Positions 1-64,000 of a stretch of 64,000 bases of DNA are shown in pieces (position 1 is the stretch's first letter; every line of letters begins with the position of its first letter). Source of the stretch: an uncultured Flavobacteriales bacterium (GTDB lineage Bacteria; Bacteroidota; Bacteroidia; Flavobacteriales_E; Vicingaceae). A program made the translations under genes and the position numbers. Location of the stretch: positions 1 to 64,000 of the forward strand of contig CAJQOH010000038.1 in NCBI GenBank assembly GCA_905479915.1, given 5' to 3'. The notes under the pieces are model-generated. The model was given only the letters and a program-made list of their open reading frames with translations. It was not told where the DNA came from and made no database searches.

Positions 1-2257
1 CTACTTTTAAAATGATGCTATCAAACATTATTTCTATGGCTGTTTTTACATCTTCTTTATCCGTTATTAATCTGCCTTGTACATCTTTATTTCTTTGGTA
101 TTGATTCAATAAGGTTACTTGTTTTACATAGCTTTGGAACAGGTCATTTAATCGCCTAATCTTATGGGCTTCTTTTGGGAGTTCTATTTTATTGGCATAA
201 GGATTTACAACTTCTAAAGGCTGTAATAATCGCATACAATTCCTCAAAAAATCTCTAATCTCCTTTTCCTTTTTGACATCTATTAATCCTGCTGCCTTAT
301 TGTTCTGATACTTGATAATATTGGCTGTCTGTCCTACAGACTCATCAACTGAAATTAAAAAACATCTACTCATATTGTCCTCATAGATTTCTCCTTTTGT
401 TGTTGCTGATAGCGAAGCTATTGGGCCAAAAACTGTTTTTATGTAAGCTGCAATTTGCCCAGTATGTTCATTCTTTCCGCTTGTGCTACTGCTGATTTCT
501 CCTTTACTCATTAGCTCTCTAAAAGCAAATTCTGCTTTTTCTTCTAATCCGTCAAAATCTTCCATTCCTATTAATTTATTACTTAGTTCATATTCTCCAT
601 AGTTGTAAAAACTGCTTTCGGTTACTCGTGTTAAATTAATGGTGTCTTCTGGTGGCATAAAATCCATTATGGTTGCGAGTAGATGCGTTTTTCCGCTTCC
701 GCTTGTGCCTTGTATTAAAGCGTGTAAAGTGTTTTCCATTTTGTAAGTGGATGCTATTCCAAATAAAAATAGTCGGTTCTTTTCTTCGCCTACTACTCCA
801 CTTTTTCCGATTAACTCATTAATGTTTTGCAGTAAATTTGGCTTTTTCAAGAACTCAAAACATTTGTCTTTTTCTACTGCAGGAATAATTACTTTTTGAG
901 TTTCATTTTCGCCTGTCGGTGCTACCGACTCTCTGTACTGGTCTAATAAATCAGTTAAAATATTTAAGTCTTGTTCAATTAAATCGGCTCTTAGGTTTAA
1001 TCTTTCTGCTGATTCTCTTGCTATTTTTTCTGTTTGCTTATCTTCATACAAATCTAATTTGTTTCTACTTTTAACTTTGTTTTCAAGATGCTCTATTACT
1101 AAGGTTACTCGTAAACTGTCTAAATCTTTTCGTATTCCTCCTTTGATGTAATAGGCTGCTGTTTCGGTTGTGTAAACTATTTTATTAGAATTACTTGTAT
1201 TTAAAGCAGTTGATTGTACTTTTTCTTGCTCCACCTCTTCAATCACCTCTTCTAAATCTAATTGCTTTGGCTTTTCTGAAGTAGCGTTTTCTTTTTCAAC
1301 TGAAAGAAAAAATTCAGTTTTATTCTTTAATAATTCTAAAAACACTTTTGGTTCGTGACCAATTGAAAGACTATTAATATCTTCATTTTCTAAAGTTTCT
1401 ACTACTGATATTTTAGTCTTTGGTAGCAGCTCTTTTAATATTGTTCCATTATTGGTTATTGCCTTTCTCCCTGCTTCATCTCCATCAAACCAAAGTATCA
1501 GCTCTTTCAATTGTTCAAGCTCTGTTATTGCTGTTCTTATTTCTGCAGTAAGTCCATTTGTTCCGTAAAGTGCCAGTACTTCATATTTGCTTTTGATTGC
1601 TGCAATGCTTAACAATGTTGCCGCATCAATAATGCTTTCAGTCAGTATTAGCTTTTTAGTTTCTTGCCCTGGGTATTTTGGATAAAGTCCTGTTCTGTTA
1701 GTAGTGTAATAGTGTTTTGCTTTGTTATTATCTCTTATGCTTCTCCCATACATTGAAACAATCTGATTTGTTTGGTCTCTTAACCCAAATGTTATGCAGT
1801 CCCTCAAATATTCAAATCTTGAACTTTTAAAAGCATTGTAACCAATTTGTAGAAGCTTCCAATCTAAATTCCTGCTCTCTGCATATTTTCTTGCGGTGCT
1901 GCTGCTTACAAAACTGCTTTGCATTTGCTCAAAGTCTTTGTGGTAGTTTGGGGTCTCTTTGAGTGGCTGCACTTCTTTTTTTTCAACTGAAAAAAGAAAG
2001 TTCTCTTTTAAATAGTTCAATGTTTCGTGTGTATTCTTTTGCAGCTGCCTTTCTGCTAATCCAATTACATCAACTGTCCCTAGATTACAATTACTACTAA
2101 AACAAGTTGCTATCTGTTTTTCTTTACTAAACTGTAAGCTCGGGGTTTTATCAGGATGAAAAGGACATTGAGCTTTGTCGCCTTTTCCTATTCTTATTCC
2201 TAATTGTTCTGCTACTTGGGTTATTTCTAAGCTGTTTTTGATTTCTGTGATTTTCAT
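1..2257 (-). CDS. CHC2 zinc-finger/Toprim/P-loop replication protein (primase-helicase type), 3' end outside window
   Basis: The open frame begins at an ATG at 2257 and stays open for 752 codons to the window edge, so the C-terminus is missing. Residues about 30-60 form a CHC2 zinc finger (C31, H34, C52, C57; QCPFHPDKTPSLQF). Around residues 200-265 there is a Toprim fold, with TESIIDA and WFDGDEAGRKA supplying the acidic residues. Near residue 520 there is a Walker A motif, GTSGSGKT. CHC2 plus Toprim is the primase arrangement, and the P-loop part suggests a fused helicase or AAA ATPase. Such proteins are typical of Bacteroidetes integrative elements and prophage-like islands. The divergent XRE regulator and toxin-antitoxin pair fit that setting. 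No integrase lies inside the window, so the element type is inferred. Confidence 0.75.
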   Translation of the reverse strand, partial: MKITEIKNSLEITQVAEQLGIRIGKGDKAQCPFHPDKTPSLQFSKEKQIATCFSSNCNLGTVDVIGLAERQLQKNTHETLNYLKENFLFSVEKKEVQPLKETPNYHKDFEQMQSSFVSSSTARKYAESRNLDWKLLQIGYNAFKSSRFEYLRDCITFGLRDQTNQIVSMYGRSIRDNNKAKHYYTTNRTGLYPKYPGQETKKLILTESIIDAATLLSIAAIKSKYEVLALYGTNGLTAEIRTAITELEQLKELILWFDGDEAGRKAITNNGTILKELLPKTKISVVETLENEDINSLSIGHEPKVFLELLKNKTEFFLSVEKENATSEKPKQLDLEEVIEEVEQEKVQSTALNTSNSNKIVYTTETAAYYIKGGIRKDLDSLRVTLVIEHLENKVKSRNKLDLYEDKQTEKIARESAERLNLRADLIEQDLNILTDLLDQYRESVAPTGENETQKVIIPAVEKDKCFEFLKKPNLLQNINELIGKSGVVGEEKNRLFLFGIASTYKMENTLHALIQGTSGSGKTHLLATIMDFMPPEDTINLTRVTESSFYNYGEYELSNKLIGMEDFDGLEEKAEFAFRELMSKGEISSSTSGKNEHTGQIAAYIKTVFGPIASLSATTKGEIYEDNMSRCFLISVDESVGQTANIIKYQNNKAAGLIDVKKEKEIRDFLRNCMRLLQPLEVVNPYANKIELPKEAHKIRRLNDLFQSYVKQVTLLNQYQRNKDVQGRLITDKEDVKTAIEIMFDSIILKV

Positions 2258-2423
2258 TTGTTGAAAAATATTTTATAATGCTAATACGCACACAATATTA
2301 CAAATACTCTTCAATAAAGAATGTAAAGAATTATCAAGTTATGAACATTTGCATTACGAAAAACGATTAAGCCGTGAGTTTAAAGTACTTTTACACTGTT
2401 GATAAAACTTAAACCCACTACTT

Positions 2424-2771
2424 ATGAGCTTTCCAAAAAGATTAAAAAAAGCAAGACTTGAAAAGGGACTATCTCAAACAGAATTAGGGAAACTTGCAGG
2501 TGTTCACTACACTCAAATAGGAAGATATGAAAATAAAGGCTCTCAGCCTTCTGCAGACATACTTTCTAAAATTGCAAATATTCTTGAAGTTTCATCTGAT
2601 TTTCTAACTAACGGAACTAAAGATGACCTAGCAAATAGCACTCTATCTGACAAAACATTATTAAATCAATTTAAAGCAATTGAAGCCCTAAGTCCTAACG
2701 ATAAAAATGTTATCAAAACTCTAATTGATGCTTTTATTACTAAAAAACAAATTCAACAATTAGCCTCTTAA
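2424..2771 (+). CDS. XRE-family helix-turn-helix regulator
   Basis: This is a 115-residue DNA-binding protein. Residues about 5-60 form a Cro/C1-type helix-turn-helix (RLKKARLEKGLSQTELGKLA, then GVHYTQIGRYE). The C-terminal half is a short helical tail, probably for dimerisation. It is transcribed away from the primase-like gene with a 166-bp shared upstream region, the usual place for a regulator controlling both directions. The toxin-antitoxin pair starts 11 bp downstream, so it may be co-transcribed with it. It is likely the regulator of the mobile element, but the operator sequence was not identified. Confidence 0.85.
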   Translation: MSFPKRLKKARLEKGLSQTELGKLAGVHYTQIGRYENKGSQPSADILSKIANILEVSSDFLTNGTKDDLANSTLSDKTLLNQFKAIEALSPNDKNVIKTLIDAFITKKQIQQLAS

Positions 2772-2782
2772 AACTTGCAATT

Positions 2783-2998
2783 ATGAAAATTACACTTGAC
2801 ATACAAGAAAGTAGATTTAGCACCTTTTTAGCCTTTATTAAAACATTAGACTACGTTTCTATGCCTAAAGAAGACTTTATCCCACAATGGCAAAAAGATG
2901 AAGTAAATCAACGCTTAGAGGATTTAAAGAAACATCCCGAAAAAGCAATTGATTTTGACCAAGCTATGGATGATATTGAAAAAAAATATGACTTATAA
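2783..2998 (+). CDS. Antitoxin-like addiction module component
   Basis: This is a 71-residue acidic protein. Its C-terminal part (residues about 38-71, with RLEDLKKHPEKAIDFDQAMD) resembles the RelB-like 'addiction module component' family that neutralises RelE/ParE toxins. It sits 11 bp after the XRE gene. It overlaps the toxin start at 2988 by 11 nt, which suggests translational coupling. The N-terminal part, MKITLDIQESRFSTFLAFIK, would be the DNA-binding or dimerising portion. The toxin partner supports the assignment more strongly than this short sequence does alone. Confidence 0.75.
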   Translation: MKITLDIQESRFSTFLAFIKTLDYVSMPKEDFIPQWQKDEVNQRLEDLKKHPEKAIDFDQAMDDIEKKYDL

Positions 2999-3281
2999 AT
3001 TAATTACCTCTCCTGAAACTGAAAAGGATATTGATAAAGCTGTTGAATGGTATGCTGATATTCGAAAACTCGTTGCCAAAAGGTTTGTTGCAGAACTTCG
3101 AGCTGTTAGAAAATACATTCACAAGAACCCTGAAAAAATTCAAATCAAATACAATAACGTCCGCGTAGTCTTTTTAAAGAAATTCCCTTACGGTTTACAT
3201 TATATTTTTGAAAACAACACTGTTACTATCATTGCTCTTTTTCACACTGCTGATGACCCTCAAAAATGGACAGACAGATAA
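2988..3281 (+). CDS. RelE/ParE-family toxin
   Basis: This is a toxin of about 97 residues, starting MTYKLITSPETEKDIDKAVE. The pattern of an N-terminal beta strand, a helix (DIDKAVEWYADIR), a second helix (AKRFVAELRAVRKYIHKNPEK) and C-terminal strands (VVFLKKFPYGLHYIFE, TVTIIALFHT) is typical of the RelE/ParE fold. Family members either cleave mRNA on the ribosome or poison gyrase, and the sequence does not decide which. An open frame extends upstream to an ATG at 2949. The start at 2988 is preferred because it gives the family's normal N-terminus and an 11-nt overlap with the antitoxin. Confidence 0.85.
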   Translation: MTYKLITSPETEKDIDKAVEWYADIRKLVAKRFVAELRAVRKYIHKNPEKIQIKYNNVRVVFLKKFPYGLHYIFENNTVTIIALFHTADDPQKWTDR

Positions 3282-3417
3282 ACAACCCATAATACCACCT
3301 AAAAAACATTAAAACGATTGTTTAGCTTAGGGCATTATGGTTTACTACTTCTTTTATTAACGCTGTGCGGAGATTTGTAATATTGTTTTTCAGTTAGATT
3401 AATGCGACAGAACTGAT

Positions 3418-3876
3418 TTATTCATCAACTTTTTTCCCGCCTAACTTATTTATAAACTTATCTTCTACAATCTTAATTTTTTCCTCTTTCGAATATTTCA
3501 TTGATCCAACTGTTGTTATCGATGCAATAAAAAGCTCAGAGCTGTTATTGTTCGACCAATCTAATGAGTCACCATAATATCTTAAACAAAAATTTACACT
3601 ATCTATTGTTATAGTAAAGTATGGATCTTGGTTATAGTAATTATCATTTGGTGGTGGGTCTAAATTTTTCCTTTCTACAAGAGAGTTCGTTTGTATAAAA
3701 GAATCGATTTTTGATTCCAAATAAACTTTTGATTCAGAAAAAGAATAATTACCATCTGACCCATGACCTTGCGGTGCCATCCGCATAATCGTACTAAAAA
3801 AATAGATTCCTATTACAATTACTAACCCTAAAAAAATCAAAATCGGGGCTGTTCTTTTATTAATTTTCATTTTCAT
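3418..3876 (-). CDS. Membrane-anchored protein of unknown function, candidate immunity protein
   Basis: This 152-residue protein is not a family I recognise. A short basic N-terminus is followed by one hydrophobic segment (residues about 11-30, APILIFLGLVIVIGIYFFST). The remaining 120 or so residues are soluble and would face the periplasm. There is no lipobox. It follows the Rhs cassette on the same strand after an 81-bp gap, which is where polymorphic toxin systems place the immunity gene. A membrane-anchored immunity protein would suit a toxin acting on phospholipids. That role is an inference from position only. An alternative start at the second ATG, 3870, is equally possible. Confidence 0.55.
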   Translation of the reverse strand: MKMKINKRTAPILIFLGLVIVIGIYFFSTIMRMAPQGHGSDGNYSFSESKVYLESKIDSFIQTNSLVERKNLDPPPNDNYYNQDPYFTITIDSVNFCLRYYGDSLDWSNNNSSELFIASITTVGSMKYSKEEKIKIVEDKFINKLGGKKVDE

Positions 3877-3957
3877 CTGTTTTTAGCAGGATTAATATTT
3901 CAGCATATGTCTTTGTACTATCTAACTGTTCAGCTAATGAAGTTACAATTATTTCAG

Positions 3958-4755
3958 TTATCCTCCTTTCTTTGTAAAATCTCGCTTTAAAGGTTTAGGC
4001 TTTGATTTCATTGTTTCAACCATCTTAAATGCACCCTTCCCAAAACTAGCCGCTTTTTTTGTTTCCTCGGTAACTTTCTTTCCTGTAACATTATCAGTCC
4101 CTCCTGATTCATACTTATTAATAGTCTCATTAGCTCTATCGATGTAATCTTCATTTGCCTTTGTAGATTTAGGATCTAACACACCTCCTGCTCCTAGAAT
4201 ACCTTCCTTATCATAATCTAAATCATGTTGTTTGGCATTTGCATCAGTTTCGTCAATAGGATCGAGACCATAATAATCTGGATATTCACCTTCATCATTA
4301 GGTTTTTCCCAATATTTTTTAGGATTATTTGGTCCCTGATATACCCCATGCATATTTTTCTTCATAATTGTATATCCTGATTCCTTGCCCTTATTCTTAC
4401 CTGATTGCACTACAGTATGATATTTATAGGCTACACCTTTTCCTAGCGGTCCATATCCTTTCTCTGTATCTGTATGTGAAACTTTCTTCATAAATGACCT
4501 ATTGCCATTAATATCTTGTTTAATATGAATAGTATGATATTCCAACCCTTCCAATTCAACTCCATCGATAACCCTATTCTCACTAAATGCATAAGGGGAA
4601 TTGTGAGGGTAGTCTGGTGCAAGTGGATCAATACTCAAGAATCTACCAATACGAGGATCATGCATCCTGAATTTGTAATTCAAGCTTGTCCCTGTCCTTC
4701 CTTTTATCTCATCATCTTTTTCCTGTCCTTGGAAGCCGTATCTGTAGACGAAAGC
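3958..4755 (-). pseudogene. Orphan Rhs C-terminal cassette with phospholipase A2-like toxin tail, 5'-truncated
   Basis: The open frame follows a TGA at 4758-4756 and at once encodes the conserved end of a Bacteroidetes Rhs core: [16 protein letters not shown], then [20 protein letters not shown] and [17 protein letters not shown]. No repeat shell precedes it, so only the last core segment and the variable tail remain. The tail contains YQGPNN and, further on, [12 protein letters not shown]. These resemble the calcium loop (YxGPxN) and catalytic HDxxY of parvovirus-type phospholipase A2 domains. The upstream LRR gene enters in a different frame. There is no ATG at the natural boundary; TTG at 4683 and a nearby internal ATG are the possible starts. 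It is most likely a silent cassette, though weak internal translation cannot be excluded. Confidence 0.7.
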
Positions 4756-5741
4756 TCATTAAAGATTTGCGTAGCATTGTCAAGAGTCAATTCGTTATTG
4801 TTTACTGAAAATTCTTGAATACGTCCACTAGTAACAGTGTTCCAATTCAGTATACTATCCAACTTATTACCGCTTGCATCTAACTTTTCTAAATTAACTC
4901 CATCAAGCTTACTTAAATCTATGCTTCCGTTAATTTTATTATCATCAATTAATAATTGAACCAATTTATTACAATTATCTAATCCAACCAAAGAGGTAAG
5001 ATTACCACCATCTCCTTGAAATTTATACAAATCTACCATATTAGTGAAATCTAAAGATTGTGTATAAGCAGTATTACTAAACTGACCTCTTAAATTCAAA
5101 AAGGTAATATTATCACTACCAGTAAAAATAGCAGTATCAAGAGTTCCGCCTCCACTAGTAAGTCTTACTTGTTGCAAATTAGGACAATTAGATAAATTTA
5201 AATATGTTATATCTCTCACTCCATAACCACTAATATGTTGCAAACTTGGTGAATTACTAAGATCTAAAGACAATAGACCAGTAGATCCACACATAAAGTG
5301 TGTTAGATTATTTAATCCTAACACATTAACACCCGTAAGGTTATCTTGAGAGCTGACACAAAGAAATTTCAATTCAGTAAATGCTGAAAAATCAGCAACT
5401 CCCATCAATGTCGAGGTCATATTTGTTGCTGTAAAAACATGCATAGACAAACTATGACCATGATCACCATTACCATAACCGTTGTTAGATGAACCAGCAG
5501 CACTCCCATATTCATGCAAATTTAACTCTACAACCCTTCTAGGATTATTTCCATCCCAAGTAACACCGAGCCATAAAGCAGGGTTAGGTTCAGTACCCCA
5601 ATTCAACATGTTTCCAGCGGCAAAATTATTAATTCTTATGCTATCTAAAGCAGCAAGATCTCCAGCATCAAACTGAGCTTTCATACCAAAAGGTACTAGC
5701 ATTAATACTGCAAAAAGTGATAAAAAGTAATTTCTTTTCAT
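4704..5741 (-). CDS. Secreted leucine-rich-repeat protein with recombined C-terminus
   Basis: This 345-residue protein has a Sec signal peptide (residues 1-22, ending FGMKAQ). Irregular leucine-rich repeats occupy residues about 90-320, for example [30 protein letters not shown] and [15 protein letters not shown] family member would normally continue into further domains or a T9SS sorting domain. Here the frame ends in [14 protein letters not shown], and the last 15 or so residues are an out-of-frame reading of the Rhs core motif (DNA 4704-4755). The 3' end has therefore been replaced by recombination. The product is probably exported but has lost its C-terminal anchor. The promoter overlaps a palindrome at 5756-5780. 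Confidence 0.75.
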
Positions 5742-5755
5742 AATGTGTTTAGTTA

Positions 5756-5780
5756 TAGTTTAGTTTACAAAACTAAACTA
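5756..5780. promoter_or_regulatory. Palindrome overlapping the -7 box of the LRR gene
   Basis: A perfect inverted repeat has 11-bp arms, TAGTTTAGTTT and AAACTAAACTA, separated by ACA. On the minus strand the sequence at 5775-5768 reads TAGTTTTG, a match to the Bacteroidetes -7 consensus TAnnTTTG. It lies about 26 nt before the LRR start codon. A palindrome over the promoter core suggests an operator; the same bases could also form a hairpin at the mRNA 5' end. Confidence 0.5.
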
Positions 5781-5869
5781 TTATAATTTTTCTCACAACT
5801 TTTATTTTAAAACTTAAACTCTATATTTTGAAATACTAAATACGGCTTTATTTATCCTCAATTTAATAT

Positions 5870-5877
5870 TACATTTG
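5870..5877 (+). promoter_or_regulatory. Predicted -7 box (TACATTTG) for the molybdenum storage operon
   Basis: TACATTTG matches TAnnTTTG and ends 20 nt before the ATG at 5898. No convincing -33 TTG element was seen at the usual distance, so this is a moderate-confidence call. Confidence 0.4.
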
Positions 5878-5897
5878 CTGCCACTAAGCTTAAAAAA

Positions 5898-6701
5898 ATG
5901 ATAGAAGATTTAACACAAAAAATACTAAATACGAATCTAGAGGATCCGAGTTTACTAGACAATACAGCTCAATTTCAAAGTAAAAAACTATTACCCAATG
6001 CCAATGTGGTAAAAATTGGAGGGCAGAGTTTTATTGATAGAGGTAAAAAAGCTGTATTTCCATTAATCAAAGAGATTAAAGAGAACTTACCTCATCATCA
6101 AATGATAATTGGTACTGGAGCTGGAACTAGAGCTAGACATGCTTACAGCGTAGGAATGGATCAAGGAATGCCAACTGGTGTTTTAGGTTTATTAGGAACT
6201 TTTGTTAGTATCCAAAATGCTAAGATGATTCATTATTTACTAACTGAAGAAGGTGTTCCTTATATAGAGCCGGGTGGGTTTTCTCAATTACCCCTTTATT
6301 TAAAGCAAAATAATGCTGTTATCTTTTTTGGAATGCCACCATATACATATTGGCAAAGGAGCCCAGAAATTGGTAAAATACCTCCTTATAGAACAGACAC
6401 AGGTTGCTATTTAATTAGTGAGGCTTACGGTACCAAAAACATGATTTATATAAAAGATGTTGACGGACTATATACAAACGATCCTAAAAAAGATAAAAAC
6501 GCCAAATTTATTCCAAGCATTACTGCTGAAGAATTGGTTGAAAGAGATTTGGATGATGTAGTTGTAGAACGTGCTGTAATCGATATGATGAAGAGCGCGA
6601 AAAACGGAACACAAATACAAATTATAAATGGTTTAGTTCCTGGTAACTTTACCAAAGCATTAAATGGAGAAAAAGTAGGAACTATTATAACATCAAAATA
6701 A
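5898..6701 (+). CDS. mosB: Molybdenum storage protein, beta-like subunit
   Basis: This 267-residue amino-acid-kinase-fold protein is close in length and sequence to the beta subunit of Azotobacter molybdenum storage protein as I recall it. Shared motifs are VVKIGGQSFIDRG near residue 40, IIGTGAGTRARH near 75, FFGMPPYTYW near 150, IPPYRTDTGCYL near 165, VDGLYTNDP near 193 and QIINGLVPGNFTKALNGE near the end. The known protein is a heterohexamer that uses ATP to build and hold polyoxomolybdate clusters in the cytoplasm. The alpha-like gene follows after a single base, so the two are co-transcribed. Uridylate kinase is a distant relative but lacks these motifs. The modABC genes nearby support the role. 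Confidence 0.88.
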   Translation: MIEDLTQKILNTNLEDPSLLDNTAQFQSKKLLPNANVVKIGGQSFIDRGKKAVFPLIKEIKENLPHHQMIIGTGAGTRARHAYSVGMDQGMPTGVLGLLGTFVSIQNAKMIHYLLTEEGVPYIEPGGFSQLPLYLKQNNAVIFFGMPPYTYWQRSPEIGKIPPYRTDTGCYLISEAYGTKNMIYIKDVDGLYTNDPKKDKNAKFIPSITAEELVERDLDDVVVERAVIDMMKSAKNGTQIQIINGLVPGNFTKALNGEKVGTIITSK

Positions 6702-6702
6702 A

Positions 6703-7524
6703 ATGGATAAGCACAACAATCATATACAATCAATGTTCATGAGAGAAAGCCTTTTAGATAAAGAGGTTATGAAAGCTGGGCATGGCACTCCTACATTTAA
6801 GATGTTACCAGATGTACACATTGTAAAAATAGGAGCTTCTTCATTTATAGATAAGGGTAAAGATGTTACTTACCCTATTTTAGATGAAATTAGAAAAATC
6901 TTAAAAAAAGAAAGATTAGTAATCAGTACTGGTGGTGGAGCTAGAAGTAAACACTTATTTTCTGTAGGAATAGATTTAGAAATGCCAACTGGTGTTTTAG
7001 CACAGTTAGCTGGTGAGGACTGTTTAGGTAATGCACACATTCTAGGAACTTTATTGTCTCCTGAAGGAGTTATTGCAATACCACCAGAATCAATAGGACA
7101 TTTATTACCACTATTTTTAAAAGCAGCTCCTGGAGTTGTTTATGCTGGTATGCCTCCTTATTCTTTATGGGAACATCCTTCTAAAAAAGGAAATATTCCT
7201 TCTCACAGAACTGATGTAGGACCAATCATTCTATCTGAAACTTTTGGCTTTAAATCTGTTACACTTGTAAAAGATGTAGATGGGCTTTATGACAATGATC
7301 CTAAAACACATCCTGATGCTAAATTTATTGATAAAATAAATGTAACTGAATTAAAAAAAATGAACCTTAGAACACTACCATTTAATAGAGTGGCTATAGA
7401 TGTTTTAAAAAGCAACAAACTTTGTAATAGCTTCCAGATTGTAAACGGAAACAATCCCGAATTAATTGAAAAAGCAATTAATGGTGAGCACGTTGGTACA
7501 ATTGTACACAACGACAATTATTAA
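6703..7524 (+). CDS. mosA: Molybdenum storage protein, alpha-like subunit
   Basis: This 273-residue protein is a paralogue of the preceding gene and the second amino-acid-kinase-fold subunit. It shares HIVKIGASSFIDKG, ISTGGGARSKHLFSVGIDLEMPTGVLAQ, AGMPPYSLWEHP, IPSHRTDVGPIIL and VDGLYDNDPKTHPDAKFI with its partner. It differs in the IP-S-HRTD and GGGARSKH positions, closer to the alpha chain, which has HRADTG. Together the two would form the alternating alpha-beta cage that stores molybdenum. Assigning alpha rather than beta is a judgement from sequence resemblance. A strong hairpin lies between its stop and the next gene. Confidence 0.83.
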   Translation: MDKHNNHIQSMFMRESLLDKEVMKAGHGTPTFKMLPDVHIVKIGASSFIDKGKDVTYPILDEIRKILKKERLVISTGGGARSKHLFSVGIDLEMPTGVLAQLAGEDCLGNAHILGTLLSPEGVIAIPPESIGHLLPLFLKAAPGVVYAGMPPYSLWEHPSKKGNIPSHRTDVGPIILSETFGFKSVTLVKDVDGLYDNDPKTHPDAKFIDKINVTELKKMNLRTLPFNRVAIDVLKSNKLCNSFQIVNGNNPELIEKAINGEHVGTIVHNDNY

Positions 7525-7532
7525 ACTGAATT

Positions 7533-7566
7533 TTGGTTATTAGGATTTAAAACTCCTAATAACCAA
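7533..7566. terminator. 13-bp perfect hairpin after mosA
   Basis: The arms TTGGTTATTAGGA and TCCTAATAACCAA are perfectly complementary around an 8-nt loop, TTTAAAAC. There is no uridine run after the stem. It may therefore be an mRNA-stabilising or attenuating hairpin between the storage genes and the membrane protein gene, rather than a classic terminator. Confidence 0.5.
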
Positions 7567-7581
7567 TAAAATTCTATAAAT

Positions 7582-8646
7582 GTGAAACCCTCTCCTACCT
7601 TAAGAATAGTATACATTCTGGTTATCTCGGTTTGTATTTTTGTTTTTAACAACATTTATGTTGCACTCAGCCTACTTCTATTACAAGTAGTATTGTGGTT
7701 TTCTCTTCAAATTCCATTAAAAAAATTAAAGCCTCTAAAACGAATCCGGACCTTTTTATTGGTGCTGATTTTTTTCTACACTTTTTTTCATGGTGAGAAT
7801 GACTTCATTCTATTTTCTATAAAAAAATGGAGCTTTGGAATTAATTACAACGGCTTTTATTCAGGGTTATTTATGGCCTCCAAGCTTTTAACAATGCTAT
7901 TGGCAACATTTATAGTACGTTTTACTACATCTAGCCAACAGTTTATGTTGGGGCTAAAAAGCTTAGGAATGCCAAACGATTTCACATTAATTATTGATGG
8001 TATACTGGCAACAATAGAAAGTCAGCCCAAGAAAAAGAACAAATCAGAAAAAAATAAAGGCAATGGTATCTCTATTAAGTCTGTATTAAAAGGGAATTTT
8101 TCTGAAATTACAGACTTAATCAATACAAAACTAACTGAAGCCAGATCCAACTTTGCCAATAACGATGTTGCTATCATCTCAGCATTCAGTCTTATTGTTA
8201 CGCTAATTCGATTTATGAAAATAACACCTGGTTTCCCTATAGCTCCAGGTCATAAAAACGCTTTAATTATTCCTTTTTTCATCCTAGCCAGTAGGTTAAC
8301 AGATAAAAAATTTGCCGGAACATCAATCGGTTTTCTATCTGGAGTAATCCACTTTATGTCGGGCTTTGGAAAATATGGTCCTTTAGGTATTGTACAGTTT
8401 GCATTACTCGGATTAGTGGTAGATTTATTTATGCTACTCTTTAAAAAGTCAAATTCAATTTTCGTTTTTTGTTTGATTGGATTGGTTGCAGGGTTCACGA
8501 GAGTTTCAGCAGAAATTGGTTTAGCTTGGTTATTAAGAATGCCGGTAGAATACTATTTATTTTATATTCCTTATGTTACTTCTCAATGTCTATTTGGAGT
8601 AGCTTCAGGTATTGTTACACAGTACTTAATCAAGAAAATTAAGTAA
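7582..8646 (+). CDS. Membrane protein resembling fused ECF transporter T and S components
   Basis: This is a 354-residue integral membrane protein with a GTG start; the ATG two bases earlier is followed directly by a stop. Residues about 1-150 resemble EcfT/CbiQ proteins: an N-terminal pair of membrane helices, then MASKLLTMLLATFIVRFTTSSQQFMLGLKSLGMP. A charged lysine-rich linker follows (about 150-195), with EARSNFAN as a possible coupling helix. The last 155 or so residues hold several membrane segments with a layout like a substrate-binding S component (FPIAPGHKNALIIPFF, GVIHFMSGFGKYGPLG). No EcfA-type ATPase is adjacent; the nearest ATPase is ModC. Its position after the storage genes suggests molybdenum or another metal substrate, which is inference. 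Confidence 0.55.
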   Translation: MKPSPTLRIVYILVISVCIFVFNNIYVALSLLLLQVVLWFSLQIPLKKLKPLKRIRTFLLVLIFFYTFFHGENDFILFSIKKWSFGINYNGFYSGLFMASKLLTMLLATFIVRFTTSSQQFMLGLKSLGMPNDFTLIIDGILATIESQPKKKNKSEKNKGNGISIKSVLKGNFSEITDLINTKLTEARSNFANNDVAIISAFSLIVTLIRFMKITPGFPIAPGHKNALIIPFFILASRLTDKKFAGTSIGFLSGVIHFMSGFGKYGPLGIVQFALLGLVVDLFMLLFKKSNSIFVFCLIGLVAGFTRVSAEIGLAWLLRMPVEYYLFYIPYVTSQCLFGVASGIVTQYLIKKIK

Positions 8647-8654
8647 GCTAAAAA

Positions 8655-9437
8655 TCATTTTGGAATTTTTACTCCAATAATTTTACCATCAACCAATATT
8701 CGAAGGGATTTTGAGTTTTCACCTTCATCTGAAGAAACAACTTCTCCCATTACATCTACCTTTTCACTAGCAAAAATTTCTGAAGGTGTTCCTCTTTTAG
8801 TGAAAACACCATCTTCCATAACCAATACTTCATCAGCCAATTTAAATACCTCTGGTAAATCATGACTCACAAACAATATGGTTGTTTTAACAATACTGTT
8901 AATTGCCAATATCTCTTCTTGAAGTTTAACCCTCATTTCAGCATCTAAGGCAGAAAGGGGCTCATCCAACAATAACAACTTTGGTTTCCTTACAATTGCT
9001 ATAGCCAGTGCAACTCTTTGCTGCTGACCTCCAGAAAGTGTTTCTGGTTTTCTATCCAACAATTCTTTTAAATCTCCTATTGCTATAATACGATCTATTA
9101 ACTCTTGGTCAGGTTCTCCTTCAACTCCGTATAGAATGTTTTTGAGAACACTCATATTTGGAAACAAAGAATAATCTTGGAATAAAAACCCGATACTTCT
9201 TTTGTTGGTTTTTACATTCTTTTTAGCTGAGCTACTGAACCAATCTTCATCACCAACGGTTATAACACCTTTATCCGGAACAGTTAATCCAGACAACATT
9301 CTAAGTAAACTACTTTTACCCACACCAGATTTTCCATATACCGCAATAATCTTCCCTTCTTCACAAGCTGCTTTTAAAGAAAGATTAACAACTCTACCAT
9401 GAGATGTAAACTGTTTATGGATATCAAATTTGATCAT
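8655..9437 (-). CDS. modC: Molybdate ABC transporter ATP-binding protein ModC
   Basis: This 260-residue ATPase has Walker A GKSGVGKSSLL (near residue 35), Q-loop FLFQDYSLFPNMSV, signature LSGGQQQRVALA (near 138) and Walker B LLLLDEPLSALD (near 160), followed by VSHDLPE. The C-terminal extension is only about 40 residues, so a full molybdate-binding TOBE domain is absent or reduced. The start overlaps the end of modB by 4 nt. The stop lies 8 nt from the convergent stop of the T-S fusion gene. It should power molybdate import through ModB. Confidence 0.88.
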   Translation of the reverse strand: MIKFDIHKQFTSHGRVVNLSLKAACEEGKIIAVYGKSGVGKSSLLRMLSGLTVPDKGVITVGDEDWFSSSAKKNVKTNKRSIGFLFQDYSLFPNMSVLKNILYGVEGEPDQELIDRIIAIGDLKELLDRKPETLSGGQQQRVALAIAIVRKPKLLLLDEPLSALDAEMRVKLQEEILAINSIVKTTILFVSHDLPEVFKLADEVLVMEDGVFTKRGTPSEIFASEKVDVMGEVVSSDEGENSKSLRILVDGKIIGVKIPK

Positions 9438-10102
9438 TTTACTGCCCTCAATCCTTTTTTATTAAACAAATAAACTACAGCCAAAATAGCAAAACTAAAA
9501 AGCAGTAAAACCAACGAATAAGTATGAGCTGTACTATAATCCAATTTATTTACACTATCGTAAATGGCTATCGAAGCCACCCTTGTTTTATCAAGATTAC
9601 CCCCTATCATCAATACTACTCCAAATTCACCAATTGTATGTGCAAAGCTTAAAACAATTCCCGTAAGCAATGATGCCTTAATGTTGGGCAACAAAACCTT
9701 TATTATGGTTTGAAGACGAGATTTTCCTAATGTATAAGAAGCCTCTTTTAAAGCTAGTGGTAAATTCTGAAATCCAGCCTGAATCGGTTGTACCATAAAA
9801 GGCAAACTATAAATAATAGATCCAATAACTAAACCTGGAAAGGTAAAAGGCAAACTCAAGTCAAAATAGTTATCAAGAAATTGTCCTAATGGACTCTCTC
9901 TACTAAAAGCAACCAATAAATAAAACCCTAAAACTGATGGTGGAAGAACCAATGGTAAACTAACCATAGCCTCAAAAATAAACTTTAATTTCACTTTAGA
10001 ATAGGCCAACCAATAAGCCAATGGAATTGATACAACAAACAAGATACTTGTTGTTATAAAAGCTAACTTAAGAGTAATCAGAAAAGGAGTCCAATCTATC
10101 AT
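9434..10102 (-). CDS. modB: Molybdate ABC transporter permease ModB
   Basis: This 222-residue permease has five to six membrane helices. It carries the EAA-type coupling loop ALKEASYTLGKSRLQTIIKVLLPNIKAS and the ModB-like PLVLPPSVLGFYLLVAF and HTIGEFGVVLMIGGN. It lies between modA (6-nt gap) and modC (4-nt overlap) in one operon. The permease would be in the inner membrane with two ModC subunits. Confidence 0.9.
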   Translation of the reverse strand: MIDWTPFLITLKLAFITTSILFVVSIPLAYWLAYSKVKLKFIFEAMVSLPLVLPPSVLGFYLLVAFSRESPLGQFLDNYFDLSLPFTFPGLVIGSIIYSLPFMVQPIQAGFQNLPLALKEASYTLGKSRLQTIIKVLLPNIKASLLTGIVLSFAHTIGEFGVVLMIGGNLDKTRVASIAIYDSVNKLDYSTAHTYSLVLLLFSFAILAVVYLFNKKGLRAVK

Positions 10103-10108
10103 TTACGG

Positions 10109-10864
10109 CTATTTAACCTCGTAGCCAAATTTCGTTAAAATAGATTTAGTTTCATCAGAAAACATAAAATTATAAAACAACTTTGCGTTTTTAAGGTTTT
10201 TTTCTTTGCCTGATTTCAGCAAGACAACCCCCTGACTTATTGGTTTATATAATTTTTTGTCTATTTCAATATGATTTCCTTTTTGTTTTATTTTGTTTGA
10301 GAACAAAACAGATTTACTGGTTATTCCAGCATCAACAGATTTAGATTTGATGTATTGGTTAACTTGACCAATACCTTCTCCCCAAATTAATTTTGAATTA
10401 AGGCTATCATACAAAACTGCATTCTTCATTGCTTCCACAGCGGCTATTCCATAAGGAGCTGTTTCTGGATTGGCGATAGCAATCTTTTTAAAATTATCAG
10501 ATAGCAGAGATTGTATTCCTTTAGAAATATCTAAGTCATCTAAAGTCCATAAAACCAAAGATCCATAAGCGTAAACCTTAGGGTTAGCTGTAGTAAAACC
10601 TTCTTCAAAAAGTGTGTTTGGGTATTTCATGTTTGCAGATATAAACACATCAAAAGGAGCACCTTGTTTTATTTGTGTTGTTAAAGTTCCTGAAGAGCTA
10701 GCAGAAACCTCTACTTTAACAGTATACTTTTTCTCAAATGCTACAACAATTTCTTCCATAGCATACTGCATATTGTTTGCCACAGCTATTGTTACTTTAT
10801 CCTCTTTTTTACTTTCACAAGAAAAGAATACTAAGGATAGAATAAGTATAAAAGGTAATCGCAT
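10109..10864 (-). CDS. modA: Molybdate-binding lipoprotein ModA
   Basis: This 251-residue periplasmic substrate-binding protein is preceded by a lipoprotein signal (LVFFSC, lipid-modified Cys16). The mature protein has ModA motifs: TIAVANNMQYAMEEIV, the ligand-loop SASSSGTLTTQIKQGAPFDVFISAN, and IANPETAPYGIAAVEA. It is the first gene of modABC. A candidate -7 box, TATTTTCG, lies at 10894-10887, giving a leader of about 18-20 nt. ModA-type proteins may also bind tungstate, and the sequence alone cannot exclude that. Confidence 0.9.
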   Translation of the reverse strand: MRLPFILILSLVFFSCESKKEDKVTIAVANNMQYAMEEIVVAFEKKYTVKVEVSASSSGTLTTQIKQGAPFDVFISANMKYPNTLFEEGFTTANPKVYAYGSLVLWTLDDLDISKGIQSLLSDNFKKIAIANPETAPYGIAAVEAMKNAVLYDSLNSKLIWGEGIGQVNQYIKSKSVDAGITSKSVLFSNKIKQKGNHIEIDKKLYKPISQGVVLLKSGKEKNLKNAKLFYNFMFSDETKSILTKFGYEVK

Positions 10865-10886
10865 ATTTTAATTTTTAATACCATTG

Positions 10887-10894
10887 CGAAAATA
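10887..10894 (-). promoter_or_regulatory. Predicted -7 box (TATTTTCG) for modABC
   Basis: Read on the minus strand, this is TATTTTCG. It has the TAnnTTYG shape seen before several minus-strand genes in the window. It ends 22 nt before the modA ATG. Confidence 0.35.
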
Positions 10895-11057
10895 ATGTTT
10901 CCACAACCAAAAATAAAACAGAAACTCATTATTTCTATTCTCTAAGAAATAAAAAAACCCAGAATATCAGTTAAAAACGCCACTATATCAGTAGTTATAC
11001 TGATTTTTCAACCAAAATTAATTGTAATTTTACAAAAGGAACTAAATCACTACCACA

Positions 11058-14000
11058 ATGAAAAATGCATTAATACTTATTGCTATAACGCTGTTATGTC
11101 TAAATTCGACATCAGCAGTTGCACAAGGAACATTTACCAGTAATGTTACGGATAGAGGAAATTGGAATGTCTCTGGAAGCTGGACACTAACAAGTGGAAG
11201 TGATGTTGACGGCATTCCTGATAGTGATGATGATGTAACTATCATTAACGGAGACACTATCGATCTAGTATCAGATGAAGAGGTTTCAACTTTAACGATC
11301 GATGCTGGTGGTGTATTAATGCATTCTAACAATGACCAAATTAGTGTATATGGAAATTATACGAACAATGGAGTTCAAGATGGAGGAAACAACGGTAGTG
11401 ATTTGCTATTTATTACAGCAGGTAGTGTCTTAGATGGATCTGGAATTATCAGTAATGATGGAGACATTCATATTAATGCCAACCTTACCATTGCCACTAC
11501 TGCCAACTTAAATATTGAAAGTGGCACTGAAACTGCTTTTAATGGAGCCCATACTGTTACCAATAATGGAACAATAGATATCAATGACGACCTTACAGGG
11601 TTTGCTGGTTGTACTTGGACACAAGGATTAAACTCAGTTTTAAAATTTGGGAACAACTCTATTCCTGTAACTGATGGAACGTTAGATTGTTCAACCAATG
11701 CCAATACTTTCTTTTATGATAAAGGCAACACTCATGATTCCATTCTACCTATCGATTATCACCACTTAACAATTGATATTTCCAACACAAACAGAGCTGC
11801 CAATGCAAAAAATGATTTTACTGTTAATGGTAATCTAACAATAAATAGCGGAAGAATAATGACAAATTCTGGTGTTACATTAACTGTTTCAGGCACTACA
11901 ACAATTAACACTGGAGGAACTCTAGGGTTTAATAATGATGCTACTGGCATTAACAATTTACAGGCTATAACTTTAAATGGTGGACAATTAGGCAGATCGC
12001 AGAATGGAACAGTAAATTGTACATCCATAACCTGTAATGCTAGTACTTCATCCACACTTAACAGATGTACGCTAAATGCTTCTGGAAATGTTACTGTTAA
12101 TGGTGATCTTAATTCAAATAGTAACAATGGAGTCAAAACAATTTCAGGCGACCTTACTATTTCAGCCACAGGAAGTTGGTCAAGCACTAGTAACGAAAGT
12201 TTTACAATTACTGGAGACTTTACCAACAATGGAACATTCTCTACTGGAACGGGGGATTATACATTTACAGGAACTTCAAAATCATTTAACGATGCTAGTG
12301 GGCTTTTAACGTTTGGTGACAACATTACAATTGATGGAACCTACACCAACAATGTAACATCTTTAGTATTTTCTGGAAATTTAGCCGGAACTGGTTCTTT
12401 AACAAACAGCACCAACACATCTTTATCCATTGGAGGGAACGCTACAATTACTACTCTTGATGCTTCAGCAGTGCCCAACACGGTAATATACAACGGAACA
12501 GGAAATCAAGGGGCTGCTGAAATAGATTATTATAACTTAACAATAAGTAATACAGGCACATCACCAAATAATGAAGTTACATTAGCATCTGGTACAAATA
12601 TAGATGTTGAAAACCTGATTAACATAACAGCTGGAACTTTAGAATATTCAGGCGCTGTACAACATCTTTCAGGCAATGCTGATGTTACGATGGCTGCCGG
12701 TACAAATTTTAGAATTAGAACAAGAAATTCATCAGGTACGGTACCAGGACTTACAGGAACATACACACTAGACCCAACCTCTACATTCACTTTTTGGAGA
12801 AATGGAGATCAAAGTATCTCTAATGCCTTCACTTATCAGAATTTAACTTTTGAAGGAAGTGGAAGTAAAGATTTAACAGGAAACATTATTGTTGAAGGAA
12901 ATTTAAATATTGATGAAACTGCAATATTAGACGTTACCGCATCAAACTTTAGCATTACTCTTGCTGGAAATTGGACCAGCACAAGTACAGATGCAGACGC
13001 ATTTTTACAACAAGCTGGAACTGTTACTTTAAATGGAACAGGAACTCAAACCATAAGCTCTGCTACAATTGGAGGTGAAACATTTAACAACCTTATCGTA
13101 TCAAAAACAGCTGGAGGAGTAACTTTAACTGACTCAGTTACTATAGAAACATTCTTAACGCTAACACAAGGAATCGTTTCTTCATCTTCTACTGCTTTAG
13201 TAACATTTAATGATGGTTCTGATAGTAATGGTGGTGATGCCGATAGCTTTATTGATGGACCAGTTAAAAAAATTGGTGATGATGTTTTTACTTTCCCTTT
13301 AGGAGATGGAACAAGTTGGGCAAGAGCAGCAATATCAAACCCTACTGAAACAACAGAAGAATTTACTGCTGAGTATTTTGCAAACGGTCAAGGAGATCTT
13401 TCTGTAACTGGTGGATTAAACAACGCTAGTACTCGAGAGTATTGGAATATAGATAGAGGTGTTTCTACAACCTCTAATGTATCTGTTACATTGCATTTCG
13501 AAAACACTACATTTAGTGACATCACTGCATTAACAACTGACTTAGTTATAGCTAGGTATGATGGAACAGATTGGACGAGTGAAGGGCAAAGCGCATTACC
13601 AGTTACTAGTCTTACATCAAGTGGTGCTGTAACTTCTTTTGGATCATTTACTTTTGGATCATTAAGTAGTGCAGTTAACCCTTTACCTATAGAGCTTATC
13701 AATTTTGATGCTATAGAAGAAAACAAATCTGTAAAATTGGTATGGAGTACTTCTTCAGAAATTAACAATGATTATTTTACTATTGAAAAATCACAAGATG
13801 GCGAAAGTTTTGAAACACTTACCACAATAGAAGGTGCAGGAAATAGTAATCAAGAGTTAAGTTATTTAACCTTTGATCACAATCCTTTTAGTGGAACTTC
13901 TTATTACCGATTAAAGCAAACAGATTTTGATGGAAAACATGAATATTTTAAAATAATACCTATTAGTATTGATAATAGTGAAATGAATTCTTACCCTAAC

Positions 14001-14210
14001 CCGATAAGTAGTATGTTTACTTTAGAATTAGAAAATATTTCTGAAAATGCTGCAATTAGGATTACAGACATTAGTGGTAAAACAGTTTTCAGTAGAGATA
14101 ACTTATCGCAAAATGCTATTACAATAATTTCTGAAAAATGGAATTCTGGAGTTTATATGGTTACTCTAATAAATGATCATAATACTAAGACTATAAGAAT
14201 AATTAAGTAG
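11058..14210 (+). CDS. Large T9SS-secreted beta-repeat surface protein
   Basis: This 1050-residue protein has a signal peptide (residues 1-22, ending SAVAQ). A long, threonine-, asparagine- and glycine-rich central region follows (about 25-880). It is built from short strands such as GNVTVNGDLNSNSN, ITGDFTNNGTFSTG and IVEGNLNIDETAIL, typical of a right-handed beta-helix or filamentous adhesin. Residues about 880-960 (ELINFDAIEENKSVKLVWST) resemble the fibronectin-like module preceding sorting domains. The last 75 residues are a type A T9SS sorting domain (SYPNPISSMFTLELEN ... GVYMVTLINDHNTKTIRIIK). It would be exported across the outer membrane and attached to the surface. The ligand is unknown. 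Confidence 0.85.
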   Translation: MKNALILIAITLLCLNSTSAVAQGTFTSNVTDRGNWNVSGSWTLTSGSDVDGIPDSDDDVTIINGDTIDLVSDEEVSTLTIDAGGVLMHSNNDQISVYGNYTNNGVQDGGNNGSDLLFITAGSVLDGSGIISNDGDIHINANLTIATTANLNIESGTETAFNGAHTVTNNGTIDINDDLTGFAGCTWTQGLNSVLKFGNNSIPVTDGTLDCSTNANTFFYDKGNTHDSILPIDYHHLTIDISNTNRAANAKNDFTVNGNLTINSGRIMTNSGVTLTVSGTTTINTGGTLGFNNDATGINNLQAITLNGGQLGRSQNGTVNCTSITCNASTSSTLNRCTLNASGNVTVNGDLNSNSNNGVKTISGDLTISATGSWSSTSNESFTITGDFTNNGTFSTGTGDYTFTGTSKSFNDASGLLTFGDNITIDGTYTNNVTSLVFSGNLAGTGSLTNSTNTSLSIGGNATITTLDASAVPNTVIYNGTGNQGAAEIDYYNLTISNTGTSPNNEVTLASGTNIDVENLINITAGTLEYSGAVQHLSGNADVTMAAGTNFRIRTRNSSGTVPGLTGTYTLDPTSTFTFWRNGDQSISNAFTYQNLTFEGSGSKDLTGNIIVEGNLNIDETAILDVTASNFSITLAGNWTSTSTDADAFLQQAGTVTLNGTGTQTISSATIGGETFNNLIVSKTAGGVTLTDSVTIETFLTLTQGIVSSSSTALVTFNDGSDSNGGDADSFIDGPVKKIGDDVFTFPLGDGTSWARAAISNPTETTEEFTAEYFANGQGDLSVTGGLNNASTREYWNIDRGVSTTSNVSVTLHFENTTFSDITALTTDLVIARYDGTDWTSEGQSALPVTSLTSSGAVTSFGSFTFGSLSSAVNPLPIELINFDAIEENKSVKLVWSTSSEINNDYFTIEKSQDGESFETLTTIEGAGNSNQELSYLTFDHNPFSGTSYYRLKQTDFDGKHEYFKIIPISIDNSEMNSYPNPISSMFTLELENISENAAIRITDISGKTVFSRDNLSQNAITIISEKWNSGVYMVTLINDHNTKTIRIIK

Positions 14211-14219
14211 GGTTTTTAA

Positions 14220-14723
14220 CTAATCATTCATTGACAATAGCAAACCTAGCAATTTAGCTGTAGCAACAGCATCACCAGCAGCACGGTGCCTTACTTCTTC
14301 TGGGATAGGTATACCCATTTCATCACACAATTTACCCAAGCTATAAGAAGCTGCATTTGGCAAGTGTTTTTCGCTCAGTTTTAAGGTACAAACTTGAGGC
14401 TCATTAAAATCAAACCCTACTTTACGGAGTTCTTCTTTTAAAAATTTAAAATCGAAAATAACATCATGTGCTACAAAAATATTTCCTTTTGTAAGGTCAA
14501 TAATTTCTTGAGCAATAGCCGCAAATAAAGGAGCATCTGCAACCATTTTATTGGTAATACCTGTCAGCTTAGTTACATACCAATCTATCTTAACTTCAGG
14601 GTTTACAAGTGTAGAATACTCTTTAACAATCTTTTTACCATCAAAAAGAATAACTGCAATTTCAATAATTCTACCATTAATATGGTTCCCACCTGTTGCT
14701 TCTATATCTACTACTGCGTACAC
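14220..14723 (-). CDS. DEDDh 3'-5' exonuclease (DnaQ/PolC-epsilon-like)
   Basis: This 167-residue single-domain exonuclease starts at GTG. The DEDDh motifs are visible: ExoI DIEATGG (D7, E9), ExoII AHDVIFDFKFL near residue 87, and ExoIII HRAAGDAVATAKLL near residue 147. The length matches stand-alone exonuclease domains, and there is no GIY-YIG or polymerase extension. It could be a proofreading subunit or a repair or RNA-trimming nuclease. It converges with the T9SS protein gene with a 9-nt gap. Confidence 0.85.
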   Translation of the reverse strand: MYAVVDIEATGGNHINGRIIEIAVILFDGKKIVKEYSTLVNPEVKIDWYVTKLTGITNKMVADAPLFAAIAQEIIDLTKGNIFVAHDVIFDFKFLKEELRKVGFDFNEPQVCTLKLSEKHLPNAASYSLGKLCDEMGIPIPEEVRHRAAGDAVATAKLLGLLLSMND

Positions 14724-14770
14724 TTTACAAAAGTAACTTAATTAATTGATTTTTTGATGCTTCCTGATCT

Positions 14771-15169
14771 TTACAAGAATCGATCTTTATAGTTTGGATC
14801 TGCAGGTAATTCGCAAGCAGACTTCCCAAAAATTTTATAACGAACACTTGCAATCATATCGTAAAAAAAATCTCTAATAAACCGCGGAATAACTATTAAC
14901 CCATAAAAAATTGAAGAAAAACCTCCTAAGGCTTTAACGATATGAAGTGCTCCAGAAGACTTAAAATAGACGTTCTCATGCTGAATTAAAACCAAAGATT
15001 CTATCGAAGAATCTATTTGGTATTGATCAAGTAATTCTCTACCCTTTTCGGATTGTAAAGAAGCAAATCTAAACACATTTTTTGCATCTCTTTTAATCAC
15101 ATACTTCACCCAGAAGCTGCAAAAATTGCACTCTCCATCAAACAGGATAATATGTTTAGCTTGTTCCAT
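14771..15169 (-). CDS. DCC1-like thiol-disulfide oxidoreductase family protein (DUF393)
   Basis: This 132-residue protein opens with the defining motif IILFDGECNFCSFWVKYVIK, which contains the D-x-x-C-x-x-C pair (Cys15 and Cys18). FRFASLQSEKGRELL and later SGALHIVKALGG follow, as in the family. Family members have a thioredoxin-like fold and are presumed redox proteins, but substrates are not established. The start lies one base after the epimerase-like gene's stop, so the two form an operon. Confidence 0.85.
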   Translation of the reverse strand: MEQAKHIILFDGECNFCSFWVKYVIKRDAKNVFRFASLQSEKGRELLDQYQIDSSIESLVLIQHENVYFKSSGALHIVKALGGFSSIFYGLIVIPRFIRDFFYDMIASVRYKIFGKSACELPADPNYKDRFL

Positions 15170-15170
15170 T

Positions 15171-16082
15171 CTAACTTAAATCTTTCAAGGCATCTTCAAG
15201 CTTTTCATAATTAAACTTAAAGCCACTATCTGTTAACTTTTTTGGAATAAAATTCACACCATTTAGAAGCAAAGAAGGCTCTATATCAATAACACCACTC
15301 ATTAAATTCAGTCCAAATGCCGGTGCAGGAAAACCAAATGGAACATTTAAACTCTGCCTTAACATTTTCATAAAATCAGCGTTAGATTTAGGTTGGTTTG
15401 TGGAAAAATTTATTGGACCTTCTACATTGGAAGTGTCAATTAAAAAAGCAACCGCTCGAGCCGCATCTTCAATATGCATCCAAGACATCATCTGATCTCC
15501 CGAGCCAACAAAACCTCCTAAATAAAATTTAGTAATCTTTTGGAGCACATCATAAACTCCCCCATTCTTCCCTAAGATTAATGATATTCTTAATGCTAAC
15601 CTTCTCGTTTTTGGTAAATCTCCTTTAAAAAATTCTGATTCCCATGCTAAGGCCATTTCACTCAAAAAACCTTTTTGATAAGATTGATTCGTTTCTACAT
15701 TTGGCTCATCCAACAATGCGTACATAGAACCCGCACTCGCATTTAAAAATACCTTTGGAGGGTTTGTTAACTCTTTTATAGAATCAACCAATACCTTTGT
15801 TGAATCAATTCGAGAAGACAACAATTTTTCTTTATTCTTTTGCGTGAATTTGCAATTAATTGATTTACCCGAAAGGTTAATCAACACAGCAGCACCTTCC
15901 AGAAAATTGATCCATTCACCCTGCTGCTTCCCATCCCAATTCACATAATTTACCTCATCTTTAGAAAAGGATTTTTGTCGTGTTAAAACAACAATAGAAT
16001 AGTCTTTCTTAAAAAAATTAATCAAATAATTTCCAAAGAAACCTGTTCCTCCAGCGATAACCATTCTTGGTTTTTCATCCAT
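15171..16082 (-). CDS. TIGR01777-family NAD(P)-dependent epimerase-like protein
   Basis: This 303-residue extended short-chain dehydrogenase-like protein has a Rossmann nucleotide-binding motif at the N-terminus, VIAGGTGFFGNYL. Family-typical stretches include LINLSGKSINCKFT, SRIDSTKVLVDSI, SAGSMYA and MSWMHIEDAARAVAFLID. The C-terminal DUF1731-like part contains FGFPAPAF and ALKDL. E. coli YfcH and the plant SulA homologue are relatives; no substrate is known. It is the first gene of a two-gene unit with the DCC protein. Confidence 0.87.
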   Translation of the reverse strand: MDEKPRMVIAGGTGFFGNYLINFFKKDYSIVVLTRQKSFSKDEVNYVNWDGKQQGEWINFLEGAAVLINLSGKSINCKFTQKNKEKLLSSRIDSTKVLVDSIKELTNPPKVFLNASAGSMYALLDEPNVETNQSYQKGFLSEMALAWESEFFKGDLPKTRRLALRISLILGKNGGVYDVLQKITKFYLGGFVGSGDQMMSWMHIEDAARAVAFLIDTSNVEGPINFSTNQPKSNADFMKMLRQSLNVPFGFPAPAFGLNLMSGVIDIEPSLLLNGVNFIPKKLTDSGFKFNYEKLEDALKDLS

Positions 16083-16151
16083 ATCGTAAATTTACTCCAT
16101 AAAGGTTAATAAATAAGCTATCGTTTCTTTTTAACATCTTCTTTACAATTT

Positions 16152-16251
16152 GGGGCTTCCCTTCGGTCGGGTTATCCATTGTATCTAATAATCGTACACT
16201 TCGGCTCCGCTCAGCGTTCAATTATTAGGATGTCATTCCTACCCCTAAGCC
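16152..16251 (-). repeat. Intergenic hairpin element, copy 1
   Basis: On the minus strand this reads GGCTTAGGGGTAGGAATGAC, ATCC, stem CTAATAAT, a loop with GCTGAGCGGAGCCGAA, stem ATTATTAG, ATACAATGGATAACCCG, and a tail ending GAAGCCCC. The flanks match the element at 49061-49151. The two stems differ in sequence but are complementary in both copies. The stem arms here are 16185-16192 and 16221-16228. The element lies in the 251-bp gap before hemB. Confidence 0.6.
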
Positions 16252-16309
16252 AAGCGAAATAACTTTTAAACTTTCCATCTTTCAACTTTATAACTCAATT
16301 CAACAACCG

Positions 16310-16317
16310 TATATTTG
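16310..16317 (+). promoter_or_regulatory. Predicted -7 box (TATATTTG) for hemB
   Basis: TATATTTG matches TAnnTTTG and ends 16 nt before the hemB ATG at 16334, giving a leader of about 12 nt. The -33 region has no clear TTG. Confidence 0.5.
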
Positions 16318-16333
16318 CATTCAAATTTCAACC

Positions 16334-17311
16334 ATGTCAATTAGACTAAGAGACAACAGAAAAACAGAAGCAATAAGAAGTTCCGTTCGAGAAACAGAAT
16401 TGAACGTTTCTGACTTTATCTACCCCCTTTTTATTGAAGAAGCAGATGATGTTAAGAAAGAAATTGTTTCTATGCCAGGTATTTTCCGTTACTCTTTAAA
16501 CAGAATAAATGAAGAACTGGATGAAGTAGTTGCTTTGGGTATTAATGCTGTCATTCTATTTGGTATCCCTCTAAAAAAAGATGCTGAAGGTTCAGAAAGT
16601 TGGAACGACAATGGAATAATTCAAAAAGCAATTCGCTACATCAAAACCAACTATCCAAGTTTAAAAGTAATTGCCGATGTATGTTTTTGTGAATATACTG
16701 ACCATGGTCATTGTGGAGTTTTATGCGACAATGATGTTGACAATGATTTGACACTAATCAATCTTAGAAAACAAACATTGGCTCAAGCAAAAGCAGGAGT
16801 TGATATGGTTGCTCCATCAGGAATGATGGATTTTGCAGTACGTGAAATGAGGGATGAGTTGGATAAAAATGGATTTGAACACATTCCTATTATGGGCTAT
16901 TCTGTAAAGTACTGCTCGTCATATTATGGACCATTTAGAGATGCTGCAGATTCTGCTCCAAGTTTTGGAGATAGAAGAACCTACCAAATGGATCCTGCCA
17001 ATAGAAATGAAGCTTTAAAAGAAGCGCAAACAGATTTAGATGAAGGTGCAGAAATTTTAATGGTAAAACCTGCCTTATCTTATTTGGATATTATAAGAGA
17101 TTTAAAAAATAACTTTGATACACCAATAGCAGCTTATAATGTTAGTGGAGAATATTCCATGATAAAAGCCGCAGGAAATAATGGTTGGATTGATGAACAA
17201 AAAGTAATGCTAGAAACATTGCTTTCAATAAAAAGAGCTGGAGCTGATATTATTATTACATATCATGCTAAAGAGGCCGCTAAACAATTGAAAAAAGAAA
17301 TAAGAGAATAG
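16334..17311 (+). CDS. hemB: Porphobilinogen synthase (delta-aminolevulinic acid dehydratase)
   Basis: This 325-residue enzyme joins two 5-aminolevulinate molecules into porphobilinogen in haem synthesis. The zinc-site cysteines are present in [16 protein letters not shown] (near residue 120), so this is the zinc-dependent type. The Schiff-base lysines are in [16 protein letters not shown] (near 195) and [10 protein letters not shown] (near 248). The length is normal. It is the first gene of the hemB-hemL-hemE run on the plus strand, 74 nt before hemL. Confidence 0.97.
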
Positions 17312-17318
17312 AAACAAG

Positions 17319-17364
17319 AAAAAAGACTTCTAGTCTTTGCTCTTTATTCTGAAAGCAAAGCGGT
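17319..17364 (+). repeat. Tandem small hairpins between hemB and hemL
   Basis: Two short hairpins follow each other: AAAGACT/AGTCTTT around TCT, and TTTGCT/AGCAAA around a 12-nt loop. They fill most of the 74-bp hemB-hemL gap. They could slow transcription or protect mRNA ends; their role is not known. Confidence 0.35.
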
Positions 17365-17385
17365 CTTTTCTCTAAACAAAAGAAA

Positions 17386-18672
17386 ATGAATAACACAAAA
17401 TCACAAGAATTATATACCGCTGGACAAAAGCACCTAGTTGGAGCAGTAAACTCTCCTGTTCGTGCATTTAGTTCTGTTGGCGGTAATCCATTGTTTATGG
17501 AGAAAGCATCAGGTTCTAAAATTTACGATGTAGATGGAAACGAATACATTGATCTAGTGCTGTCTTATGGTCCAATGATTATTGGTCATGGAAATGAAAA
17601 AGTTCTAAGTGCTGTACAGAATCAGGTTGCTACCGGTTTTACTTTTGGAGCAAGTACAGCAAATGAAATTAAGTTAGCCCAAATGGTTTGCAACGCTTTT
17701 CCAGGAATGGACAAAGTAAGGTTTGTAAACTCGGGTACTGAAGCTATTTTAAGCGCCATACGTTTGGCAAGAGCTTTCACAAAGAAAAACCACATTGTAA
17801 AATTTGCTGGGTGTTATCACGGCCATTCTGATGCACTATTAGTTGCAGCAGGTTCTGGTTTAGCTACTTTAAGTATTCCAGGAAGTGCTGGAGTACCCAA
17901 AGAAGCAGTTCAAAATACATTGATTGCAGAATACAATGACATCGAATCAGTAAAAAAACACATTGCAGCATGTGATGATATTGCTGCTGTTTTTATTGAG
18001 CCAGTTGCAGGAAATATGGGGACGGTTATCCCTTCAGACTCTTTCATTAAAGAACTTAGAAAAATCACTAAAGAAGCAGGTATTCTTTTAGTTGTTGATG
18101 AAGTAATGACAGGCTTCCGTTCTAAATTTGGTGGAGCTCAAGAGCTTTTAGGAGTTGAAGCTGATATTACGTGTTTAGGAAAAGTTGTTGGTGGTGGATT
18201 TCCAGTAGGTGCTTATGGAGCAAGAGAAGAAATAATGCAAATGGTTTCTCCTTTAGGAGCAATGTATCAAGCAGGAACATTATCTGGAAATCCAGTTGCA
18301 ATGGCTGCCGGAATTTCTACTTTAGAAGAGTTACAGTCTCAAAATCCATATGATAAATTTAATGAGCAAGCAGCAACCATTGAAAAAGCGTTGCTAAATG
18401 CCGCTGCTGAAAACGGAATTGACTTAACAGTTAGCAGATTTGGATCTATGGTTAATCCGTTTTTCACTTCTAAAAAAGTAACAAATTTTACTGAGGCTCA
18501 AGAATGTGATACTGCTCGATTTACTAAATTCTTTTGGGGTTTAATTGAGAATGGCGTTTACATTCCACCTTCTCAATTTGAAGCGTGGTTCTTATGTTCA
18601 GTGCTTTCTGATGAAGATATAAATAAGATTATTAATGCAATTAATTCGGCTATGGCCGGAATTAATAATTAA
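17386..18672 (+). CDS. hemL: Glutamate-1-semialdehyde 2,1-aminomutase
   Basis: This 428-residue PLP enzyme of class III aminotransferase fold converts glutamate-1-semialdehyde to 5-aminolevulinate. Diagnostic stretches are GAVNSPVRAF near the N-terminus, YGPMIIGHGN, FVNSGTEAILSAIRLAR, GCYHGHSDALLVAAGSG, VDEVMTGFR and CLGKVVGGGFPVGAYG with the PLP lysine near residue 265. The C-terminal GVYIPPSQFEAWFL is also typical. It shows that haem precursors are made by the C5 pathway here. It feeds HemB, encoded just upstream. Confidence 0.97.
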   Translation: MNNTKSQELYTAGQKHLVGAVNSPVRAFSSVGGNPLFMEKASGSKIYDVDGNEYIDLVLSYGPMIIGHGNEKVLSAVQNQVATGFTFGASTANEIKLAQMVCNAFPGMDKVRFVNSGTEAILSAIRLARAFTKKNHIVKFAGCYHGHSDALLVAAGSGLATLSIPGSAGVPKEAVQNTLIAEYNDIESVKKHIAACDDIAAVFIEPVAGNMGTVIPSDSFIKELRKITKEAGILLVVDEVMTGFRSKFGGAQELLGVEADITCLGKVVGGGFPVGAYGAREEIMQMVSPLGAMYQAGTLSGNPVAMAAGISTLEELQSQNPYDKFNEQAATIEKALLNAAAENGIDLTVSRFGSMVNPFFTSKKVTNFTEAQECDTARFTKFFWGLIENGVYIPPSQFEAWFLCSVLSDEDINKIINAINSAMAGINN

Positions 18673-18680
18673 AAATGGAG

Positions 18681-19086
18681 AATTGATAATTATTAAATGA
18701 GCAAAAATGTTGTAAAAGATAAAAGTTACATGTTTGCAATTCAAATTATTGAATTGTACAAAGTTCTTATCGATAAAAAAGAATTTGTTTTAAGCAAACA
18801 ACTTTTGCGCTCTGGAACAGCAATTGGAGCTTTAATACAAGAATCTGAACACGCTGAAAGCAAAAAAGACTTCATTCATAAGTTATCAATTTCACTAAAA
18901 GAAGCAAACGAAACAACTTATTGGCTCAACTTATTAGTTGACACCCACTATATTGAGCAATCTGATTTTAACAAAATAAACAATTTAAACATTGAATTAA
19001 TTAGGCTTTTAGTCTCAATAATTAAATCAAGTAAAAACAATTTACAAAATGGATAACTTTCCATTTTCAATTATACATTATCAATT
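18681..19086. repeat. Inverted repeat pair bracketing the four-helix-bundle gene
   Basis: AATTGATAAT at 18681-18690 is repeated inverted as ATTATCAATT at 19077-19086. Both copies extend imperfectly towards ATGG/CCAT-type sequence. The pair encloses only the gene at 18697-19056, giving a compact unit of about 400 bp inside the hem run. Confidence 0.5.
18697..19056 (+). CDS. Four-helix-bundle protein (S23/23S rRNA intervening-sequence type)
   Basis: This 119-residue protein belongs to the four-helix-bundle family first seen as the product of 23S rRNA intervening sequences. Typical motifs are FAIQIIELYKVL, LSKQLLRSGTAIGALIQESE and FIHKLSISLKEANETTYWL. Its molecular function is unknown. It sits between hemL and hemE, which normally have no such neighbour, and short inverted repeats bracket it. 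This looks like an insertion. In many Bacteroidetes these genes are scattered among unrelated operons. Confidence 0.9.
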   Translation: MSKNVVKDKSYMFAIQIIELYKVLIDKKEFVLSKQLLRSGTAIGALIQESEHAESKKDFIHKLSISLKEANETTYWLNLLVDTHYIEQSDFNKINNLNIELIRLLVSIIKSSKNNLQNG

Positions 19087-19089
19087 CAT

Positions 19090-20124
19090 ATGAAATTTAA
19101 CGATAACTTTTTAAAAGCTTGTAGAAGAGAAGAAACTCCTTATACTCCACTTTGGTTAGCTCGTCAAGCAGGACGTTACCAAAAAGAGTATATGAAAATT
19201 AAAGAGACTTACAGTATCATAGATATTAGTACAACTCCAGAAATTTCTGCTGAAGTAACATTACTTCCTATCAATCAATTTGAATTAGATTCTGCAATTA
19301 TATTTTCAGACATTTTAATTCCTTTAGGACCTATGGGAATTAGCTTTGAATACAAAAAAGGGTACGGACCATTAATCCATAACCCGGTTAGAACTGTTGC
19401 TGATGTAGAAAAACTTAAAGTAGTTGATCCTGCATTAGAAATGGCATACACCGGTAAAGCGTTAACTATTCTAAAGAAAGAATTAAATGTTCCTTGTATT
19501 GGTTTTGTTGGAGCTCCATTTACATTGGCTAGTTACATGATAGAAGGTGGTCCTTCTAAGAACTACGAAACCATGAAAGCTTTTATGTATAACGAAACAA
19601 AAGCTTGGCACTTACTAATGGATAAGTTAGGGACTGTAATGGCGAATTACTTAAACTTTCAAATAGAAAGTGGCGCTATGGCAGTACAGATTTTTGATAG
19701 TTGGGTTGGTGCTTTAGACATTGACGATTACAATGAGTATGTTTATCCTCACGTAGAAAAGATGATTGAAATTGTTAAAGGAAAATACCCTAATGTTCCT
19801 TTAATCTCTATGGGGGTAAACTCTGCTCATTTAATACCAAGTTTAAGAAAAGCGAACCCAGATGTTATTGCCATTGATTGGAAAACTGACTTGGCTAAAA
19901 CGTGGAAAGACCTCAACTACGAAGTTGCCGTACAAGGTAATTTAGATCCTACTGCTCTTTTTGCTGATTGGGATATTATTGAAGCAAAAACCAAAAAGAT
20001 TTTAGATTCTGTAAAAGGAATTGATGGGCACATATTTAACTTAGGACACGGTATTTTACCTGGAACACCTGTAGAGAATGTTAAACAGCTTTGTAAGTTT
20101 GTGCATGAGTATACGAGGAAATAA
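19090..20124 (+). CDS. hemE: Uroporphyrinogen decarboxylase
   Basis: This 344-residue cytoplasmic enzyme removes four acetate carboxyls from uroporphyrinogen III to give coproporphyrinogen III. The substrate-binding motif PLWLARQAGRYQKEY is at residues 17-31. Further family motifs are IFSDILIPLGPMGI, GFVGAPFTLASYMIEGGPSK, IFDSWVGAL and FNLGHGILPGTPVENV. The length is normal. It lies 33 nt after the four-helix-bundle gene and converges with the next gene with a 6-nt gap. Confidence 0.97.
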   Translation: MKFNDNFLKACRREETPYTPLWLARQAGRYQKEYMKIKETYSIIDISTTPEISAEVTLLPINQFELDSAIIFSDILIPLGPMGISFEYKKGYGPLIHNPVRTVADVEKLKVVDPALEMAYTGKALTILKKELNVPCIGFVGAPFTLASYMIEGGPSKNYETMKAFMYNETKAWHLLMDKLGTVMANYLNFQIESGAMAVQIFDSWVGALDIDDYNEYVYPHVEKMIEIVKGKYPNVPLISMGVNSAHLIPSLRKANPDVIAIDWKTDLAKTWKDLNYEVAVQGNLDPTALFADWDIIEAKTKKILDSVKGIDGHIFNLGHGILPGTPVENVKQLCKFVHEYTRK

Positions 20125-20130
20125 TCCTCA

Positions 20131-20658
20131 TTACTCCGAAACAAGCTCTTCAATTTGATCCAATTTCTTAGCGGTATATTTTCCTGAGGTAGAATAAACA
20201 ATTTTACCATTTGCATCCAATACAAAAAAGTAAGGTTTGCTTTTATCTTTTAGATAAGCTTTATAAGGGTCTAAACTTCCTTTGTAAAAGATAACATGAG
20301 GGGCCAATTCTGGGTCTATTTCTTTTTTGGTTTTTTGCATGGCCTTTTCATAAAAGCTTTTATTCGCTCCAGTAAACATAGGAACAAAAAAGATATCCAT
20401 ATTGTAATCAATTGGGATAAACGTGTTTTGATTGATAAATAGATCATAAACCGGTTGCATCCAAGATTGTAAATCTGCCTCTGCTTTTTGAGATGAAGCC
20501 ATACCAATTAAACAGTATTTTCCTTGAGCAGATTTTGGCAATTCAATCATCTTGTTTTTTAAAGTTTCACCTTTTATGTCTGGGAATTTATCTCCATTAT
20601 TAGCAATTGAATAATGGGTTAAGAATAAAGATATAAGGAATATGGTTAAGTTTTTCAT
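20131..20658 (-). CDS. Exported thioredoxin-fold-like protein without CxxC
   Basis: This 175-residue protein has a signal peptide (residues 1-19, ending HYSIA). The mature part starts NNGDKFPDIKGETL, the opening of TlpA/AhpC-like proteins. It contains GKYCLIGMASSQKAEADLQSW where a redox CxxC would be expected, and later PYFFVLDANGKIVYSTSGKY, as in thioredoxin-fold proteins. Only a single cysteine is visible, in the GKYCLIG strand, so disulfide exchange is unlikely. It could be a periplasmic chaperone-like or peroxiredoxin-like protein. I assign the fold only tentatively. Confidence 0.55.
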   Translation of the reverse strand: MKNLTIFLISLFLTHYSIANNGDKFPDIKGETLKNKMIELPKSAQGKYCLIGMASSQKAEADLQSWMQPVYDLFINQNTFIPIDYNMDIFFVPMFTGANKSFYEKAMQKTKKEIDPELAPHVIFYKGSLDPYKAYLKDKSKPYFFVLDANGKIVYSTSGKYTAKKLDQIEELVSE

Positions 20659-20700
20659 ATTAAAAGAACGGTATATCCATTCATAATATTATACAAATCC

Positions 20701-20725
20701 GTCATTGCGGGCTTGATCCGCAATC
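20701..20725. repeat. REP-like 25-bp repeat, left of GIY-YIG gene
   Basis: GTCATTGCGGGCTTGATCCGCAATC starts the unit. Its reverse complement matches the sequence at 21063-21087 at 24 of 25 positions. The core TCATTGCG recurs in the palindrome at 30299-30374. Confidence 0.8.
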
Positions 20726-20750
20726 CCCCAATTATAACTACTTTCGTATA

Positions 20751-21047
20751 ATGGAACGTGGTGGCTTTATTTATTTTATGGCAAATGCTCATAACAATGT
20801 TTTGTATTTAGGAGTTACATCAAATTTACATGTCAGAATTCACCAGCACAAAACCAAAAAATTCCCTAACTCATTTACAGCAAATTATAATTGTGACAAA
20901 TTGGTTTATTTTGAATATTATTCATCAATTGAAGAAGCAATTGGTCGAGAGAAAAATTTAAAAAACTGGAAAAGAGAATGGAAAAATGAACTTGTTGAAA
21001 ACCTCAATCCTGATTGGTATGACTTAAGTGATACAATTGAAAAGTAA
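20751..21047 (+). CDS. GIY-YIG nuclease-domain protein (UPF0213/YhbQ-like)
   Basis: This 98-residue protein consists of a single GIY-YIG domain. FIYFMANAHNNVLYLGVTSN (residues 6-25) replaces GIY/YIG with FIY/YLG and the catalytic arginine follows in LHVRIHQH. The metal-binding glutamate is in EEAIGREKNLKNWKREWKNEL, the standard end of this small family. Proteins of this type are commonly annotated as endonucleases, but few have been tested. The gene is enclosed by near-perfect 25-bp inverted repeats at 20701 and 21063, so it looks like a discrete transferable unit rather than part of a neighbouring operon. Confidence 0.9.
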   Translation: MERGGFIYFMANAHNNVLYLGVTSNLHVRIHQHKTKKFPNSFTANYNCDKLVYFEYYSSIEEAIGREKNLKNWKREWKNELVENLNPDWYDLSDTIEK

Positions 21048-21062
21048 AGTTATTAATAAGGA

Positions 21063-21087
21063 GATTGCGGGTCAAGCCCGCAATGAC
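21063..21087. repeat. REP-like 25-bp repeat, right of GIY-YIG gene
   Basis: GATTGCGGGTCAAGCCCGCAATGAC is the inverted partner of 20701-20725 with one mismatch. It lies 18 nt before the radical SAM gene. The arms of this copy are themselves partly palindromic (GCGGG...CCCGC). Confidence 0.8.
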
Positions 21088-21104
21088 GAAACATCACAAC
21101 AAAA

Positions 21105-22163
21105 ATGACGTTAATCAACAATAAACATTTCTGCATACTTCCATGGATACATTTACATATTGCTCAAAATGGAAGGGTAAGTCCTTGCTGTAACAACAAA
21201 AGGTTTTTAGGCAATGTTCAAGAACAATCAATAAAAGACATTTGGAATGGTAAAAAGTTTGAAGAACTAAGAACCCAATTCCAAAACGACATTCCAGATA
21301 AAAGATGTAGTCACTGTTACAATATCGAAAAATCAGGCAAATTAAGTCTACGACAAATATCCAATCAGAAATACAAAAAAGACCTAAAACGAATAGATGA
21401 AAATAATCCTGAACCAATCTATTTAGACATTCGGTTTTCTAACATTTGTAACTTTAAATGCAAAACGTGCTGGCATGGCAATAGCTCAGCTTGGTTTGAA
21501 GAAGGAAGTAAGCGTAATGCCTCTAATGAACGGATCATTAAAGCCTTTACAAATAATTTTGATGAACTTTTTGAATACATAGATGACATAGAAGAAATCT
21601 ACTTTGCTGGTGGTGAACCCCTTATTATGGAAGAACATTATCAGGTTTTAGAAGAGCTCGAAAAAAGAAAATTATTCAATATTGAACTGCGATACAATAC
21701 CAACTTCTCTAACCTCAACTTTAAGGATAAAAATATTTTAGAGGTCTGGAAAAAATTTAAAAAAGTACATGTAAGTGCAAGTATCGATGCGAGTCATGAG
21801 CTTGGATCTGAAATCAGGGAAGGTTTTAATTGGAAGCAGTTTATACAGAATAGGGAAAAAATGATTCAGGTGTGTCCTGAGATTTATTTTGAGATTGCCC
21901 CAACGGTTAGTTCAATGAACATTAATAACCTTCCAGCACTTCATCAAGAACTCGTAAATCTTGAACTATTAGAAATCAATCATATTTATATTAACATCTT
22001 AGAACGGCCTAAAGAATTTAACATTCAACAACTTTCCTTAAACGAAAAATTAAATTCTGAAACGAAAATTAAAAAACATATCGATTGGTTAAAAAATAAT
22101 GATTCTTTACTAAGTGTTACCACTGATTTTGAAAATTTAATCTCGTATTTAAAGCTTAACTAA
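21105..22163 (+). CDS. Radical SAM protein with twitch/SPASM-like auxiliary cluster
   Basis: This 352-residue protein has a Cys-rich N-terminal region: FCILPWIHLHIAQNGRVSPCC near residue 9 and CSHCYNIEKSG near 69. It matches the auxiliary-cluster module usually found after the radical SAM core. The radical SAM CX3CX2C motif, SNICNFKCKTCW, lies near residue 115, followed by FAGGEPLIMEEHY. This order (auxiliary cysteines first) is known in twitch-domain proteins of marine bacteria. The substrate is unknown and no ribosomally made peptide precursor is apparent next to it. Confidence 0.82.
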   Translation: MTLINNKHFCILPWIHLHIAQNGRVSPCCNNKRFLGNVQEQSIKDIWNGKKFEELRTQFQNDIPDKRCSHCYNIEKSGKLSLRQISNQKYKKDLKRIDENNPEPIYLDIRFSNICNFKCKTCWHGNSSAWFEEGSKRNASNERIIKAFTNNFDELFEYIDDIEEIYFAGGEPLIMEEHYQVLEELEKRKLFNIELRYNTNFSNLNFKDKNILEVWKKFKKVHVSASIDASHELGSEIREGFNWKQFIQNREKMIQVCPEIYFEIAPTVSSMNINNLPALHQELVNLELLEINHIYINILERPKEFNIQQLSLNEKLNSETKIKKHIDWLKNNDSLLSVTTDFENLISYLKLN

Positions 22164-22210
22164 CTTTTTTACAATAAATTCGCAATCAATTACACTAACG
22201 AACGAACCTT

Positions 22211-23080
22211 ATGTACCCAAACAAGCTCCCTGCATTAATTGCATGCCTCATCATTTCATTTTCTCTACATGCTCAAAAAAAAGCATACACCGTTTTTGAC
22301 GATTTAGGAGGAAAATCCAGTTACGAGAAAATTTTAAAAAAAGCTGCTAAAGCTGACATCATTCTTTTCGGAGAAATATACCGAAACCCCATTAATCATT
22401 GGTTAGAATATGAATTGGTAAAAGATATTTTTGAAAAAGTAAACGAAGACATTGTTCTTGGTGCTCAATCTTATCATACAGACAATCAACTTGTAATTAA
22501 TGAATATTTGGGCGGGCATGTGAATTACAAAACCTTTTGTAAAGAAGTTAACTATGGAGAAGACAATCACACAGAATATAGACCATTGTTAGATTTTTCT
22601 AGAAGTTTTCAAATCCCTTTCATTGCCACCAGTATTCCTGATAGATACATTAAAATGGTAAGTACAGAAGGGTTTAAAGCCTTCAATCACCTTTCAAAAC
22701 AAGCCAGTAAATACCTTTGCCCTACACCTTTTAAATATGATGAAAACTTAGAAGGATATAAAGCGATAAAAAGAATGAAAGATCATGGTAAAATTACTGG
22801 AGACAATTTAGCCAGAGCACAGGTTACAAAAGATGCTACCATGTCTCATTTCATATTAAAAAATTATAGAGAAGGAAGTACTTTTATTCACTTTAACCAC
22901 ACCTACCATTCCAAAAACTTTGAAGGCATTATGTGGCATTTAAAACAGGCCAATCCCGACCTTAAAATTTTAACCATTCATTGTGTTAAACAAAAGGAAT
23001 TAGACAAGCTTGAATTAAAAAATGAAAGTACAGCTCATTTTATTATTGTTACGCCAAAGTCTATGAGTAAAACGCACTAA
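22211..23080 (+). CDS. ChaN-like haem-binding/Tiki-superfamily exported protein
   Basis: This 289-residue protein has a signal peptide (1-21, ending LHAQ). The family motif is IILFGEIYRNPINHWLEYEL (near residue 50), where ChaN has a GE.H-type signature, and later FIHFNHTYHSKNFEGIMWHL. ChaN of Campylobacter is an iron-regulated outer-membrane lipoprotein that binds haem. This homologue has no lipobox, so it would be periplasmic. The stop codon overlaps the convergent ABC-F stop. Its closeness to hem genes may be chance. Confidence 0.8.
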   Translation: MYPNKLPALIACLIISFSLHAQKKAYTVFDDLGGKSSYEKILKKAAKADIILFGEIYRNPINHWLEYELVKDIFEKVNEDIVLGAQSYHTDNQLVINEYLGGHVNYKTFCKEVNYGEDNHTEYRPLLDFSRSFQIPFIATSIPDRYIKMVSTEGFKAFNHLSKQASKYLCPTPFKYDENLEGYKAIKRMKDHGKITGDNLARAQVTKDATMSHFILKNYREGSTFIHFNHTYHSKNFEGIMWHLKQANPDLKILTIHCVKQKELDKLELKNESTAHFIIVTPKSMSKTH

Positions 23081-24999
23081 GCGTTTAACATTTCTAATTC
23101 TTTTTCAGATTTTTCCCAATCTTTCATCGCTTGGTCTAACTCTTCTTTAAGAGTTCCATATTCATCCATTAACTCTTGAGAATATGCATTAGGATCTAGT
23201 AATTTTTGATTTAGCCCTTCAACTTTCGTTTCTAATTCTTCAATCAATTTTTCTAACTTACCTACTCTATTCTGAGTTTTTCTAATATCTTTATCACGTT
23301 GCTTTCGGTCTTCATAACTTAATTTATGAACAGAACTCTGTTTTTGTTTTTTCTCAACTACTTTCTCTTTATGCTCAAATTCACGGATAGTTTTAGCCTG
23401 TTTAGATTCTAAGAACTCATAAACCCCTCCTAAAAACTGTTTTACATTCCCATCACTAAACTCATACATTTCTTCCGTTAAGCCGTCTAAAAAATCTCTA
23501 TCGTGAGAAATAACAATTAACGTTCCATCATAATTTTGTAATGCTTTTTTTAAAACATCCTTAGATCGAATATCTAAGTGATTAGTTGGCTCATCCAATA
23601 CCAACAAATTAATTGGTTCCAACAAAAGTTTACACAACGCAACCCTTGCTCGCTCACCACCAGAAAGTACTTTTATTTTTTTAGTGATCTCTTCTTCTCC
23701 AAACATAAAAGCCCCTAAAAGACTTCTTACCTGTTTTCTTACTTCACCATGAGCAGCTTCATCAATAATTTCAAAAACTGTCTTTTCTTTATCTAATTCT
23801 TCTGCTTGATTTTGAGCAAAGTAAGCCATTTCTATATTGTGCCCTATTTTCAATTCTCCTTCATGCTCCAATTCTCCAACTAAAGAACGAATCATGGTAG
23901 TTTTACCCTCTCCATTCTTCCCAACAAAAGCTACTTTTTTACCCCTTTCAATAAAGTAATTTACACCACTAAACACTTGATTATCTCCAAAGGCCTTTCC
24001 AACTTCTGAAGCTTCTACAGCAACCTTTCCCGATCTAGGTGCTGGAGGAAAAGAAAATTGCATAGCTGCATTATCTTCTTCTTCAATCTCTATTCGATCC
24101 AAACGATCCAATTGTTTTATTCTACTTTGAACCTGAACCGCTTTAGACGCTTTAGACCTAAAACGCTCAATAAACTTCTCTGTATCTTGAATTTGCTTTT
24201 GTTGATTGTTATAGGCTGCTAGCTGCTGTTCTCTTCGCTCTTGTCTTTGATGTAAGTACTTAGAATAATACGTTTTATAGTCATAGATTTTTCCCAACGA
24301 AATTTCAATAGTTCTATTTGTTACCCCATCTAAAAAAGCTTTATCGTGAGATACTAAAACTACCCCACCATGATATACTTTTAAAAAATCTTCTAGCCAC
24401 TGTATTGATTCAATATCCAAGTGATTGGTTGGCTCATCCAATAGTAAAACGTCTGCATTCGACAATAAAATTTTAGCCAATTCAATCCTCATTCTCCACC
24501 CACCACTAAAATCGTCAGTTAATCGTGTAAAATCTTCAGGACTAAAACCTAATCCCTTTAAAATTGTTTCACAATTAGAATCAATATTGAAACCTCCTAA
24601 CAAACCAATTCGCTCATTCAAATCACTCAACTCATTAAGCATTTCTGAATAACTGTCAGACTCATAATCTGTTCTAACTGCAAGTTGTTCATTAATTATC
24701 TCAATCTTATCATTAATACCATTTACTTCTTTAAAAACAGATTTGGCCTCTTCCATAACTGTTTTTCCATAAGCAAAATCCATATCCTGAGGTAAGTAAC
24801 CCACTCTAAATCCGCTTGGCATCGAAATATTACCACCATCAGATTCTGATTCTCCAGCTATTATCTTAAGCAAAGAAGATTTACCTGCACCATTCTTCCC
24901 AACCAAACCAATTCGATCTGTCTTATTTATGATAAATGAAATCTTGTTAAACAAATAACGTTCTCCAAAATTTACTGTAAGCTCATTAATTCCAACCAT
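23077..24999 (-). CDS. ABC-F family ATPase (Uup/YheS-like)
   Basis: This 640-residue cytoplasmic protein has two ABC domains and no membrane segments. The first has GLVGKNGAGKSSLLKI and LTDDFSGGWRMRIELAKILL; the second has AFVGKNGEGKTTMIRSL and LSGGERARVALCKLLLEP. The ABC-F linker between them is charged (QERREQQLAAYNNQQKQ). The last 100 residues form a coiled coil, as in Uup-type proteins. ABC-F proteins act on the ribosomal E site to modulate translation. A TAATTTCG box lies 4 nt before the ATG, so its mRNA is probably leaderless. Confidence 0.93.
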   Translation of the reverse strand: MVGINELTVNFGERYLFNKISFIINKTDRIGLVGKNGAGKSSLLKIIAGESESDGGNISMPSGFRVGYLPQDMDFAYGKTVMEEAKSVFKEVNGINDKIEIINEQLAVRTDYESDSYSEMLNELSDLNERIGLLGGFNIDSNCETILKGLGFSPEDFTRLTDDFSGGWRMRIELAKILLSNADVLLLDEPTNHLDIESIQWLEDFLKVYHGGVVLVSHDKAFLDGVTNRTIEISLGKIYDYKTYYSKYLHQRQERREQQLAAYNNQQKQIQDTEKFIERFRSKASKAVQVQSRIKQLDRLDRIEIEEEDNAAMQFSFPPAPRSGKVAVEASEVGKAFGDNQVFSGVNYFIERGKKVAFVGKNGEGKTTMIRSLVGELEHEGELKIGHNIEMAYFAQNQAEELDKEKTVFEIIDEAAHGEVRKQVRSLLGAFMFGEEEITKKIKVLSGGERARVALCKLLLEPINLLVLDEPTNHLDIRSKDVLKKALQNYDGTLIVISHDRDFLDGLTEEMYEFSDGNVKQFLGGVYEFLESKQAKTIREFEHKEKVVEKKQKQSSVHKLSYEDRKQRDKDIRKTQNRVGKLEKLIEELETKVEGLNQKLLDPNAYSQELMDEYGTLKEELDQAMKDWEKSEKELEMLNA

Positions 25000-25003
25000 G
25001 TTG

Positions 25004-25011
25004 CGAAATTA
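25004..25011 (-). promoter_or_regulatory. Predicted -7 box (TAATTTCG) for the ABC-F gene, leaderless
   Basis: On the minus strand this is TAATTTCG. Only four bases separate it from the ATG at 24999, so transcription should begin at or next to the start codon. Confidence 0.45.
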
Positions 25012-25056
25012 GTTAAAGTAAGTGTATTGATTAGAATTTGGTATTACTGAATTAAA

Positions 25057-25064
25057 TATCTTTG
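25057..25064 (+). promoter_or_regulatory. Predicted -7 box (TATCTTTG) for the DUF983 operon
   Basis: TATCTTTG matches TAnnTTTG. It ends 22 nt before the ATG at 25087. A TTTG at 25037-25040 is a possible but closely spaced -33 element. Confidence 0.45.
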
Positions 25065-25086
25065 TAGTAGAATAAACCTATTTCAA

Positions 25087-25494
25087 ATGGCTCAAGACTC
25101 TAATATTGTAAAAAGTACTTTAAATTGTAAATGCCCGAAATGTCATGAGGGTGATTTATTTCTAAATACAAAGACCTACCAGTTCAAAAACTTTCTAGAA
25201 ATTCACGACAACTGCAAAGCATGTGATCAAGATTTTCAGATTGAAGCAGGATTTTATTTGGGCGCTATGTTTGTAAGCTATGCCTTAACCGTAGCAATAT
25301 GTGTTGCCGTTTTTGTAGCATTTATTACGTTTAATGCATACAGTTTAATTCCTTACTTAATTGCAACAGGGATTTCACTTACCCTTCTTACTCCTTATAC
25401 TTTAAGACTTTCTCGATCTATATGGATTACCTTTTCTGTTCGTTATGATCCAAATGCCATAAAAAAATATGCAGCACAAAATAAAAATAAATAA
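25087..25494 (+). CDS. DUF983 membrane protein
   Basis: This 135-residue protein has two N-terminal CxxC pairs (CKCPKCHEGDLF and CKACDQDFQIE), likely a zinc knuckle. Two or three membrane helices follow (AMFVSYALTVAICVAVFVAF and LIPYLIATGISLTLL). This is the DUF983 architecture, widespread in Bacteroidetes and alphaproteobacteria, without an established function. Its end overlaps the following esterase gene by 26 nt, so translation is probably coupled. Confidence 0.9.
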   Translation: MAQDSNIVKSTLNCKCPKCHEGDLFLNTKTYQFKNFLEIHDNCKACDQDFQIEAGFYLGAMFVSYALTVAICVAVFVAFITFNAYSLIPYLIATGISLTLLTPYTLRLSRSIWITFSVRYDPNAIKKYAAQNKNK

Positions 25495-26104
25495 AACCGC
25501 TACATATTATACTGAAGGTGATCTTAAAACTGCCAAAACAATATGGTTTGTTTTACACGGTTATGGTATGTTATCCAAATACTTTATTAAAAAATTCAGT
25601 CCGATTATAAATGATTCTACTTGTATTGTAGCACCTGATGGTTTATCAAAATTTTACACCAATGGATTTCATGGTAGAATTGGTGCTTCTTGGATGACAA
25701 AAGAAGACAGAGAAAATGAAATTGAAGACTATATCAACTACCTTAATCAACTCTACACAACAATTCTTGAAGAGAACAACTCTTCTAAAGTTAAGGTGAA
25801 TGTGTTGGGCTTTTCTCAAGGAGGAGCAACAGCGAGCAGATGGATTGCCAACAAACAAGTAATCCCAAATAACTTTATCCTTTGGTCGAGTATGTTTCCT
25901 GAAGAAATCGATTTTAAAACTTTCGGACAAGCATTTAACACCTTCATTCTCTATGGAAATAAAGATGAGTTTTCAACAGATACACAGATTAAAAAACAAG
26001 AAGAAATAATAAAAGAAGCCAAGTTTCACCTAATAGAGTTTAATGGAACTCACGATATTCCTAAAGAAGTATTAATAGAAGAATCAATCAAAAACAATTG
26101 GTAA
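25469..26104 (+). CDS. Alpha/beta-hydrolase, phospholipase/carboxylesterase type
   Basis: This 211-residue cytoplasmic hydrolase has the oxyanion motif FVLHGYGML (near residue 30). The nucleophile elbow is GFSQGGAT (serine near 116), an aspartate lies in YGNKDEFSTD (near 170), and the histidine is in GTHDIP near the end. The closest known type is the small carboxylesterase/lysophospholipase family. It is the middle gene of an overlapping three-gene unit with DUF983 and pyrophosphatase; the next ATG follows its stop directly. The natural substrate is unknown. Confidence 0.85.
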   Translation: MQHKIKINKTATYYTEGDLKTAKTIWFVLHGYGMLSKYFIKKFSPIINDSTCIVAPDGLSKFYTNGFHGRIGASWMTKEDRENEIEDYINYLNQLYTTILEENNSSKVKVNVLGFSQGGATASRWIANKQVIPNNFILWSSMFPEEIDFKTFGQAFNTFILYGNKDEFSTDTQIKKQEEIIKEAKFHLIEFNGTHDIPKEVLIEESIKNNW

Positions 26105-26794
26105 ATGAATTTTAAGGTATTCTTATTTATACTAACAATCGTTACGCTGCAATCTTGTAAGGAGAATTGCTCTAAAACTGAAACAGCAAACGAAGCTACT
26201 CAATTTCCTCAGGCTTTAGATAAATATACCATAAAGGGAGAAAACAATTACCTTACGGGGTATGATCCAATTGATGCTGAAGGAAATGTGAATGTAGTAA
26301 TAGAGATTCCGACTGGAACAGTTGAAAAATGGGAGGTTGAAAAATCATCTGGAAACTTAAAATGGGAATTTGAAAATAATATACCCAGAAAAATAAATTA
26401 TCTTGGTTATCCAGGTAATTATGGAATGATACCTCGCACTTTATTGCCTAAAGAATTAGGTGGAGATGGAGATCCATTAGATGTAATTGTTTTAGGGCCA
26501 GCAGTTGAACGTGGCACTGTTTTAAACACCAAAATCATTGGAATATTAAAACTCCTAGACAGAGGCGAACAAGATGATAAATTGATTGCAGTAATGAAAG
26601 GTTCTCCTTTTTTTAAGGTTAATAATTTCGTTGAATTAGACAGCCTATTTAAAGGATCTACAACCATTATTAAAACTTTCTTTGCCAATTATAAAGGTCC
26701 AGGTAAAATGGAACCTTTAGGCTGGGAGAATGAAATTGAATCTAAAAAGATGCTAAACTTCAGCATAGAAGAGTACAAGAAAGTAGCACAGTAA
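26105..26794 (+). CDS. ppa: Inorganic pyrophosphatase with lipoprotein signal
   Basis: This 229-residue family I pyrophosphatase has the signature GDGDPLDVIVLGP (near residue 120) with the catalytic aspartates, IEIPTGTVEKWEV and YPGNYGMIPRT. The usual bacterial enzyme is cytoplasmic and about 175 residues long. This one has a 50-residue N-terminal extension beginning MNFKVFLFILTIVTLQSCKE, a clear lipobox with Cys18. It would therefore be a membrane lipoprotein, probably in the periplasm, hydrolysing pyrophosphate outside the cytoplasm. The spacer after the cysteine is Thr/Glu-rich. The gene follows the esterase with no gap. Confidence 0.9.
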   Translation: MNFKVFLFILTIVTLQSCKENCSKTETANEATQFPQALDKYTIKGENNYLTGYDPIDAEGNVNVVIEIPTGTVEKWEVEKSSGNLKWEFENNIPRKINYLGYPGNYGMIPRTLLPKELGGDGDPLDVIVLGPAVERGTVLNTKIIGILKLLDRGEQDDKLIAVMKGSPFFKVNNFVELDSLFKGSTTIIKTFFANYKGPGKMEPLGWENEIESKKMLNFSIEEYKKVAQ

Positions 26795-26824
26795 ACATCA
26801 AAAAAAATAGAGACCCCCTTAAAT

Positions 26825-26862
26825 AAAAAAACTTCCAGTGTTTTAACAACAACTGGAAGTTT
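26825..26862. terminator. Bidirectional terminator
   Basis: A stem of 10 bp (AACTTCCAGT/ACTGGAAGTT), extendable to 12, encloses the loop GTTTTAACAACA. It is flanked by A-runs before and T-runs after. It lies between the convergent pyrophosphatase and YHYH genes and can terminate both. Confidence 0.8.
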
Positions 26863-26883
26863 TATAAGTACAATATATAATTT

Positions 26884-28134
26884 CTACTTTTTTAAAAATC
26901 TCATTGTTTCTGTTTTAGTCTCGTAAACCATTTTCGCGAAATAAACTCCGTTACTTAAGTTTGATACATCAATAGAAGAATAATCAGTTGCAGTTAACAA
27001 CACCTCTCCTACAACATTTGTAATCTTTACTTGATTAGGAGTTTCTCCTGTAAACGTAAAGTTAAGCACATCACTTGTTGGGTTTGGATACAGCGTAAAC
27101 TCATTACTTTTTTCAGTAAAATTATTTACACTAGCCAATACAGGTGTACAATTTACATTTCCAGGTATATTGCTTGATGTACTTGTATTGTCTACTTCAC
27201 CATAATACTCAGCTGCAAACAAATAAGGAAAAGCAGGCTCACCTACAGCATCCATTGTAGTAAAGTAAGCATAAGTACCTCCTGGATATTCGGGTGTAAC
27301 ACATACTCTCCCGTTGTATTGATCTAAAATAGAATCTGCAGCTCCTCCAACAAAGTCATAATCCTCAATATATGTTCCTAAAGGAAAAGCTCCTCCAATA
27401 GCTGGACCAGCCGGAGATGATGTAACTGAACCTGGCAGTAAAGTTCTATCATTGATGTTTCTTAATTCATATCCTGAAATCATTCTTGTTATAGCGCTTG
27501 TATTATCCATACCAGTAGCATAACCATAAGGTCCGTAAATTGGAAAGCCATCATAAGAATAACCAATTAAAGGAGAATGAGTAGCTCCAGTAGATGAAGT
27601 TAAAGCAGATGGAATAGCATGATAATGATAATTAGAACTTTGGTCAGGATGACCATTTCCTGCAGCATCCATAGTTGCTCCTTCAGATACCCAAGCATCA
27701 GAATTCCAATTACCATCTCCCATTGATCCACCTTCATTTTGTCCTGTAGTAGAACTATAAGATTTTGCATCACCATAACCGTAAAAGATTACTCCATTTA
27801 AAGCAACACCAATAGAACCTTTTAAAGGAACAGAAGTTTTAGTACCTAACTCTTCAGTAGGATTTCTAGATATTTTAAATACATGACCTTGCGCTCCAGC
27901 AGTATTTGGATTCATAGGATATGGCCCCATAGAATAAGTCCCGGCCAAACCTGTAGCTGATATAAATACAAAGTTAGTATTGTAACAAACAGTCTGTACA
28001 TCTCCAGAGTCCGTATAAATTGTACCATTCTCTTCGGCAAAGCCTGTTGTCATGATCCATGATGATAATTCAGGTTGTGCCTGAGCAAAGTTTGTTAGGA
28101 ACAAAATTCCTAAAGCGAGTAAAAGTTTTTTCAT
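26884..28134 (-). CDS. T9SS-secreted YHYH-domain protein
   Basis: This 416-residue protein has a signal peptide (1-19, ending FAQAQ). The YHYH domain covers residues about 60-330, with the eponymous SSNYHYHAIPSAL followed by GYSYDGFPIYGPYGY. The C-terminal 75 residues are a T9SS sorting domain (FTLYPNPTSDVLNFTF ... NLSNGVYFAKMVYETKTETM). The domain is common in marine bacteria; histidine clusters suggest metal binding, but no function is established. A TATCTTTC box upstream may be its promoter. Confidence 0.9.
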   Translation of the reverse strand: MKKLLLALGILFLTNFAQAQPELSSWIMTTGFAEENGTIYTDSGDVQTVCYNTNFVFISATGLAGTYSMGPYPMNPNTAGAQGHVFKISRNPTEELGTKTSVPLKGSIGVALNGVIFYGYGDAKSYSSTTGQNEGGSMGDGNWNSDAWVSEGATMDAAGNGHPDQSSNYHYHAIPSALTSSTGATHSPLIGYSYDGFPIYGPYGYATGMDNTSAITRMISGYELRNINDRTLLPGSVTSSPAGPAIGGAFPLGTYIEDYDFVGGAADSILDQYNGRVCVTPEYPGGTYAYFTTMDAVGEPAFPYLFAAEYYGEVDNTSTSSNIPGNVNCTPVLASVNNFTEKSNEFTLYPNPTSDVLNFTFTGETPNQVKITNVVGEVLLTATDYSSIDVSNLSNGVYFAKMVYETKTETMRFLKK

Positions 28135-28195
28135 AGTAATAGATTTAAAGTGTTAATTTATTTTCATAAGACTTAAGAAAGATAAAAAGGTTTAA

Positions 28196-29194
28196 TCAAT
28201 TAAAAAATACTTCTTTAACGATCTCTTCTTCATCAATATCATTCATACATTTAAAATGTTTTTTAGGACATTTATTATACCCTATCTTAGAACAGGGTCT
28301 ACATTTTAAATCCTTATTTTCTACAATAGTGAACTTCTCTGGAGTATTAGGGTAGTATGGATACATTCCGAAATCAGGAACTGTATTTCCCCAAACAGAT
28401 ATTATTTTAACATCTAAAGCAGCACCAATATGCATCAAACCAGTATCATGAGTGATTAAAACTTTACAACTTTTTACCAATGATGCAGATTGATTGAGAG
28501 AATATTTACCACATGCATTGTAAATCAAATCACCTACTGCAGCTTTAATTTGTTCAGCTGTTGTTTGATCTTCTTTCCCTCCTAATAATACAATAGGTAA
28601 ATTAACTTTCTTACAAACCGAAATCAATTTATTTAATGGTAAACGCTTTGTAGCATGTTGTGCTCCAATAGCTAAAGCAACATATTCTTTTTGGTGAGTT
28701 CCAGGAAGTTCAGATAGTTTAACGTTATCTGCATCTCCAATAAAATACTCCAATCCTTTTTGGTCATTGGTAACACCTAAAGATTTTACGGCTTCTAAAT
28801 ACCTATCTACAATATGAATTTTAGGTAACTTATTGATTTTAAATGCAGTCAATAACCACTTTTTGTAATTTAATTTCTCGAACGAAAATGAAAGTACTTT
28901 TAAACTTTTAACTACCCTTTTTGAGCGTAAATTTTTATGCAAATCAACAACATAATGAAACTGCTCTTCAATTAAAGCATCCATTACCTCATTGGTACTT
29001 TTGTCAATCGTATGAATTTTAGAAATGTGAGGATTATTGTTTACAACACTCTTGTACTGGTTTTTAGTTAAAAAATGAATTTCAACATCGCCTACCAATT
29101 GTTCCTTTAAACATCGTACAACAGGAGAAGTTAAAACAATATCACCTATCGAACTAAACCGGATAATTAATATTTTCACCTTCTGCTCTTCCAC
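28196..29194 (-). CDS. Glycosyltransferase family 9 (heptosyltransferase-like)
   Basis: This 332-residue GT-B enzyme opens with KILIIRFSSIGDIVLTSPVVRCLKE, the family 9 signature. It carries HLTKNQYKSVV, ALAIGAQHATKRLPLNKLI and the donor-site ITHDTGLMHIGAALDVKIISVWG. The C-terminus has a Cys-rich segment (CRPCSKIGYNKCPKKHFKC) seen in flavobacterial members. It likely adds a sugar to the lipopolysaccharide core. Both candidate starts are GTG: 29194, four bases after a TATATTTG box (29206-29199), and 29179. The second would give the more usual N-terminus. Confidence 0.9.
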   Translation of the reverse strand: MEEQKVKILIIRFSSIGDIVLTSPVVRCLKEQLVGDVEIHFLTKNQYKSVVNNNPHISKIHTIDKSTNEVMDALIEEQFHYVVDLHKNLRSKRVVKSLKVLSFSFEKLNYKKWLLTAFKINKLPKIHIVDRYLEAVKSLGVTNDQKGLEYFIGDADNVKLSELPGTHQKEYVALAIGAQHATKRLPLNKLISVCKKVNLPIVLLGGKEDQTTAEQIKAAVGDLIYNACGKYSLNQSASLVKSCKVLITHDTGLMHIGAALDVKIISVWGNTVPDFGMYPYYPNTPEKFTIVENKDLKCRPCSKIGYNKCPKKHFKCMNDIDEEEIVKEVFFN

Positions 29195-29198
29195 AGAA

Positions 29199-29206
29199 CA
29201 AATATA
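29199..29206 (-). promoter_or_regulatory. Predicted -7 box (TATATTTG) for the GT9 gene
   Basis: TATATTTG on the minus strand lies 4 nt before GTG 29194 and 19 nt before GTG 29179. If it is used, the longer form would be leaderless. Confidence 0.45.
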
Positions 29207-29309
29207 GTTGAAAATTTTAGAGCTAATTATTAATTAATATGATTAAAGTTAGTTACAATTAATCTGTTCTATTTGCTTACTTTTACTTTCCTTAAATTAA
29301 TGAAGATAG

Positions 29310-30293
29310 ATGCAAGAATTAATTGAAAATTTTACAAAACACATTTCCGAATCAATAACTATTAGTAAATCTAGTAACTTATCTGCATTTTCGGGAAAGG
29401 TAGAAAACGTTTTAATCTGTGGTTTAGGAGGTTCTGGTATTGGTGCTACAATTATTGCTCAAATAGTTGCTCAAGATGCTAACTGTCCTGTAACCATAAA
29501 CAAAGATTATAAAATCCCTGCATTTGTTAATCAAAACACCTTAGTTCTTTGCTGTTCTTATTCAGGTAATACTGAAGAGAGTTTAGAAATGCTAGAACAA
29601 GCTCAAGCAAAAAATGCAATTATTACTTGCGTTACTTCTGGAGGGAAATTAGAGGAAATCGCAAAAGCGAAAAATTACAACCACATTATTATTCCTGGAG
29701 GTCACCCACCAAGAGCTGCATTTGGTTTAGCTTTTCCTACATTATTTACAATACTAAAACATTACAGTGTAATTGAGAGTGATTATACGGATCAGTTTAA
29801 CAATTCAATCAGTACAATTGATGCTGAAGAAGAAAACATCATAACTGAAGCAAAATCAATTACAGAAAAACTGATGAATAAGATTCCTGTAATTTATGCT
29901 GATGCAAATTATGAAGGTGTTGCTGTAAGGTTTCGTCAACAAATAAACGAGAATTCTAAAATGCTTTGTTGGCATCATGTTATTCCTGAAATGAACCATA
30001 ACGAATTGGTTGGATGGACTAAAAAGAATGAAGATTTAGCTGTAGTAATTTTTAGAAACGAAGATGATTATTTCCGAACTCAAAAAAGAATGGAAGTAAA
30101 CAAAACAGTTTTTGAAAAATACACATCAACAATTATAGAAATACATTCTAAAGGAAATTCTCAATTAGAAAGAGCGTTATACTTAGTTCATTTAGGTGAC
30201 TGGGTTTCTCTTCTTATTGCGAATAAAAAAGGAATTGATGTTACTGAAGTTGATGTAATTACTCATTTAAAAGGTGAGTTAGCCAAAATTTAA
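29310..30293 (+). CDS. SIS-domain phosphoglucose/phosphomannose isomerase family protein
   Basis: This 327-residue protein has two SIS subdomains. The first contains VLICGLGGSGIGATIIAQI and CCSYSGNTEESLEML, which bind the sugar phosphate. The second has the family C-terminal ISO/PMI part with CWHHVIPEMNHNELVGW and VHLGDWVSLLIANKKGIDVTEVDVI. Family members interconvert glucose-6-phosphate, mannose-6-phosphate and fructose-6-phosphate. The start at 29310 is used because an ATG ten bases earlier meets a stop within nine codons. Confidence 0.9.
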   Translation: MQELIENFTKHISESITISKSSNLSAFSGKVENVLICGLGGSGIGATIIAQIVAQDANCPVTINKDYKIPAFVNQNTLVLCCSYSGNTEESLEMLEQAQAKNAIITCVTSGGKLEEIAKAKNYNHIIIPGGHPPRAAFGLAFPTLFTILKHYSVIESDYTDQFNNSISTIDAEEENIITEAKSITEKLMNKIPVIYADANYEGVAVRFRQQINENSKMLCWHHVIPEMNHNELVGWTKKNEDLAVVIFRNEDDYFRTQKRMEVNKTVFEKYTSTIIEIHSKGNSQLERALYLVHLGDWVSLLIANKKGIDVTEVDVITHLKGELAKI

Positions 30294-30298
30294 TATAC

Positions 30299-30374
30299 CG
30301 TCATTGCGAGGTACGAAGCAATCTCGTTTTTGAATCATAAGATTGCTTCACTCGTTACCTCGTTCGCAATGACG
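30299..30374. repeat. REP-like palindrome containing the lipB start codon
   Basis: The outer arms CGTCATTGCG (30299-30308) and CGCAATGACG (30365-30374) are perfectly complementary. The inner arms GAAGCAATC and GATTGCTTC are also perfect, around a loop with TTTTTGAATCATAA. The core TCATTGCG is shared with the repeats at 20701 and 21063. The right arm contains the lipB ATG at 30369. Confidence 0.8.
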
Positions 30375-31079
30375 AAAAAGACAAAACAAATTCATTTCCA
30401 AGATTTAGGACTAATTGACTACAAGGAAGCATGGGATTTTCAAGAAGAGCTTTTTAAAGCCAATGTTGATGCTAAAATTGAAAATCGAAAAGCTGATAAA
30501 ACAATTACAGAAACCCAAAATCACCTTATTTTTTGTGAACACCCTCACGTATATACACTAGGCAAAAGTGGTGATGAAAGTCATTTATTGCTCTCTGAAG
30601 CTCTCCTAAAACAAAAAGGAGCTACTTACTACAAAATAAATAGAGGTGGAGATATTACCTACCATGGCCCAGGACAAATTGTTGGTTATCCTATTTTAGA
30701 TTTAGATAAATTCTTTACAGACATTCATAAATACCTTCGGTTCTTAGAAGAAATGATTATTCTAACCTTAGCCGAGTATGGTATTAAATCCGGAAGATCT
30801 GATGGTTTCACAGGTGTTTGGTTAGATGCTGACAATCCACTTAAAGCACGTAAAATCTGTGCCATGGGTGTACGCTGCAGCAGATGGGTAACCATGCATG
30901 GCTTTGCATTCAATGTAAATGCTAATTTAGACTACTTCAACAACATTGTTCCTTGCGGAATTGCAGATAAACAAGTTACCTCACTACAAAAGGAACTTAA
31001 TCGAGAAATTGACGTAAACGAGGTAAAGCAAAAATTAAAAAAACACTTCGTTCAGCTTTTTGAAGCCCAATTTATCTGA
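30369..31079 (+). CDS. lipB: Octanoyltransferase (lipoate biosynthesis)
   Basis: This enzyme of about 236 residues moves octanoyl groups from acyl carrier protein to lipoyl domains. LipB motifs are FCEHPHVYTLGKSGDESHLL, RGGDITYHGPGQIVGYPI, KARKICAMGVR (catalytic lysine) and VPCGIADKQVTSL (catalytic cysteine). The ATG at 30369 lies inside the right arm of a REP-like palindrome. An open frame runs further upstream through the palindrome, but the family N-terminus (QIHFQDLGLIDY) fits the 30369 start. Its product would lipoylate keto-acid dehydrogenase complexes such as that of the E1 at 36.5 kb. Confidence 0.95.
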   Translation: MTKKTKQIHFQDLGLIDYKEAWDFQEELFKANVDAKIENRKADKTITETQNHLIFCEHPHVYTLGKSGDESHLLLSEALLKQKGATYYKINRGGDITYHGPGQIVGYPILDLDKFFTDIHKYLRFLEEMIILTLAEYGIKSGRSDGFTGVWLDADNPLKARKICAMGVRCSRWVTMHGFAFNVNANLDYFNNIVPCGIADKQVTSLQKELNREIDVNEVKQKLKKHFVQLFEAQFI

Positions 31080-31083
31080 CTCA

Positions 31084-32232
31084 ATGAAAAGATTAAAAAA
31101 GACATTACTAATTATAAGTTCAATATTAGTAATCGTTTTTTTATTAATAATTGTATCAGGAAACGCTCACCTATTTAAAGCTGTAGCTTCTACTTATTTA
31201 GTTGGTAAAACAGGTCCGAGTATTGATGATCACGCTATTTTTGAAAGTAGAGAAGTTGCTAATGGAGAACATCAACAATGGGAATTTGGCAAACATTACA
31301 ACAAAGTCTACGATAAAAAATTGCTTACCGAAATTGAGCAATTGAACCCTGCAGCTTTTCTAGTAGTTAAACATGATAAAATTGTTTACGAAAAATATTG
31401 GGATAACTACAATGAAAACTCTTTAACCAATTCTTTTTCTGTGGCTAAAACCTTTATCGGTTTATTGATTGGGATTGCCATTGATGAAGGAAAAATTAAC
31501 AGTGTAAACGACCCTGTAGGGAACTATTTGCCCCAATACAATGAAAACCCTGAACTAACAATAAAACACCTACTCACAATGAGCTCAGGTATTAATTTTG
31601 ATGAGAGTTACAAAAGCCCTTTCGGGCATATGGCCAAAGCTTATTATGGAACAGATATTGAAAAGTTAAATGAGAATTATTCGGTTTCAGAAACTCCAGG
31701 AAAAAACTGGAAATATTTAGGAGGCAACACCATTATCCTTTCTCTTATCTTAGAACAAGTAACCGGAACAAGTATTTCTGAATACATGAGTAAAAAAGTC
31801 TGGCAGCCTATTGGAGCTAAAAACCCTGCACTTTGGAGTTTAGATAAAAAGGATGGTAGAGAGAAATCTTACTGCTGTTTTTATTCGAATGCTAGAGACT
31901 TTGCACGTATTGGAAAGTTATATTTAAATAATGGCTTATGGAATAAAAGAAGAATTGTCTCTGAAAAATACATTAAAGCCTCAACTTCTGCTGCTTATGG
32001 GTTAAAAGATAAAGCCGGATTACCGGTAGATTTTTACGGATACCAAATGTGGATGACCTATTACAATGACTTAGATGTGTTTTATGCCAGAGGTATATTA
32101 GGGCAATTTATAATTGTAATACCCGAAAGAAACATTGTAATCGTCCGTTTAGGACATGAAAGAGGAAATAACCTACCCAACCATCATCCAAACGATTTCT
32201 ATACTTACATCGATTTTGCTTTGAAGCAGTAA
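31084..32232 (+). CDS. Serine hydrolase of the class C beta-lactamase-related family
   Basis: This 382-residue protein has an N-terminal membrane anchor or uncleaved signal (LLIISSILVIVFLLIIVSG). The catalytic S-x-x-K is in TNSFSVAKTFIGLLIGIAID (near residue 115). Family-typical HLLTMSSGINFDE and YLGGNTIILSLILEQVTG follow, the latter standing where a Y-x-N would be. Members act as esterases or peptidases; antibiotic resistance is not implied. The ATG at 31084, 4 nt after lipB, is preferred to 31060, which overlaps lipB and adds eight atypical residues. Confidence 0.85.
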   Translation: MKRLKKTLLIISSILVIVFLLIIVSGNAHLFKAVASTYLVGKTGPSIDDHAIFESREVANGEHQQWEFGKHYNKVYDKKLLTEIEQLNPAAFLVVKHDKIVYEKYWDNYNENSLTNSFSVAKTFIGLLIGIAIDEGKINSVNDPVGNYLPQYNENPELTIKHLLTMSSGINFDESYKSPFGHMAKAYYGTDIEKLNENYSVSETPGKNWKYLGGNTIILSLILEQVTGTSISEYMSKKVWQPIGAKNPALWSLDKKDGREKSYCCFYSNARDFARIGKLYLNNGLWNKRRIVSEKYIKASTSAAYGLKDKAGLPVDFYGYQMWMTYYNDLDVFYARGILGQFIIVIPERNIVIVRLGHERGNNLPNHHPNDFYTYIDFALKQ

Positions 32233-32241
32233 GTATAAAAC

Positions 32242-32271
32242 AAAAAGTCCTCACAATGTGAGGACTTTTTT
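32242..32271. terminator. Bidirectional terminator
   Basis: The arms AAAAAGTCCTCAC and GTGAGGACTTTTT form a 13-bp stem around AAT, with A- and T-runs on either side. It lies between the convergent serine hydrolase and ilvE genes. Confidence 0.85.
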
Positions 32272-32291
32272 GTTACTATATTAGAAAGGAT

Positions 32292-33359
32292 TTATACCTT
32301 ATAAATCCATCCGTGTGTATCTTCAATCTTACCACGTTTAAGATCTTGTATAATCTGACCTACTTCATTAGACAATGTTCTACTATCCAATGAAGGCAAT
32401 TCAAAACGTTCATCATTATAAGTAATAGAAGATATTTGAGCTAAGGTAGCTGCTGTACCTGTACCAAAAGCATCTTTTAACGTTCCATTTTTGATCGATT
32501 CAATTACCTCAGCAACAGAAACTTTTCTTTCTTCTACTTTCACTCCTAATTCCTTAGCAATCGTTAGAACACTATCTCTAGTAATACCTGCTAAAGTTGT
32601 TTTTAAGTCTGTAAAAGGGGTAATTAATGTATCTCCGATATGGAACATAATATTCATTGTTCCTGACTCTTCTATGTATTTATGCTCTTTAGCATCTGTC
32701 CATATCAATTGTCTAAATCCTTGTTCCTGTCCTAATTTTGCTGGGTACAATGCTGCAGCATAATTTCCTGCCGCTTTTGCGTAACCCACTCCACCTTCTG
32801 AAGCCCTTGTATATTCTGTTTCAATTTTTACATGAACCTCATCTTGGTAATAACCTCCAACTGGTGAAGTAAAAATCATAAACTTATATTCATCTGCAGG
32901 TCGAACTCCTAAAAGCTCTTCACTAGCAAACAAGTAAGGTCTAATGTATAATGAGCAACCATCAATAGAAGGTACCCAATCAGCATCAACCTTTATCAAT
33001 TCTTTCACAGCTTCCATAAATAATTCCTCAGGAATTTCTGGCATGCATAATCTTGAAGCTGACTTGTTAATTCTTTTCGCATTTTCTTCTGGTCTAAAAA
33101 GAAAAATTTCTCCAGATTCGTTTTTGTAAGCTTTCATCCCCTCAAAAACAGATTGACCGTAATGTATAGCTGCACAAGCAGGACTTAATGTAATTGGAGC
33201 GTAAGGAAGTATCTCAAAATTTTTCCACTCACCATCTTTGTAGTCTGCTATAAACATATGATCTGAGAATTGCTTCCCAAATTGTATGTTATTAAAATCT
33301 ACAAATGGCAATTTAGAACCTTCTGATTTATTTATTTTGATGTTACTTACTATATCCAT
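32292..33359 (-). CDS. ilvE: Branched-chain amino acid aminotransferase
   Basis: This enzyme of about 355 residues transfers amino groups to and from leucine, isoleucine and valine. It is of the class IV fold: AIHYGQSVFEGMKAYK, SLYIRPYLFASEELLGV, the PLP lysine in VGYAKAAGNYAAAL, IEESGTMNIMF and GTGTAATLAQIS. It belongs to the longer IlvE subgroup (about 355 residues). The start at 33359 (MDIVSNIKINK) matches the family N-terminus; an ATG at 33383 adds eight charged residues. It supplies keto acids for the branched-chain E1 encoded at 36.5 kb and may run in reverse for amino-acid synthesis. Confidence 0.94.
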   Translation of the reverse strand: MDIVSNIKINKSEGSKLPFVDFNNIQFGKQFSDHMFIADYKDGEWKNFEILPYAPITLSPACAAIHYGQSVFEGMKAYKNESGEIFLFRPEENAKRINKSASRLCMPEIPEELFMEAVKELIKVDADWVPSIDGCSLYIRPYLFASEELLGVRPADEYKFMIFTSPVGGYYQDEVHVKIETEYTRASEGGVGYAKAAGNYAAALYPAKLGQEQGFRQLIWTDAKEHKYIEESGTMNIMFHIGDTLITPFTDLKTTLAGITRDSVLTIAKELGVKVEERKVSVAEVIESIKNGTLKDAFGTGTAATLAQISSITYNDERFELPSLDSRTLSNEVGQIIQDLKRGKIEDTHGWIYKV

Positions 33360-33461
33360 TGACTTTTTCTCCTCTTTTATCATTCCTTAAAATTACCAAT
33401 TATAATTGTTGTATTAGGATTTAATACAGTACTGAATCAAGAAAATCTTAACAAAATGAAG

Positions 33462-34178
33462 TTACGCGACAGTAAGTTTCTCATTTACATAGTCTAAAGC
33501 AATTTTTAATTGCTCATCCTGAGTTATTTCAGAATTATCAATAACAATGGCATCTTCTGCCTGAATAAGTGGATTTTCACTTCTACTGGTATCGTCATTG
33601 TCTCTTTTTGTAATGTTTTCTAAAACATCTTCAAAGGGGATATTATCACCTTTGGCCTGTAACTCATCAAACCTACGTTGCGCTCTAACGTTATGATCTG
33701 CAGTCATAAATATTTTTAGTTCTGCATTTGGAAATACCACAGAACCAATATCTCTTCCATCCATCACCAACCCTTTAGCTTTACCAAGCTCTCTCTGAAC
33801 CTCTACTAATTTAGCTCGTACCTCTTTTATTTGAGCTACTTTACTTACTTGATTAGAAACAGCTATTCCTCTAATTTCTTTTTCAATATTTTCTCCATCC
33901 AAATAAGTTTCAGACGCATTTAAAGTTGGGTTATAAGAAAAGGACACCTTAATCTCAGGCAAAGATTCAATCAATTTTTGTTCATCAAAATGAGCATCAG
34001 AAATTATTTTATTTCGAATAGAATAAAGCGCAATAGCTCTATACATTGCTCCAGTATCTACATAGATATAGCCTTTCTCTTTAGCTATTTGTTTTGCCAG
34101 GGTGCTTTTACCACAAGAAGAATATCCATCAATAGCAACAATTATTTTACTTGTAGTGAGTGTAGCTGAACTATCCAT
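33462..34178 (-). CDS. cmk: Cytidylate kinase
   Basis: This 238-residue kinase phosphorylates CMP and dCMP. It has the P-loop AIDGYSSCGKSTLAKQIA, then YVDTGAMYRAIALY, DGRDIGSVVFPNAELKIFMTA and KRDNDDTSRSENPLIQAEDA, all standard for Cmk. The start overlaps the porQ stop by 8 nt, so the two are translationally coupled. This porQ-cmk pairing is widespread in Bacteroidetes. Confidence 0.96.
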   Translation of the reverse strand: MDSSATLTTSKIIVAIDGYSSCGKSTLAKQIAKEKGYIYVDTGAMYRAIALYSIRNKIISDAHFDEQKLIESLPEIKVSFSYNPTLNASETYLDGENIEKEIRGIAVSNQVSKVAQIKEVRAKLVEVQRELGKAKGLVMDGRDIGSVVFPNAELKIFMTADHNVRAQRRFDELQAKGDNIPFEDVLENITKRDNDDTSRSENPLIQAEDAIVIDNSEITQDEQLKIALDYVNEKLTVA

Positions 34179-35304
34179 TTTTTTTCTCTTTTGATTTTTT
34201 CTCCTTTGGAGCTTTTACTTTCTTAGACTTTTTCTGTTTTGGAGGTTTTGGTGCAGCTCCTTTTCTATAATATTCTGATAAATTTGTTGTAACGGTAAAG
34301 TGATTCGATGGACCTGCTAAATGGTATTTAGCACTTCCATAGCTGATATGGAATTTTTTGATACGAAATCCTAATCCCCAACTAAAACCAATCAAACCGG
34401 GTTTAACTTCATGAGCAAGTTCAGTTCTTCTTTTATAATTGAATCCAAATCGCAACATAAAACTTTTTGATGGAACAAATTCACCACCAAAAACCAAGTG
34501 TCTAAATGTTTCTCCGATAAAATTTGTTTGATTCCTTTCTGCTTTTTCTTCATCAGATAATGCAGTGTTATTATTTGTAGCAACTATAGAATCATTGTAA
34601 GAAAGGTTCCAATTTTGCAATTGAATTAAATCTATCGACAATCTAAATGGAACATGTTGTAATTTTTTAGAGATCCCAGCTTGTATCTCAAATGGAATCG
34701 GTTCTTTTTCTCCTCCTTCCACATAAGGACTTAATTGTACTCCAACATTCTTAAAAAGGATAGATGCTGTAAACTCTTTATTTCGATTGTAGTAAGTTCC
34801 TGAAAAATCTAGGGCAATCCCAACTGAATTGTACGTATATAAATTGGAATAAACAGGTTTAAGATTGGCTCCAACAGAGAAAGAAGAATCAATGCTTTTA
34901 CCCCAACCCAATACAAAAGCATAATCAGCTGCAGTAAAACTTCCCAACTCATTACCTCCTTCATCTGTCTCTACAAAAGTTCCATAATCTAAGTATCGAA
35001 TACCAGCAGAAAATGTTCCTGCTTTCTTAAAATCTTTTACATAAGAAAAGAAACCATGATTGATATCAGCAAAATAATTAAGGTATGAAAAGGTAACCAT
35101 TCCACTCATCTCTTTGTTGATTAAAGATGGGTTTGCATGCGCTAAGGTTGGATCATTATCGTACACTCCGATAACACTCCCTCCTAATCCTGCAACTCTT
35201 GCCGAAATAGGAATATTTAAAAACTCATAAGTATTGGATCCGCCAATTTGAGCACTTGCTACAAATGATGTCCACAACAAAAAAACGGCAATTAACTTCT
35301 TCAT
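34171..35304 (-). CDS. porQ: Type IX secretion system protein PorQ
   Basis: This protein of about 377 residues has a signal peptide (residues 1-19) and an outer-membrane beta-barrel of the PorQ/PorV family. The start of the barrel, YEFLNIPISARVAGLGGSVIGVYDNDPTLAHANPS, is diagnostic. PorQ takes part in T9SS export and maturation. The C-terminus is an unusual lysine-rich tail (KQKKSKKVKAPKEKKSKEKK), not part of the barrel. The ATG at 35304 is preferred over the TTG one codon earlier. A TAGCTTTG box at 35329-35322 gives a short leader. Confidence 0.92.
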   Translation of the reverse strand: MKKLIAVFLLWTSFVASAQIGGSNTYEFLNIPISARVAGLGGSVIGVYDNDPTLAHANPSLINKEMSGMVTFSYLNYFADINHGFFSYVKDFKKAGTFSAGIRYLDYGTFVETDEGGNELGSFTAADYAFVLGWGKSIDSSFSVGANLKPVYSNLYTYNSVGIALDFSGTYYNRNKEFTASILFKNVGVQLSPYVEGGEKEPIPFEIQAGISKKLQHVPFRLSIDLIQLQNWNLSYNDSIVATNNNTALSDEEKAERNQTNFIGETFRHLVFGGEFVPSKSFMLRFGFNYKRRTELAHEVKPGLIGFSWGLGFRIKKFHISYGSAKYHLAGPSNHFTVTTNLSEYYRKGAAPKPPKQKKSKKVKAPKEKKSKEKKNG

Positions 35305-35321
35305 CAATACTTAGTACAATT

Positions 35322-35329
35322 CAAAGCTA
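35322..35329 (-). promoter_or_regulatory. Predicted -7 box (TAGCTTTG) for porQ-cmk
   Basis: TAGCTTTG on the minus strand matches TAnnTTTG and ends 17 nt before the porQ ATG. Confidence 0.45.
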
Positions 35330-35376
35330 AATTACGTATTAATTGGAGAAATATTGTTTACGGTTTTAATTTCAAG

Positions 35377-36423
35377 CTATTTAATAACAACCTGTTTAGA
35401 GGCAATTGTTCCATCAGATACAATTGATAAAACGTACTCTCCAGATGATAAGTTAGAAACATTAATACGCATTGTAAAATCGCTATTGTCTTCAAGTTTC
35501 TTTTGATAAACAATTCTACCAGCAATATCATACATTCTAATCAATGAACTTTCTGCTAAATTGGTTGAAGTAACCGTTAAAAAATCTGATGTAGGATTGG
35601 GATAAATATTTAATTGTACATCCTCTTTTTGATTTAAACTCACAGAAGTTGAAAGTACTTCAAGTCCAACATCATTTGCATTTTTAAACGTATAACTCCC
35701 TCCATTGTCTTGCCAAACAACAGTAGATAAATGGATTTGATCTAAATCCCATGAAGGATCAACACGTATTTTATGAAAATTAGTATAGCTTGCTCCTGCA
35801 GTTACAGCTCCAGATACTACTTGTTCCCCTAACGCATCTTGAGACAAACTAGTTCTTAAAATATGGTTGTGGTAAATATTACCATTTGGTATTTGAGGAT
35901 CATAATTCGCTTGATATTCATAAATACTATCTTCACTAAGATATACGGCAACATTAAAATCTCCATTTGCTGCATTAAAAAACGCTGTAAGTGTTTCTAC
36001 ATAGAGGGTATCATTTTGAATAAACCATTCAAAACCTGCATTTACATCAGTAGTTGTTGCGTTATATGTAGAATTTATAGTGTTCACTACAGTTGTTTGA
36101 ATAGAAGAATTATAGCTTCCTAATCCAACTCCATTTAAGGTCCAATAAGGTTGCCCAGATGTTCCTATTGCATTTGCAATATCTTCTGCTGTACTTGAAT
36201 ACAATAGACTACTTGAACTTTTATGCAAGCCAAGCACAACTGCTTTATTACCTACTTGATTAACAATTTGATCTGTTACAGGAATTCCGTATTGTCCACA
36301 GTTACCACACCATGTAGCATCAACAACCCCATAAAAAGATTTTTGAACCTCAGGAACATTAATTTGGGCATTAAGTGCACCACAAAACATAAAAATTGCT
36401 AAAAAACTGAAAATATTTTTCAT
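35377..36423 (-). CDS. Omp28-like thioredoxin-fold T9SS-secreted protein
   Basis: This protein of about 348 residues has a signal peptide (MKNIFSFLAIFMFCGALNAQ). Residues about 30-250 resemble Omp28-related proteins, with a redox-type VDATWCGNCGQYGIP (CxxC) near residue 38. A T9SS sorting domain closes it (LNIYPNPTSDFLTVTST ... LSSGEYVLSIVSDG). The protein would be surface-exposed or released. The upstream frame is open to 36459, but the ATG at 36423 gives the normal signal peptide. Confidence 0.9.
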   Translation of the reverse strand: MKNIFSFLAIFMFCGALNAQINVPEVQKSFYGVVDATWCGNCGQYGIPVTDQIVNQVGNKAVVLGLHKSSSSLLYSSTAEDIANAIGTSGQPYWTLNGVGLGSYNSSIQTTVVNTINSTYNATTTDVNAGFEWFIQNDTLYVETLTAFFNAANGDFNVAVYLSEDSIYEYQANYDPQIPNGNIYHNHILRTSLSQDALGEQVVSGAVTAGASYTNFHKIRVDPSWDLDQIHLSTVVWQDNGGSYTFKNANDVGLEVLSTSVSLNQKEDVQLNIYPNPTSDFLTVTSTNLAESSLIRMYDIAGRIVYQKKLEDNSDFTMRINVSNLSSGEYVLSIVSDGTIASKQVVIK

Positions 36424-36467
36424 CCTTAAATTGTATTGATTAAGGTACAAATGTCTCAATTAATACA

Positions 36468-36492
36468 ATCAAAAAATGTCAGTCTGTAGACA
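36468..36492 (-). terminator. Possible terminator after the E1 gene
   Basis: On the minus strand a short hairpin (TCTGTCTACAGACTGACA) is followed by TTTTTTG. The hairpin is weak but is correctly placed after the E1 stop. Confidence 0.4.
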
Positions 36493-36503
36493 GAATATTT
36501 CTT

Positions 36504-38918
36504 TTAATAAATCGAAGGATATTGATCTTCATCAGCTTCATTCATAATGGCATAAGCAGCATCAAAAATATCATCAGCATTTGGTTTAGAGAAATAATCT
36601 CCATCAGTACCATAAGCTGGTCTATGTGCCTTAGATGATAATGTAACCGGTTCCGCATCTAAATGGTAGTATCCTTTTTGTTCTACCAATATTTTATCTA
36701 GAATATAAGCAGAAGCTCCACCAGGAACGTCCTCATCAACAATCAATAATCGATTAGTCGTTTCAATTGATTCTGCAATCATGTGATTAATATCGAAAGG
36801 CAATAAAGATCTTACATCGATTAATTCAACAGAAACTCCAACTTCTGACAATTGTTTTACTGCTTGCTCTGCAATGTTACAAGTAGATCCATAAGATACT
36901 ATCGTAATATCTGTTCCTTCAGTTACTATTTCTGGAACACCTAAAGGAGTAGTAAATTCTCCTAAGTTAGAAGGCATGTTCTCTTTAGTACGATACCCAT
37001 TCAATGGCTCAATAACCAAGGCAGGGTCATCACCTTTTAACAAGGTGTTGTAAAAACCTGCTGCATCTATTAGGTTTCTAGGAACACAAACGTGCATCCC
37101 TCTAACAGCATTTATGATCATTCCCATAGGAGATCCTGAATGCCAAATTCCCTCTAAACGATGTCCACGTGTTCTAATAATTAAAGGAGCTTTTTGACCA
37201 CCTTTAGTTCGGTATTGAAGTGTAGACAAATCATCACTCATTACCTGAATACAATACAATAAGTAATCTAAATATTGAATTTCAGCAATTGGTCTTAACC
37301 CTCTTAAAGCCATTCCAATTCCTTGCCCTACAATTGTATTTTCTCTAATTCCTGTATCAGAAACTCTTATCTCTCCAAATCTCTCTTGTAAACCTTCTAA
37401 ACTTTGATTTACTCCTCCGATATTTCCTGTATCTTCTCCAAAAGTTAATACTTCAGGATAGTTTTCAAAAATCTTTATAAAGTTATCTCTCAGAATAATT
37501 CTACCATCCTCCATTTTTCCTGAAGGAACAGGTTTTACTTCTTCAACTTTCATTGGAGAAGTTTCAAACTCTGAAGTTAACGTAGAACTATATCTATCAT
37601 GGTTTGCAGTTTTAGATGCTGCTAACCAATTTACCAATTGAGATTTAGCAGGGATACTCTCTTCTCTTGTAACTCTTAAAACCTTCTTAGCTGTAGAGAT
37701 AATATCTTTTCTATTTGGTTCTGTATTCCCTTTTAATGCAGTTATTATAGGAGTAATAAAAGGAGCATTACTGCTAACTGCAGCTATGCTTTCCAACAAA
37801 CCAACAATTGTTTGCTGCTCTTCTTTAATAGGATTTAAATAAGCGGTCCAAGCTGCACGCTTTTGAGCAGAAACTTCTTTTTTACCTTCCTTCTCTATCG
37901 TTTCTAATTCTTCTTCTGTAGCTAATTTATTTTCAAGAATCCATTCTTTAAACTTTTTAACACAGCAGTATTCTGTTTCCCAAGCTAATCTTTCTTTGGA
38001 TTTATAACGTTCATGAGAACCTGAAGTTGAATGTCCTTGTGGTTGGGTAACCTCTTCAACATGTACTAAAACCGGACAATGTTCTTCTCTTGCAATTTTA
38101 GTTGCTTTCTCATAAGTTTCTATTAATGCTGGATAATCCCAAGCTCTTACTTTAAGAATTTCAAAACCATTCGTTCCTTTCTCTCGTTGAAATCCCTTTA
38201 ATATTTCTGAAATACTTTCCTTGGTTGTTTGGTATTTTTTAGGAACCGAAATTCCTTGTCCATCATCCCAAACAGACATTACAACAGGTACTTGAAGAAC
38301 TCCCATTGCATTTATAGCCTCCCAAAATGGTCCTTCAGAAGTACTGGCATCACCAATTGTTCCAAAAGCAACTTCATTTCCTTTATTAGAAAACGTTGTA
38401 AATGAAGCTAAATCTTTATTGTTCCTATACACTTTAGATGCTTGCCCTAAACCTAATAATCTTGCCATTTGACCTGCAGTAGGAGAAATATCTGATGAAG
38501 AATTTTTCATCTTAGTTAAATCTTTCCAACTCCCATCCTCATTTAAACTTCTGGTACCAAAATGACCATTCATTGATCTTCCTGCAGAAGCTGGTTCCGC
38601 TTCAACATCTGTATGCGCATACAATTGAGCAAAAAACTGTTGAATAGTTAATTGACCAATTGCCATCATAATTGTTTGATCTCGGTAATAACCAGATCTA
38701 AAATCTCCATCTTTAAATTGTTTTGCTAAAGCAATCTGAGGCAACTCCTTACCATCTCCAAATATTCCAAACTTAGCTTTACCGGTAAGTACCTCTCTTC
38801 TTCCTAAGTAAGAAGTTTCTCTACTTATGTAAACTAAACGATAATCTTCAAGAACTGTATCTCTGAATTTATCTTTAGATATTTTTGTCGATTCTTTTTC
38901 TATAGTGCTACTACTCAT
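36504..38918 (-). CDS. Fused alpha/beta E1 component of a 2-oxo acid dehydrogenase (branched-chain type)
   Basis: This 804-residue protein fuses E1 alpha (residues about 1-330, TPP motif GDASTSEGPFWEAINAMG) with E1 beta (about 470-800, FGEDTGNIGGVNQSLEGLQE). Bacteroidetes commonly have this fusion. It would decarboxylate 2-oxoisovalerate or related acids and pass the acyl group to lipoylated E2. The beta part has GGASAYILDKIL and VTLSSKAHRPAYGTDGDYFS. The start is the ATG at 38918; a TTG two codons earlier is less likely. The genes for E2 and E3 are not in the window. Confidence 0.92.
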   Translation of the reverse strand: MSSSTIEKESTKISKDKFRDTVLEDYRLVYISRETSYLGRREVLTGKAKFGIFGDGKELPQIALAKQFKDGDFRSGYYRDQTIMMAIGQLTIQQFFAQLYAHTDVEAEPASAGRSMNGHFGTRSLNEDGSWKDLTKMKNSSSDISPTAGQMARLLGLGQASKVYRNNKDLASFTTFSNKGNEVAFGTIGDASTSEGPFWEAINAMGVLQVPVVMSVWDDGQGISVPKKYQTTKESISEILKGFQREKGTNGFEILKVRAWDYPALIETYEKATKIAREEHCPVLVHVEEVTQPQGHSTSGSHERYKSKERLAWETEYCCVKKFKEWILENKLATEEELETIEKEGKKEVSAQKRAAWTAYLNPIKEEQQTIVGLLESIAAVSSNAPFITPIITALKGNTEPNRKDIISTAKKVLRVTREESIPAKSQLVNWLAASKTANHDRYSSTLTSEFETSPMKVEEVKPVPSGKMEDGRIILRDNFIKIFENYPEVLTFGEDTGNIGGVNQSLEGLQERFGEIRVSDTGIRENTIVGQGIGMALRGLRPIAEIQYLDYLLYCIQVMSDDLSTLQYRTKGGQKAPLIIRTRGHRLEGIWHSGSPMGMIINAVRGMHVCVPRNLIDAAGFYNTLLKGDDPALVIEPLNGYRTKENMPSNLGEFTTPLGVPEIVTEGTDITIVSYGSTCNIAEQAVKQLSEVGVSVELIDVRSLLPFDINHMIAESIETTNRLLIVDEDVPGGASAYILDKILVEQKGYYHLDAEPVTLSSKAHRPAYGTDGDYFSKPNADDIFDAAYAIMNEADEDQYPSIY

Positions 38919-39055
38919 TCCCAATTTTATTTTTTTTGAAGTTGAAAAAGAAAAATCTCAACCTCATTTTCGAAGTCTTGCGAAGTTACGCAAAATTTAA
39001 TTTTTTTGAAAGTAGTTTTTTAGACTCTTAAATTATCTGTCAAATTGATTGCTCA

Positions 39056-39090
39056 TTTGTTTTAAAACCCCCGTTCTTTTTATATATTTG
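39056..39090 (+). promoter_or_regulatory. Predicted Bacteroidetes promoter for the bTHX gene
   Basis: TTTG at 39056-39059 and TATATTTG at 39083-39090 are separated by 23 bp, a good match to the TTTG-TAnnTTTG pattern. The leader is about 30 nt before ATG 39124. This is the most complete promoter match in the window. Confidence 0.6.
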
Positions 39091-39123
39091 AGGCACTTAT
39101 AATTACAAAAAATAAAAACACAC

Positions 39124-39336
39124 ATGGGAAAAGGAGATAAAAAATCTAAAAAAGGAAAAATTTCATCGGGTTCTTACGGTGTAACTAGAAAGAGAAAAAA
39201 GGCAGCAACTTTCGTAACAAAACCAAAAGCAAAGAAAGCAGCTCCAAAAAAGGAAAAAGAACCTGCAGAAAAAGCTCCAGCAAAGAAAGCAGCGGCAAAA
39301 AAAGCCCCAGCTAAAAAAGCAGCAGCTAAAAAATAA
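39124..39336 (+). CDS. Small ribosomal subunit protein bTHX with lysine/alanine tail
   Basis: This 70-residue, extremely basic protein starts MGKGDKKSKKGKISSGSYGV, followed by TRKRKK. This is the conserved bTHX sequence; the Thermus protein sits near the top of the 30S head. Residues 35-70 are a low-complexity tail of alternating KKA/PAKKA units, similar to histone H1-like tails. Such extended tails are found in Bacteroidetes. The gene is monocistronic with its own promoter and terminator. Confidence 0.88.
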   Translation: MGKGDKKSKKGKISSGSYGVTRKRKKAATFVTKPKAKKAAPKKEKEPAEKAPAKKAAAKKAPAKKAAAKK

Positions 39337-39355
39337 AAACAGAATTTCTGTTTAC

Positions 39356-39388
39356 AAAAGTCCGAATGATGAACTCATTCGGACTTTT
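39356..39388. terminator. Bidirectional terminator
   Basis: The arms AAAAGTCCGAATGA and TCATTCGGACTTTT form a 14-bp stem around TGAAC, followed by further T. It separates the convergent bTHX and coaE genes. Confidence 0.85.
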
Positions 39389-39392
39389 TTAT

Positions 39393-40007
39393 TTACTCTA
39401 TTTTCAATTGATGATAAATTTCTAATACCTGAGGAATTACCAATTGAGTATCATCATTGGCTATAACAAAATCGGTATATGCTAATTTTTCTTTATCAGA
39501 AATTTGCGCTTGAATTCTAGCATTTACTTTTTCTTCTGAAACTTTATCGCGTTCAACTACTCGCTTAACCCTTATAACCTCTGGAGCTGTTACTAAAATA
39601 ATTTTATCCATTTGCTTATAAGCACCGCTCTCAATTAATATTGCAGCTTCTTTTATTAAAACAGGAAAATGTGCATTATCAGCAACCCACTCATTAAAAC
39701 ATGCTGCCACTCTCGGATGAACAATCTCATTCAATCGTTCTAAAGCATTTGAATCATTAAAGACGATTCCTGCCATTTTAACTTTATCTAAAACACCATT
39801 TTGATATACATCACCAAACTCTGAAATAATTTTTTCGACAACTTTAACATCAGTATTAATGATATTTTTTGCTTCTCTATCAGAATCAAAAACAGGAACA
39901 TTTAAAGCTAAAAAAACCTTACTCACTGTAGATTTTCCAGAGCCAATACCTCCAGTTAATCCTACAATTACAGGTTTATTATTTTCGTTTTTTAAGGATG
40001 TACTCAA
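39393..40007 (-). CDS. coaE: Dephospho-CoA kinase
   Basis: This 204-residue kinase performs the last step of coenzyme A synthesis. The P-loop is VGLTGGIGSGKSTVSK (residues 14-29). VFDSDREAKNI, HPRVAACFNEW, LIESGAYKQMDKIILV and RDKVSEEKVNARI are standard family stretches. The only in-frame start after the upstream stop is TTG at 40007, which overlaps the ybbR 3' end by 29 nt. It is the last gene of the DUF1573-yajC-ybbR-coaE operon. Confidence 0.95.
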   Translation of the reverse strand: MSTSLKNENNKPVIVGLTGGIGSGKSTVSKVFLALNVPVFDSDREAKNIINTDVKVVEKIISEFGDVYQNGVLDKVKMAGIVFNDSNALERLNEIVHPRVAACFNEWVADNAHFPVLIKEAAILIESGAYKQMDKIILVTAPEVIRVKRVVERDKVSEEKVNARIQAQISDKEKLAYTDFVIANDDTQLVIPQVLEIYHQLKIE

Positions 40008-40941
40008 CTTTTCCTGGGTTTAAAGTCAATGATTGAATAAAATCTGGATACTCAATTAATTCCACCTTCAACTTATGGTTAAAGTTATCATTAATCTGTT
40101 CATAGTCAATTTTAGCACTAAAATTTGCACTAGCCAAACTGGCCATTTTACTTAACGGAATTAAAAATTTCACTTCAATTTCATTAGGAATGGCTTTAAT
40201 CTCAATACTATCAGGTACATTTTCATACGATACTTTTACCATCACAGATGATTCCGTAAATTTCTCTACAGGAATATGAAGTATCACTTTTTCAGGATTA
40301 AAGGATAGTTTTTTTTGAGCATATTCTGCTCTAAACTGCACACTTTCTGTTGTTGTTTCTGACAAATTATCCAGTACCAATTCTTCTGTATAAACAGCAT
40401 TCAATGTATCTAAAATAGAAGCAGGACCGCTAACACTAGTAATTGCAGGTTTAACCAATAACCTACCAAAAAGCTGATATTGTTGTTCAAAATTAAGCTG
40501 AGTAGAAGATATAATTTTAACTTTCTTTTCTACTCTAGCATCAAATACAAACCGTATTGAATCTGGGTATATTTCTTTAACTTCTATTTGCTCTCCAAGT
40601 TGATTGGCAATATATTCAGAAAAAGAAGTTGATGCCAATTTAACATGCTGTAGCTCATTATTAACACCTTGCATTTCTGATAAGTCAATTCTTAAATTCG
40701 GTCTTCTTAATCTAAGTTTATAGGCCATTAAATCAAAACCCAAACCTTTTATCTTAAGACTCAATTGATTGGGCAATTTATTTAACACCACCTTATTTTC
40801 AGGTTGATTGACATAAGAAACATTAAAAACTGCTTCAGTACTTGCTGTTTTACTCAAGGCATTTAATAGCCAAAAGAAAAAAGATAAACTCAAGCAGAAT
40901 AAAAAAACATAAAGCTTCCTGTTAGAGGAAGCTTTATGCAT
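39979..40941 (-). CDS. YbbR-like domain protein
   Basis: This protein of about 320 residues has one N-terminal membrane segment (YVFLFCLSLSFFFWLLNAL). Several YbbR-type beta domains follow, with NQLSLKIKGLGFDL and SVSGPASILDTL and VEVKFLIPLS-like strands. In Firmicutes the related CdaR regulates the di-AMP cyclase, but this link is not established in Bacteroidetes. The frame extends to a TTG at 40974; the ATG at 40941 gives the usual short N-terminus. A 13-bp hairpin begins at its second codon. Confidence 0.85.
   Translation of the reverse strand: MHKASSNRKLYVFLFCLSLSFFFWLLNALSKTASTEAVFNVSYVNQPENKVVLNKLPNQLSLKIKGLGFDLMAYKLRLRRPNLRIDLSEMQGVNNELQHVKLASTSFSEYIANQLGEQIEVKEIYPDSIRFVFDARVEKKVKIISSTQLNFEQQYQLFGRLLVKPAITSVSGPASILDTLNAVYTEELVLDNLSETTTESVQFRAEYAQKKLSFNPEKVILHIPVEKFTESSVMVKVSYENVPDSIEIKAIPNEIEVKFLIPLSKMASLASANFSAKIDYEQINDNFNHKLKVELIEYPDFIQSLTLNPGKVEYILKKRK
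40908..40938 (-). promoter_or_regulatory. 13-bp hairpin over the ybbR-like start region
   Basis: On the mRNA, CATAAAGCTTCCT and AGGAAGCTTTATG pair perfectly around CTAAC, beginning directly after the AUG at 40941. Such a stem would hinder ribosome loading and could make translation depend on readthrough from yajC, or on a regulator. Confidence 0.5.
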
Positions 40942-40984
40942 ATTTTTTTGAATGATATTTAGATTTTTAGTCAAATCACTACGG

Positions 40985-41317
40985 TTATTTTTTCGCCATC
41001 TCCTCTACTGCAAATTCCTTTGATATTGCATTTTTATCCATCTTCAATCTATTTCCTCCTTCTACTTCGATAATAACTACCTCATCTTTTACCTCTACAA
41101 TTTTTCCATGAATACCGCCAATAGTAATTATTTTAGCTCCTTTCACTAAGCTTTCCTTAAACTTTTTAGCTTCTTTTTGTTTTTTCATTTGTGGTCTTAT
41201 CATAAAAAGATAAAACACTAAAAAGATGGCTCCAAACATCATTATTTGAGTCATCATTCCTTGTCCTCCATCTGCTGTTTCAGCAGGAATTTGTAATAAT
41301 ATACCTAGTTCTTTCAT
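40985..41317 (-). CDS. yajC: Preprotein translocase subunit YajC
   Basis: This 110-residue protein has one membrane segment (MMFGAIFLVFYLFMIRPQMKKQKE) followed by the YajC core (LVKGAKIITIGGIHGKIVEVKDEVVIIEVEGG). It associates with SecDF and YidC at the inner membrane. It follows the DUF1573 lipoprotein gene after 12 nt, a conserved order in Bacteroidetes. Confidence 0.95.
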   Translation of the reverse strand: MKELGILLQIPAETADGGQGMMTQIMMFGAIFLVFYLFMIRPQMKKQKEAKKFKESLVKGAKIITIGGIHGKIVEVKDEVVIIEVEGGNRLKMDKNAISKEFAVEEMAKK

Positions 41318-41329
41318 ATCTCTTTTTAA

Positions 41330-41797
41330 TTATTTTGATTGTTCCGCCTCTGGCGCTAAAATTTTTCCTTTTAATGCAATTACCTTTGTATTGGGTTTTG
41401 TATTGGCTACTAATGTTATTGTTTTATTTTGCAATCCTTTTTTACCATTAGAATCAAACCTTACATCAATAGAGCTTTCTGCCCCTGGCTTAATCGGTTC
41501 CTTTGGCCATTCTGGCACTGTACAGCCACAACTCGCTTTAGCAGAAGAAATAATTAAATCAGCTTCACCAACATTTTTAAATTTAAACGTGGTTGAAACA
41601 ACTTCTCCTTGAGTAATTTCTCCAAAATCTTTTACCTCTTCTACAAATTCAAAATGGGGCAATTTAACTTCATCAACACTAGTATTAGTAGCGGTAATAG
41701 GATTGTCTATGATATCAGTAGATAAACCTTCTTCTTCATTTCCTCCACAAGAAGTTAATAAAGCAACTATTGCTATTGGGAATATTATTTTCTTCAT
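41330..41797 (-). CDS. DUF1573 lipoprotein
   Basis: This 155-residue protein has a lipobox (LLTSCGGNEEE, Cys17). The DUF1573 immunoglobulin-like domain contains FEFVEEVKDFGEITQGEVVSTTFKFKN, where DFG-x-I-x-x-G is diagnostic, and ASCGCTVPEWP. It is likely in the periplasm on the inner or outer membrane. Its function is unknown. It is first in the yajC-ybbR-coaE operon, with a TATATTTG box at 41826-41819. Confidence 0.88.
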   Translation of the reverse strand: MKKIIFPIAIVALLTSCGGNEEEGLSTDIIDNPITATNTSVDEVKLPHFEFVEEVKDFGEITQGEVVSTTFKFKNVGEADLIISSAKASCGCTVPEWPKEPIKPGAESSIDVRFDSNGKKGLQNKTITLVANTKPNTKVIALKGKILAPEAEQSK

Positions 41798-41818
41798 TTA
41801 TTTTAATTTTTAAGGACA

Positions 41819-41826
41819 CAAATATA
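41819..41826 (-). promoter_or_regulatory. Predicted -7 box (TATATTTG) for the DUF1573-yajC operon
   Basis: TATATTTG on the minus strand ends 21 nt before the DUF1573 ATG. It lies only 21 bp from the divergent aroE -7 box, so the two promoters must share or compete for the same DNA face. Confidence 0.5.
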
Positions 41827-41847
41827 CTCAAACTTAGTAGCTTTTTA

Positions 41848-41855
41848 TACTTTTG
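41848..41855 (+). promoter_or_regulatory. Predicted -7 box (TACTTTTG) for aroE, leaderless
   Basis: TACTTTTG matches TAnnTTTG and ends only 5 nt before the ATG at 41861. Transcription would start at or next to the start codon. Confidence 0.5.
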
Positions 41856-41860
41856 ATTGC

Positions 41861-42601
41861 ATGAAACAATACGGTTTAATAGGTCATCCTCTTTCTCATT
41901 CTTTTTCCAAAAAATACTTTACTCAAAAATTTAAAAATGAAAGTATTATTGATTGCGCCTACGAGTTATTTGACATAGATAATCTTGATCAATTTAATAA
42001 GATACTAATAGACCATCCAAACCTAAAAGGACTTAATGTTACCATTCCTTATAAAGAAAGTATTTTAGAATACTTAACCGATATTGATCAAAAAGCCAAA
42101 ACAATTGGAGCAGTAAATACAATTAAAGTATCCAACAACCAGAAAACACTAAAAGGATACAATACAGATTACTATGGCTTTAAAAATTCCTTAAAACCAT
42201 TCTTAGACATTAATCATGAACGCGCATTAATTCTTGGAACTGGAGGTGCCTCTAAAACAGTAAAACTTGTATTGAATGAATTGAATATTGACTGTTTAAT
42301 GGTTTCTAGAAATCCTGTAAACCCTGATGAAATAAGCTACAATGATGTGAATAAATATGTTATAAAACATCACCAAATCATTATCAATACAACTCCTATG
42401 GGAATGTTCCCAAACACTTCTGCTTTTCCTGGGATTGATTACGAAAGCCTAACCAAAAAGCATTTATTGTATGATTTAATTTACAATCCTGAAGAAACTA
42501 TTTTTTTGAAAAAAGGAAAAGAGCAAGGTTGCATTACAATCAATGGCCTACAAATGTTAAAATTACAAGCTGAAAAGTCTTGGGAAATTTGGAATAGTTA
42601 A
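41861..42601 (+). CDS. aroE: Shikimate dehydrogenase
   Basis: This 246-residue enzyme reduces 3-dehydroshikimate with NADPH in aromatic amino acid synthesis. The N-terminal motif GLIGHPLSHSFSKKYF binds substrate; GLNVTIPYKESIL contains the catalytic lysine. AVNTIKV, GYNTDYYGF and the nucleotide-binding ALILGTGGASKTV follow. It is slightly shorter than the E. coli enzyme (272 residues), as is usual in this phylum. It converges with the PP2C gene with an 8-nt gap. Confidence 0.95.
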   Translation: MKQYGLIGHPLSHSFSKKYFTQKFKNESIIDCAYELFDIDNLDQFNKILIDHPNLKGLNVTIPYKESILEYLTDIDQKAKTIGAVNTIKVSNNQKTLKGYNTDYYGFKNSLKPFLDINHERALILGTGGASKTVKLVLNELNIDCLMVSRNPVNPDEISYNDVNKYVIKHHQIIINTTPMGMFPNTSAFPGIDYESLTKKHLLYDLIYNPEETIFLKKGKEQGCITINGLQMLKLQAEKSWEIWNS

Positions 42602-42609
42602 ACTTCAAA

Positions 42610-44724
42610 CTATAGCTTAATTCCAATAACACAAACATCGTCTAATTGTTCTAACTCCCCTTTCCATTCATTAAAAGAACTGAGCAACTTATCTTTTTGC
42701 GCCTTAACAGACAGTTCATGATTAGCAATTAATAATTGTTTAAATCGTTTCTTCATAAATTTCTTTCCTCTTTCTCCTCCAAACTGATCAACATATCCAT
42801 CAGTAAATAAATACACTAAATCATTCTTATCTAAACTGATTTTATGATTCGTAAAAGGTTGTTGATTCGTATGAAATCCTATTGGTTGTTTATTCGCTTT
42901 AATTTCATAAAAATTAGAATCAGACTCGTCAATAGAAATTGAGTCTTTATCAAATCTACTCAACCCTTTATTTGAAGAAAGAACCCATAAAGGATTATTT
43001 GCCCCTGCCCACTCTATGTTCCTTCTTGCCTTATCGATCTTTATCATAGACATATCCATACCATCTCTACTTTCTCCCACCAATCCTCTCTGACCAAGCT
43101 CTCGTATAACTTTAGTTCTTAATTGATTTAAAATTTCTGCTGGAGAAAGCAATTCTTTTTGAGCATTAATCTCATTCAAAAAAGCAATCCCTAACATACT
43201 CATAAACCCACCAGGAACTCCATGACCAGTACAATCTGCTGCAGTAATATAAATATTTTCTTCTTTCTCTATCATCCAATAAAAATCTCCACTAACAATA
43301 TCTTTAGGTTGAAATAAAACAAAATGTTCCGGAAAACGTGATAAATCTCTTTCTTTAGAGCTTAATACCGCTTGCTGTATCCGTTGAGCATAGTTAATAC
43401 TATCTGTAATCTCTTTGTTTTTTTCTTCAACAATTTCTTTTTGATTGGCCAATATAGTGTTTACTTTTTTCCGCTGCTGAGATCCTCTAAATATAAAAAA
43501 CAGGATAACTAACACCGATGTTAATGCTACTGCCATCGCAATTTTTTGCAAACGCTGATTCTCAATATCTGTTTGTTGCAATACTTTCTCTTTATTTAAT
43601 AATGCAATTTCTTTTCGTTTAGAATCATTTTCATAAATAGCATCCAACTCTGCTATTTGCCTATTGGTTTCTTCATTTAATAACGAATCTTTATAGCTTG
43701 TAAATTCCTGATAATAGATAAAGGCAGCTTTATAATCTCCCTTTTGAGCAGCTACTCCAGCCAAACCTTCTAAAGCAGAAACTAAATCTTCTACTATACC
43801 TATTTCTTTGGCCATATCATAACCTCTATCCAAATAAAACGAAGCACTGTTTAAGTCTCCAATATTCAAGTAGCCTTCACCTATATTTATATACGATTGG
43901 CAAATACCCCTTTTATTATTCAACTTCCTTTCCATAGCTAAAGCCTCTATATTGTACTTCAATCCTTTTTCATAATCTTTTTGATGAAAATACAACTGAC
44001 CAATATTTGTTAAAGATGAAGCAATTCCCTGCACATCATTTATTTTTCGCTTTATTTCTAATGATTTTTCATAATAAAAAAATGCGCTATCTAACTTATT
44101 TAAGTTTCTATAAACGATCCCTATATTGTTATAAGAACCTGATATCCCTGCAGAATCTTTATTAACTATATCTATCGCCAAAGATTTTCTATGATATTCA
44201 ATTGCCTTAACTAAAGCGCCTTTACTTTTATAAATACTCCCTAAATTATTATAGATAGCAGACATCCTACCAGTATCATTAATTTTTTCAAACTTTTTAA
44301 GTGCTTTAAAATAATACTGAACTGAAGCTTCAAATTCTCCTTTGTAATAATTAACTATTCCCAAGTTTAGTAAAGCTTGAGCTTGCCAGAAATCATTTTC
44401 AAGGACCTTATTAATTGATAATGATTTATTGTAATAAATGATTGCAGAATCAAACTTTGATTGATAATCTAATGCTAAACCTAAATTGAGGTAAGATCTT
44501 GCAATTTGACTATCTATCTTAACAAGGTTTAATTGGAGTAATGCATATTGCTCAGCTTTTTCTGGAGATGAATTTAACTCTCCAGAGATTATTTGATTAA
44601 TTGCCTCAAACTGCAAATTAACATCTTTAGAATTTTCAACAAAATTGACTAAACTATCAGTATTCGAGTATGAATACTCAAAAGAAAAAAGGAAAAGTAA
44701 TATGAATACCCATTTGATTTTCAA
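42610..44724 (-). CDS. TPR-containing membrane PP2C/SpoIIE-type phosphatase
   Basis: This 704-residue protein has a signal peptide (residues 1-20). About seven tetratricopeptide repeats occupy residues 60-340 (for example SGSYNNIGIVYRNLNKLDSAFFYYEKSLEI). A membrane helix near 390-415 (AMAVALTSVLVILFFIF) and a coiled coil follow. The SpoIIE-type PP2C domain spans about 450-704, with GDFYWMIEKEENIYITAADCTGHGVPGGFMS and LFTDGYVDQFGG. Periplasmic TPRs would sense a partner and the cytoplasmic phosphatase would act on a phosphoprotein. The SiaC-like gene next to it is a good candidate target. The start is TTG, as no ATG gives the signal peptide. Confidence 0.88.
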   Translation of the reverse strand: MKIKWVFILLFLFSFEYSYSNTDSLVNFVENSKDVNLQFEAINQIISGELNSSPEKAEQYALLQLNLVKIDSQIARSYLNLGLALDYQSKFDSAIIYYNKSLSINKVLENDFWQAQALLNLGIVNYYKGEFEASVQYYFKALKKFEKINDTGRMSAIYNNLGSIYKSKGALVKAIEYHRKSLAIDIVNKDSAGISGSYNNIGIVYRNLNKLDSAFFYYEKSLEIKRKINDVQGIASSLTNIGQLYFHQKDYEKGLKYNIEALAMERKLNNKRGICQSYINIGEGYLNIGDLNSASFYLDRGYDMAKEIGIVEDLVSALEGLAGVAAQKGDYKAAFIYYQEFTSYKDSLLNEETNRQIAELDAIYENDSKRKEIALLNKEKVLQQTDIENQRLQKIAMAVALTSVLVILFFIFRGSQQRKKVNTILANQKEIVEEKNKEITDSINYAQRIQQAVLSSKERDLSRFPEHFVLFQPKDIVSGDFYWMIEKEENIYITAADCTGHGVPGGFMSMLGIAFLNEINAQKELLSPAEILNQLRTKVIRELGQRGLVGESRDGMDMSMIKIDKARRNIEWAGANNPLWVLSSNKGLSRFDKDSISIDESDSNFYEIKANKQPIGFHTNQQPFTNHKISLDKNDLVYLFTDGYVDQFGGERGKKFMKKRFKQLLIANHELSVKAQKDKLLSSFNEWKGELEQLDDVCVIGIKL

Positions 44725-44776
44725 GACTACAAGGTAAATTATTTTATCTAAAATAAAAGCCTTTTAAGCAACTATT

Positions 44777-45154
44777 CTAGAGTCTCTTAAATTCAAATGG
44801 AATTTGAATAATTGATTCCAAATCTTCTCCTAAGGCTTCCATATCCTCATCATCTTCATCAAAGTTCCATATTACTTTCACATTATGACCAGATTCTTTT
44901 AAATAAATTTCAAGCCTTTTCATTAATATGAGTAAACACTCTGTAGAATGTGTGTTTAAATAATCCAAGTAGACAAACAAAATAACCTCTTTAGGGTCCG
45001 TCTTAATAAACTCTGCTATCCAATCTTCAAGAGGTTGATAGAGTTTTACCGGATTTTCAGGAATAGAACGACCAACAATTTTTAACAATCCAGAACTTGG
45101 ATTAAAATCGATACTCGGACATTTAAATTCGCCCTCTATTATTAGTGGTTTCAT
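44777..45154 (-). CDS. SiaC-family (DUF1987) partner-switch phosphoprotein
   Basis: This 125-residue protein matches the DUF1987/SiaC family: MKPLIIEGEFKCPSIDFNPS, GLLKIVGRSIPENP and FVYLDYLNTHSTECLLILM, where Thr/Ser near the LNT-S stretch is the phosphorylation region. In Pseudomonas, SiaC is dephosphorylated by the PP2C phosphatase SiaA and phosphorylated by SiaB, controlling a diguanylate cyclase. Here a PP2C phosphatase gene follows 52 nt downstream on the same strand. Neither SiaB nor a GGDEF protein is nearby. Confidence 0.85.
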   Translation of the reverse strand: MKPLIIEGEFKCPSIDFNPSSGLLKIVGRSIPENPVKLYQPLEDWIAEFIKTDPKEVILFVYLDYLNTHSTECLLILMKRLEIYLKESGHNVKVIWNFDEDDEDMEALGEDLESIIQIPFEFKRL

Positions 45155-45184
45155 AACACTAACAAAACTAATTAAGTTGGTGGA

Positions 45185-45817
45185 CTATTTCAAAATCTCA
45201 GCAAAAGATTTCTTAAACTTTTCAACCTTTGGGCTTACCACTGCTCTACAATATGGTTGATTGCCATTAGAACTAAAGTAATCTTGGTGATAATCTTCTG
45301 CAGGATAAAAACTCGCTATCGACTCTATTTCAGTAACAATAGGGTCATCAAATACTTTATCAGCATTTAATTTATTTAAAATAGCAAGAGCAACTTCTTT
45401 TTGAGATTCATTATGATAATAAATACCTGAACGATACTGTGTACCTACATCTCCACCTTGTCTATTTAATGTGGTAGGATCATGAACTTGCCAAAACACT
45501 TCTAGTATTTTAGCTAAAGAAACTACCTCAGGATCATAAACTATTTGACAAACTTCAGCATGACCGGTTCTACCAGTACACACTTCTTTATAAGAAGGAT
45601 TTTTAATAGACCCATTAGAATATCCTGAAACAACACTTTCAACACCTTTTATATCTTGAAATATTGCTTCTACACACCAAAAACAACCTGCACCTAAAGT
45701 TATTGTATCCATATTTGAATGATTAATTTCTGTTTTGGTTTTTATCTTTTCTGCCTTATAATCGTTACAAGACATCAAAACAAAACCTGTTATAATTGTT
45801 ACTATAATTTGCTTCAT
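45185..45817 (-). CDS. msrA: Peptide methionine sulfoxide reductase MsrA, lipoprotein
   Basis: This protein of about 210 residues reduces methionine-S-sulfoxide. The active site is TLGAGCFWCVEAIFQDIKGV (GCFWC near residue 45). VSGYSNG, GHAEVCQIVYDP and YHQDYF follow, as in all MsrA. A lipobox (FVLMSCNDYK) precedes the domain, so the enzyme is exported and membrane-anchored, protecting periplasmic proteins. The ATG at 45817 is chosen because it gives the lipoprotein signal; the frame is open to 45856. Confidence 0.94.
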   Translation of the reverse strand: MKQIIVTIITGFVLMSCNDYKAEKIKTKTEINHSNMDTITLGAGCFWCVEAIFQDIKGVESVVSGYSNGSIKNPSYKEVCTGRTGHAEVCQIVYDPEVVSLAKILEVFWQVHDPTTLNRQGGDVGTQYRSGIYYHNESQKEVALAILNKLNADKVFDDPIVTEIESIASFYPAEDYHQDYFSSNGNQPYCRAVVSPKVEKFKKSFAEILK

Positions 45818-45865
45818 GCGTTTTAGTTTTATTCTCCTAAAACTAAAATTCAGCAATATTATTAC

Positions 45866-46741
45866 CTAATAAGATGTTATCAAGTCTTTAATGCTATTGT
45901 TTGTCTTTTCACTGACATTAACCAGTGGCAAACGAACAGCATCTCCAATAATTCCCAAATCTTTTAACGCTGCTTTTACTCCTGCAGGATTTCCTTCACA
46001 AAACAATAAGTCTATCATAGAAAAATACTTGTAATGCAAATCTCTAGCAGTATCCATATCATTAGTTAAAGCTGAACCTACCATTCCCGAAAATCCTTTT
46101 GGAAAAGCATTGGCCAAAACAGAAATTACTCCATGTCCTCCACTGGCAATCATTGGCAGTGTTAAGGCATCATCTCCAGAAATAACTAAGAAATCTGAAG
46201 GTGCTGTATTTATGATTTCCATACACTGCTCTAAACTTCCTGAAGCTTCTTTAACAGCAATAATATTGTCAAAATCTTTTGCCAAACGAACTGTAGTTTC
46301 AGCTAATATATTAGAACTTGTTCTACCTGGAACATTGTATAATATGATAGGCAATTTAGATGCCGCAGCAACTGCTTTATAATGTTGGTAAATCCCTTCT
46401 TGAGTAGGTTTATTATAATATGGGCTCACTGATAAAATAGCATCAACACCTGTAAAATCTGTTGATTTGAATGCTTCTACAACAGTTGAAGTACAATTTC
46501 CTCCTACACCCAGGACAATTGGCAACCTTCCATTATTAATTTTAATAATAAAAGCCAATGTTTCTTCTTTTTCCTGTTTACTTAAAGTTACAGATTCACC
46601 CGTTGTACCTTGTACAACCAAGTAATTAATTCCATTAGCGATTAAATGTTCCACTAACTTTTCTAGCCCTTTGTAATCTACACTCTTGTCTTCATTAAAT
46701 GGAGTTACAATTGCTACACCTGTTCCTTTAAATTTTTTCAT
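45866..46741 (-). CDS. dapA: 4-hydroxy-tetrahydrodipicolinate synthase
   Basis: This 291-residue TIM-barrel enzyme condenses pyruvate and aspartate semialdehyde in lysine and diaminopimelate synthesis. It has GTGVAIVTPFNEDKSVDY, VQGTTGESVTLSKQE, YNVPGRTSSN and the Schiff-base lysine in IIAVKEASGSLEQ (near residue 162). dapB, the next enzyme, is encoded at 61.8 kb in another cluster. Confidence 0.96.
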   Translation of the reverse strand: MKKFKGTGVAIVTPFNEDKSVDYKGLEKLVEHLIANGINYLVVQGTTGESVTLSKQEKEETLAFIIKINNGRLPIVLGVGGNCTSTVVEAFKSTDFTGVDAILSVSPYYNKPTQEGIYQHYKAVAAASKLPIILYNVPGRTSSNILAETTVRLAKDFDNIIAVKEASGSLEQCMEIINTAPSDFLVISGDDALTLPMIASGGHGVISVLANAFPKGFSGMVGSALTNDMDTARDLHYKYFSMIDLLFCEGNPAGVKAALKDLGIIGDAVRLPLVNVSEKTNNSIKDLITSY

Positions 46742-46872
46742 AACTTATTTTTTTTGTAAAGATTCTATTATTTCATCAAATCATGAAGTATTTTAAATTA
46801 TTTAATTAATAGTTATTTCTATTTAAATTAAACGATAATCTTAACTAATTTAGACCTCAACAAAATTCATTT

Positions 46873-47658
46873 ATGAAATCTAAACAAGAAATAGTAAACA
46901 ACTGGCTTCCTCGATACACAGGAACGGAATTAAAAGACTTTGGAAAATATATTTTATTGACCAATTTCAACAATTATGTTGATGTTTTTGCAGAGCAACA
47001 TAATGTTGAAGTTAATGGAACTGATAAAGCAATGCCCAATGCAACTGCCAACGGAATTACTATTATCAATTTTAGTATGGGAAGTGCCAACGCTGCTACT
47101 ATTATGGATTTATTAAGTGCTATAGAACCTAAAGCATGTCTGTTTTTAGGAAAATGTGGAGGTTTAAAAAAGAAGAATGAATTAGGAGATTTCATACTCC
47201 CTTTAGCTGCAATTCGCGGTGAAGGAACATCGGATGATTATTTACCACCTGAGGTACCAGCTTTACCAGCTTTCACCCTTCAAAGAGCTGTCTCATCTAC
47301 CATTAGAGGAATGGGAAAAGATTATTGGACAGGTACAGTTTATACTACCAATCGTAGGGTATGGGAGCATGATGAAGACTTTAAAGATTATTTAAGAGAA
47401 ATTAGAGCTATGGCCATTGATATGGAAACTGCAACTCTTTTTGTTACCGGGTTTGCCAATAGCATTCCAGTGGGAGCATTGTTATTAGTTTCTGATCAAC
47501 CAATGATTGCTGAAGGTGTAAAAACAGATAAAAGTGATGCTTCGGTCACTAAAAACTATGTAGACAATCATATTTCAATAGGTATAAAATCTTTGGAAGA
47601 AATTAAGAATAACGGCACCAGTGTTAAACACTTAAAATACTCATACACTGAAGATTAA
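46873..47658 (+). CDS. amn: AMP nucleosidase
   Basis: This 261-residue enzyme of the nucleoside phosphorylase fold has INFSMGSANAATIMDLL and CLFLGKCGGLKKKNELGDFILP. AIDMETATLFVTGF is where the PNP family binds the ribose, and LLLVSDQPM follows. The short Bacteroidetes type lacks the N-terminal domain of E. coli Amn. It would hydrolyse AMP to adenine and ribose-5-phosphate. The stop overlaps the holA start by one base. Confidence 0.9.
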   Translation: MKSKQEIVNNWLPRYTGTELKDFGKYILLTNFNNYVDVFAEQHNVEVNGTDKAMPNATANGITIINFSMGSANAATIMDLLSAIEPKACLFLGKCGGLKKKNELGDFILPLAAIRGEGTSDDYLPPEVPALPAFTLQRAVSSTIRGMGKDYWTGTVYTTNRRVWEHDEDFKDYLREIRAMAIDMETATLFVTGFANSIPVGALLLVSDQPMIAEGVKTDKSDASVTKNYVDNHISIGIKSLEEIKNNGTSVKHLKYSYTED

Positions 47659-48659
47659 TGGATCACATTCAGATAATAAAAGACATAAAGAATAAAGTAT
47701 ATCATCCGGTTTACTTTTTAACTGGTGATGAGACTTACTACATAGATTTAATCTCCGATTATATCGAAAACAATGTACTAGATGAGACCGAAAAAGACTT
47801 TAACCAAACCATATTATACGGTAAGGAGAGTGATATAACGACTATAATTGCTGAAGCCAAACGCTACCCAATGATGGCCAATAATAATGTGGTAATTATT
47901 AAGGAAGCACAGCACTTGGGTGCTCAATTAGATAAATTAGAAAGCTACTTAGAAAACCCTACCCCCTCTACATTGTTGGTTTTCTGTTATAAATACAAAA
48001 AAGTAGACGGTAGAAAAGCTATCGGAAAGCTTTTAAAAAAGAAAACAATCTATTTTGAATCTAAGAAGCTTTATGACAATCAGGTTCCTGATTGGATTAC
48101 TGGTTATTTAAAAAAGAAGCGCTATTCCATTACTCCTCCTGCTGCTATGTTAATTGCTGACTCATTAGGTACTGATCTTGGAAAAATTGTAAATGAGCTA
48201 GAAAAATTAACCATCAATGTTTTAGAAGGCAATGAAATTACTCCTGAAACAGTTGAAAAAAACATAGGAATTAGTAAAGACTTCAACAACTTTGAGCTAA
48301 ACAAAGCTTTAGGCAGTAAAGATATTTTAAAAGCCAACAAAATTATTTTCCATTTTAGTAAAAATGAAAAAGACCACCCTTTAGTCGTTACTATTGGATT
48401 AATGTACAGTTTCTTTAGTAACATATTAAAAGTGCACTATACCAAAGACAAATCCAAAAACAACTTGGCTTCTGTTTTGCGTATTAGTCCATTTTTTGTT
48501 GGGGAATATGAAACTGCAGCCCGCAATTACCCTATTCGTAAAACAGTAAAAATAATTGAATATTTAAGGGATTACGATTTAAAATCTAAAGGTGTAAACA
48601 ATACCTCTGCTTCTAATAGTGAGCTACTAAAGGAGTTGGTTTTTAAGGTTTTACATTGA
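47658..48659 (+). CDS. holA: DNA polymerase III delta subunit
   Basis: This 333-residue clamp-loader subunit opens sliding clamps at the replication fork. It has VYFLTGDETYYIDLISDYIE, ANNNVVIIKEAQHL and TPSTLLVFCYKYKKVDGRK, with the AAA-like but ATP-inactive fold. The C-terminal collar contains DHPLVVTIGLMYSFFSNIL. The overlap with the AMP nucleosidase gene (ATGG at the TAA) indicates co-translation. Confidence 0.92.
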   Translation: MDHIQIIKDIKNKVYHPVYFLTGDETYYIDLISDYIENNVLDETEKDFNQTILYGKESDITTIIAEAKRYPMMANNNVVIIKEAQHLGAQLDKLESYLENPTPSTLLVFCYKYKKVDGRKAIGKLLKKKTIYFESKKLYDNQVPDWITGYLKKKRYSITPPAAMLIADSLGTDLGKIVNELEKLTINVLEGNEITPETVEKNIGISKDFNNFELNKALGSKDILKANKIIFHFSKNEKDHPLVVTIGLMYSFFSNILKVHYTKDKSKNNLASVLRISPFFVGEYETAARNYPIRKTVKIIEYLRDYDLKSKGVNNTSASNSELLKELVFKVLH

Positions 48660-48660
48660 A

Positions 48661-49029
48661 ATGGACATCAATACTTGTTTTAAATATCTCAATTTTATAT
48701 CGGAAGAAGCCAGTCGATTTTTATCAGATGGAAAAATATCTGATGATGAAGTGATTAGATTTTCTGTTGAATTAAATAAATTCAAAAAAGAATCTACTTC
48801 AAGCAACCTTCCTGAAAAGTTAAAGATGAAAATTAATTTAATGAACTTTAACTATTCTCCTAAACAAATTGAACTTAACTCTATGTTTTGGTTAGCCGGC
48901 ATATTAACCTTAGGATTCTGGTCTATTTTAATTCACATTAAAAGACAAAGCACTAGGAAATCGAAATTGGAGGAGATCAGAAGCTTTTCAAATAGTCTTG
49001 CTATGGAAATCAAACTAAACTATTTGTAG
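48661..49029 (+). CDS. Small membrane protein of unknown function
   Basis: This 122-residue protein is not recognised. It has a soluble helical N-terminal region (ISEEASRFLSDGKISDDEVIRFSVEL) and one hydrophobic segment near residues 78-94 (MFWLAGILTLGFWSILI). A basic C-terminal helix follows (HIKRQSTRKSKLEEIRSF). The gene begins one base after the holA stop and so is likely read from the same mRNA. No motif gives a function. Confidence 0.6.
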   Translation: MDINTCFKYLNFISEEASRFLSDGKISDDEVIRFSVELNKFKKESTSSNLPEKLKMKINLMNFNYSPKQIELNSMFWLAGILTLGFWSILIHIKRQSTRKSKLEEIRSFSNSLAMEIKLNYL

Positions 49030-49060
49030 TTTCTAAATCAAGTTCAGAATGACAAAACAC

Positions 49061-49151
49061 AGCGTTAGGGATAGAAGTGGCATCCTTTTTCTTTAAGTCA
49101 CATTTCGACTCCGCTCAATGACCGAAAGAAAAAGATACAACGAATAGCCCG
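49061..49151 (+). repeat. Intergenic hairpin element, copy 2
   Basis: The order is AGCGTTAGGGATAGAAGTGG, CATC, stem CTTTTTCTTT, loop with TTTCGACTCCGCTCAATG, stem AAAGAAAAAG, ATACAACGAATAGCCCG. The stem arms are 49085-49094 and 49125-49134. It is the same family as 16152-16251 in the opposite direction. The remainder of the 359-bp gap holds a 9-bp hairpin (49229-49251) and a promoter for the next gene. Confidence 0.65.
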
Positions 49152-49228
49152 TTTAAACGCCCAAACAACACCACACAAAAAAACAGCTTAGTACTTTTAT
49201 AAATATAATGAAGTGATTGAAAAAATTC

Positions 49229-49251
49229 TGTGAAAAATTATTTTTTTCACA
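49229..49251 (+). terminator. Hairpin in the gap after the holA unit
   Basis: TGTGAAAAA and TTTTTCACA pair perfectly around TTATT. It could end transcription of the AMP nucleosidase-holA unit, although it is 200 nt downstream. Confidence 0.35.
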
Positions 49252-49339
49252 ATACCCATCATAAACAGTGGCTTTCAGATAAGTATACATACTGATTACT
49301 AATACCACTTTTCCACACATCAAGGGTTCATTTTATTTT

Positions 49340-49347
49340 TATTTTTG
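49340..49347 (+). promoter_or_regulatory. Predicted -7 box (TATTTTTG) for the coiled-coil protein gene
   Basis: TATTTTTG fits TAnnTTTG; the leader to ATG 49389 is about 38 nt. Confidence 0.4.
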
Positions 49348-49388
49348 ATAGAAAATGATTTTTAAGAGAGATTTACGAATCTATCACT

Positions 49389-50213
49389 ATGAAAAAAATA
49401 AATTTTAAAAATATCCTTTCATTTTGGATAGGCTTTTCCATAATAGCTTTATCGTTCTCAATAATAAAATTCTCAAATACATTACTTAAAGTAAATAACA
49501 ACATCCCTGAAATACTTAATCAAATTGAGGCTATTAATCAAAGAATAGATACAATTTCAACAAGAACTATTCCTGATATTATCAATCTCACTCCCAAAAT
49601 ATTGAGTCAAATAGATAGTGTTCAAACAAAAATACCACCGATCTTACTACGAGTTGATTCTATTACCAAACAAATACCAAATATCACCAACACCATTGAT
49701 AATGCTACAGAAACCACCAATCAAACCTTAATTCGAATAGATTCAATTAATAAAAAAATACCAGAAATTTTTAATTTAGTGAATATTACAAATGACTCTA
49801 TCAGTAATTACTTAAATCAAACAAAAGTGATTATAACCAATGCTGATAATATAGCTAAAGATGCTGGTAGAAATGCTACTAAAGGTGTTATTGGAGGCAT
49901 TGTATCCATCCCTATTGATGTAGTTAAAGGAGCTGGTAATTTTGTTCTAGGAAAATACAGCAAGCTAACAAAGAAAGAAATTATTGAAGTTGAAAAAGTA
50001 GTTGTAGAATTCTTGAATAAGAATTCTACAAAAAATAAGTTGAAGTGGAATAGTGAAAAAATTAAAAAATCTGGCACAATAGAAATTTTAAAAAAATATC
50101 AAAGACAAGGAAAATTTATTAAGAAAATTAAACTTACTCTTAATGAGAATAATGAATCTATTATTGTTCATTTTTATCAAAAAAAAGACAAGTCTTGGTT
50201 TTTTTTGAAATAA
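49389..50213 (+). CDS. Membrane-anchored coiled-coil repeat protein of unknown function
   Basis: This 274-residue protein has an N-terminal membrane helix (ILSFWIGFSIIALSFSIIKF). Residues about 35-140 form a long periodic segment with the unit I-P-x-I-x-x-x-x-x-x-I-x-x-I-D-(S/T)-I (IPEILNQIEAINQRIDTIS, IPDIINLTPKILSQIDSVQ, IPPILLRVDSITKQIP). This should make a rod-like coiled coil. A glycine-rich hydrophobic patch (GVIGGIVSIPIDVVKGAGNFVLG) follows, then a basic C-terminal domain with short strands. I do not recognise the family. A tail-fibre or tether-like role is possible but unsupported. Confidence 0.6.
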   Translation: MKKINFKNILSFWIGFSIIALSFSIIKFSNTLLKVNNNIPEILNQIEAINQRIDTISTRTIPDIINLTPKILSQIDSVQTKIPPILLRVDSITKQIPNITNTIDNATETTNQTLIRIDSINKKIPEIFNLVNITNDSISNYLNQTKVIITNADNIAKDAGRNATKGVIGGIVSIPIDVVKGAGNFVLGKYSKLTKKEIIEVEKVVVEFLNKNSTKNKLKWNSEKIKKSGTIEILKKYQRQGKFIKKIKLTLNENNESIIVHFYQKKDKSWFFLK

Positions 50214-50268
50214 TTCAAGAAATATATTCAGTAAAAAAAACGTTTTACAGCAAAGTATAAATTACATT

Positions 50269-50298
50269 AAAAAGCAGCTACTATTTCTAGTAACTGCT
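50269..50298 (-). terminator. Terminator of the methionine gamma-lyase-like gene
   Basis: On the minus strand the stem AGCAGTTACTA/TAGTAGCTGCT with loop GAAA (one mismatch) is followed by TTTTT. It is placed 24 nt after the stop of the minus-strand gene. Confidence 0.65.
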
Positions 50299-50321
50299 CT
50301 TAACCTATCCGTAAATTAATT

Positions 50322-51518
50322 TTAACCTACAGCTTCTATATGTCTTTTAATAGCTTGGTACGTTCTTTCGATATTATTGTCTAAACCAATAGAAATACGA
50401 ACTAAACCATCAGACAATCCCATTTCAGTTCTTTCTTCTTCTGGAATTTCTGAAGATGTACTTCCGCCTGGAGCACTAAATAAAGTTTTATATGAACCTA
50501 AACTAACAGCCAAATAACCAACATTATCATCTTGCATTTTTTCCATTAAAGCATTCGCTTTTTCAGAGTTTTGCATATCAATAACAAACAATCCACCAAA
50601 TCCAAACTCTTCATTAAACATGTTTTTCATTGTTTCATGCTGAGGGTGACTTTCTAAACCTGGATAAATAATTCTATAGCCATCTTTGGCTAAACTTGTT
50701 GCCAAATGCATTGCATTATAACTGTGTTGCTTCATTCGGATATGAAGTGTTCTTAAATTCTTTAGAATGCTTGAAGATCTAAAACTATCCAATACAGGTC
50801 CTAAAAGCATAGCTGCACCATCATTCACATCATACATTGAGTTAATAAACTCTTCAGATCCACAAACAGTCCCAGCAACACAATCACTCATCCCATTAAT
50901 AAACTTTGTCATACTATGTACAACAACATCAGCACCTAATTTCGCTGGAGAAAAAATCATTGGAGAGAATGTATTATCCACTACCAATTTACAATTGTTG
51001 GCCTTAGCAATTTTTGAAAGCTCAGTAATATTAGAAACCTCTAACATTGGATTACTAATCGTTTCACAATAAATAACTTTAGTTTCAGGAGTTATAGCTG
51101 CTTTAACTTGCTCTAAATTGGTAGTATCTACAAAAGTTGAATTGACACCAAATTTCGGAGCAAAGTTTTTAAAGAAAGCATAGGTCCCACCATAAATGGT
51201 TCTACTCGTTACAATATGATCATCAGCATTACATAACTGTAAAATAGCTGAAGTAATAGCTCCCATTCCAGACGCCATTACACAAGCACTTTCTGTCCCT
51301 TCCATTTCTGCCAAAGCCATAGATAAATATCTATTGGTTGGGTTCCAGTGTCTAGAGTATAAATAACATCCTTCTACTTCACCTTCAAAAACACCTTCCA
51401 TTGTTCCTGCCCTTAAAAAGGTATAGGTAGAAGAGTCTGTAATTGAGGGGTTTACTCCCCCATATTCTCCAAAATATTGTAAATCTTGAATATTATCTGC
51501 TGGATTAAATTTTGACAT
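50322..51518 (-). CDS. Trans-sulfuration PLP enzyme, methionine gamma-lyase-like
   Basis: This 398-residue PLP enzyme of the Cys/Met metabolism family has the PLP lysine in DVVVHSMTKFINGMSDCVAG (near residue 205) and the cofactor-binding SRHWNPTNRYL. ASGMGAITSAILQL and SNPMLEVSNI complete the pattern. Family members cleave methionine, cystathionine or cysteine, and the sequence does not decide the substrate. The divergent Lrp gene, 165 bp away, suggests amino-acid-responsive control, as with mdeA/mdeR pairs. It has its own terminator and a TATTTTTG box at 51555-51548. Confidence 0.88.
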   Translation of the reverse strand: MSKFNPADNIQDLQYFGEYGGVNPSITDSSTYTFLRAGTMEGVFEGEVEGCYLYSRHWNPTNRYLSMALAEMEGTESACVMASGMGAITSAILQLCNADDHIVTSRTIYGGTYAFFKNFAPKFGVNSTFVDTTNLEQVKAAITPETKVIYCETISNPMLEVSNITELSKIAKANNCKLVVDNTFSPMIFSPAKLGADVVVHSMTKFINGMSDCVAGTVCGSEEFINSMYDVNDGAAMLLGPVLDSFRSSSILKNLRTLHIRMKQHSYNAMHLATSLAKDGYRIIYPGLESHPQHETMKNMFNEEFGFGGLFVIDMQNSEKANALMEKMQDDNVGYLAVSLGSYKTLFSAPGGSTSSEIPEEERTEMGLSDGLVRISIGLDNNIERTYQAIKRHIEAVG

Positions 51519-51547
51519 ACTTAGATAGTTTTAATGTTATTTTCATT

Positions 51548-51555
51548 CAAAAATA
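51548..51555 (-). promoter_or_regulatory. Predicted -7 box (TATTTTTG) for the gamma-lyase-like gene
   Basis: TATTTTTG on the minus strand ends 29 nt before the ATG, inside the divergent intergenic region with the Lrp gene. Confidence 0.45.
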
Positions 51556-51639
51556 GAACAATTACAACTTTAAACCTATAACATCACGTAAATACAGAAA
51601 ATAACACTGTAAAAATTAATTAAAGTAGATTATTCAACT

Positions 51640-51647
51640 TATTTTTG
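51640..51647 (+). promoter_or_regulatory. Predicted -7 box (TATTTTTG) for the Lrp gene
   Basis: TATTTTTG fits the consensus and ends 36 nt before ATG 51684. Confidence 0.4.
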
Positions 51648-51683
51648 TGTTGAATTTATTCTTTAACAGAAAAATTTTCTTTT

Positions 51684-52142
51684 ATGAATTTAGATAAGAT
51701 TGATAAGCAGATATTAATATTATTACAACATGACTCTTCTCTTAAAACAAAGGAAATTGCAGCAAGTATAGGACTATCTATTACACCAACTTATGATCGA
51801 ATTAAACGACTAGAGAAAGATGGTGTAATTGAAAAGTATGTGGCTATTCTGAATAAAAAAGCCATAAACAAATCTGTAACAGTAATTTGTCACATTACTT
51901 TACAGAAGCATGAACAAAGTTTATTGACTAAATTTCAGAATGAGATTACTAAAATTGATGAAGTAATCACATGTTTTCACATTGCAGGTAATTATGATTA
52001 TATCCTTAAAATAATTGTTCCTGATTTAGATTCATATAGAGATTTTATCACCAATAAAATTTCTATCATTAAGAATGTAAGTAACGTACACAGTTCCTTT
52101 GTGATGACAGAAGTGAAAAATGAAACCGCTCTTTCGCTTTAA
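51684..52142 (+). CDS. Lrp/AsnC-family transcriptional regulator
   Basis: This 152-residue regulator has an N-terminal helix-turn-helix (LDKIDKQILILLQHDSSLKT, KEIAASIGLSITPTYDRIKRL) and a C-terminal RAM ligand-binding domain (CFHIAGNYDYILKIIVPDLDSY). Members sense amino acids and regulate their metabolism. It is divergent from the methionine gamma-lyase-like gene, its probable target, so methionine or a related amino acid is a reasonable ligand guess. The 51519-51683 gap would hold the operator. Confidence 0.92.
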   Translation: MNLDKIDKQILILLQHDSSLKTKEIAASIGLSITPTYDRIKRLEKDGVIEKYVAILNKKAINKSVTVICHITLQKHEQSLLTKFQNEITKIDEVITCFHIAGNYDYILKIIVPDLDSYRDFITNKISIIKNVSNVHSSFVMTEVKNETALSL

Positions 52143-52148
52143 TGCACT

Positions 52149-52156
52149 TATATTTG
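52149..52156 (+). promoter_or_regulatory. Predicted -7 box (TATATTTG) before the flavoprotein gene
   Basis: TATATTTG ends 7 nt before ATG 52164, so the mRNA leader would be only a few bases. Confidence 0.5.
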
Positions 52157-52163
52157 CCACACG

Positions 52164-53381
52164 ATGAACAAAACTGATGTTATTATTGTAGGAGGAGGTG
52201 CAGCAGGAATATTTGCGGCCATCAATATAGGGGCTACAAACCCTGAATTGAAAGTAGTTGTATTAGAAAAAACAACTAAGTTGCTTTCTAAAGTAAAGAT
52301 TTCTGGAGGTGGAAGATGTAACGTTACACATGCTTGCTTTGATCCGAATGAACTGGTAAAATATTATCCTAGGGGAGAAAAAGAATTAAGAGGTCCTTTC
52401 CATCAATTCCAACCTGGAGATACCATTGCTTGGTTTTCTGAAAGAGGTATAGAACTTAAAATTGAGGATGACGGTAGAATGTTTCCGATAACAAATAGTT
52501 CGCAAACCATTATAGATTGCTTTCTTAAAGAAATAGAAAAATACAACATCGATATTCGTTATCAATCTTCTGTAGAATCTATTAATCATTCAGAAAATGG
52601 CTTTACGATACAGCTGCAAGATGAGCAGTTAAACTGTAGCAATCTAATTGTAGCTACTGGTGGCTTTCATAAAACAGAAGGGTATCATTTTATGCAACAC
52701 CTTAACCATACTATTATTCCACCAAACCCTTCGCTTTTCACTTTTAATTTACCAAAAAATGAGCTACTCAAATTACAAGGTTTAGTAACTCAGGTAGAAA
52801 TTAAAATATTGGGCAGTAAATTTTCAGAAAGTGGTCCTTTACTTGTTACACATTGGGGAGTGAGTGGTCCTGCAATTTTAAAATTATCATCTTGGGCAGC
52901 TCGATTTTTATACGAGAAGAAGTATGAATTCGACTTTATGGTAAACTGGTTACCCAATCACGATGAAACGAGTTTAAAAGAACTTTTTAACGCTTACAAA
53001 CAAAATTATGGAAGTAAAAAAGTATTCAATCAACTAGAATTAGAAATTCCTAAAAAATTAAAACATTTTCTTTTAGAAAAAGCTGGTATATTATCTGATA
53101 TTAAATGGGCTGATGTAAACAAAAAACAATTTAACAAACTCATTCAACTGCTAACAGCAGACATCTACCCTTCTAAAGGAAAAACAACCTTTAAACAAGA
53201 ATTTGTAAGTTGTGGTGGTATCCAATTAAATGAAGTGAACTTTAAAACGATGGAGAGTAAATTGGTTCCCAAACTCTACTTTGCTGGTGAAGTATTAAAT
53301 ATTGATGCTTTAACGGGTGGTTTTAATTTTCAAAATGCTTGGACAACCAGTTGGATTGCTGCTCGGAGTATATCTAGTTAA
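52164..53381 (+). CDS. HI0933/BaiN-family NAD(P)/FAD-dependent oxidoreductase
   Basis: This 405-residue flavoprotein has the FAD motif DVIIVGGGAAGIFAAINIGA at the N-terminus and the family signature KVKISGGGRCNVTHACF (near residue 44). The C-terminal FVSCGGIQLNEVNFKTMESK and LTGGFNFQNAWTTSW are typical. The reaction is not known in general; BaiN members reduce bile acid intermediates. A related but distinct paralogue is encoded at 56576. The gene ends 5 nt before a nested palindrome. Confidence 0.9.
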   Translation: MNKTDVIIVGGGAAGIFAAINIGATNPELKVVVLEKTTKLLSKVKISGGGRCNVTHACFDPNELVKYYPRGEKELRGPFHQFQPGDTIAWFSERGIELKIEDDGRMFPITNSSQTIIDCFLKEIEKYNIDIRYQSSVESINHSENGFTIQLQDEQLNCSNLIVATGGFHKTEGYHFMQHLNHTIIPPNPSLFTFNLPKNELLKLQGLVTQVEIKILGSKFSESGPLLVTHWGVSGPAILKLSSWAARFLYEKKYEFDFMVNWLPNHDETSLKELFNAYKQNYGSKKVFNQLELEIPKKLKHFLLEKAGILSDIKWADVNKKQFNKLIQLLTADIYPSKGKTTFKQEFVSCGGIQLNEVNFKTMESKLVPKLYFAGEVLNIDALTGGFNFQNAWTTSWIAARSISS

Positions 53382-53386
53382 TAAAA

Positions 53387-53497
53387 TGTCAGTTCGAGTG
53401 AAATTCTTTTTCAGAATTTTGTATCGAGAACTTCATTTTAAACATCATCGATTCTCGATACATTTCGATAAAAAAAATCGAAACACTCGAATTGACA
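53387..53497. repeat. Nested palindromic element (REP-like)
   Basis: The outer arms TGTCAGTTCGAGTG (53387) and CACTCGAATTGACA (ending 53497) are complementary except at one position. Inside, GTATCGAGAA (53421-53430) and TTCTCGATAC (53452-53461) are perfectly complementary. It fills almost the whole gap between two convergent genes and could serve as a terminator for both. Confidence 0.75.
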
Positions 53498-53505
53498 ATG
53501 ATATA

Positions 53506-54513
53506 CTAACAAAAGAAATAGTAATCTTCCATTGCTTTTTGATTCAGTTTTTCAAAGTATTTCTTGATTTCTTCTTGTGCTTCAGTATTTGCAACTGTAA
53601 CGATACTTTGAGCATTTTCAATAGTTGATAACTCACTAAAAGCAAGCATTTCTTTATCGTAAATATGTTTCCCAATCTTTTTGGGATTGTCACAAATCCA
53701 ATGAAAATCTATTCCCCGATCAATAAGCAATTTTGCCAAAGCTTTTCCTTTTCCTCCCGCTCCCCAAACAACAAGGTTCTTTGTTTCATCATATTCTTCA
53801 CTCAAAAAATAATCAGCTTTTATCGTGATAAATGTATTGTCTGCATAATTATCATCTGTTCGAGAAGTTCTTGTACTATAATCTCTCCAATGATGTAAAA
53901 CTTTATTACAAGGTATAGGGTTTAATCCATTAATATAAAAACGAAAGGTTAAATCATAATCTTCTGGGTATCGATTTGGACGTAGGGCATCACATTTTTC
54001 AAAATCTTCTCGACAAACCATCCAACAAGGTGAAGGGATCACACATTCTTTATAAATCTCTTCAAAACACTTTCCCTCTATAATCAATCCATTCAACCAC
54101 TCTTCATATTTCCTAAATCCCTCTCCTAACTCATCTTCCGAAAAATACTTTACCAACCCAACGGCAATACTTCCTTTTCCTTTATCACTCAAATTAGAAG
54201 TCAGTACCTCTAGCTTGTCTGCAGTCATAATATCATCAGAATCCATTCGGGTAATAAACGCTCCTAAACTTTTAGAATATGCCAAACGTAAGGCATCAAT
54301 AATTCCTTTACCGTTATTGGAAAAAACGTTTACTCGATTGTCCTTCTCAGAGTATAACTTCAAGATATTAAAACTGTCATCAGTAGATCCATCATCAACA
54401 ACTAAAAGCTCCCAATTTTGATACGATTGATTCAATATAGAATCTAAACATTCATTTAAGAACTGTGCCGTATTTTTAACGGGCATTATTATACTAACCA
54501 ACGGTTTTTGCAT
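53506..54513 (-). CDS. Family 2 glycosyltransferase with C-terminal Rossmann-like domain
   Basis: This 335-residue protein has a GT-A domain: VSIIMPVKNTAQFLNECLDS, LLVVDDGSTDDSF, ITRMDSDDIM (DxD-type) and the acceptor-region CVIPSPCWMVCRED. The last 90 residues (from residue about 245) begin NLVVWGAGGKGKALAKLLIDRG, a GxGxxG nucleotide-binding pattern, and continue into ICDNPKKIGKHIYDKEML. This second domain resembles sugar-nucleotide or acyltransferase-associated Rossmann modules. The transferred sugar is unknown. No other polysaccharide genes are adjacent. Confidence 0.85.
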   Translation of the reverse strand: MQKPLVSIIMPVKNTAQFLNECLDSILNQSYQNWELLVVDDGSTDDSFNILKLYSEKDNRVNVFSNNGKGIIDALRLAYSKSLGAFITRMDSDDIMTADKLEVLTSNLSDKGKGSIAVGLVKYFSEDELGEGFRKYEEWLNGLIIEGKCFEEIYKECVIPSPCWMVCREDFEKCDALRPNRYPEDYDLTFRFYINGLNPIPCNKVLHHWRDYSTRTSRTDDNYADNTFITIKADYFLSEEYDETKNLVVWGAGGKGKALAKLLIDRGIDFHWICDNPKKIGKHIYDKEMLAFSELSTIENAQSIVTVANTEAQEEIKKYFEKLNQKAMEDYYFFC

Positions 54514-54560
54514 ACTTCAAAAATCGGACTTTTAATCGCTTAAAGCTTATTTAAAACTGT

Positions 54561-54568
54561 TAACTTTG
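54561..54568 (+). promoter_or_regulatory. Predicted -7 box (TAACTTTG) for the CotH-like operon
   Basis: TAACTTTG fits TAnnTTTG and ends 25 nt before ATG 54594. Confidence 0.4.
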
Positions 54569-54593
54569 TTAGATTCCTTTTACAAAAGTAATT

Positions 54594-56576
54594 ATGCATA
54601 AAACCCTATTCCTTCTAAGTGTTGTCTTATGCTTAATAAGTTGTAACAAATCCAACAACCGCATTGATAAATCATCGTGGACAGGAGTGCTTAGTTGTGA
54701 TGCTGAAAATATTGACGAAAGCTGGACGATTACCAACAACAAACACATTCATTTAAGGGGAGATTTTATTGCTGACAATAGCATTCATTTATCAGGACAA
54801 ACTTCCATTCAACTGAATAAAGATCATAGGCAAGGTTTTTCTTTTGAGCTTATAGGCCTAGATTTTCTCGATAAAATTACGGCAAAAGTATGGCGGTACA
54901 ACAATGGAAACAACTCCAACATCTCTATAAATGACAAAAACAAATTGTACCAGTTTTCGATACCTACAGGAAAAACACAAGGAAAGTGGGAAGAATTAGA
55001 GGTAGTCTTTAATTGTTACAGTCACAATCCGAATGATACGATCTTAATTCAATGTTCTTTTTCTGGTCATCCGAATGACACCGTTTGGTTTGATGATTTT
55101 TCATGTGAAATAGAATCCTTTGAACAACCATCACTTACAGGTAAAAGAAAGAATGAAACTTTAAGCGTAACACTTCCGAAATCATCTAAAAAAAAGCTAT
55201 CAAAAAAAAGAGAAAAAGCGCTTAACAAAGGTATTCTAATCAAGGAAAAAGGAGATTTGGTAGAAGCAACTATAGCTAAAAACAAACAAGTAAAACTGAG
55301 GTTAAAAGGAGACTGGACGGATCATTTAATTGGAAAAAAATGGTCGTTCCGGATAGAAATGGAAAATAAGGATACATGGAAGAACATGTCCAAGTTTTCA
55401 ATTCAATCCCCTACTTCTAGGAGTATGATGAACGAATGGGTTTTCCATAAAATGTTGGAAGCTGAACAAGTGCTAACAACACCATACTTTTTTATGCCTG
55501 TAGAAATCAATGAAGAGAATATTGGAATAATGGCAGTAGAAGAGCATTTTACGCAAGACCTTCTCAAAAACTTAAACAAACCTTTAGGACCAATTTTAAA
55601 ATTTAACGAAGATTACCTTTGGGATTTGCGCATAAATAATTTACCCATTTTTGAATATCCAATTATCCAATCTGCTGAAGTTAAAGTGTTCTCTCGAAAA
55701 CATTTCAACTCTTCTCCTGAATCTATAGAAACAATGAATAAGGCACGTTGGTTACTTTATGCACACCAACACAATTTATTACCTTTAGATAGCATATTCG
55801 ATATTGATAAATTAGCCAAATACTTAGCTATATCTGATTTAATTGGAGCATCACACAGCTACATTTGGCACAATAGACGTTTTTATTATAACATTGAAAA
55901 AAATAGATTAGAACCAATTGTTTTTGATGGAACACCAACTGTAATGCCAAGTGGAAACGATGCTGAAATAATGAAGTTCTTAGACACTAAAGTCTTCCAT
56001 GAAAAATCGACTTTCAATCTATTGGCTTCTTTAAACTTTAGAGAAAAATTTAAAAATTACCTCTACGAATTCAGTAGTAAGGGTTACTTAGAAAACTTCT
56101 TTAAAGCCTCAAAAACTGAGTACCAATCTACTGAGAGCATTCTACAACAAGAATACCTCAACTATCAATTCAGAAAAAATGAGCTTTTTTATAGGGCTGA
56201 AATAATTCACAAAAAACTTGCAACACGAATTGGGAAGTCTGAAGAAGAGAACATTTCAAACATATCCATTTCAACTCGTTTTTCACCTCTACCAACAACA
56301 AAACCTTTCCCTGGAATTTCGGTTATAGCTTATCGATCAGAAAGTAAAGGAGATACTTCTAGGTTGGAAATAGTCAACTTTCATCACGAAAAAGTTACTA
56401 CTCTATCACCTATTAAAAATATTGAACTCAACCCATTCAAAAGCCCTAATCTTCCTGAAGCTAAAACGATTTCATTCATCGACCAACCTAATTTTATTGA
56501 ATTTACCACTCCATCTTCTAAAGAAATCTACAAAGTTAAAGTCTCTAAATACAGCCTTCCAAAAAGATTAAATTAA
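54594..56576 (+). CDS. CotH-like kinase-fold lipoprotein
   Basis: This 660-residue protein has a lipobox (LCLISCNKSN, Cys17). A beta-sandwich-like region (about 30-180) precedes a CotH-like domain. There KLRLKGDWTDHLIGKKWSFRIEM, PTSRSMMNEWVFHKMLEAE and YLAISDLIGASHSYIWHNRRFYYN, followed by LEPIVFDGTPT, match the metal- and ATP-binding layout of CotH protein kinases. Spore-coat CotH phosphorylates CotB/G; no substrate is known in Bacteroidetes. The protein would be in the periplasm or on the outer membrane. Its stop overlaps the next start (TAATGA). Confidence 0.72.
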   Translation: MHKTLFLLSVVLCLISCNKSNNRIDKSSWTGVLSCDAENIDESWTITNNKHIHLRGDFIADNSIHLSGQTSIQLNKDHRQGFSFELIGLDFLDKITAKVWRYNNGNNSNISINDKNKLYQFSIPTGKTQGKWEELEVVFNCYSHNPNDTILIQCSFSGHPNDTVWFDDFSCEIESFEQPSLTGKRKNETLSVTLPKSSKKKLSKKREKALNKGILIKEKGDLVEATIAKNKQVKLRLKGDWTDHLIGKKWSFRIEMENKDTWKNMSKFSIQSPTSRSMMNEWVFHKMLEAEQVLTTPYFFMPVEINEENIGIMAVEEHFTQDLLKNLNKPLGPILKFNEDYLWDLRINNLPIFEYPIIQSAEVKVFSRKHFNSSPESIETMNKARWLLYAHQHNLLPLDSIFDIDKLAKYLAISDLIGASHSYIWHNRRFYYNIEKNRLEPIVFDGTPTVMPSGNDAEIMKFLDTKVFHEKSTFNLLASLNFREKFKNYLYEFSSKGYLENFFKASKTEYQSTESILQQEYLNYQFRKNELFYRAEIIHKKLATRIGKSEEENISNISISTRFSPLPTTKPFPGISVIAYRSESKGDTSRLEIVNFHHEKVTTLSPIKNIELNPFKSPNLPEAKTISFIDQPNFIEFTTPSSKEIYKVKVSKYSLPKRLN

Positions 56577-57769
56577 TGAAGAAAACTGTTACAATAATTG
56601 GTGGAGGTCCTGCTGCGATGTTACTTGCAACCCATTTAGACACCAAACTATTTGATGTAACGATTTATGAAAAAAATAAAGCTTTTGGCAGGAAGTTTTT
56701 GGTTGCCGGTAAAGGAGGCTTTAACCTTACACACTCAGAAGAATTAAGTGATTTTATTTCAAGATACACACCTTCTGAATTCATTAAAGAAGCGCTTACC
56801 TTTTTTAGCAATAAAGATTTAGTAAACTGGCTAAACACATTAAATATCCCAACATTTACTGGAAGTAGTAAAAGAATTTATCCTATAAAAGGAATTAAAC
56901 CTATCGAAGTTTTAACAGCTATTTTGGATGATTTAAAACAGAAAAACATTCAACTAAAAACAGAACAAAACTGGATTGGTTTTAATGATGATAACGAGCT
57001 TCTTTTCGAATCAGGAAAAACAATCAATTCTAACCTTACAATCTTTTCATTAGGTGGTAGTAGCTGGAAAAAAACTGGTTCAACAGGAAATTGGACTACT
57101 TTCTTCTCCAATAAAGACATTAACATTATTCCTTTCGAAGCATCAAATTGCGCCTTCAAAACAAATTGGAAAAGTGACTTTTTGAATAAAAACGAAGGTA
57201 AACCAATCAAAAACATACAAATAAACTGCAAAAACAGCTCGAAAAAGGGGGAAATTGTAATTACAAAATTTGGACTAGAGGGAGGAGCAATTTATGCTTT
57301 AAGTCCTGAGATTAGAAATGAGCTCAACAAAAATAAAAAAACAAAAATCACAATCGATTTAAAACCTTCTTTAAGCCTTAAAGAAATTCAATCCAAACTT
57401 AAGCCTAGTAAGATAACACAACAATTGACAAAATCAATTAAGCTTGAAAAACCAAAAATTGATTTGTTAAAAACATACCTCAGCAAAGAAGAATTTCTTG
57501 ACATTAATACCTTAACAGAATTGATCAAAAATTTTCCTTTGGAAATTACAGACCTCTCTCCTATTGATGAAGCCATATCTGCTGTTGGAGGAATTGATCT
57601 TAATGAGATAGACGGTAATTTTGAGCTTTTAAAACTTCCTAAAAATTATACAATAGGCGAAATGTTAAATTATGATGCCCCAACGGGAGGGTACTTATTA
57701 CAAAGCTGCTTTAGTATGGGAGCATTTTTGGCAAATCATTTAAATAAAAAACATGGACAGAAAAATTAA
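56576..57769 (+). CDS. TIGR03862-type HI0933-family flavoprotein
   Basis: This 397-residue protein has the FAD motif VTIIGGGPAAMLLATHL and the family's GRKFLVAGKGGFNLTHSEE. SLGGSSWKKTGSTGNW and the C-terminal AVGGIDLNEIDG and APTGGYLLQSCFSMG also fit. It is in the same superfamily as the product of 52164-53381 but in a separate subgroup, so the two are not a recent duplication. It is translationally coupled to the CotH-like gene and overlaps the following small gene by 17 nt. Confidence 0.88.
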   Translation: MKKTVTIIGGGPAAMLLATHLDTKLFDVTIYEKNKAFGRKFLVAGKGGFNLTHSEELSDFISRYTPSEFIKEALTFFSNKDLVNWLNTLNIPTFTGSSKRIYPIKGIKPIEVLTAILDDLKQKNIQLKTEQNWIGFNDDNELLFESGKTINSNLTIFSLGGSSWKKTGSTGNWTTFFSNKDINIIPFEASNCAFKTNWKSDFLNKNEGKPIKNIQINCKNSSKKGEIVITKFGLEGGAIYALSPEIRNELNKNKKTKITIDLKPSLSLKEIQSKLKPSKITQQLTKSIKLEKPKIDLLKTYLSKEEFLDINTLTELIKNFPLEITDLSPIDEAISAVGGIDLNEIDGNFELLKLPKNYTIGEMLNYDAPTGGYLLQSCFSMGAFLANHLNKKHGQKN

Positions 57770-57989
57770 AATTATTTGGGAATTTAGTGGTCCTGAAGCT
57801 GAAAAAACAGCCAAACACCATCAAATCCATTTAGAGGAATTCGGAGAAAGAGAGAAATTAACTTACGCTATTGGAGGAACTGAATACCTGAATCATCTGG
57901 TCTGGATAGCTTACATTATTGTGCTTGAAAAAGATGTCGTACTCGTTAGAGATGCCTTAAAACCTTTAAGAGCTGAAGTTTTTGAGTAA
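57753..57989 (+). CDS. Small conserved protein of unknown function
   Basis: This 78-residue protein starts MDRKIKIIWEFSGPEAEKTA, followed by KHHQIHLEEFGER. It overlaps the flavoprotein gene by 17 nt. The His-rich segment KHHQIHLEEF and the hydrophobic stretch LNHLVWIAYIIVLEKDVVLVRDAL suggest a compact alpha/beta fold. I recall similar small proteins in flavobacterial genomes but cannot name the family. It is the last gene of the CotH-flavoprotein unit. Confidence 0.65.
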   Translation: MDRKIKIIWEFSGPEAEKTAKHHQIHLEEFGEREKLTYAIGGTEYLNHLVWIAYIIVLEKDVVLVRDALKPLRAEVFE

Positions 57990-58073
57990 GATATTGACTT
58001 TCTTCTCCAAAAAGGATAACTTCGTTTAACAACATTTTATATTACATTAAAACGTAACATAGAATAGCGTTAC

Positions 58074-58421
58074 CTACAATGCCTTGAAGCGTTCAAGTGC
58101 CTTATCAATGTCGGTAGGTCTTGGCTTGTTTGTTTTTGCAAAGTGGCTTATTATATTCTGCACCTTGCCCCCTTGTATTAAACTAAATCTTTGCCATTCA
58201 CTTTGTTCTGCATCTGTTAAATCTCGTCTATTTGGATTATCAATAGAGCAAGTTTTCATATGTGCATCAAAGTAAGTGTCTTTTAATTTTTCGTAAGTCT
58301 GTGCCAAAAAACAAACAATCCCTTCAAGTTCATTTATGTAGGTTTGGTCATCAAGCACAGTAGGTAACACGTTATAAAGTTCATTGCTTGTTTCTTTTTG
58401 CTCACTTTTTTTATCACTCAT
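58074..58421 (-). CDS. Hypothetical protein, isolated
   Basis: This 115-residue soluble protein is not recognised. It is acidic at the N-terminus (MSDKKSEQKETSNELYNVLP) and mainly helical. Two cysteines lie near residues 42 and 62, and the C-terminus is KTNKPRPTDIDKALERFKAL. The DNA looks slightly richer in G and C than its neighbours, and it stands alone with gaps of 84 and 78 bp. That would fit a recent acquisition, but no element ends are visible. Confidence 0.55.
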   Translation of the reverse strand: MSDKKSEQKETSNELYNVLPTVLDDQTYINELEGIVCFLAQTYEKLKDTYFDAHMKTCSIDNPNRRDLTDAEQSEWQRFSLIQGGKVQNIISHFAKTNKPRPTDIDKALERFKAL

Positions 58422-58499
58422 AATTCGTTTTTATCTATTAATTTAGTTGCTTATTTCAAGGAAGCAACGAAACCTTATAACTATCCGTTAAACGAAAGA

Positions 58500-59558
58500 C
58501 TAATCTATTGACATAAAAAAGCGTTCCCAACGATACTTTCTTTTAGCAACTAGCGCTCTATTAACAGAAATCAACACCTTAGTTGCCTTACCCACAATAT
58601 GATCTTCTGGTAAGAATCCCCAAAAGCGTGAATCCGAACTATTGTGACGATTATCTCCCATCATAAAATAGTAATCCATTTTAAAAGTATATGAACTTAC
58701 TACTTCATTATTAATAATAATATCCATCCCATCAACCTCAAAATCATTCCCTTCATAAACGGCTATTATTCTTTGATACAAATGAACATTATTCGTGTCT
58801 AAACGTATGGTCATTCCTTTTTTAGGGATTACCACTTTACCAAAATAATCTATGTTCCAATTGTAACTCTTCTGGTAAGGAAAAATGTAATCTGCATAAC
58901 TTTCTGGATCAACCGCTAAAGGTTTTATCGATTTAATATAATTCGTTTTTTCTAAACCTGCTTTAGCAGAATCAGATAAGGTTAACTGATAAAATCCTTT
59001 TGTTCCAACTCTCCCACCTTCTGTAATACCATATTTTAACAGGGTATCATTTATTAAATCAACAGATGATTCCAAATTATAATTGAACTCAACAGTTGCA
59101 GGAAAAGGAATTTGATCCTCATTAATAAACACTTTCTTATTCTTTATTTGTAAAGTATCTCCAGGCAAACCAATGCATCGCTTTATATAAAACGGACGAT
59201 GATCTACAGGCACATCACTCTCTCTTGGGTAATTAAAAACAACAACATCATTTCTTTCTACTTTCGATTCAAAAAGCCTTATATAGGGAAATTGAACAAT
59301 ATCCGAAAAGGAATTCATTTCATTATTGAATGGCATTCTATGATGACTTAATGGAAAAGTAAAAGGAGTGATTGGCAAGCGCATACCGTAGCTCATTTTG
59401 TTTACAAAAATTAAATCCCCAGGAAGCAATGTTTTCTCCATAGATGTACTTGGCACCACATACAACCAAAAGAAAAAAGCCTTTACAAGAACTACAGTAA
59501 ACAACGCATACAACAACGCCTTAATCCACTGTACAATATATAATCTAATTTTTTTCAC
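58500..59558 (-). CDS. lepB: Signal peptidase I (third of three)
   Basis: This 352-residue membrane peptidase removes signal peptides from exported proteins. One N-terminal membrane helix (ALLYALFTVVLVKAFFFWLY) precedes the serine motif PSTSMEKTLLPGDLIFVNKMSYG. The lysine motif is FYIKRCIGLPGD and the last box is MGDNRHNSSDSRFWGFLPEDHIVGKA, so the Ser/Lys dyad is complete. The start is GTG at 59558, overlapping the upstream gene by 14 nt. Confidence 0.92.
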   Translation of the reverse strand: MKKIRLYIVQWIKALLYALFTVVLVKAFFFWLYVVPSTSMEKTLLPGDLIFVNKMSYGMRLPITPFTFPLSHHRMPFNNEMNSFSDIVQFPYIRLFESKVERNDVVVFNYPRESDVPVDHRPFYIKRCIGLPGDTLQIKNKKVFINEDQIPFPATVEFNYNLESSVDLINDTLLKYGITEGGRVGTKGFYQLTLSDSAKAGLEKTNYIKSIKPLAVDPESYADYIFPYQKSYNWNIDYFGKVVIPKKGMTIRLDTNNVHLYQRIIAVYEGNDFEVDGMDIIINNEVVSSYTFKMDYYFMMGDNRHNSSDSRFWGFLPEDHIVGKATKVLISVNRALVAKRKYRWERFFMSID

Positions 59559-60252
59559 TAGCCGAGTAAAGTTTGAGCATCATTTTACCTACAAGATTAC
59601 ACTCAGAAATTAAACCCAAATATCGAGAATCTACTGATTGTGCTCTATTGTCTCCCATTGCAAAGTAATAATTATTCTGAACTACAAAACCATCACTCCC
59701 AACCTTATCTCCTTTTGCAGGAATTCTAATGGGGCCAAAATTATCTCTACTAAAACCTAACGATGGGTGGTTGGGGAATATTGAATGGTCTGAAATCTTA
59801 TATTCGTAGCCTTTCGGATGAATTACTTTACGGATAAAACGAACAGTATCAGAACTAATAATCGCATCAGCTTGTTGAACTGTTAAATCAAGCTCATATT
59901 CCTTAAATGGATTTGACACTGAAATCTTATATCGCTGCTTTGTTACAATATGCTCTTCCTTTTGATCATTAACAAACAACACCCCATCAATAAGCTGAAC
60001 TTTATCTCCAGGAAAACCAATTATTCTACTGATATAATCTTCATCACTATGGCTAAAAACACAAACATCGTTTCGTTTTAATGCATCTTGTTTTAGTAGT
60101 GAATTTACCAGAATAAAATCTCCAGAAACTAAACTTGGAGACATACTACCTGAAGAGATTTGATAATGCGGAAATTGAGCCTTGACCAAAATACAAAAGC
60201 CAACCACAACTATCATTATCGTGATTGACTTTATATTTAATTTTTTGGTCAT
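59545..60252 (-). CDS. Signal peptidase I-like protein lacking the catalytic lysine
   Basis: This 235-residue protein is the middle of three. The serine motif QISSGSMSPSLVSGDFILVNS and the C-terminal MGDNRAQSVDSRYLG box are normal. The lysine box, usually YIKR, reads DYISRIIGFPGD here, with a clear AGT codon at the position. Without the general-base lysine it should be inactive as a Ser/Lys protease; no histidine replaces it. It may be a non-catalytic partner of its neighbours or have an altered mechanism. Its ATG follows the upstream TAG directly. Confidence 0.85.
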   Translation of the reverse strand: MTKKLNIKSITIMIVVVGFCILVKAQFPHYQISSGSMSPSLVSGDFILVNSLLKQDALKRNDVCVFSHSDEDYISRIIGFPGDKVQLIDGVLFVNDQKEEHIVTKQRYKISVSNPFKEYELDLTVQQADAIISSDTVRFIRKVIHPKGYEYKISDHSIFPNHPSLGFSRDNFGPIRIPAKGDKVGSDGFVVQNNYYFAMGDNRAQSVDSRYLGLISECNLVGKMMLKLYSASEKN

Positions 60253-61818
60253 CTAGTGAACTAAGGTAAACAATCTATCCCAACGTATTCCTCCTTGCTG
60301 TGCATCCCATGACATCCACACAAAAACAGCTTTACCTACAATATGATCTTCAGGAACAAATCCCCAATAACGTGAATCTTGAGAGTTGTGTCTGTTGTCT
60401 CCCATCATCCAATAATAATCCATCTTAAAGGTATAAGAAGTTGCTTCTTCACCATTTATATAAATAGTACTTCCATCAACCTTTAAATCATTTCCTTCAT
60501 AATTTTTAATTATTCTTCGATAAAGTGGTAAGGTCTTAGTCGTTAATTCTACAGTTGCTCCAGCGGCAGGAATTACAAATGGACCTAAATTATCAACAGT
60601 CCAATCATATTGACTATCATTTGGAAAAATAGGGTCTACACTCCAAGGCACACTATAACCTTTTGGTTGAATTCTTTTTTCTACAGAAATAACCTGAGAC
60701 AATTGCTTTATTTTTTCAACTGCTCCATCTGTCATGGTAACAATAAATTTATCATTTGCTCCATCATTTACTCCTGTAACATGTTCAGTCGTTATTTTTT
60801 TTCGTTGCAATGCATCCTCATTAAAACCTGTTCCATCCGTTTCAACGCTATAATTAAATTGGGCATTTTCATCAAAGTATCCTACCTCATCATTGATCAT
60901 AAGCTTAGCATCAACTATCTCTAATTTATCACCAGGCAACCCAACACAACGCTTAATATAGTTTTCTTTTTTATCTACAGGTCTAGCCTTGATCGTATAA
61001 TTTTCATGAATAGCTTTTCTTGCTTCACTTTGAGATACATTCAATTCAATACTTGCATCTTTTATCATCTGCTCATAAATTCTTGCCGGTTCTTCTGTAG
61101 CCACAGTATCTCCCGCAGGAAAATTAAATACTACACAGTCATTACGCTCAACATCTCCCATCTTAGGCAGCTTTGCATAAGGAAACTTTATTAATTCTGA
61201 ATAAGATTGATTTCCTCCTACAAATGGAATCCATTCTGGAAAACTATGGTGTGTAAAAGGAAAACTAATAGGTGAATTAGGAACTCGCGCTCCATAAGCC
61301 ATTTTATTTACAAATAAGAAATCCCCTACCAATAGTTTTTGCTCCATAGAAGATGTAGGAATTGTAAAGGCTTCTATATAAAAACCTCTAATTACTGTAG
61401 CCGCAACTACCGCAAAGATTATTGCATCCGCCCACTCTCTTTTAAACGATTTTTTATACTTAGCAGCTTCTTCATAACCAATAAACTGAACATCTTCTTT
61501 AAACCCAATATATGGTAAATAAACTCCAGCAAATACCACTCCTAAAAAGTGCTCTTTAAAAGAAGTTTTACCTAATAATTTCATTAGTTCAACAATAATT
61601 CCCATCCACACTACAAACCCTAAAAAAGGAACATAATAAGTGATAATCCATACCCATGATTTTTTAACCATTTTAACTGCTAAATAGGTACTGTAAAAAG
61701 GAACTAAAGCCTTCCAACCATCTTCTCCCATTTTTTCGAATATTTTATACAAACCAACATGGGTTGCTACAAAATATATTATTGAAAGAATTACAAATCC
61801 GCTAATACTAATTTCCAT
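60253..61818 (-). CDS. lepB: Signal peptidase I with N-terminal membrane extension (first of three)
   Basis: This 521-residue protein adds about 135 residues before the peptidase: several membrane helices with YFVATHVGLYKIFEKMGEDG, WKALVPFYSTY, a DUF5684-like module. The peptidase has SSMEQKLLVGDFLFVNKMAYG, NYIKRCVGLPGDKLEI and MGDNRHNSQDSRYWGFVPEDHIVGKA, so the Ser/Lys dyad is intact. This long form after dapB is the usual Bacteroidetes lepB. The stop abuts the next ATG. Confidence 0.94.
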   Translation of the reverse strand: MEISISGFVILSIIYFVATHVGLYKIFEKMGEDGWKALVPFYSTYLAVKMVKKSWVWIITYYVPFLGFVVWMGIIVELMKLLGKTSFKEHFLGVVFAGVYLPYIGFKEDVQFIGYEEAAKYKKSFKREWADAIIFAVVAATVIRGFYIEAFTIPTSSMEQKLLVGDFLFVNKMAYGARVPNSPISFPFTHHSFPEWIPFVGGNQSYSELIKFPYAKLPKMGDVERNDCVVFNFPAGDTVATEEPARIYEQMIKDASIELNVSQSEARKAIHENYTIKARPVDKKENYIKRCVGLPGDKLEIVDAKLMINDEVGYFDENAQFNYSVETDGTGFNEDALQRKKITTEHVTGVNDGANDKFIVTMTDGAVEKIKQLSQVISVEKRIQPKGYSVPWSVDPIFPNDSQYDWTVDNLGPFVIPAAGATVELTTKTLPLYRRIIKNYEGNDLKVDGSTIYINGEEATSYTFKMDYYWMMGDNRHNSQDSRYWGFVPEDHIVGKAVFVWMSWDAQQGGIRWDRLFTLVH

Positions 61819-61833
61819 TGTTCTTTTATTTTT

Positions 61834-62547
61834 TTAATTAAACAGCACATCCTCCATCGTAAATATTCCCTTTTTATCTGCAATATATTCGGCAGCAATT
61901 ACTGCTCCCATTGCAAAGCCTTTACGATTATGTGCGGTATGTTTTATTTCTATATCATCAATTGCAGATGTATAGTTTACAATATGTGTTCCTGGCACAT
62001 TCTCTACTCTATGGGAAATAATACCCAATTGATTATCTGCATGAGCATCACCTTTTACCCAAAGGTCTTTATTTGTATTATTGATAACTCCTTCTGCTAA
62101 AGTTATTGCTGTACCACTTGGTGCATCTAACTTCTGAGTATGATGCGTCTCTTCCATTTCAACATCATATTCATTATGCTTATTCATTATTTGAGCCAGT
62201 TGTTTATTTAACTTAAAAAATAAGTTAACTCCAATACTGCAATTTGTTGCATACAATAATGTTCCATCGTTATCCGCTAAACTTCCTCTAACCTCATCAA
62301 ATTGATCGTACCAACCGGTAGTTCCAATTACTACAGGAGTGTTTGATTCTAAACAAACTTTAATATTATTAACTGCCAAATCAGGATTAGTAAATTCAAT
62401 AGCAGCATCAACCTGCTTTAAATTATCAAAAGTAAAATCGGTTGTATTTTGAGAAGAAATCTTAAGAACAACTTTATGCCCTCTTTCTAAGGCCACCTTT
62501 TCGATTTCCTTACCCATTTTTCCATATCCTATTATCGCAATATTCAT
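61834..62547 (-). CDS. dapB: 4-hydroxy-tetrahydrodipicolinate reductase
   Basis: This 237-residue enzyme reduces dihydrodipicolinate in the lysine/diaminopimelate pathway. It has the dinucleotide motif IAIIGYGKMGKEIEKVA, VIGTTGWYD, the catalytic EETHHTQKLDAPSGTAITLAE and RKGFAMGAVIAAEY. Its length is slightly shorter than E. coli DapB (273), as in other Bacteroidetes. It precedes lepB by 15 nt, a conserved pair. Confidence 0.96.
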   Translation of the reverse strand: MNIAIIGYGKMGKEIEKVALERGHKVVLKISSQNTTDFTFDNLKQVDAAIEFTNPDLAVNNIKVCLESNTPVVIGTTGWYDQFDEVRGSLADNDGTLLYATNCSIGVNLFFKLNKQLAQIMNKHNEYDVEMEETHHTQKLDAPSGTAITLAEGVINNTNKDLWVKGDAHADNQLGIISHRVENVPGTHIVNYTSAIDDIEIKHTAHNRKGFAMGAVIAAEYIADKKGIFTMEDVLFN

Positions 62548-62633
62548 ATCTTAAAAACTCAAAGTAACAGCCTATATTATTCTTATCCTTCCTTTTTACA
62601 TTAGTGGTAAATCCACCTGATAAAAGGCTAAAA

Positions 62634-63215
62634 TCATAAATTAATTACCAATCTGAAACCTTTACTCAGATCATTGTTACTGGTTAATTCTAAATTCGGC
62701 TGCAAATTAAATGATAAATTATCATTTTTGGGAAAATTAAATAAATGTGCATCTACTGCTGCATCAACAATATTAAACACATAAAACAATCCTACCAATA
62801 TATAAGACAAATCTTTATTCCGCTGATAGTAATCCAAATTTGATTCTAAATTGTCTTCAGATAAAAACCCATCAAACTCGTCAACAGTGGTATCATCTCC
62901 ATCCACCCGTAAACCATATGCTGTTTTATACCTATTAAATTCTTTTTGATTGGTTACCGCAAAATACAAAGGCACTCCTATCGCTGCATAAACAATGGGT
63001 ACTTTCCAGTATTTCTTATTATAAGCTTGTCCTAAACCAGGAATAACAGCACTAAACAAGGAAGCTTTATTAGGGGAATGATTTCTTATTTTTTTTACTT
63101 TAACGGTATCTGAAAGAGAAAGAGAATCTAACCTCACAGCATCTTGTGCTTTACTTTGATTAGCAAAACAAACAAGCATTAATAGCATTAAAATAAAAAG
63201 CTGAATAGATTTCAC
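62634..63215 (-). CDS. DUF5683 domain protein
   Basis: This 193-residue protein has a signal peptide (1-23, ending QSKAQ). The DUF5683 domain shows SPNKASLFSAVIPGLGQAYNKKYWKVPIVYAAIGVPLYFA and two or three membrane segments, with NIVDAAVDAHLFNF. Function is unknown; it is regularly found between parB and dapB in this phylum, which suggests a link to the envelope or chromosome segregation operon. It is 9 nt after the parB stop. Confidence 0.88.
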   Translation of the reverse strand: MKSIQLFILMLLMLVCFANQSKAQDAVRLDSLSLSDTVKVKKIRNHSPNKASLFSAVIPGLGQAYNKKYWKVPIVYAAIGVPLYFAVTNQKEFNRYKTAYGLRVDGDDTTVDEFDGFLSEDNLESNLDYYQRNKDLSYILVGLFYVFNIVDAAVDAHLFNFPKNDNLSFNLQPNLELTSNNDLSKGFRLVINL

Positions 63216-63224
63216 AATATCTTT

Positions 63225-64000
63225 TTATAAGCCTAATAACTCTACGATACGCTCCAGTTCTTTTTCTGAAGTAAAGGGTATTGTTAACTTTCCTTTTCCT
63301 TTAGCGTTACTTTGTAATTGAACTTTTGCCTTTAAAAAATCCGACAAATCATCTTTAATTTTTTGTTGACTAAAAGACAAATCAGAAACACCACCTTTTT
63401 TAAGTGCGATACTTGTTTCCTCTTTCCTTTCCTTAACAATTTCTTCTATTTGTCGAACAGATAATCCTTCTTTAATTATTCTTCGAGACAATGTTACCTG
63501 CTTTTTCTCATCATCAATATTAACTAAAGCTCTAGCATGTCCCATACTAATATCTCTAGTTCTAATAGACAATTGTATTTCTGCTGGCAATTTTAATAAC
63601 CGTAAATAATTTGCAACTGTAGAACGCTTTTTACCAACACGCTCACTCATTTTTTCCTGAGTAAGACCGCATTCTTCAATTAACTTTTGGTAACTGAAAG
63701 CAACTTCAATAGCATCCAATTCTTGACGCTGAATGTTCTCAACCAATGCCATTTCTAGCATTTCTTGATCATTTGCTATCCTGATAAATGCAGGTATCTC
63801 TGTAAGTCCTGCAATCTGAGAAGCTCTAAATCTTCGTTCTCCAGAAATTAATTGATACTTACCATAACCTAATTTACGAACTGTAACAGGCTGTATAATT
63901 CCTAACTCTTTAATCGAATTGGCAAGCTCCAATAGAGCATCTTTTTCAAATTGAGTTCTTGGTTGAAACGGGTTTGTTTCAATTTCTTTTATAGCAATAG
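63225..64000 (-). CDS. parB: Chromosome partitioning protein ParB, N-terminus outside window
   Basis: The frame is open to the right edge, giving 258 codons of a protein usually near 300. The N-terminal CTP-binding/ParB-Srx domain is visible: EIETNPFQPRTQFEK, LGIIQPVTVRKLGYGKYQLISGERRFRAS (GERR) and ALVENIQRQELDAIE. The helix-turn-helix follows with MSERVGKKRSTVANYLRLLKLP. The C-terminus has the dimerising domain (KGKGKLTIPFTSEKELERIVELLGL). ParB loads on parS sites near the origin and spreads with CTP. No parS-like site was recognised in the window. Confidence 0.94.
   Translation of the reverse strand, partial: IAIKEIETNPFQPRTQFEKDALLELANSIKELGIIQPVTVRKLGYGKYQLISGERRFRASQIAGLTEIPAFIRIANDQEMLEMALVENIQRQELDAIEVAFSYQKLIEECGLTQEKMSERVGKKRSTVANYLRLLKLPAEIQLSIRTRDISMGHARALVNIDDEKKQVTLSRRIIKEGLSVRQIEEIVKERKEETSIALKKGGVSDLSFSQQKIKDDLSDFLKAKVQLQSNAKGKGKLTIPFTSEKELERIVELLGL

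Follow-up and report, generated by a model that had tools for sequence, protein, structure and literature searches.

A small GIY-YIG nuclease gene between inverted CGTC-tagged REPs: a candidate mobile cassette with lineage-specific repeats

How does a small nuclease gene come to lie between two nearly identical inverted repeats, and could its product be the factor that spreads them? The question arises in the window, by which we mean the whole stretch of 64,000 nucleotides analysed here, where an earlier note had suggested that a GIY-YIG protein mobilises its own REP-like repeats. CGTC-tagged REPs, a class set out in 2013 by Di Nocera et al. (PMC3733652) that includes dRS3 of Neisseria and RPE of Rickettsia, were said at that time to lack a dedicated transposase, and the factor behind their spreading was left open. 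We think it reasonably probable that the locus represents a mobile cassette in which the nuclease recognises the REPs of its own lineage and in which spreading begins with nicking by the nuclease.

The cassette measures 389 bp in total and consists of a REP, the nuclease gene, and a second REP. The left repeat (20700-20734, plus strand) and its mate in opposite orientation, the right repeat (21054-21088, minus strand), are A-type CGTC-tagged REPs of 35 nt each that are 89% complementary, with a 26-nt core, CGTCATTGCGGGCTTGAYCCGCAATC, that shows one mismatch between the arms. Each arm also folds into a hairpin by itself, its CGTC tag left unpaired and facing away from the gene, the left one being built of the tag, a 7-bp stem (ATTGCGG/CCGCAAT), a loop, and a C-rich tail. 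As single-stranded DNA, the left and right repeats fold with -6.4 kcal/mol (z -2.8) and -9.2 kcal/mol (z -4.3), respectively. The early description of a small nuclease gene between near-identical inverted repeats was hence confirmed, with slightly wider arms. While the insertion of a homing endonuclease breaks its recognition site and thereby makes the filled site resistant to cleavage, a complete REP is found on both flanks here.

The sole open reading frame inside the element (20751-21047, plus strand) encodes a UPF0213-like GIY-YIG nuclease of 98 amino acids, as judged from Pfam, its residues, and its AlphaFold fold. Its match to PF01541 (E 1.7e-15) lies above the curated cut-off, at 57.5 bits versus 22.6, and the catalytic-type residues Y8, Y19, G21, R29, H33, and E67 are retained, including the conserved Y, Y-x-G, R, and E of the family; in an alignment of 39 sequences, Y8, Y19, R29, and E67 were invariant and G21 was present in at least 90%. 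The AlphaFold model is confident (mean pLDDT 96), and the closest solved structure is that of the UPF0213 protein BH0048 (1zg2), with the GIY-YIG domains of UvrC and Slx1 coming next. BH0048, which shares the fold by structure comparison, and EF2693 (1ywl) belong to the same family by sequence profile, but their records give neither a function nor a repeat association. We obtained no annotation of the protein from NCBIfam, no match to the PADLOC models that would assign it to known anti-phage defence, and no match in the phage collection, and its PHROGs matches were to homing endonucleases and only weak.

A second copy of the repeat core, without a nuclease gene, had been reported at 30299-30374. 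An inverted, REPIN-like pair of REPs indeed exists there, folding as single-stranded DNA with -20.9 kcal/mol (z -6.9), and TCATTGCG occurs four times in the window, compared to a chance mean of 1.0, with two occurrences at the nuclease element and two in this pair. The repeat is a different one, however: the pair consists of B-type REPs, CGTCATTGCGAGGNACGAAGCAATCT, which have only their ends in common with the A-type. Both types carry the CGTC tag beside a palindrome with a stem starting in A-T, are dispersed, and occur mostly as inverted dimers, in line with the definition of CGTC-tagged REPs. Because the pair is B-type and we found no B-type nuclease in this genome (G000), it is not an offspring of the nuclease gene in the window, and this part of the original proposal had to be given up. 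Gene-free A-type copies in G000 are few (G000:C15:23408 and G000:C38:66873), in numbers too low for a copy-number test.

The arrangement of nuclease and repeat recurs well beyond this locus. Three related nuclease genes and a distant one are present in this genome, with a different inverted repeat around each of the three, and the family is patchy in the genus, individual genomes having between 0 and 10 matches. Among 85 loci with sufficient flanking sequence, taken from relatives in the genome and plasmid collections, 45 showed an inverted repeat with a score of at least 17 within 200 bp, whereas 225 control windows, shifted outward by 500-1000 bp, scored at most 16; about half of the relatives carry no strong inverted repeat by this local test. 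With a detector that strictly required a YGTC tag and a 7-bp stem, CGTC hairpins with the tag pointing outward were found on both flanks at 23/135 loci versus 0/120 control windows, and a looser tag test yielded 44/135 loci versus 2/356 controls (p 4e-25). Such flanks around relatives were what the earlier note had staked its proposal on, and the proposal survives in this respect. The range covers Bacteroidota, alpha- and betaproteobacteria, Candidate Phyla, and Clostridia. In Azospirillum lipoferum, Sinorhizobium, and Neisseria, all listed in 2013 as carriers of CGTC REPs (PMC3733652), the nuclease gene is found among CGTC repeats.

Some more distant GIY-YIG genes have surroundings of their own. 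Two subfamilies (L019, L045, L046, L049, and L164; and L022, L030, L036, and L047) are surrounded by repeats of their own types, TGTCAGTTCGAGTG...ATCGAGAAC and TTGTCACCCTGAGCGGAGTCGAAG. At L004 (G000:C7:83731-86967), a distant GIY-YIG gene adjoins tRNA-Met and is bordered on either side by tRNA-like remnants; it may represent a second nuclease lineage, one using tRNA pieces in place of REPs. Next to a tRNA-Met gene at L195 (G015:C9:904500-912000), a 457-bp unit is repeated 10.2 times in tandem, with copies that are 99% identical; each unit contains another GIY-YIG ORF and a sequence resembling a tRNA 3' end. We rejected this array as an amplification of the system in the window, since it belongs to another subfamily, adjoins tRNA-Met, and is devoid of CGTC repeats.

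Upon comparing repeats and proteins across 78 loci, we found that the more similar two proteins are, the more similar are their repeats (Mantel rho 0.30, null sd 0.045; maximum of 999 permutations 0.17). Paralogues of the same genome with different proteins had a median arm score of 7, equal to the chance level, versus 26 for similar proteins in different genomes (p 8e-9). The nearest protein carried the same repeat type in 51 of the 52 loci with an assignable type, where permutation gave at most 29; as these types were set by motif after the sequences had been seen, the Mantel and paralogue tests are the cleaner ones. By sequence, repeat type tracks protein lineage rather than host genome, and host relatedness does not explain the pairing, because paralogues within a genome differ in their repeats while similar proteins elsewhere share them.

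The number of repeats, tallied by pattern searches, also goes with the gene. Among 46 genomes of the family, the three that bear B-type genes (at least 72% identity) had the three highest B-repeat counts, namely 64, 30, and 20, with the next at 16; in G000, which lacks a B-type gene, there are 16 B-type repeats. Across 119 Bacteroidia genomes, CGTCATTGCGAGG, the 13-mer core of the B-type repeat, was present in 18/22 genomes with a B-type relative and in 20/97 without (Fisher 1.1e-7), where a relative was defined by E<=1e-20, a threshold that some relatives outside the B-type also pass, the A-type gene of G000 among them. Four gene-bearing genomes of the class contained no exact B-repeat core. 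Upon inspecting nine gene-less genomes with repeats, we found weaker relatives in 8/9, one of which (G087) has 66 repeats and, in their midst, a B-type gene that is broken. Repeats equally common with and without the gene had been named as the outcome that would speak against the proposal, and the counts are clearly unequal.

Evidence for mobility comes from the boundaries of the element and from orthologous sites. The DNA similarity of the element to loci in G002 (of the same genus, with the element in another genomic context), Paludibacter, and Prolixibacteraceae stops 0-1 nt from the outer repeat ends. The empty sites in close relatives that the early reading had called for were found alongside filled ones. 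On a plasmid of Azospirillum lipoferum 4B, the cassette sits between sufB and sufC, and this site is empty in three Azospirillum relatives whose flanks are 96-97% identical. On Sphingobium plasmids, a single site flanked by fnrL and a response regulator holds the cassette in TomMM7A and TomTYG46, a bare palindromic REP in TomTYG64, a decayed REP in TomTYG74, and neither cassette nor REP in TomTYG72. In the genus, the gap between thioredoxin-like and radical-SAM genes that adjoins hemE is empty in G010, contains a B-type element in G001, and contains an A-type element in G000, the left boundary being identical for both elements (L001/L015). Gene-free B pairs, near-perfect hairpins of about 60 nt, are likewise present at orthologous sites in some species and absent in others. 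We saw no target-site duplication, the mark of classical insertion sequences and MITEs, in the Azospirillum, Sphingobium, and genus alignments, where the flanks beyond the repeats have diverged.

Two further observations concern how such sites are filled and altered. At L215-L233 (riboflavin-synthase-like and fabG-like flanks, genus), one intergenic site carries REP families that differ by species, or none, and this shared occupation suggests favoured sites. At L003:1405-2284 (G000:C15), the nuclease cassette is triplicated in tandem; the interior is missing from copies 2 and 3, in which the repeats remain along with the opening codons and roughly 20 codons at the end. We considered the gene fragments beside L003 as MITE-like transposed copies and rejected this, because the tail of the upstream gene is repeated as well, indicating tandem duplication followed by internal deletion.

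Some of the site data could be read differently. The nuclease might be a regulator of DNA uptake or recombination that cuts REP-bearing single strands, as is reported for Ssn and the NTS repeat in Neisseria, and so restricts or shapes incoming DNA, with the REPs as targets that are not moved and the cassettes spreading by homologous recombination between REPs, an explanation that we regard as unlikely, though deserving serious weight. Recombination between existing REPs would explain why different cassette types occupy one intergenic site across species, as with the A-type element of G000 and the B-type element of G001 behind the same left boundary, and as at another site, where G000 has the element L002 and G002 the B-type element L040. 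The bare REP in some Sphingobium strains exactly at the cassette site of others, and a homologue in Neisseria gonorrhoeae amid dRS3-like repeats, fit this explanation too. On the other hand, filled sites have REP-free relatives (Azospirillum, G010), such that homology at a prior REP is not always available, and regulation of uptake or recombination does not account for the link between the number of repeats and the type of the cognate gene. Hence, the sites with two cassettes (L001/L015, L002/L040) in part favour recombination, whereas the REP-free empty sites favour independent insertion.

Alternatively, some other enzyme, such as a RAYT/Y1 transposase with its gene elsewhere, could move the REPs, and the nuclease gene would be a passenger or homing-type parasite that came to lie within REP pairs. 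Gene-free REP pairs do outnumber cassettes, and the architecture parallels that of REPINs and RAYT-flanking REPs (PMC3116915). Furthermore, the complete Bacteroidia genome G082 holds 565 exact copies of CGTCATTGCGAGG, while we found no GIY-YIG gene of the UPF0213 type in it, only GIY-YIG proteins of the UvrC/DnaQ type, which means that the gene is unneeded for repeat persistence: repeats can outlast the gene or do without it. Yet a lineage-specific pairing of nuclease and repeat is unexpected for a passenger, transposase genes flanked by CGTC REPs were not found by Di Nocera et al. in 2013 (PMC3733652), and classical homing breaks the recognition repeat, while both repeats are complete here. 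We therefore deem a separate mover improbable. Finally, mere chance or a terminator effect, with palindromes around a small gene and no functional link, would draw on intergenic palindromes being common and on some of these hairpins possibly serving as terminators, but it can practically be dismissed, given controls nearly devoid of the pattern (0/120; 2/356; 225 windows with at most 16) and a repeat that follows the protein lineage.

We return to the mobile cassette as our preferred reading. Each nuclease lineage would recognise, in single-stranded DNA, the hairpin formed by the CGTC-tagged REP that belongs to it; this DNA could be lagging strand or incoming DNA, and the enzyme would bind it and nick it at the REP tags, where the spreading process would start. 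The ends left by hydrolysis could be ligated, and the host would supply the joining step through repair or replication and so finish the excision, copying, or insertion. In this manner, the cassette could spread within and between genomes, and so could the inverted REP pairs derived from it without the gene. Because GIY-YIG enzymes cut DNA by hydrolysis and are not known to have a DNA-joining step, self-mobilisation by the protein is something we infer: of the initial suggestion that the protein mobilises its own repeats, a cognate mobile cassette stands on the pairing and on the filled and empty sites, and the nuclease as the mover is a putative role that we read from sequence comparisons. 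If true, mobility would be possible without the joining chemistry of a transposase. CGTC REPs are among the commonest repeats of bacterial genomes, and one small gene that matches each type, lies within it, and comes and goes with it offers a direct candidate; these nucleases are thus strong contenders for the so far missing agent behind the spread of a large class of repeats in bacterial DNA. A wider version, in which GIY-YIG nucleases are dedicated CGTC-REP mobilisers across bacteria, these hydrolytic, non-joining enzymes and host repair together move the hairpin-ended cassettes in a transposition-like manner, and the hundreds of gene-free REP pairs are non-autonomous offspring, we put forward tentatively, as somewhat less than an even prospect.

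A connection between GIY-YIG proteins and genomic repeats has precedent, as such a link has been reported for Neisseria. The Ssn proteins (2025), members of the GIY-YIG superfamily, are reported to cut single-stranded, as opposed to double-stranded, DNA site-specifically at their cognate repeat; Neisseria meningitidis and its NTS repeat were the first case investigated, with regard to cleavage specificity and natural transformation. Like the nuclease here, Ssn is a small GIY-YIG protein of UPF0213-like type linked to a repeat with many copies in the genome, and a neisserial relative sits among dRS3-type repeats. Whereas the Ssn work reportedly concerned cleavage specificity and transformation, we address cassette movement and the match to CGTC REPs by comparative genomics and genomic association. 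The repeats themselves resemble the CGTC-tagged REPs described previously (PMC3733652) in their tag, a stem starting with AT or AC, a short loop, and occurrence mainly as inverted dimers, but no associated enzyme gene was reported for those, while a GIY-YIG gene is associated here.

The closest parallel is found in the REP/REPIN-RAYT (TnpA-REP) systems with GTAG repeats (PMC2817692, PMC3116915, PMC3733652), where a single small nuclease gene also lies within inverted REPs. As here, there are several divergent pairs of enzyme and repeat per genome, the enzyme lineage fits its own repeat, and gene-free inverted REP pairs (REPINs) are the common dispersed form. The element thus has the inverted flanking REPs of an enzyme-specific dispersed family that characterise a RAYT/REPtron, but in place of the HUH (Y1) tyrosine transposase its single ORF contains the GIY-YIG domain PF01541 alone. 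RAYTs are HUH/Y1 transposases with a GTAG tag, whereas here a GIY-YIG hydrolase, for which covalent joining chemistry is not expected, goes with a CGTC tag. The element would function like RAYT/REP yet is no member, as the defining HUH transposase is absent. As judged from these comparisons, nuclease and repeat form a putative cognate, mobile cassette analogous to RAYT/REP with a hydrolytic nuclease instead, and the GIY-YIG nuclease would be the CGTC-REP counterpart, through an unrelated enzyme, of the GTAG-REP RAYT transposases.
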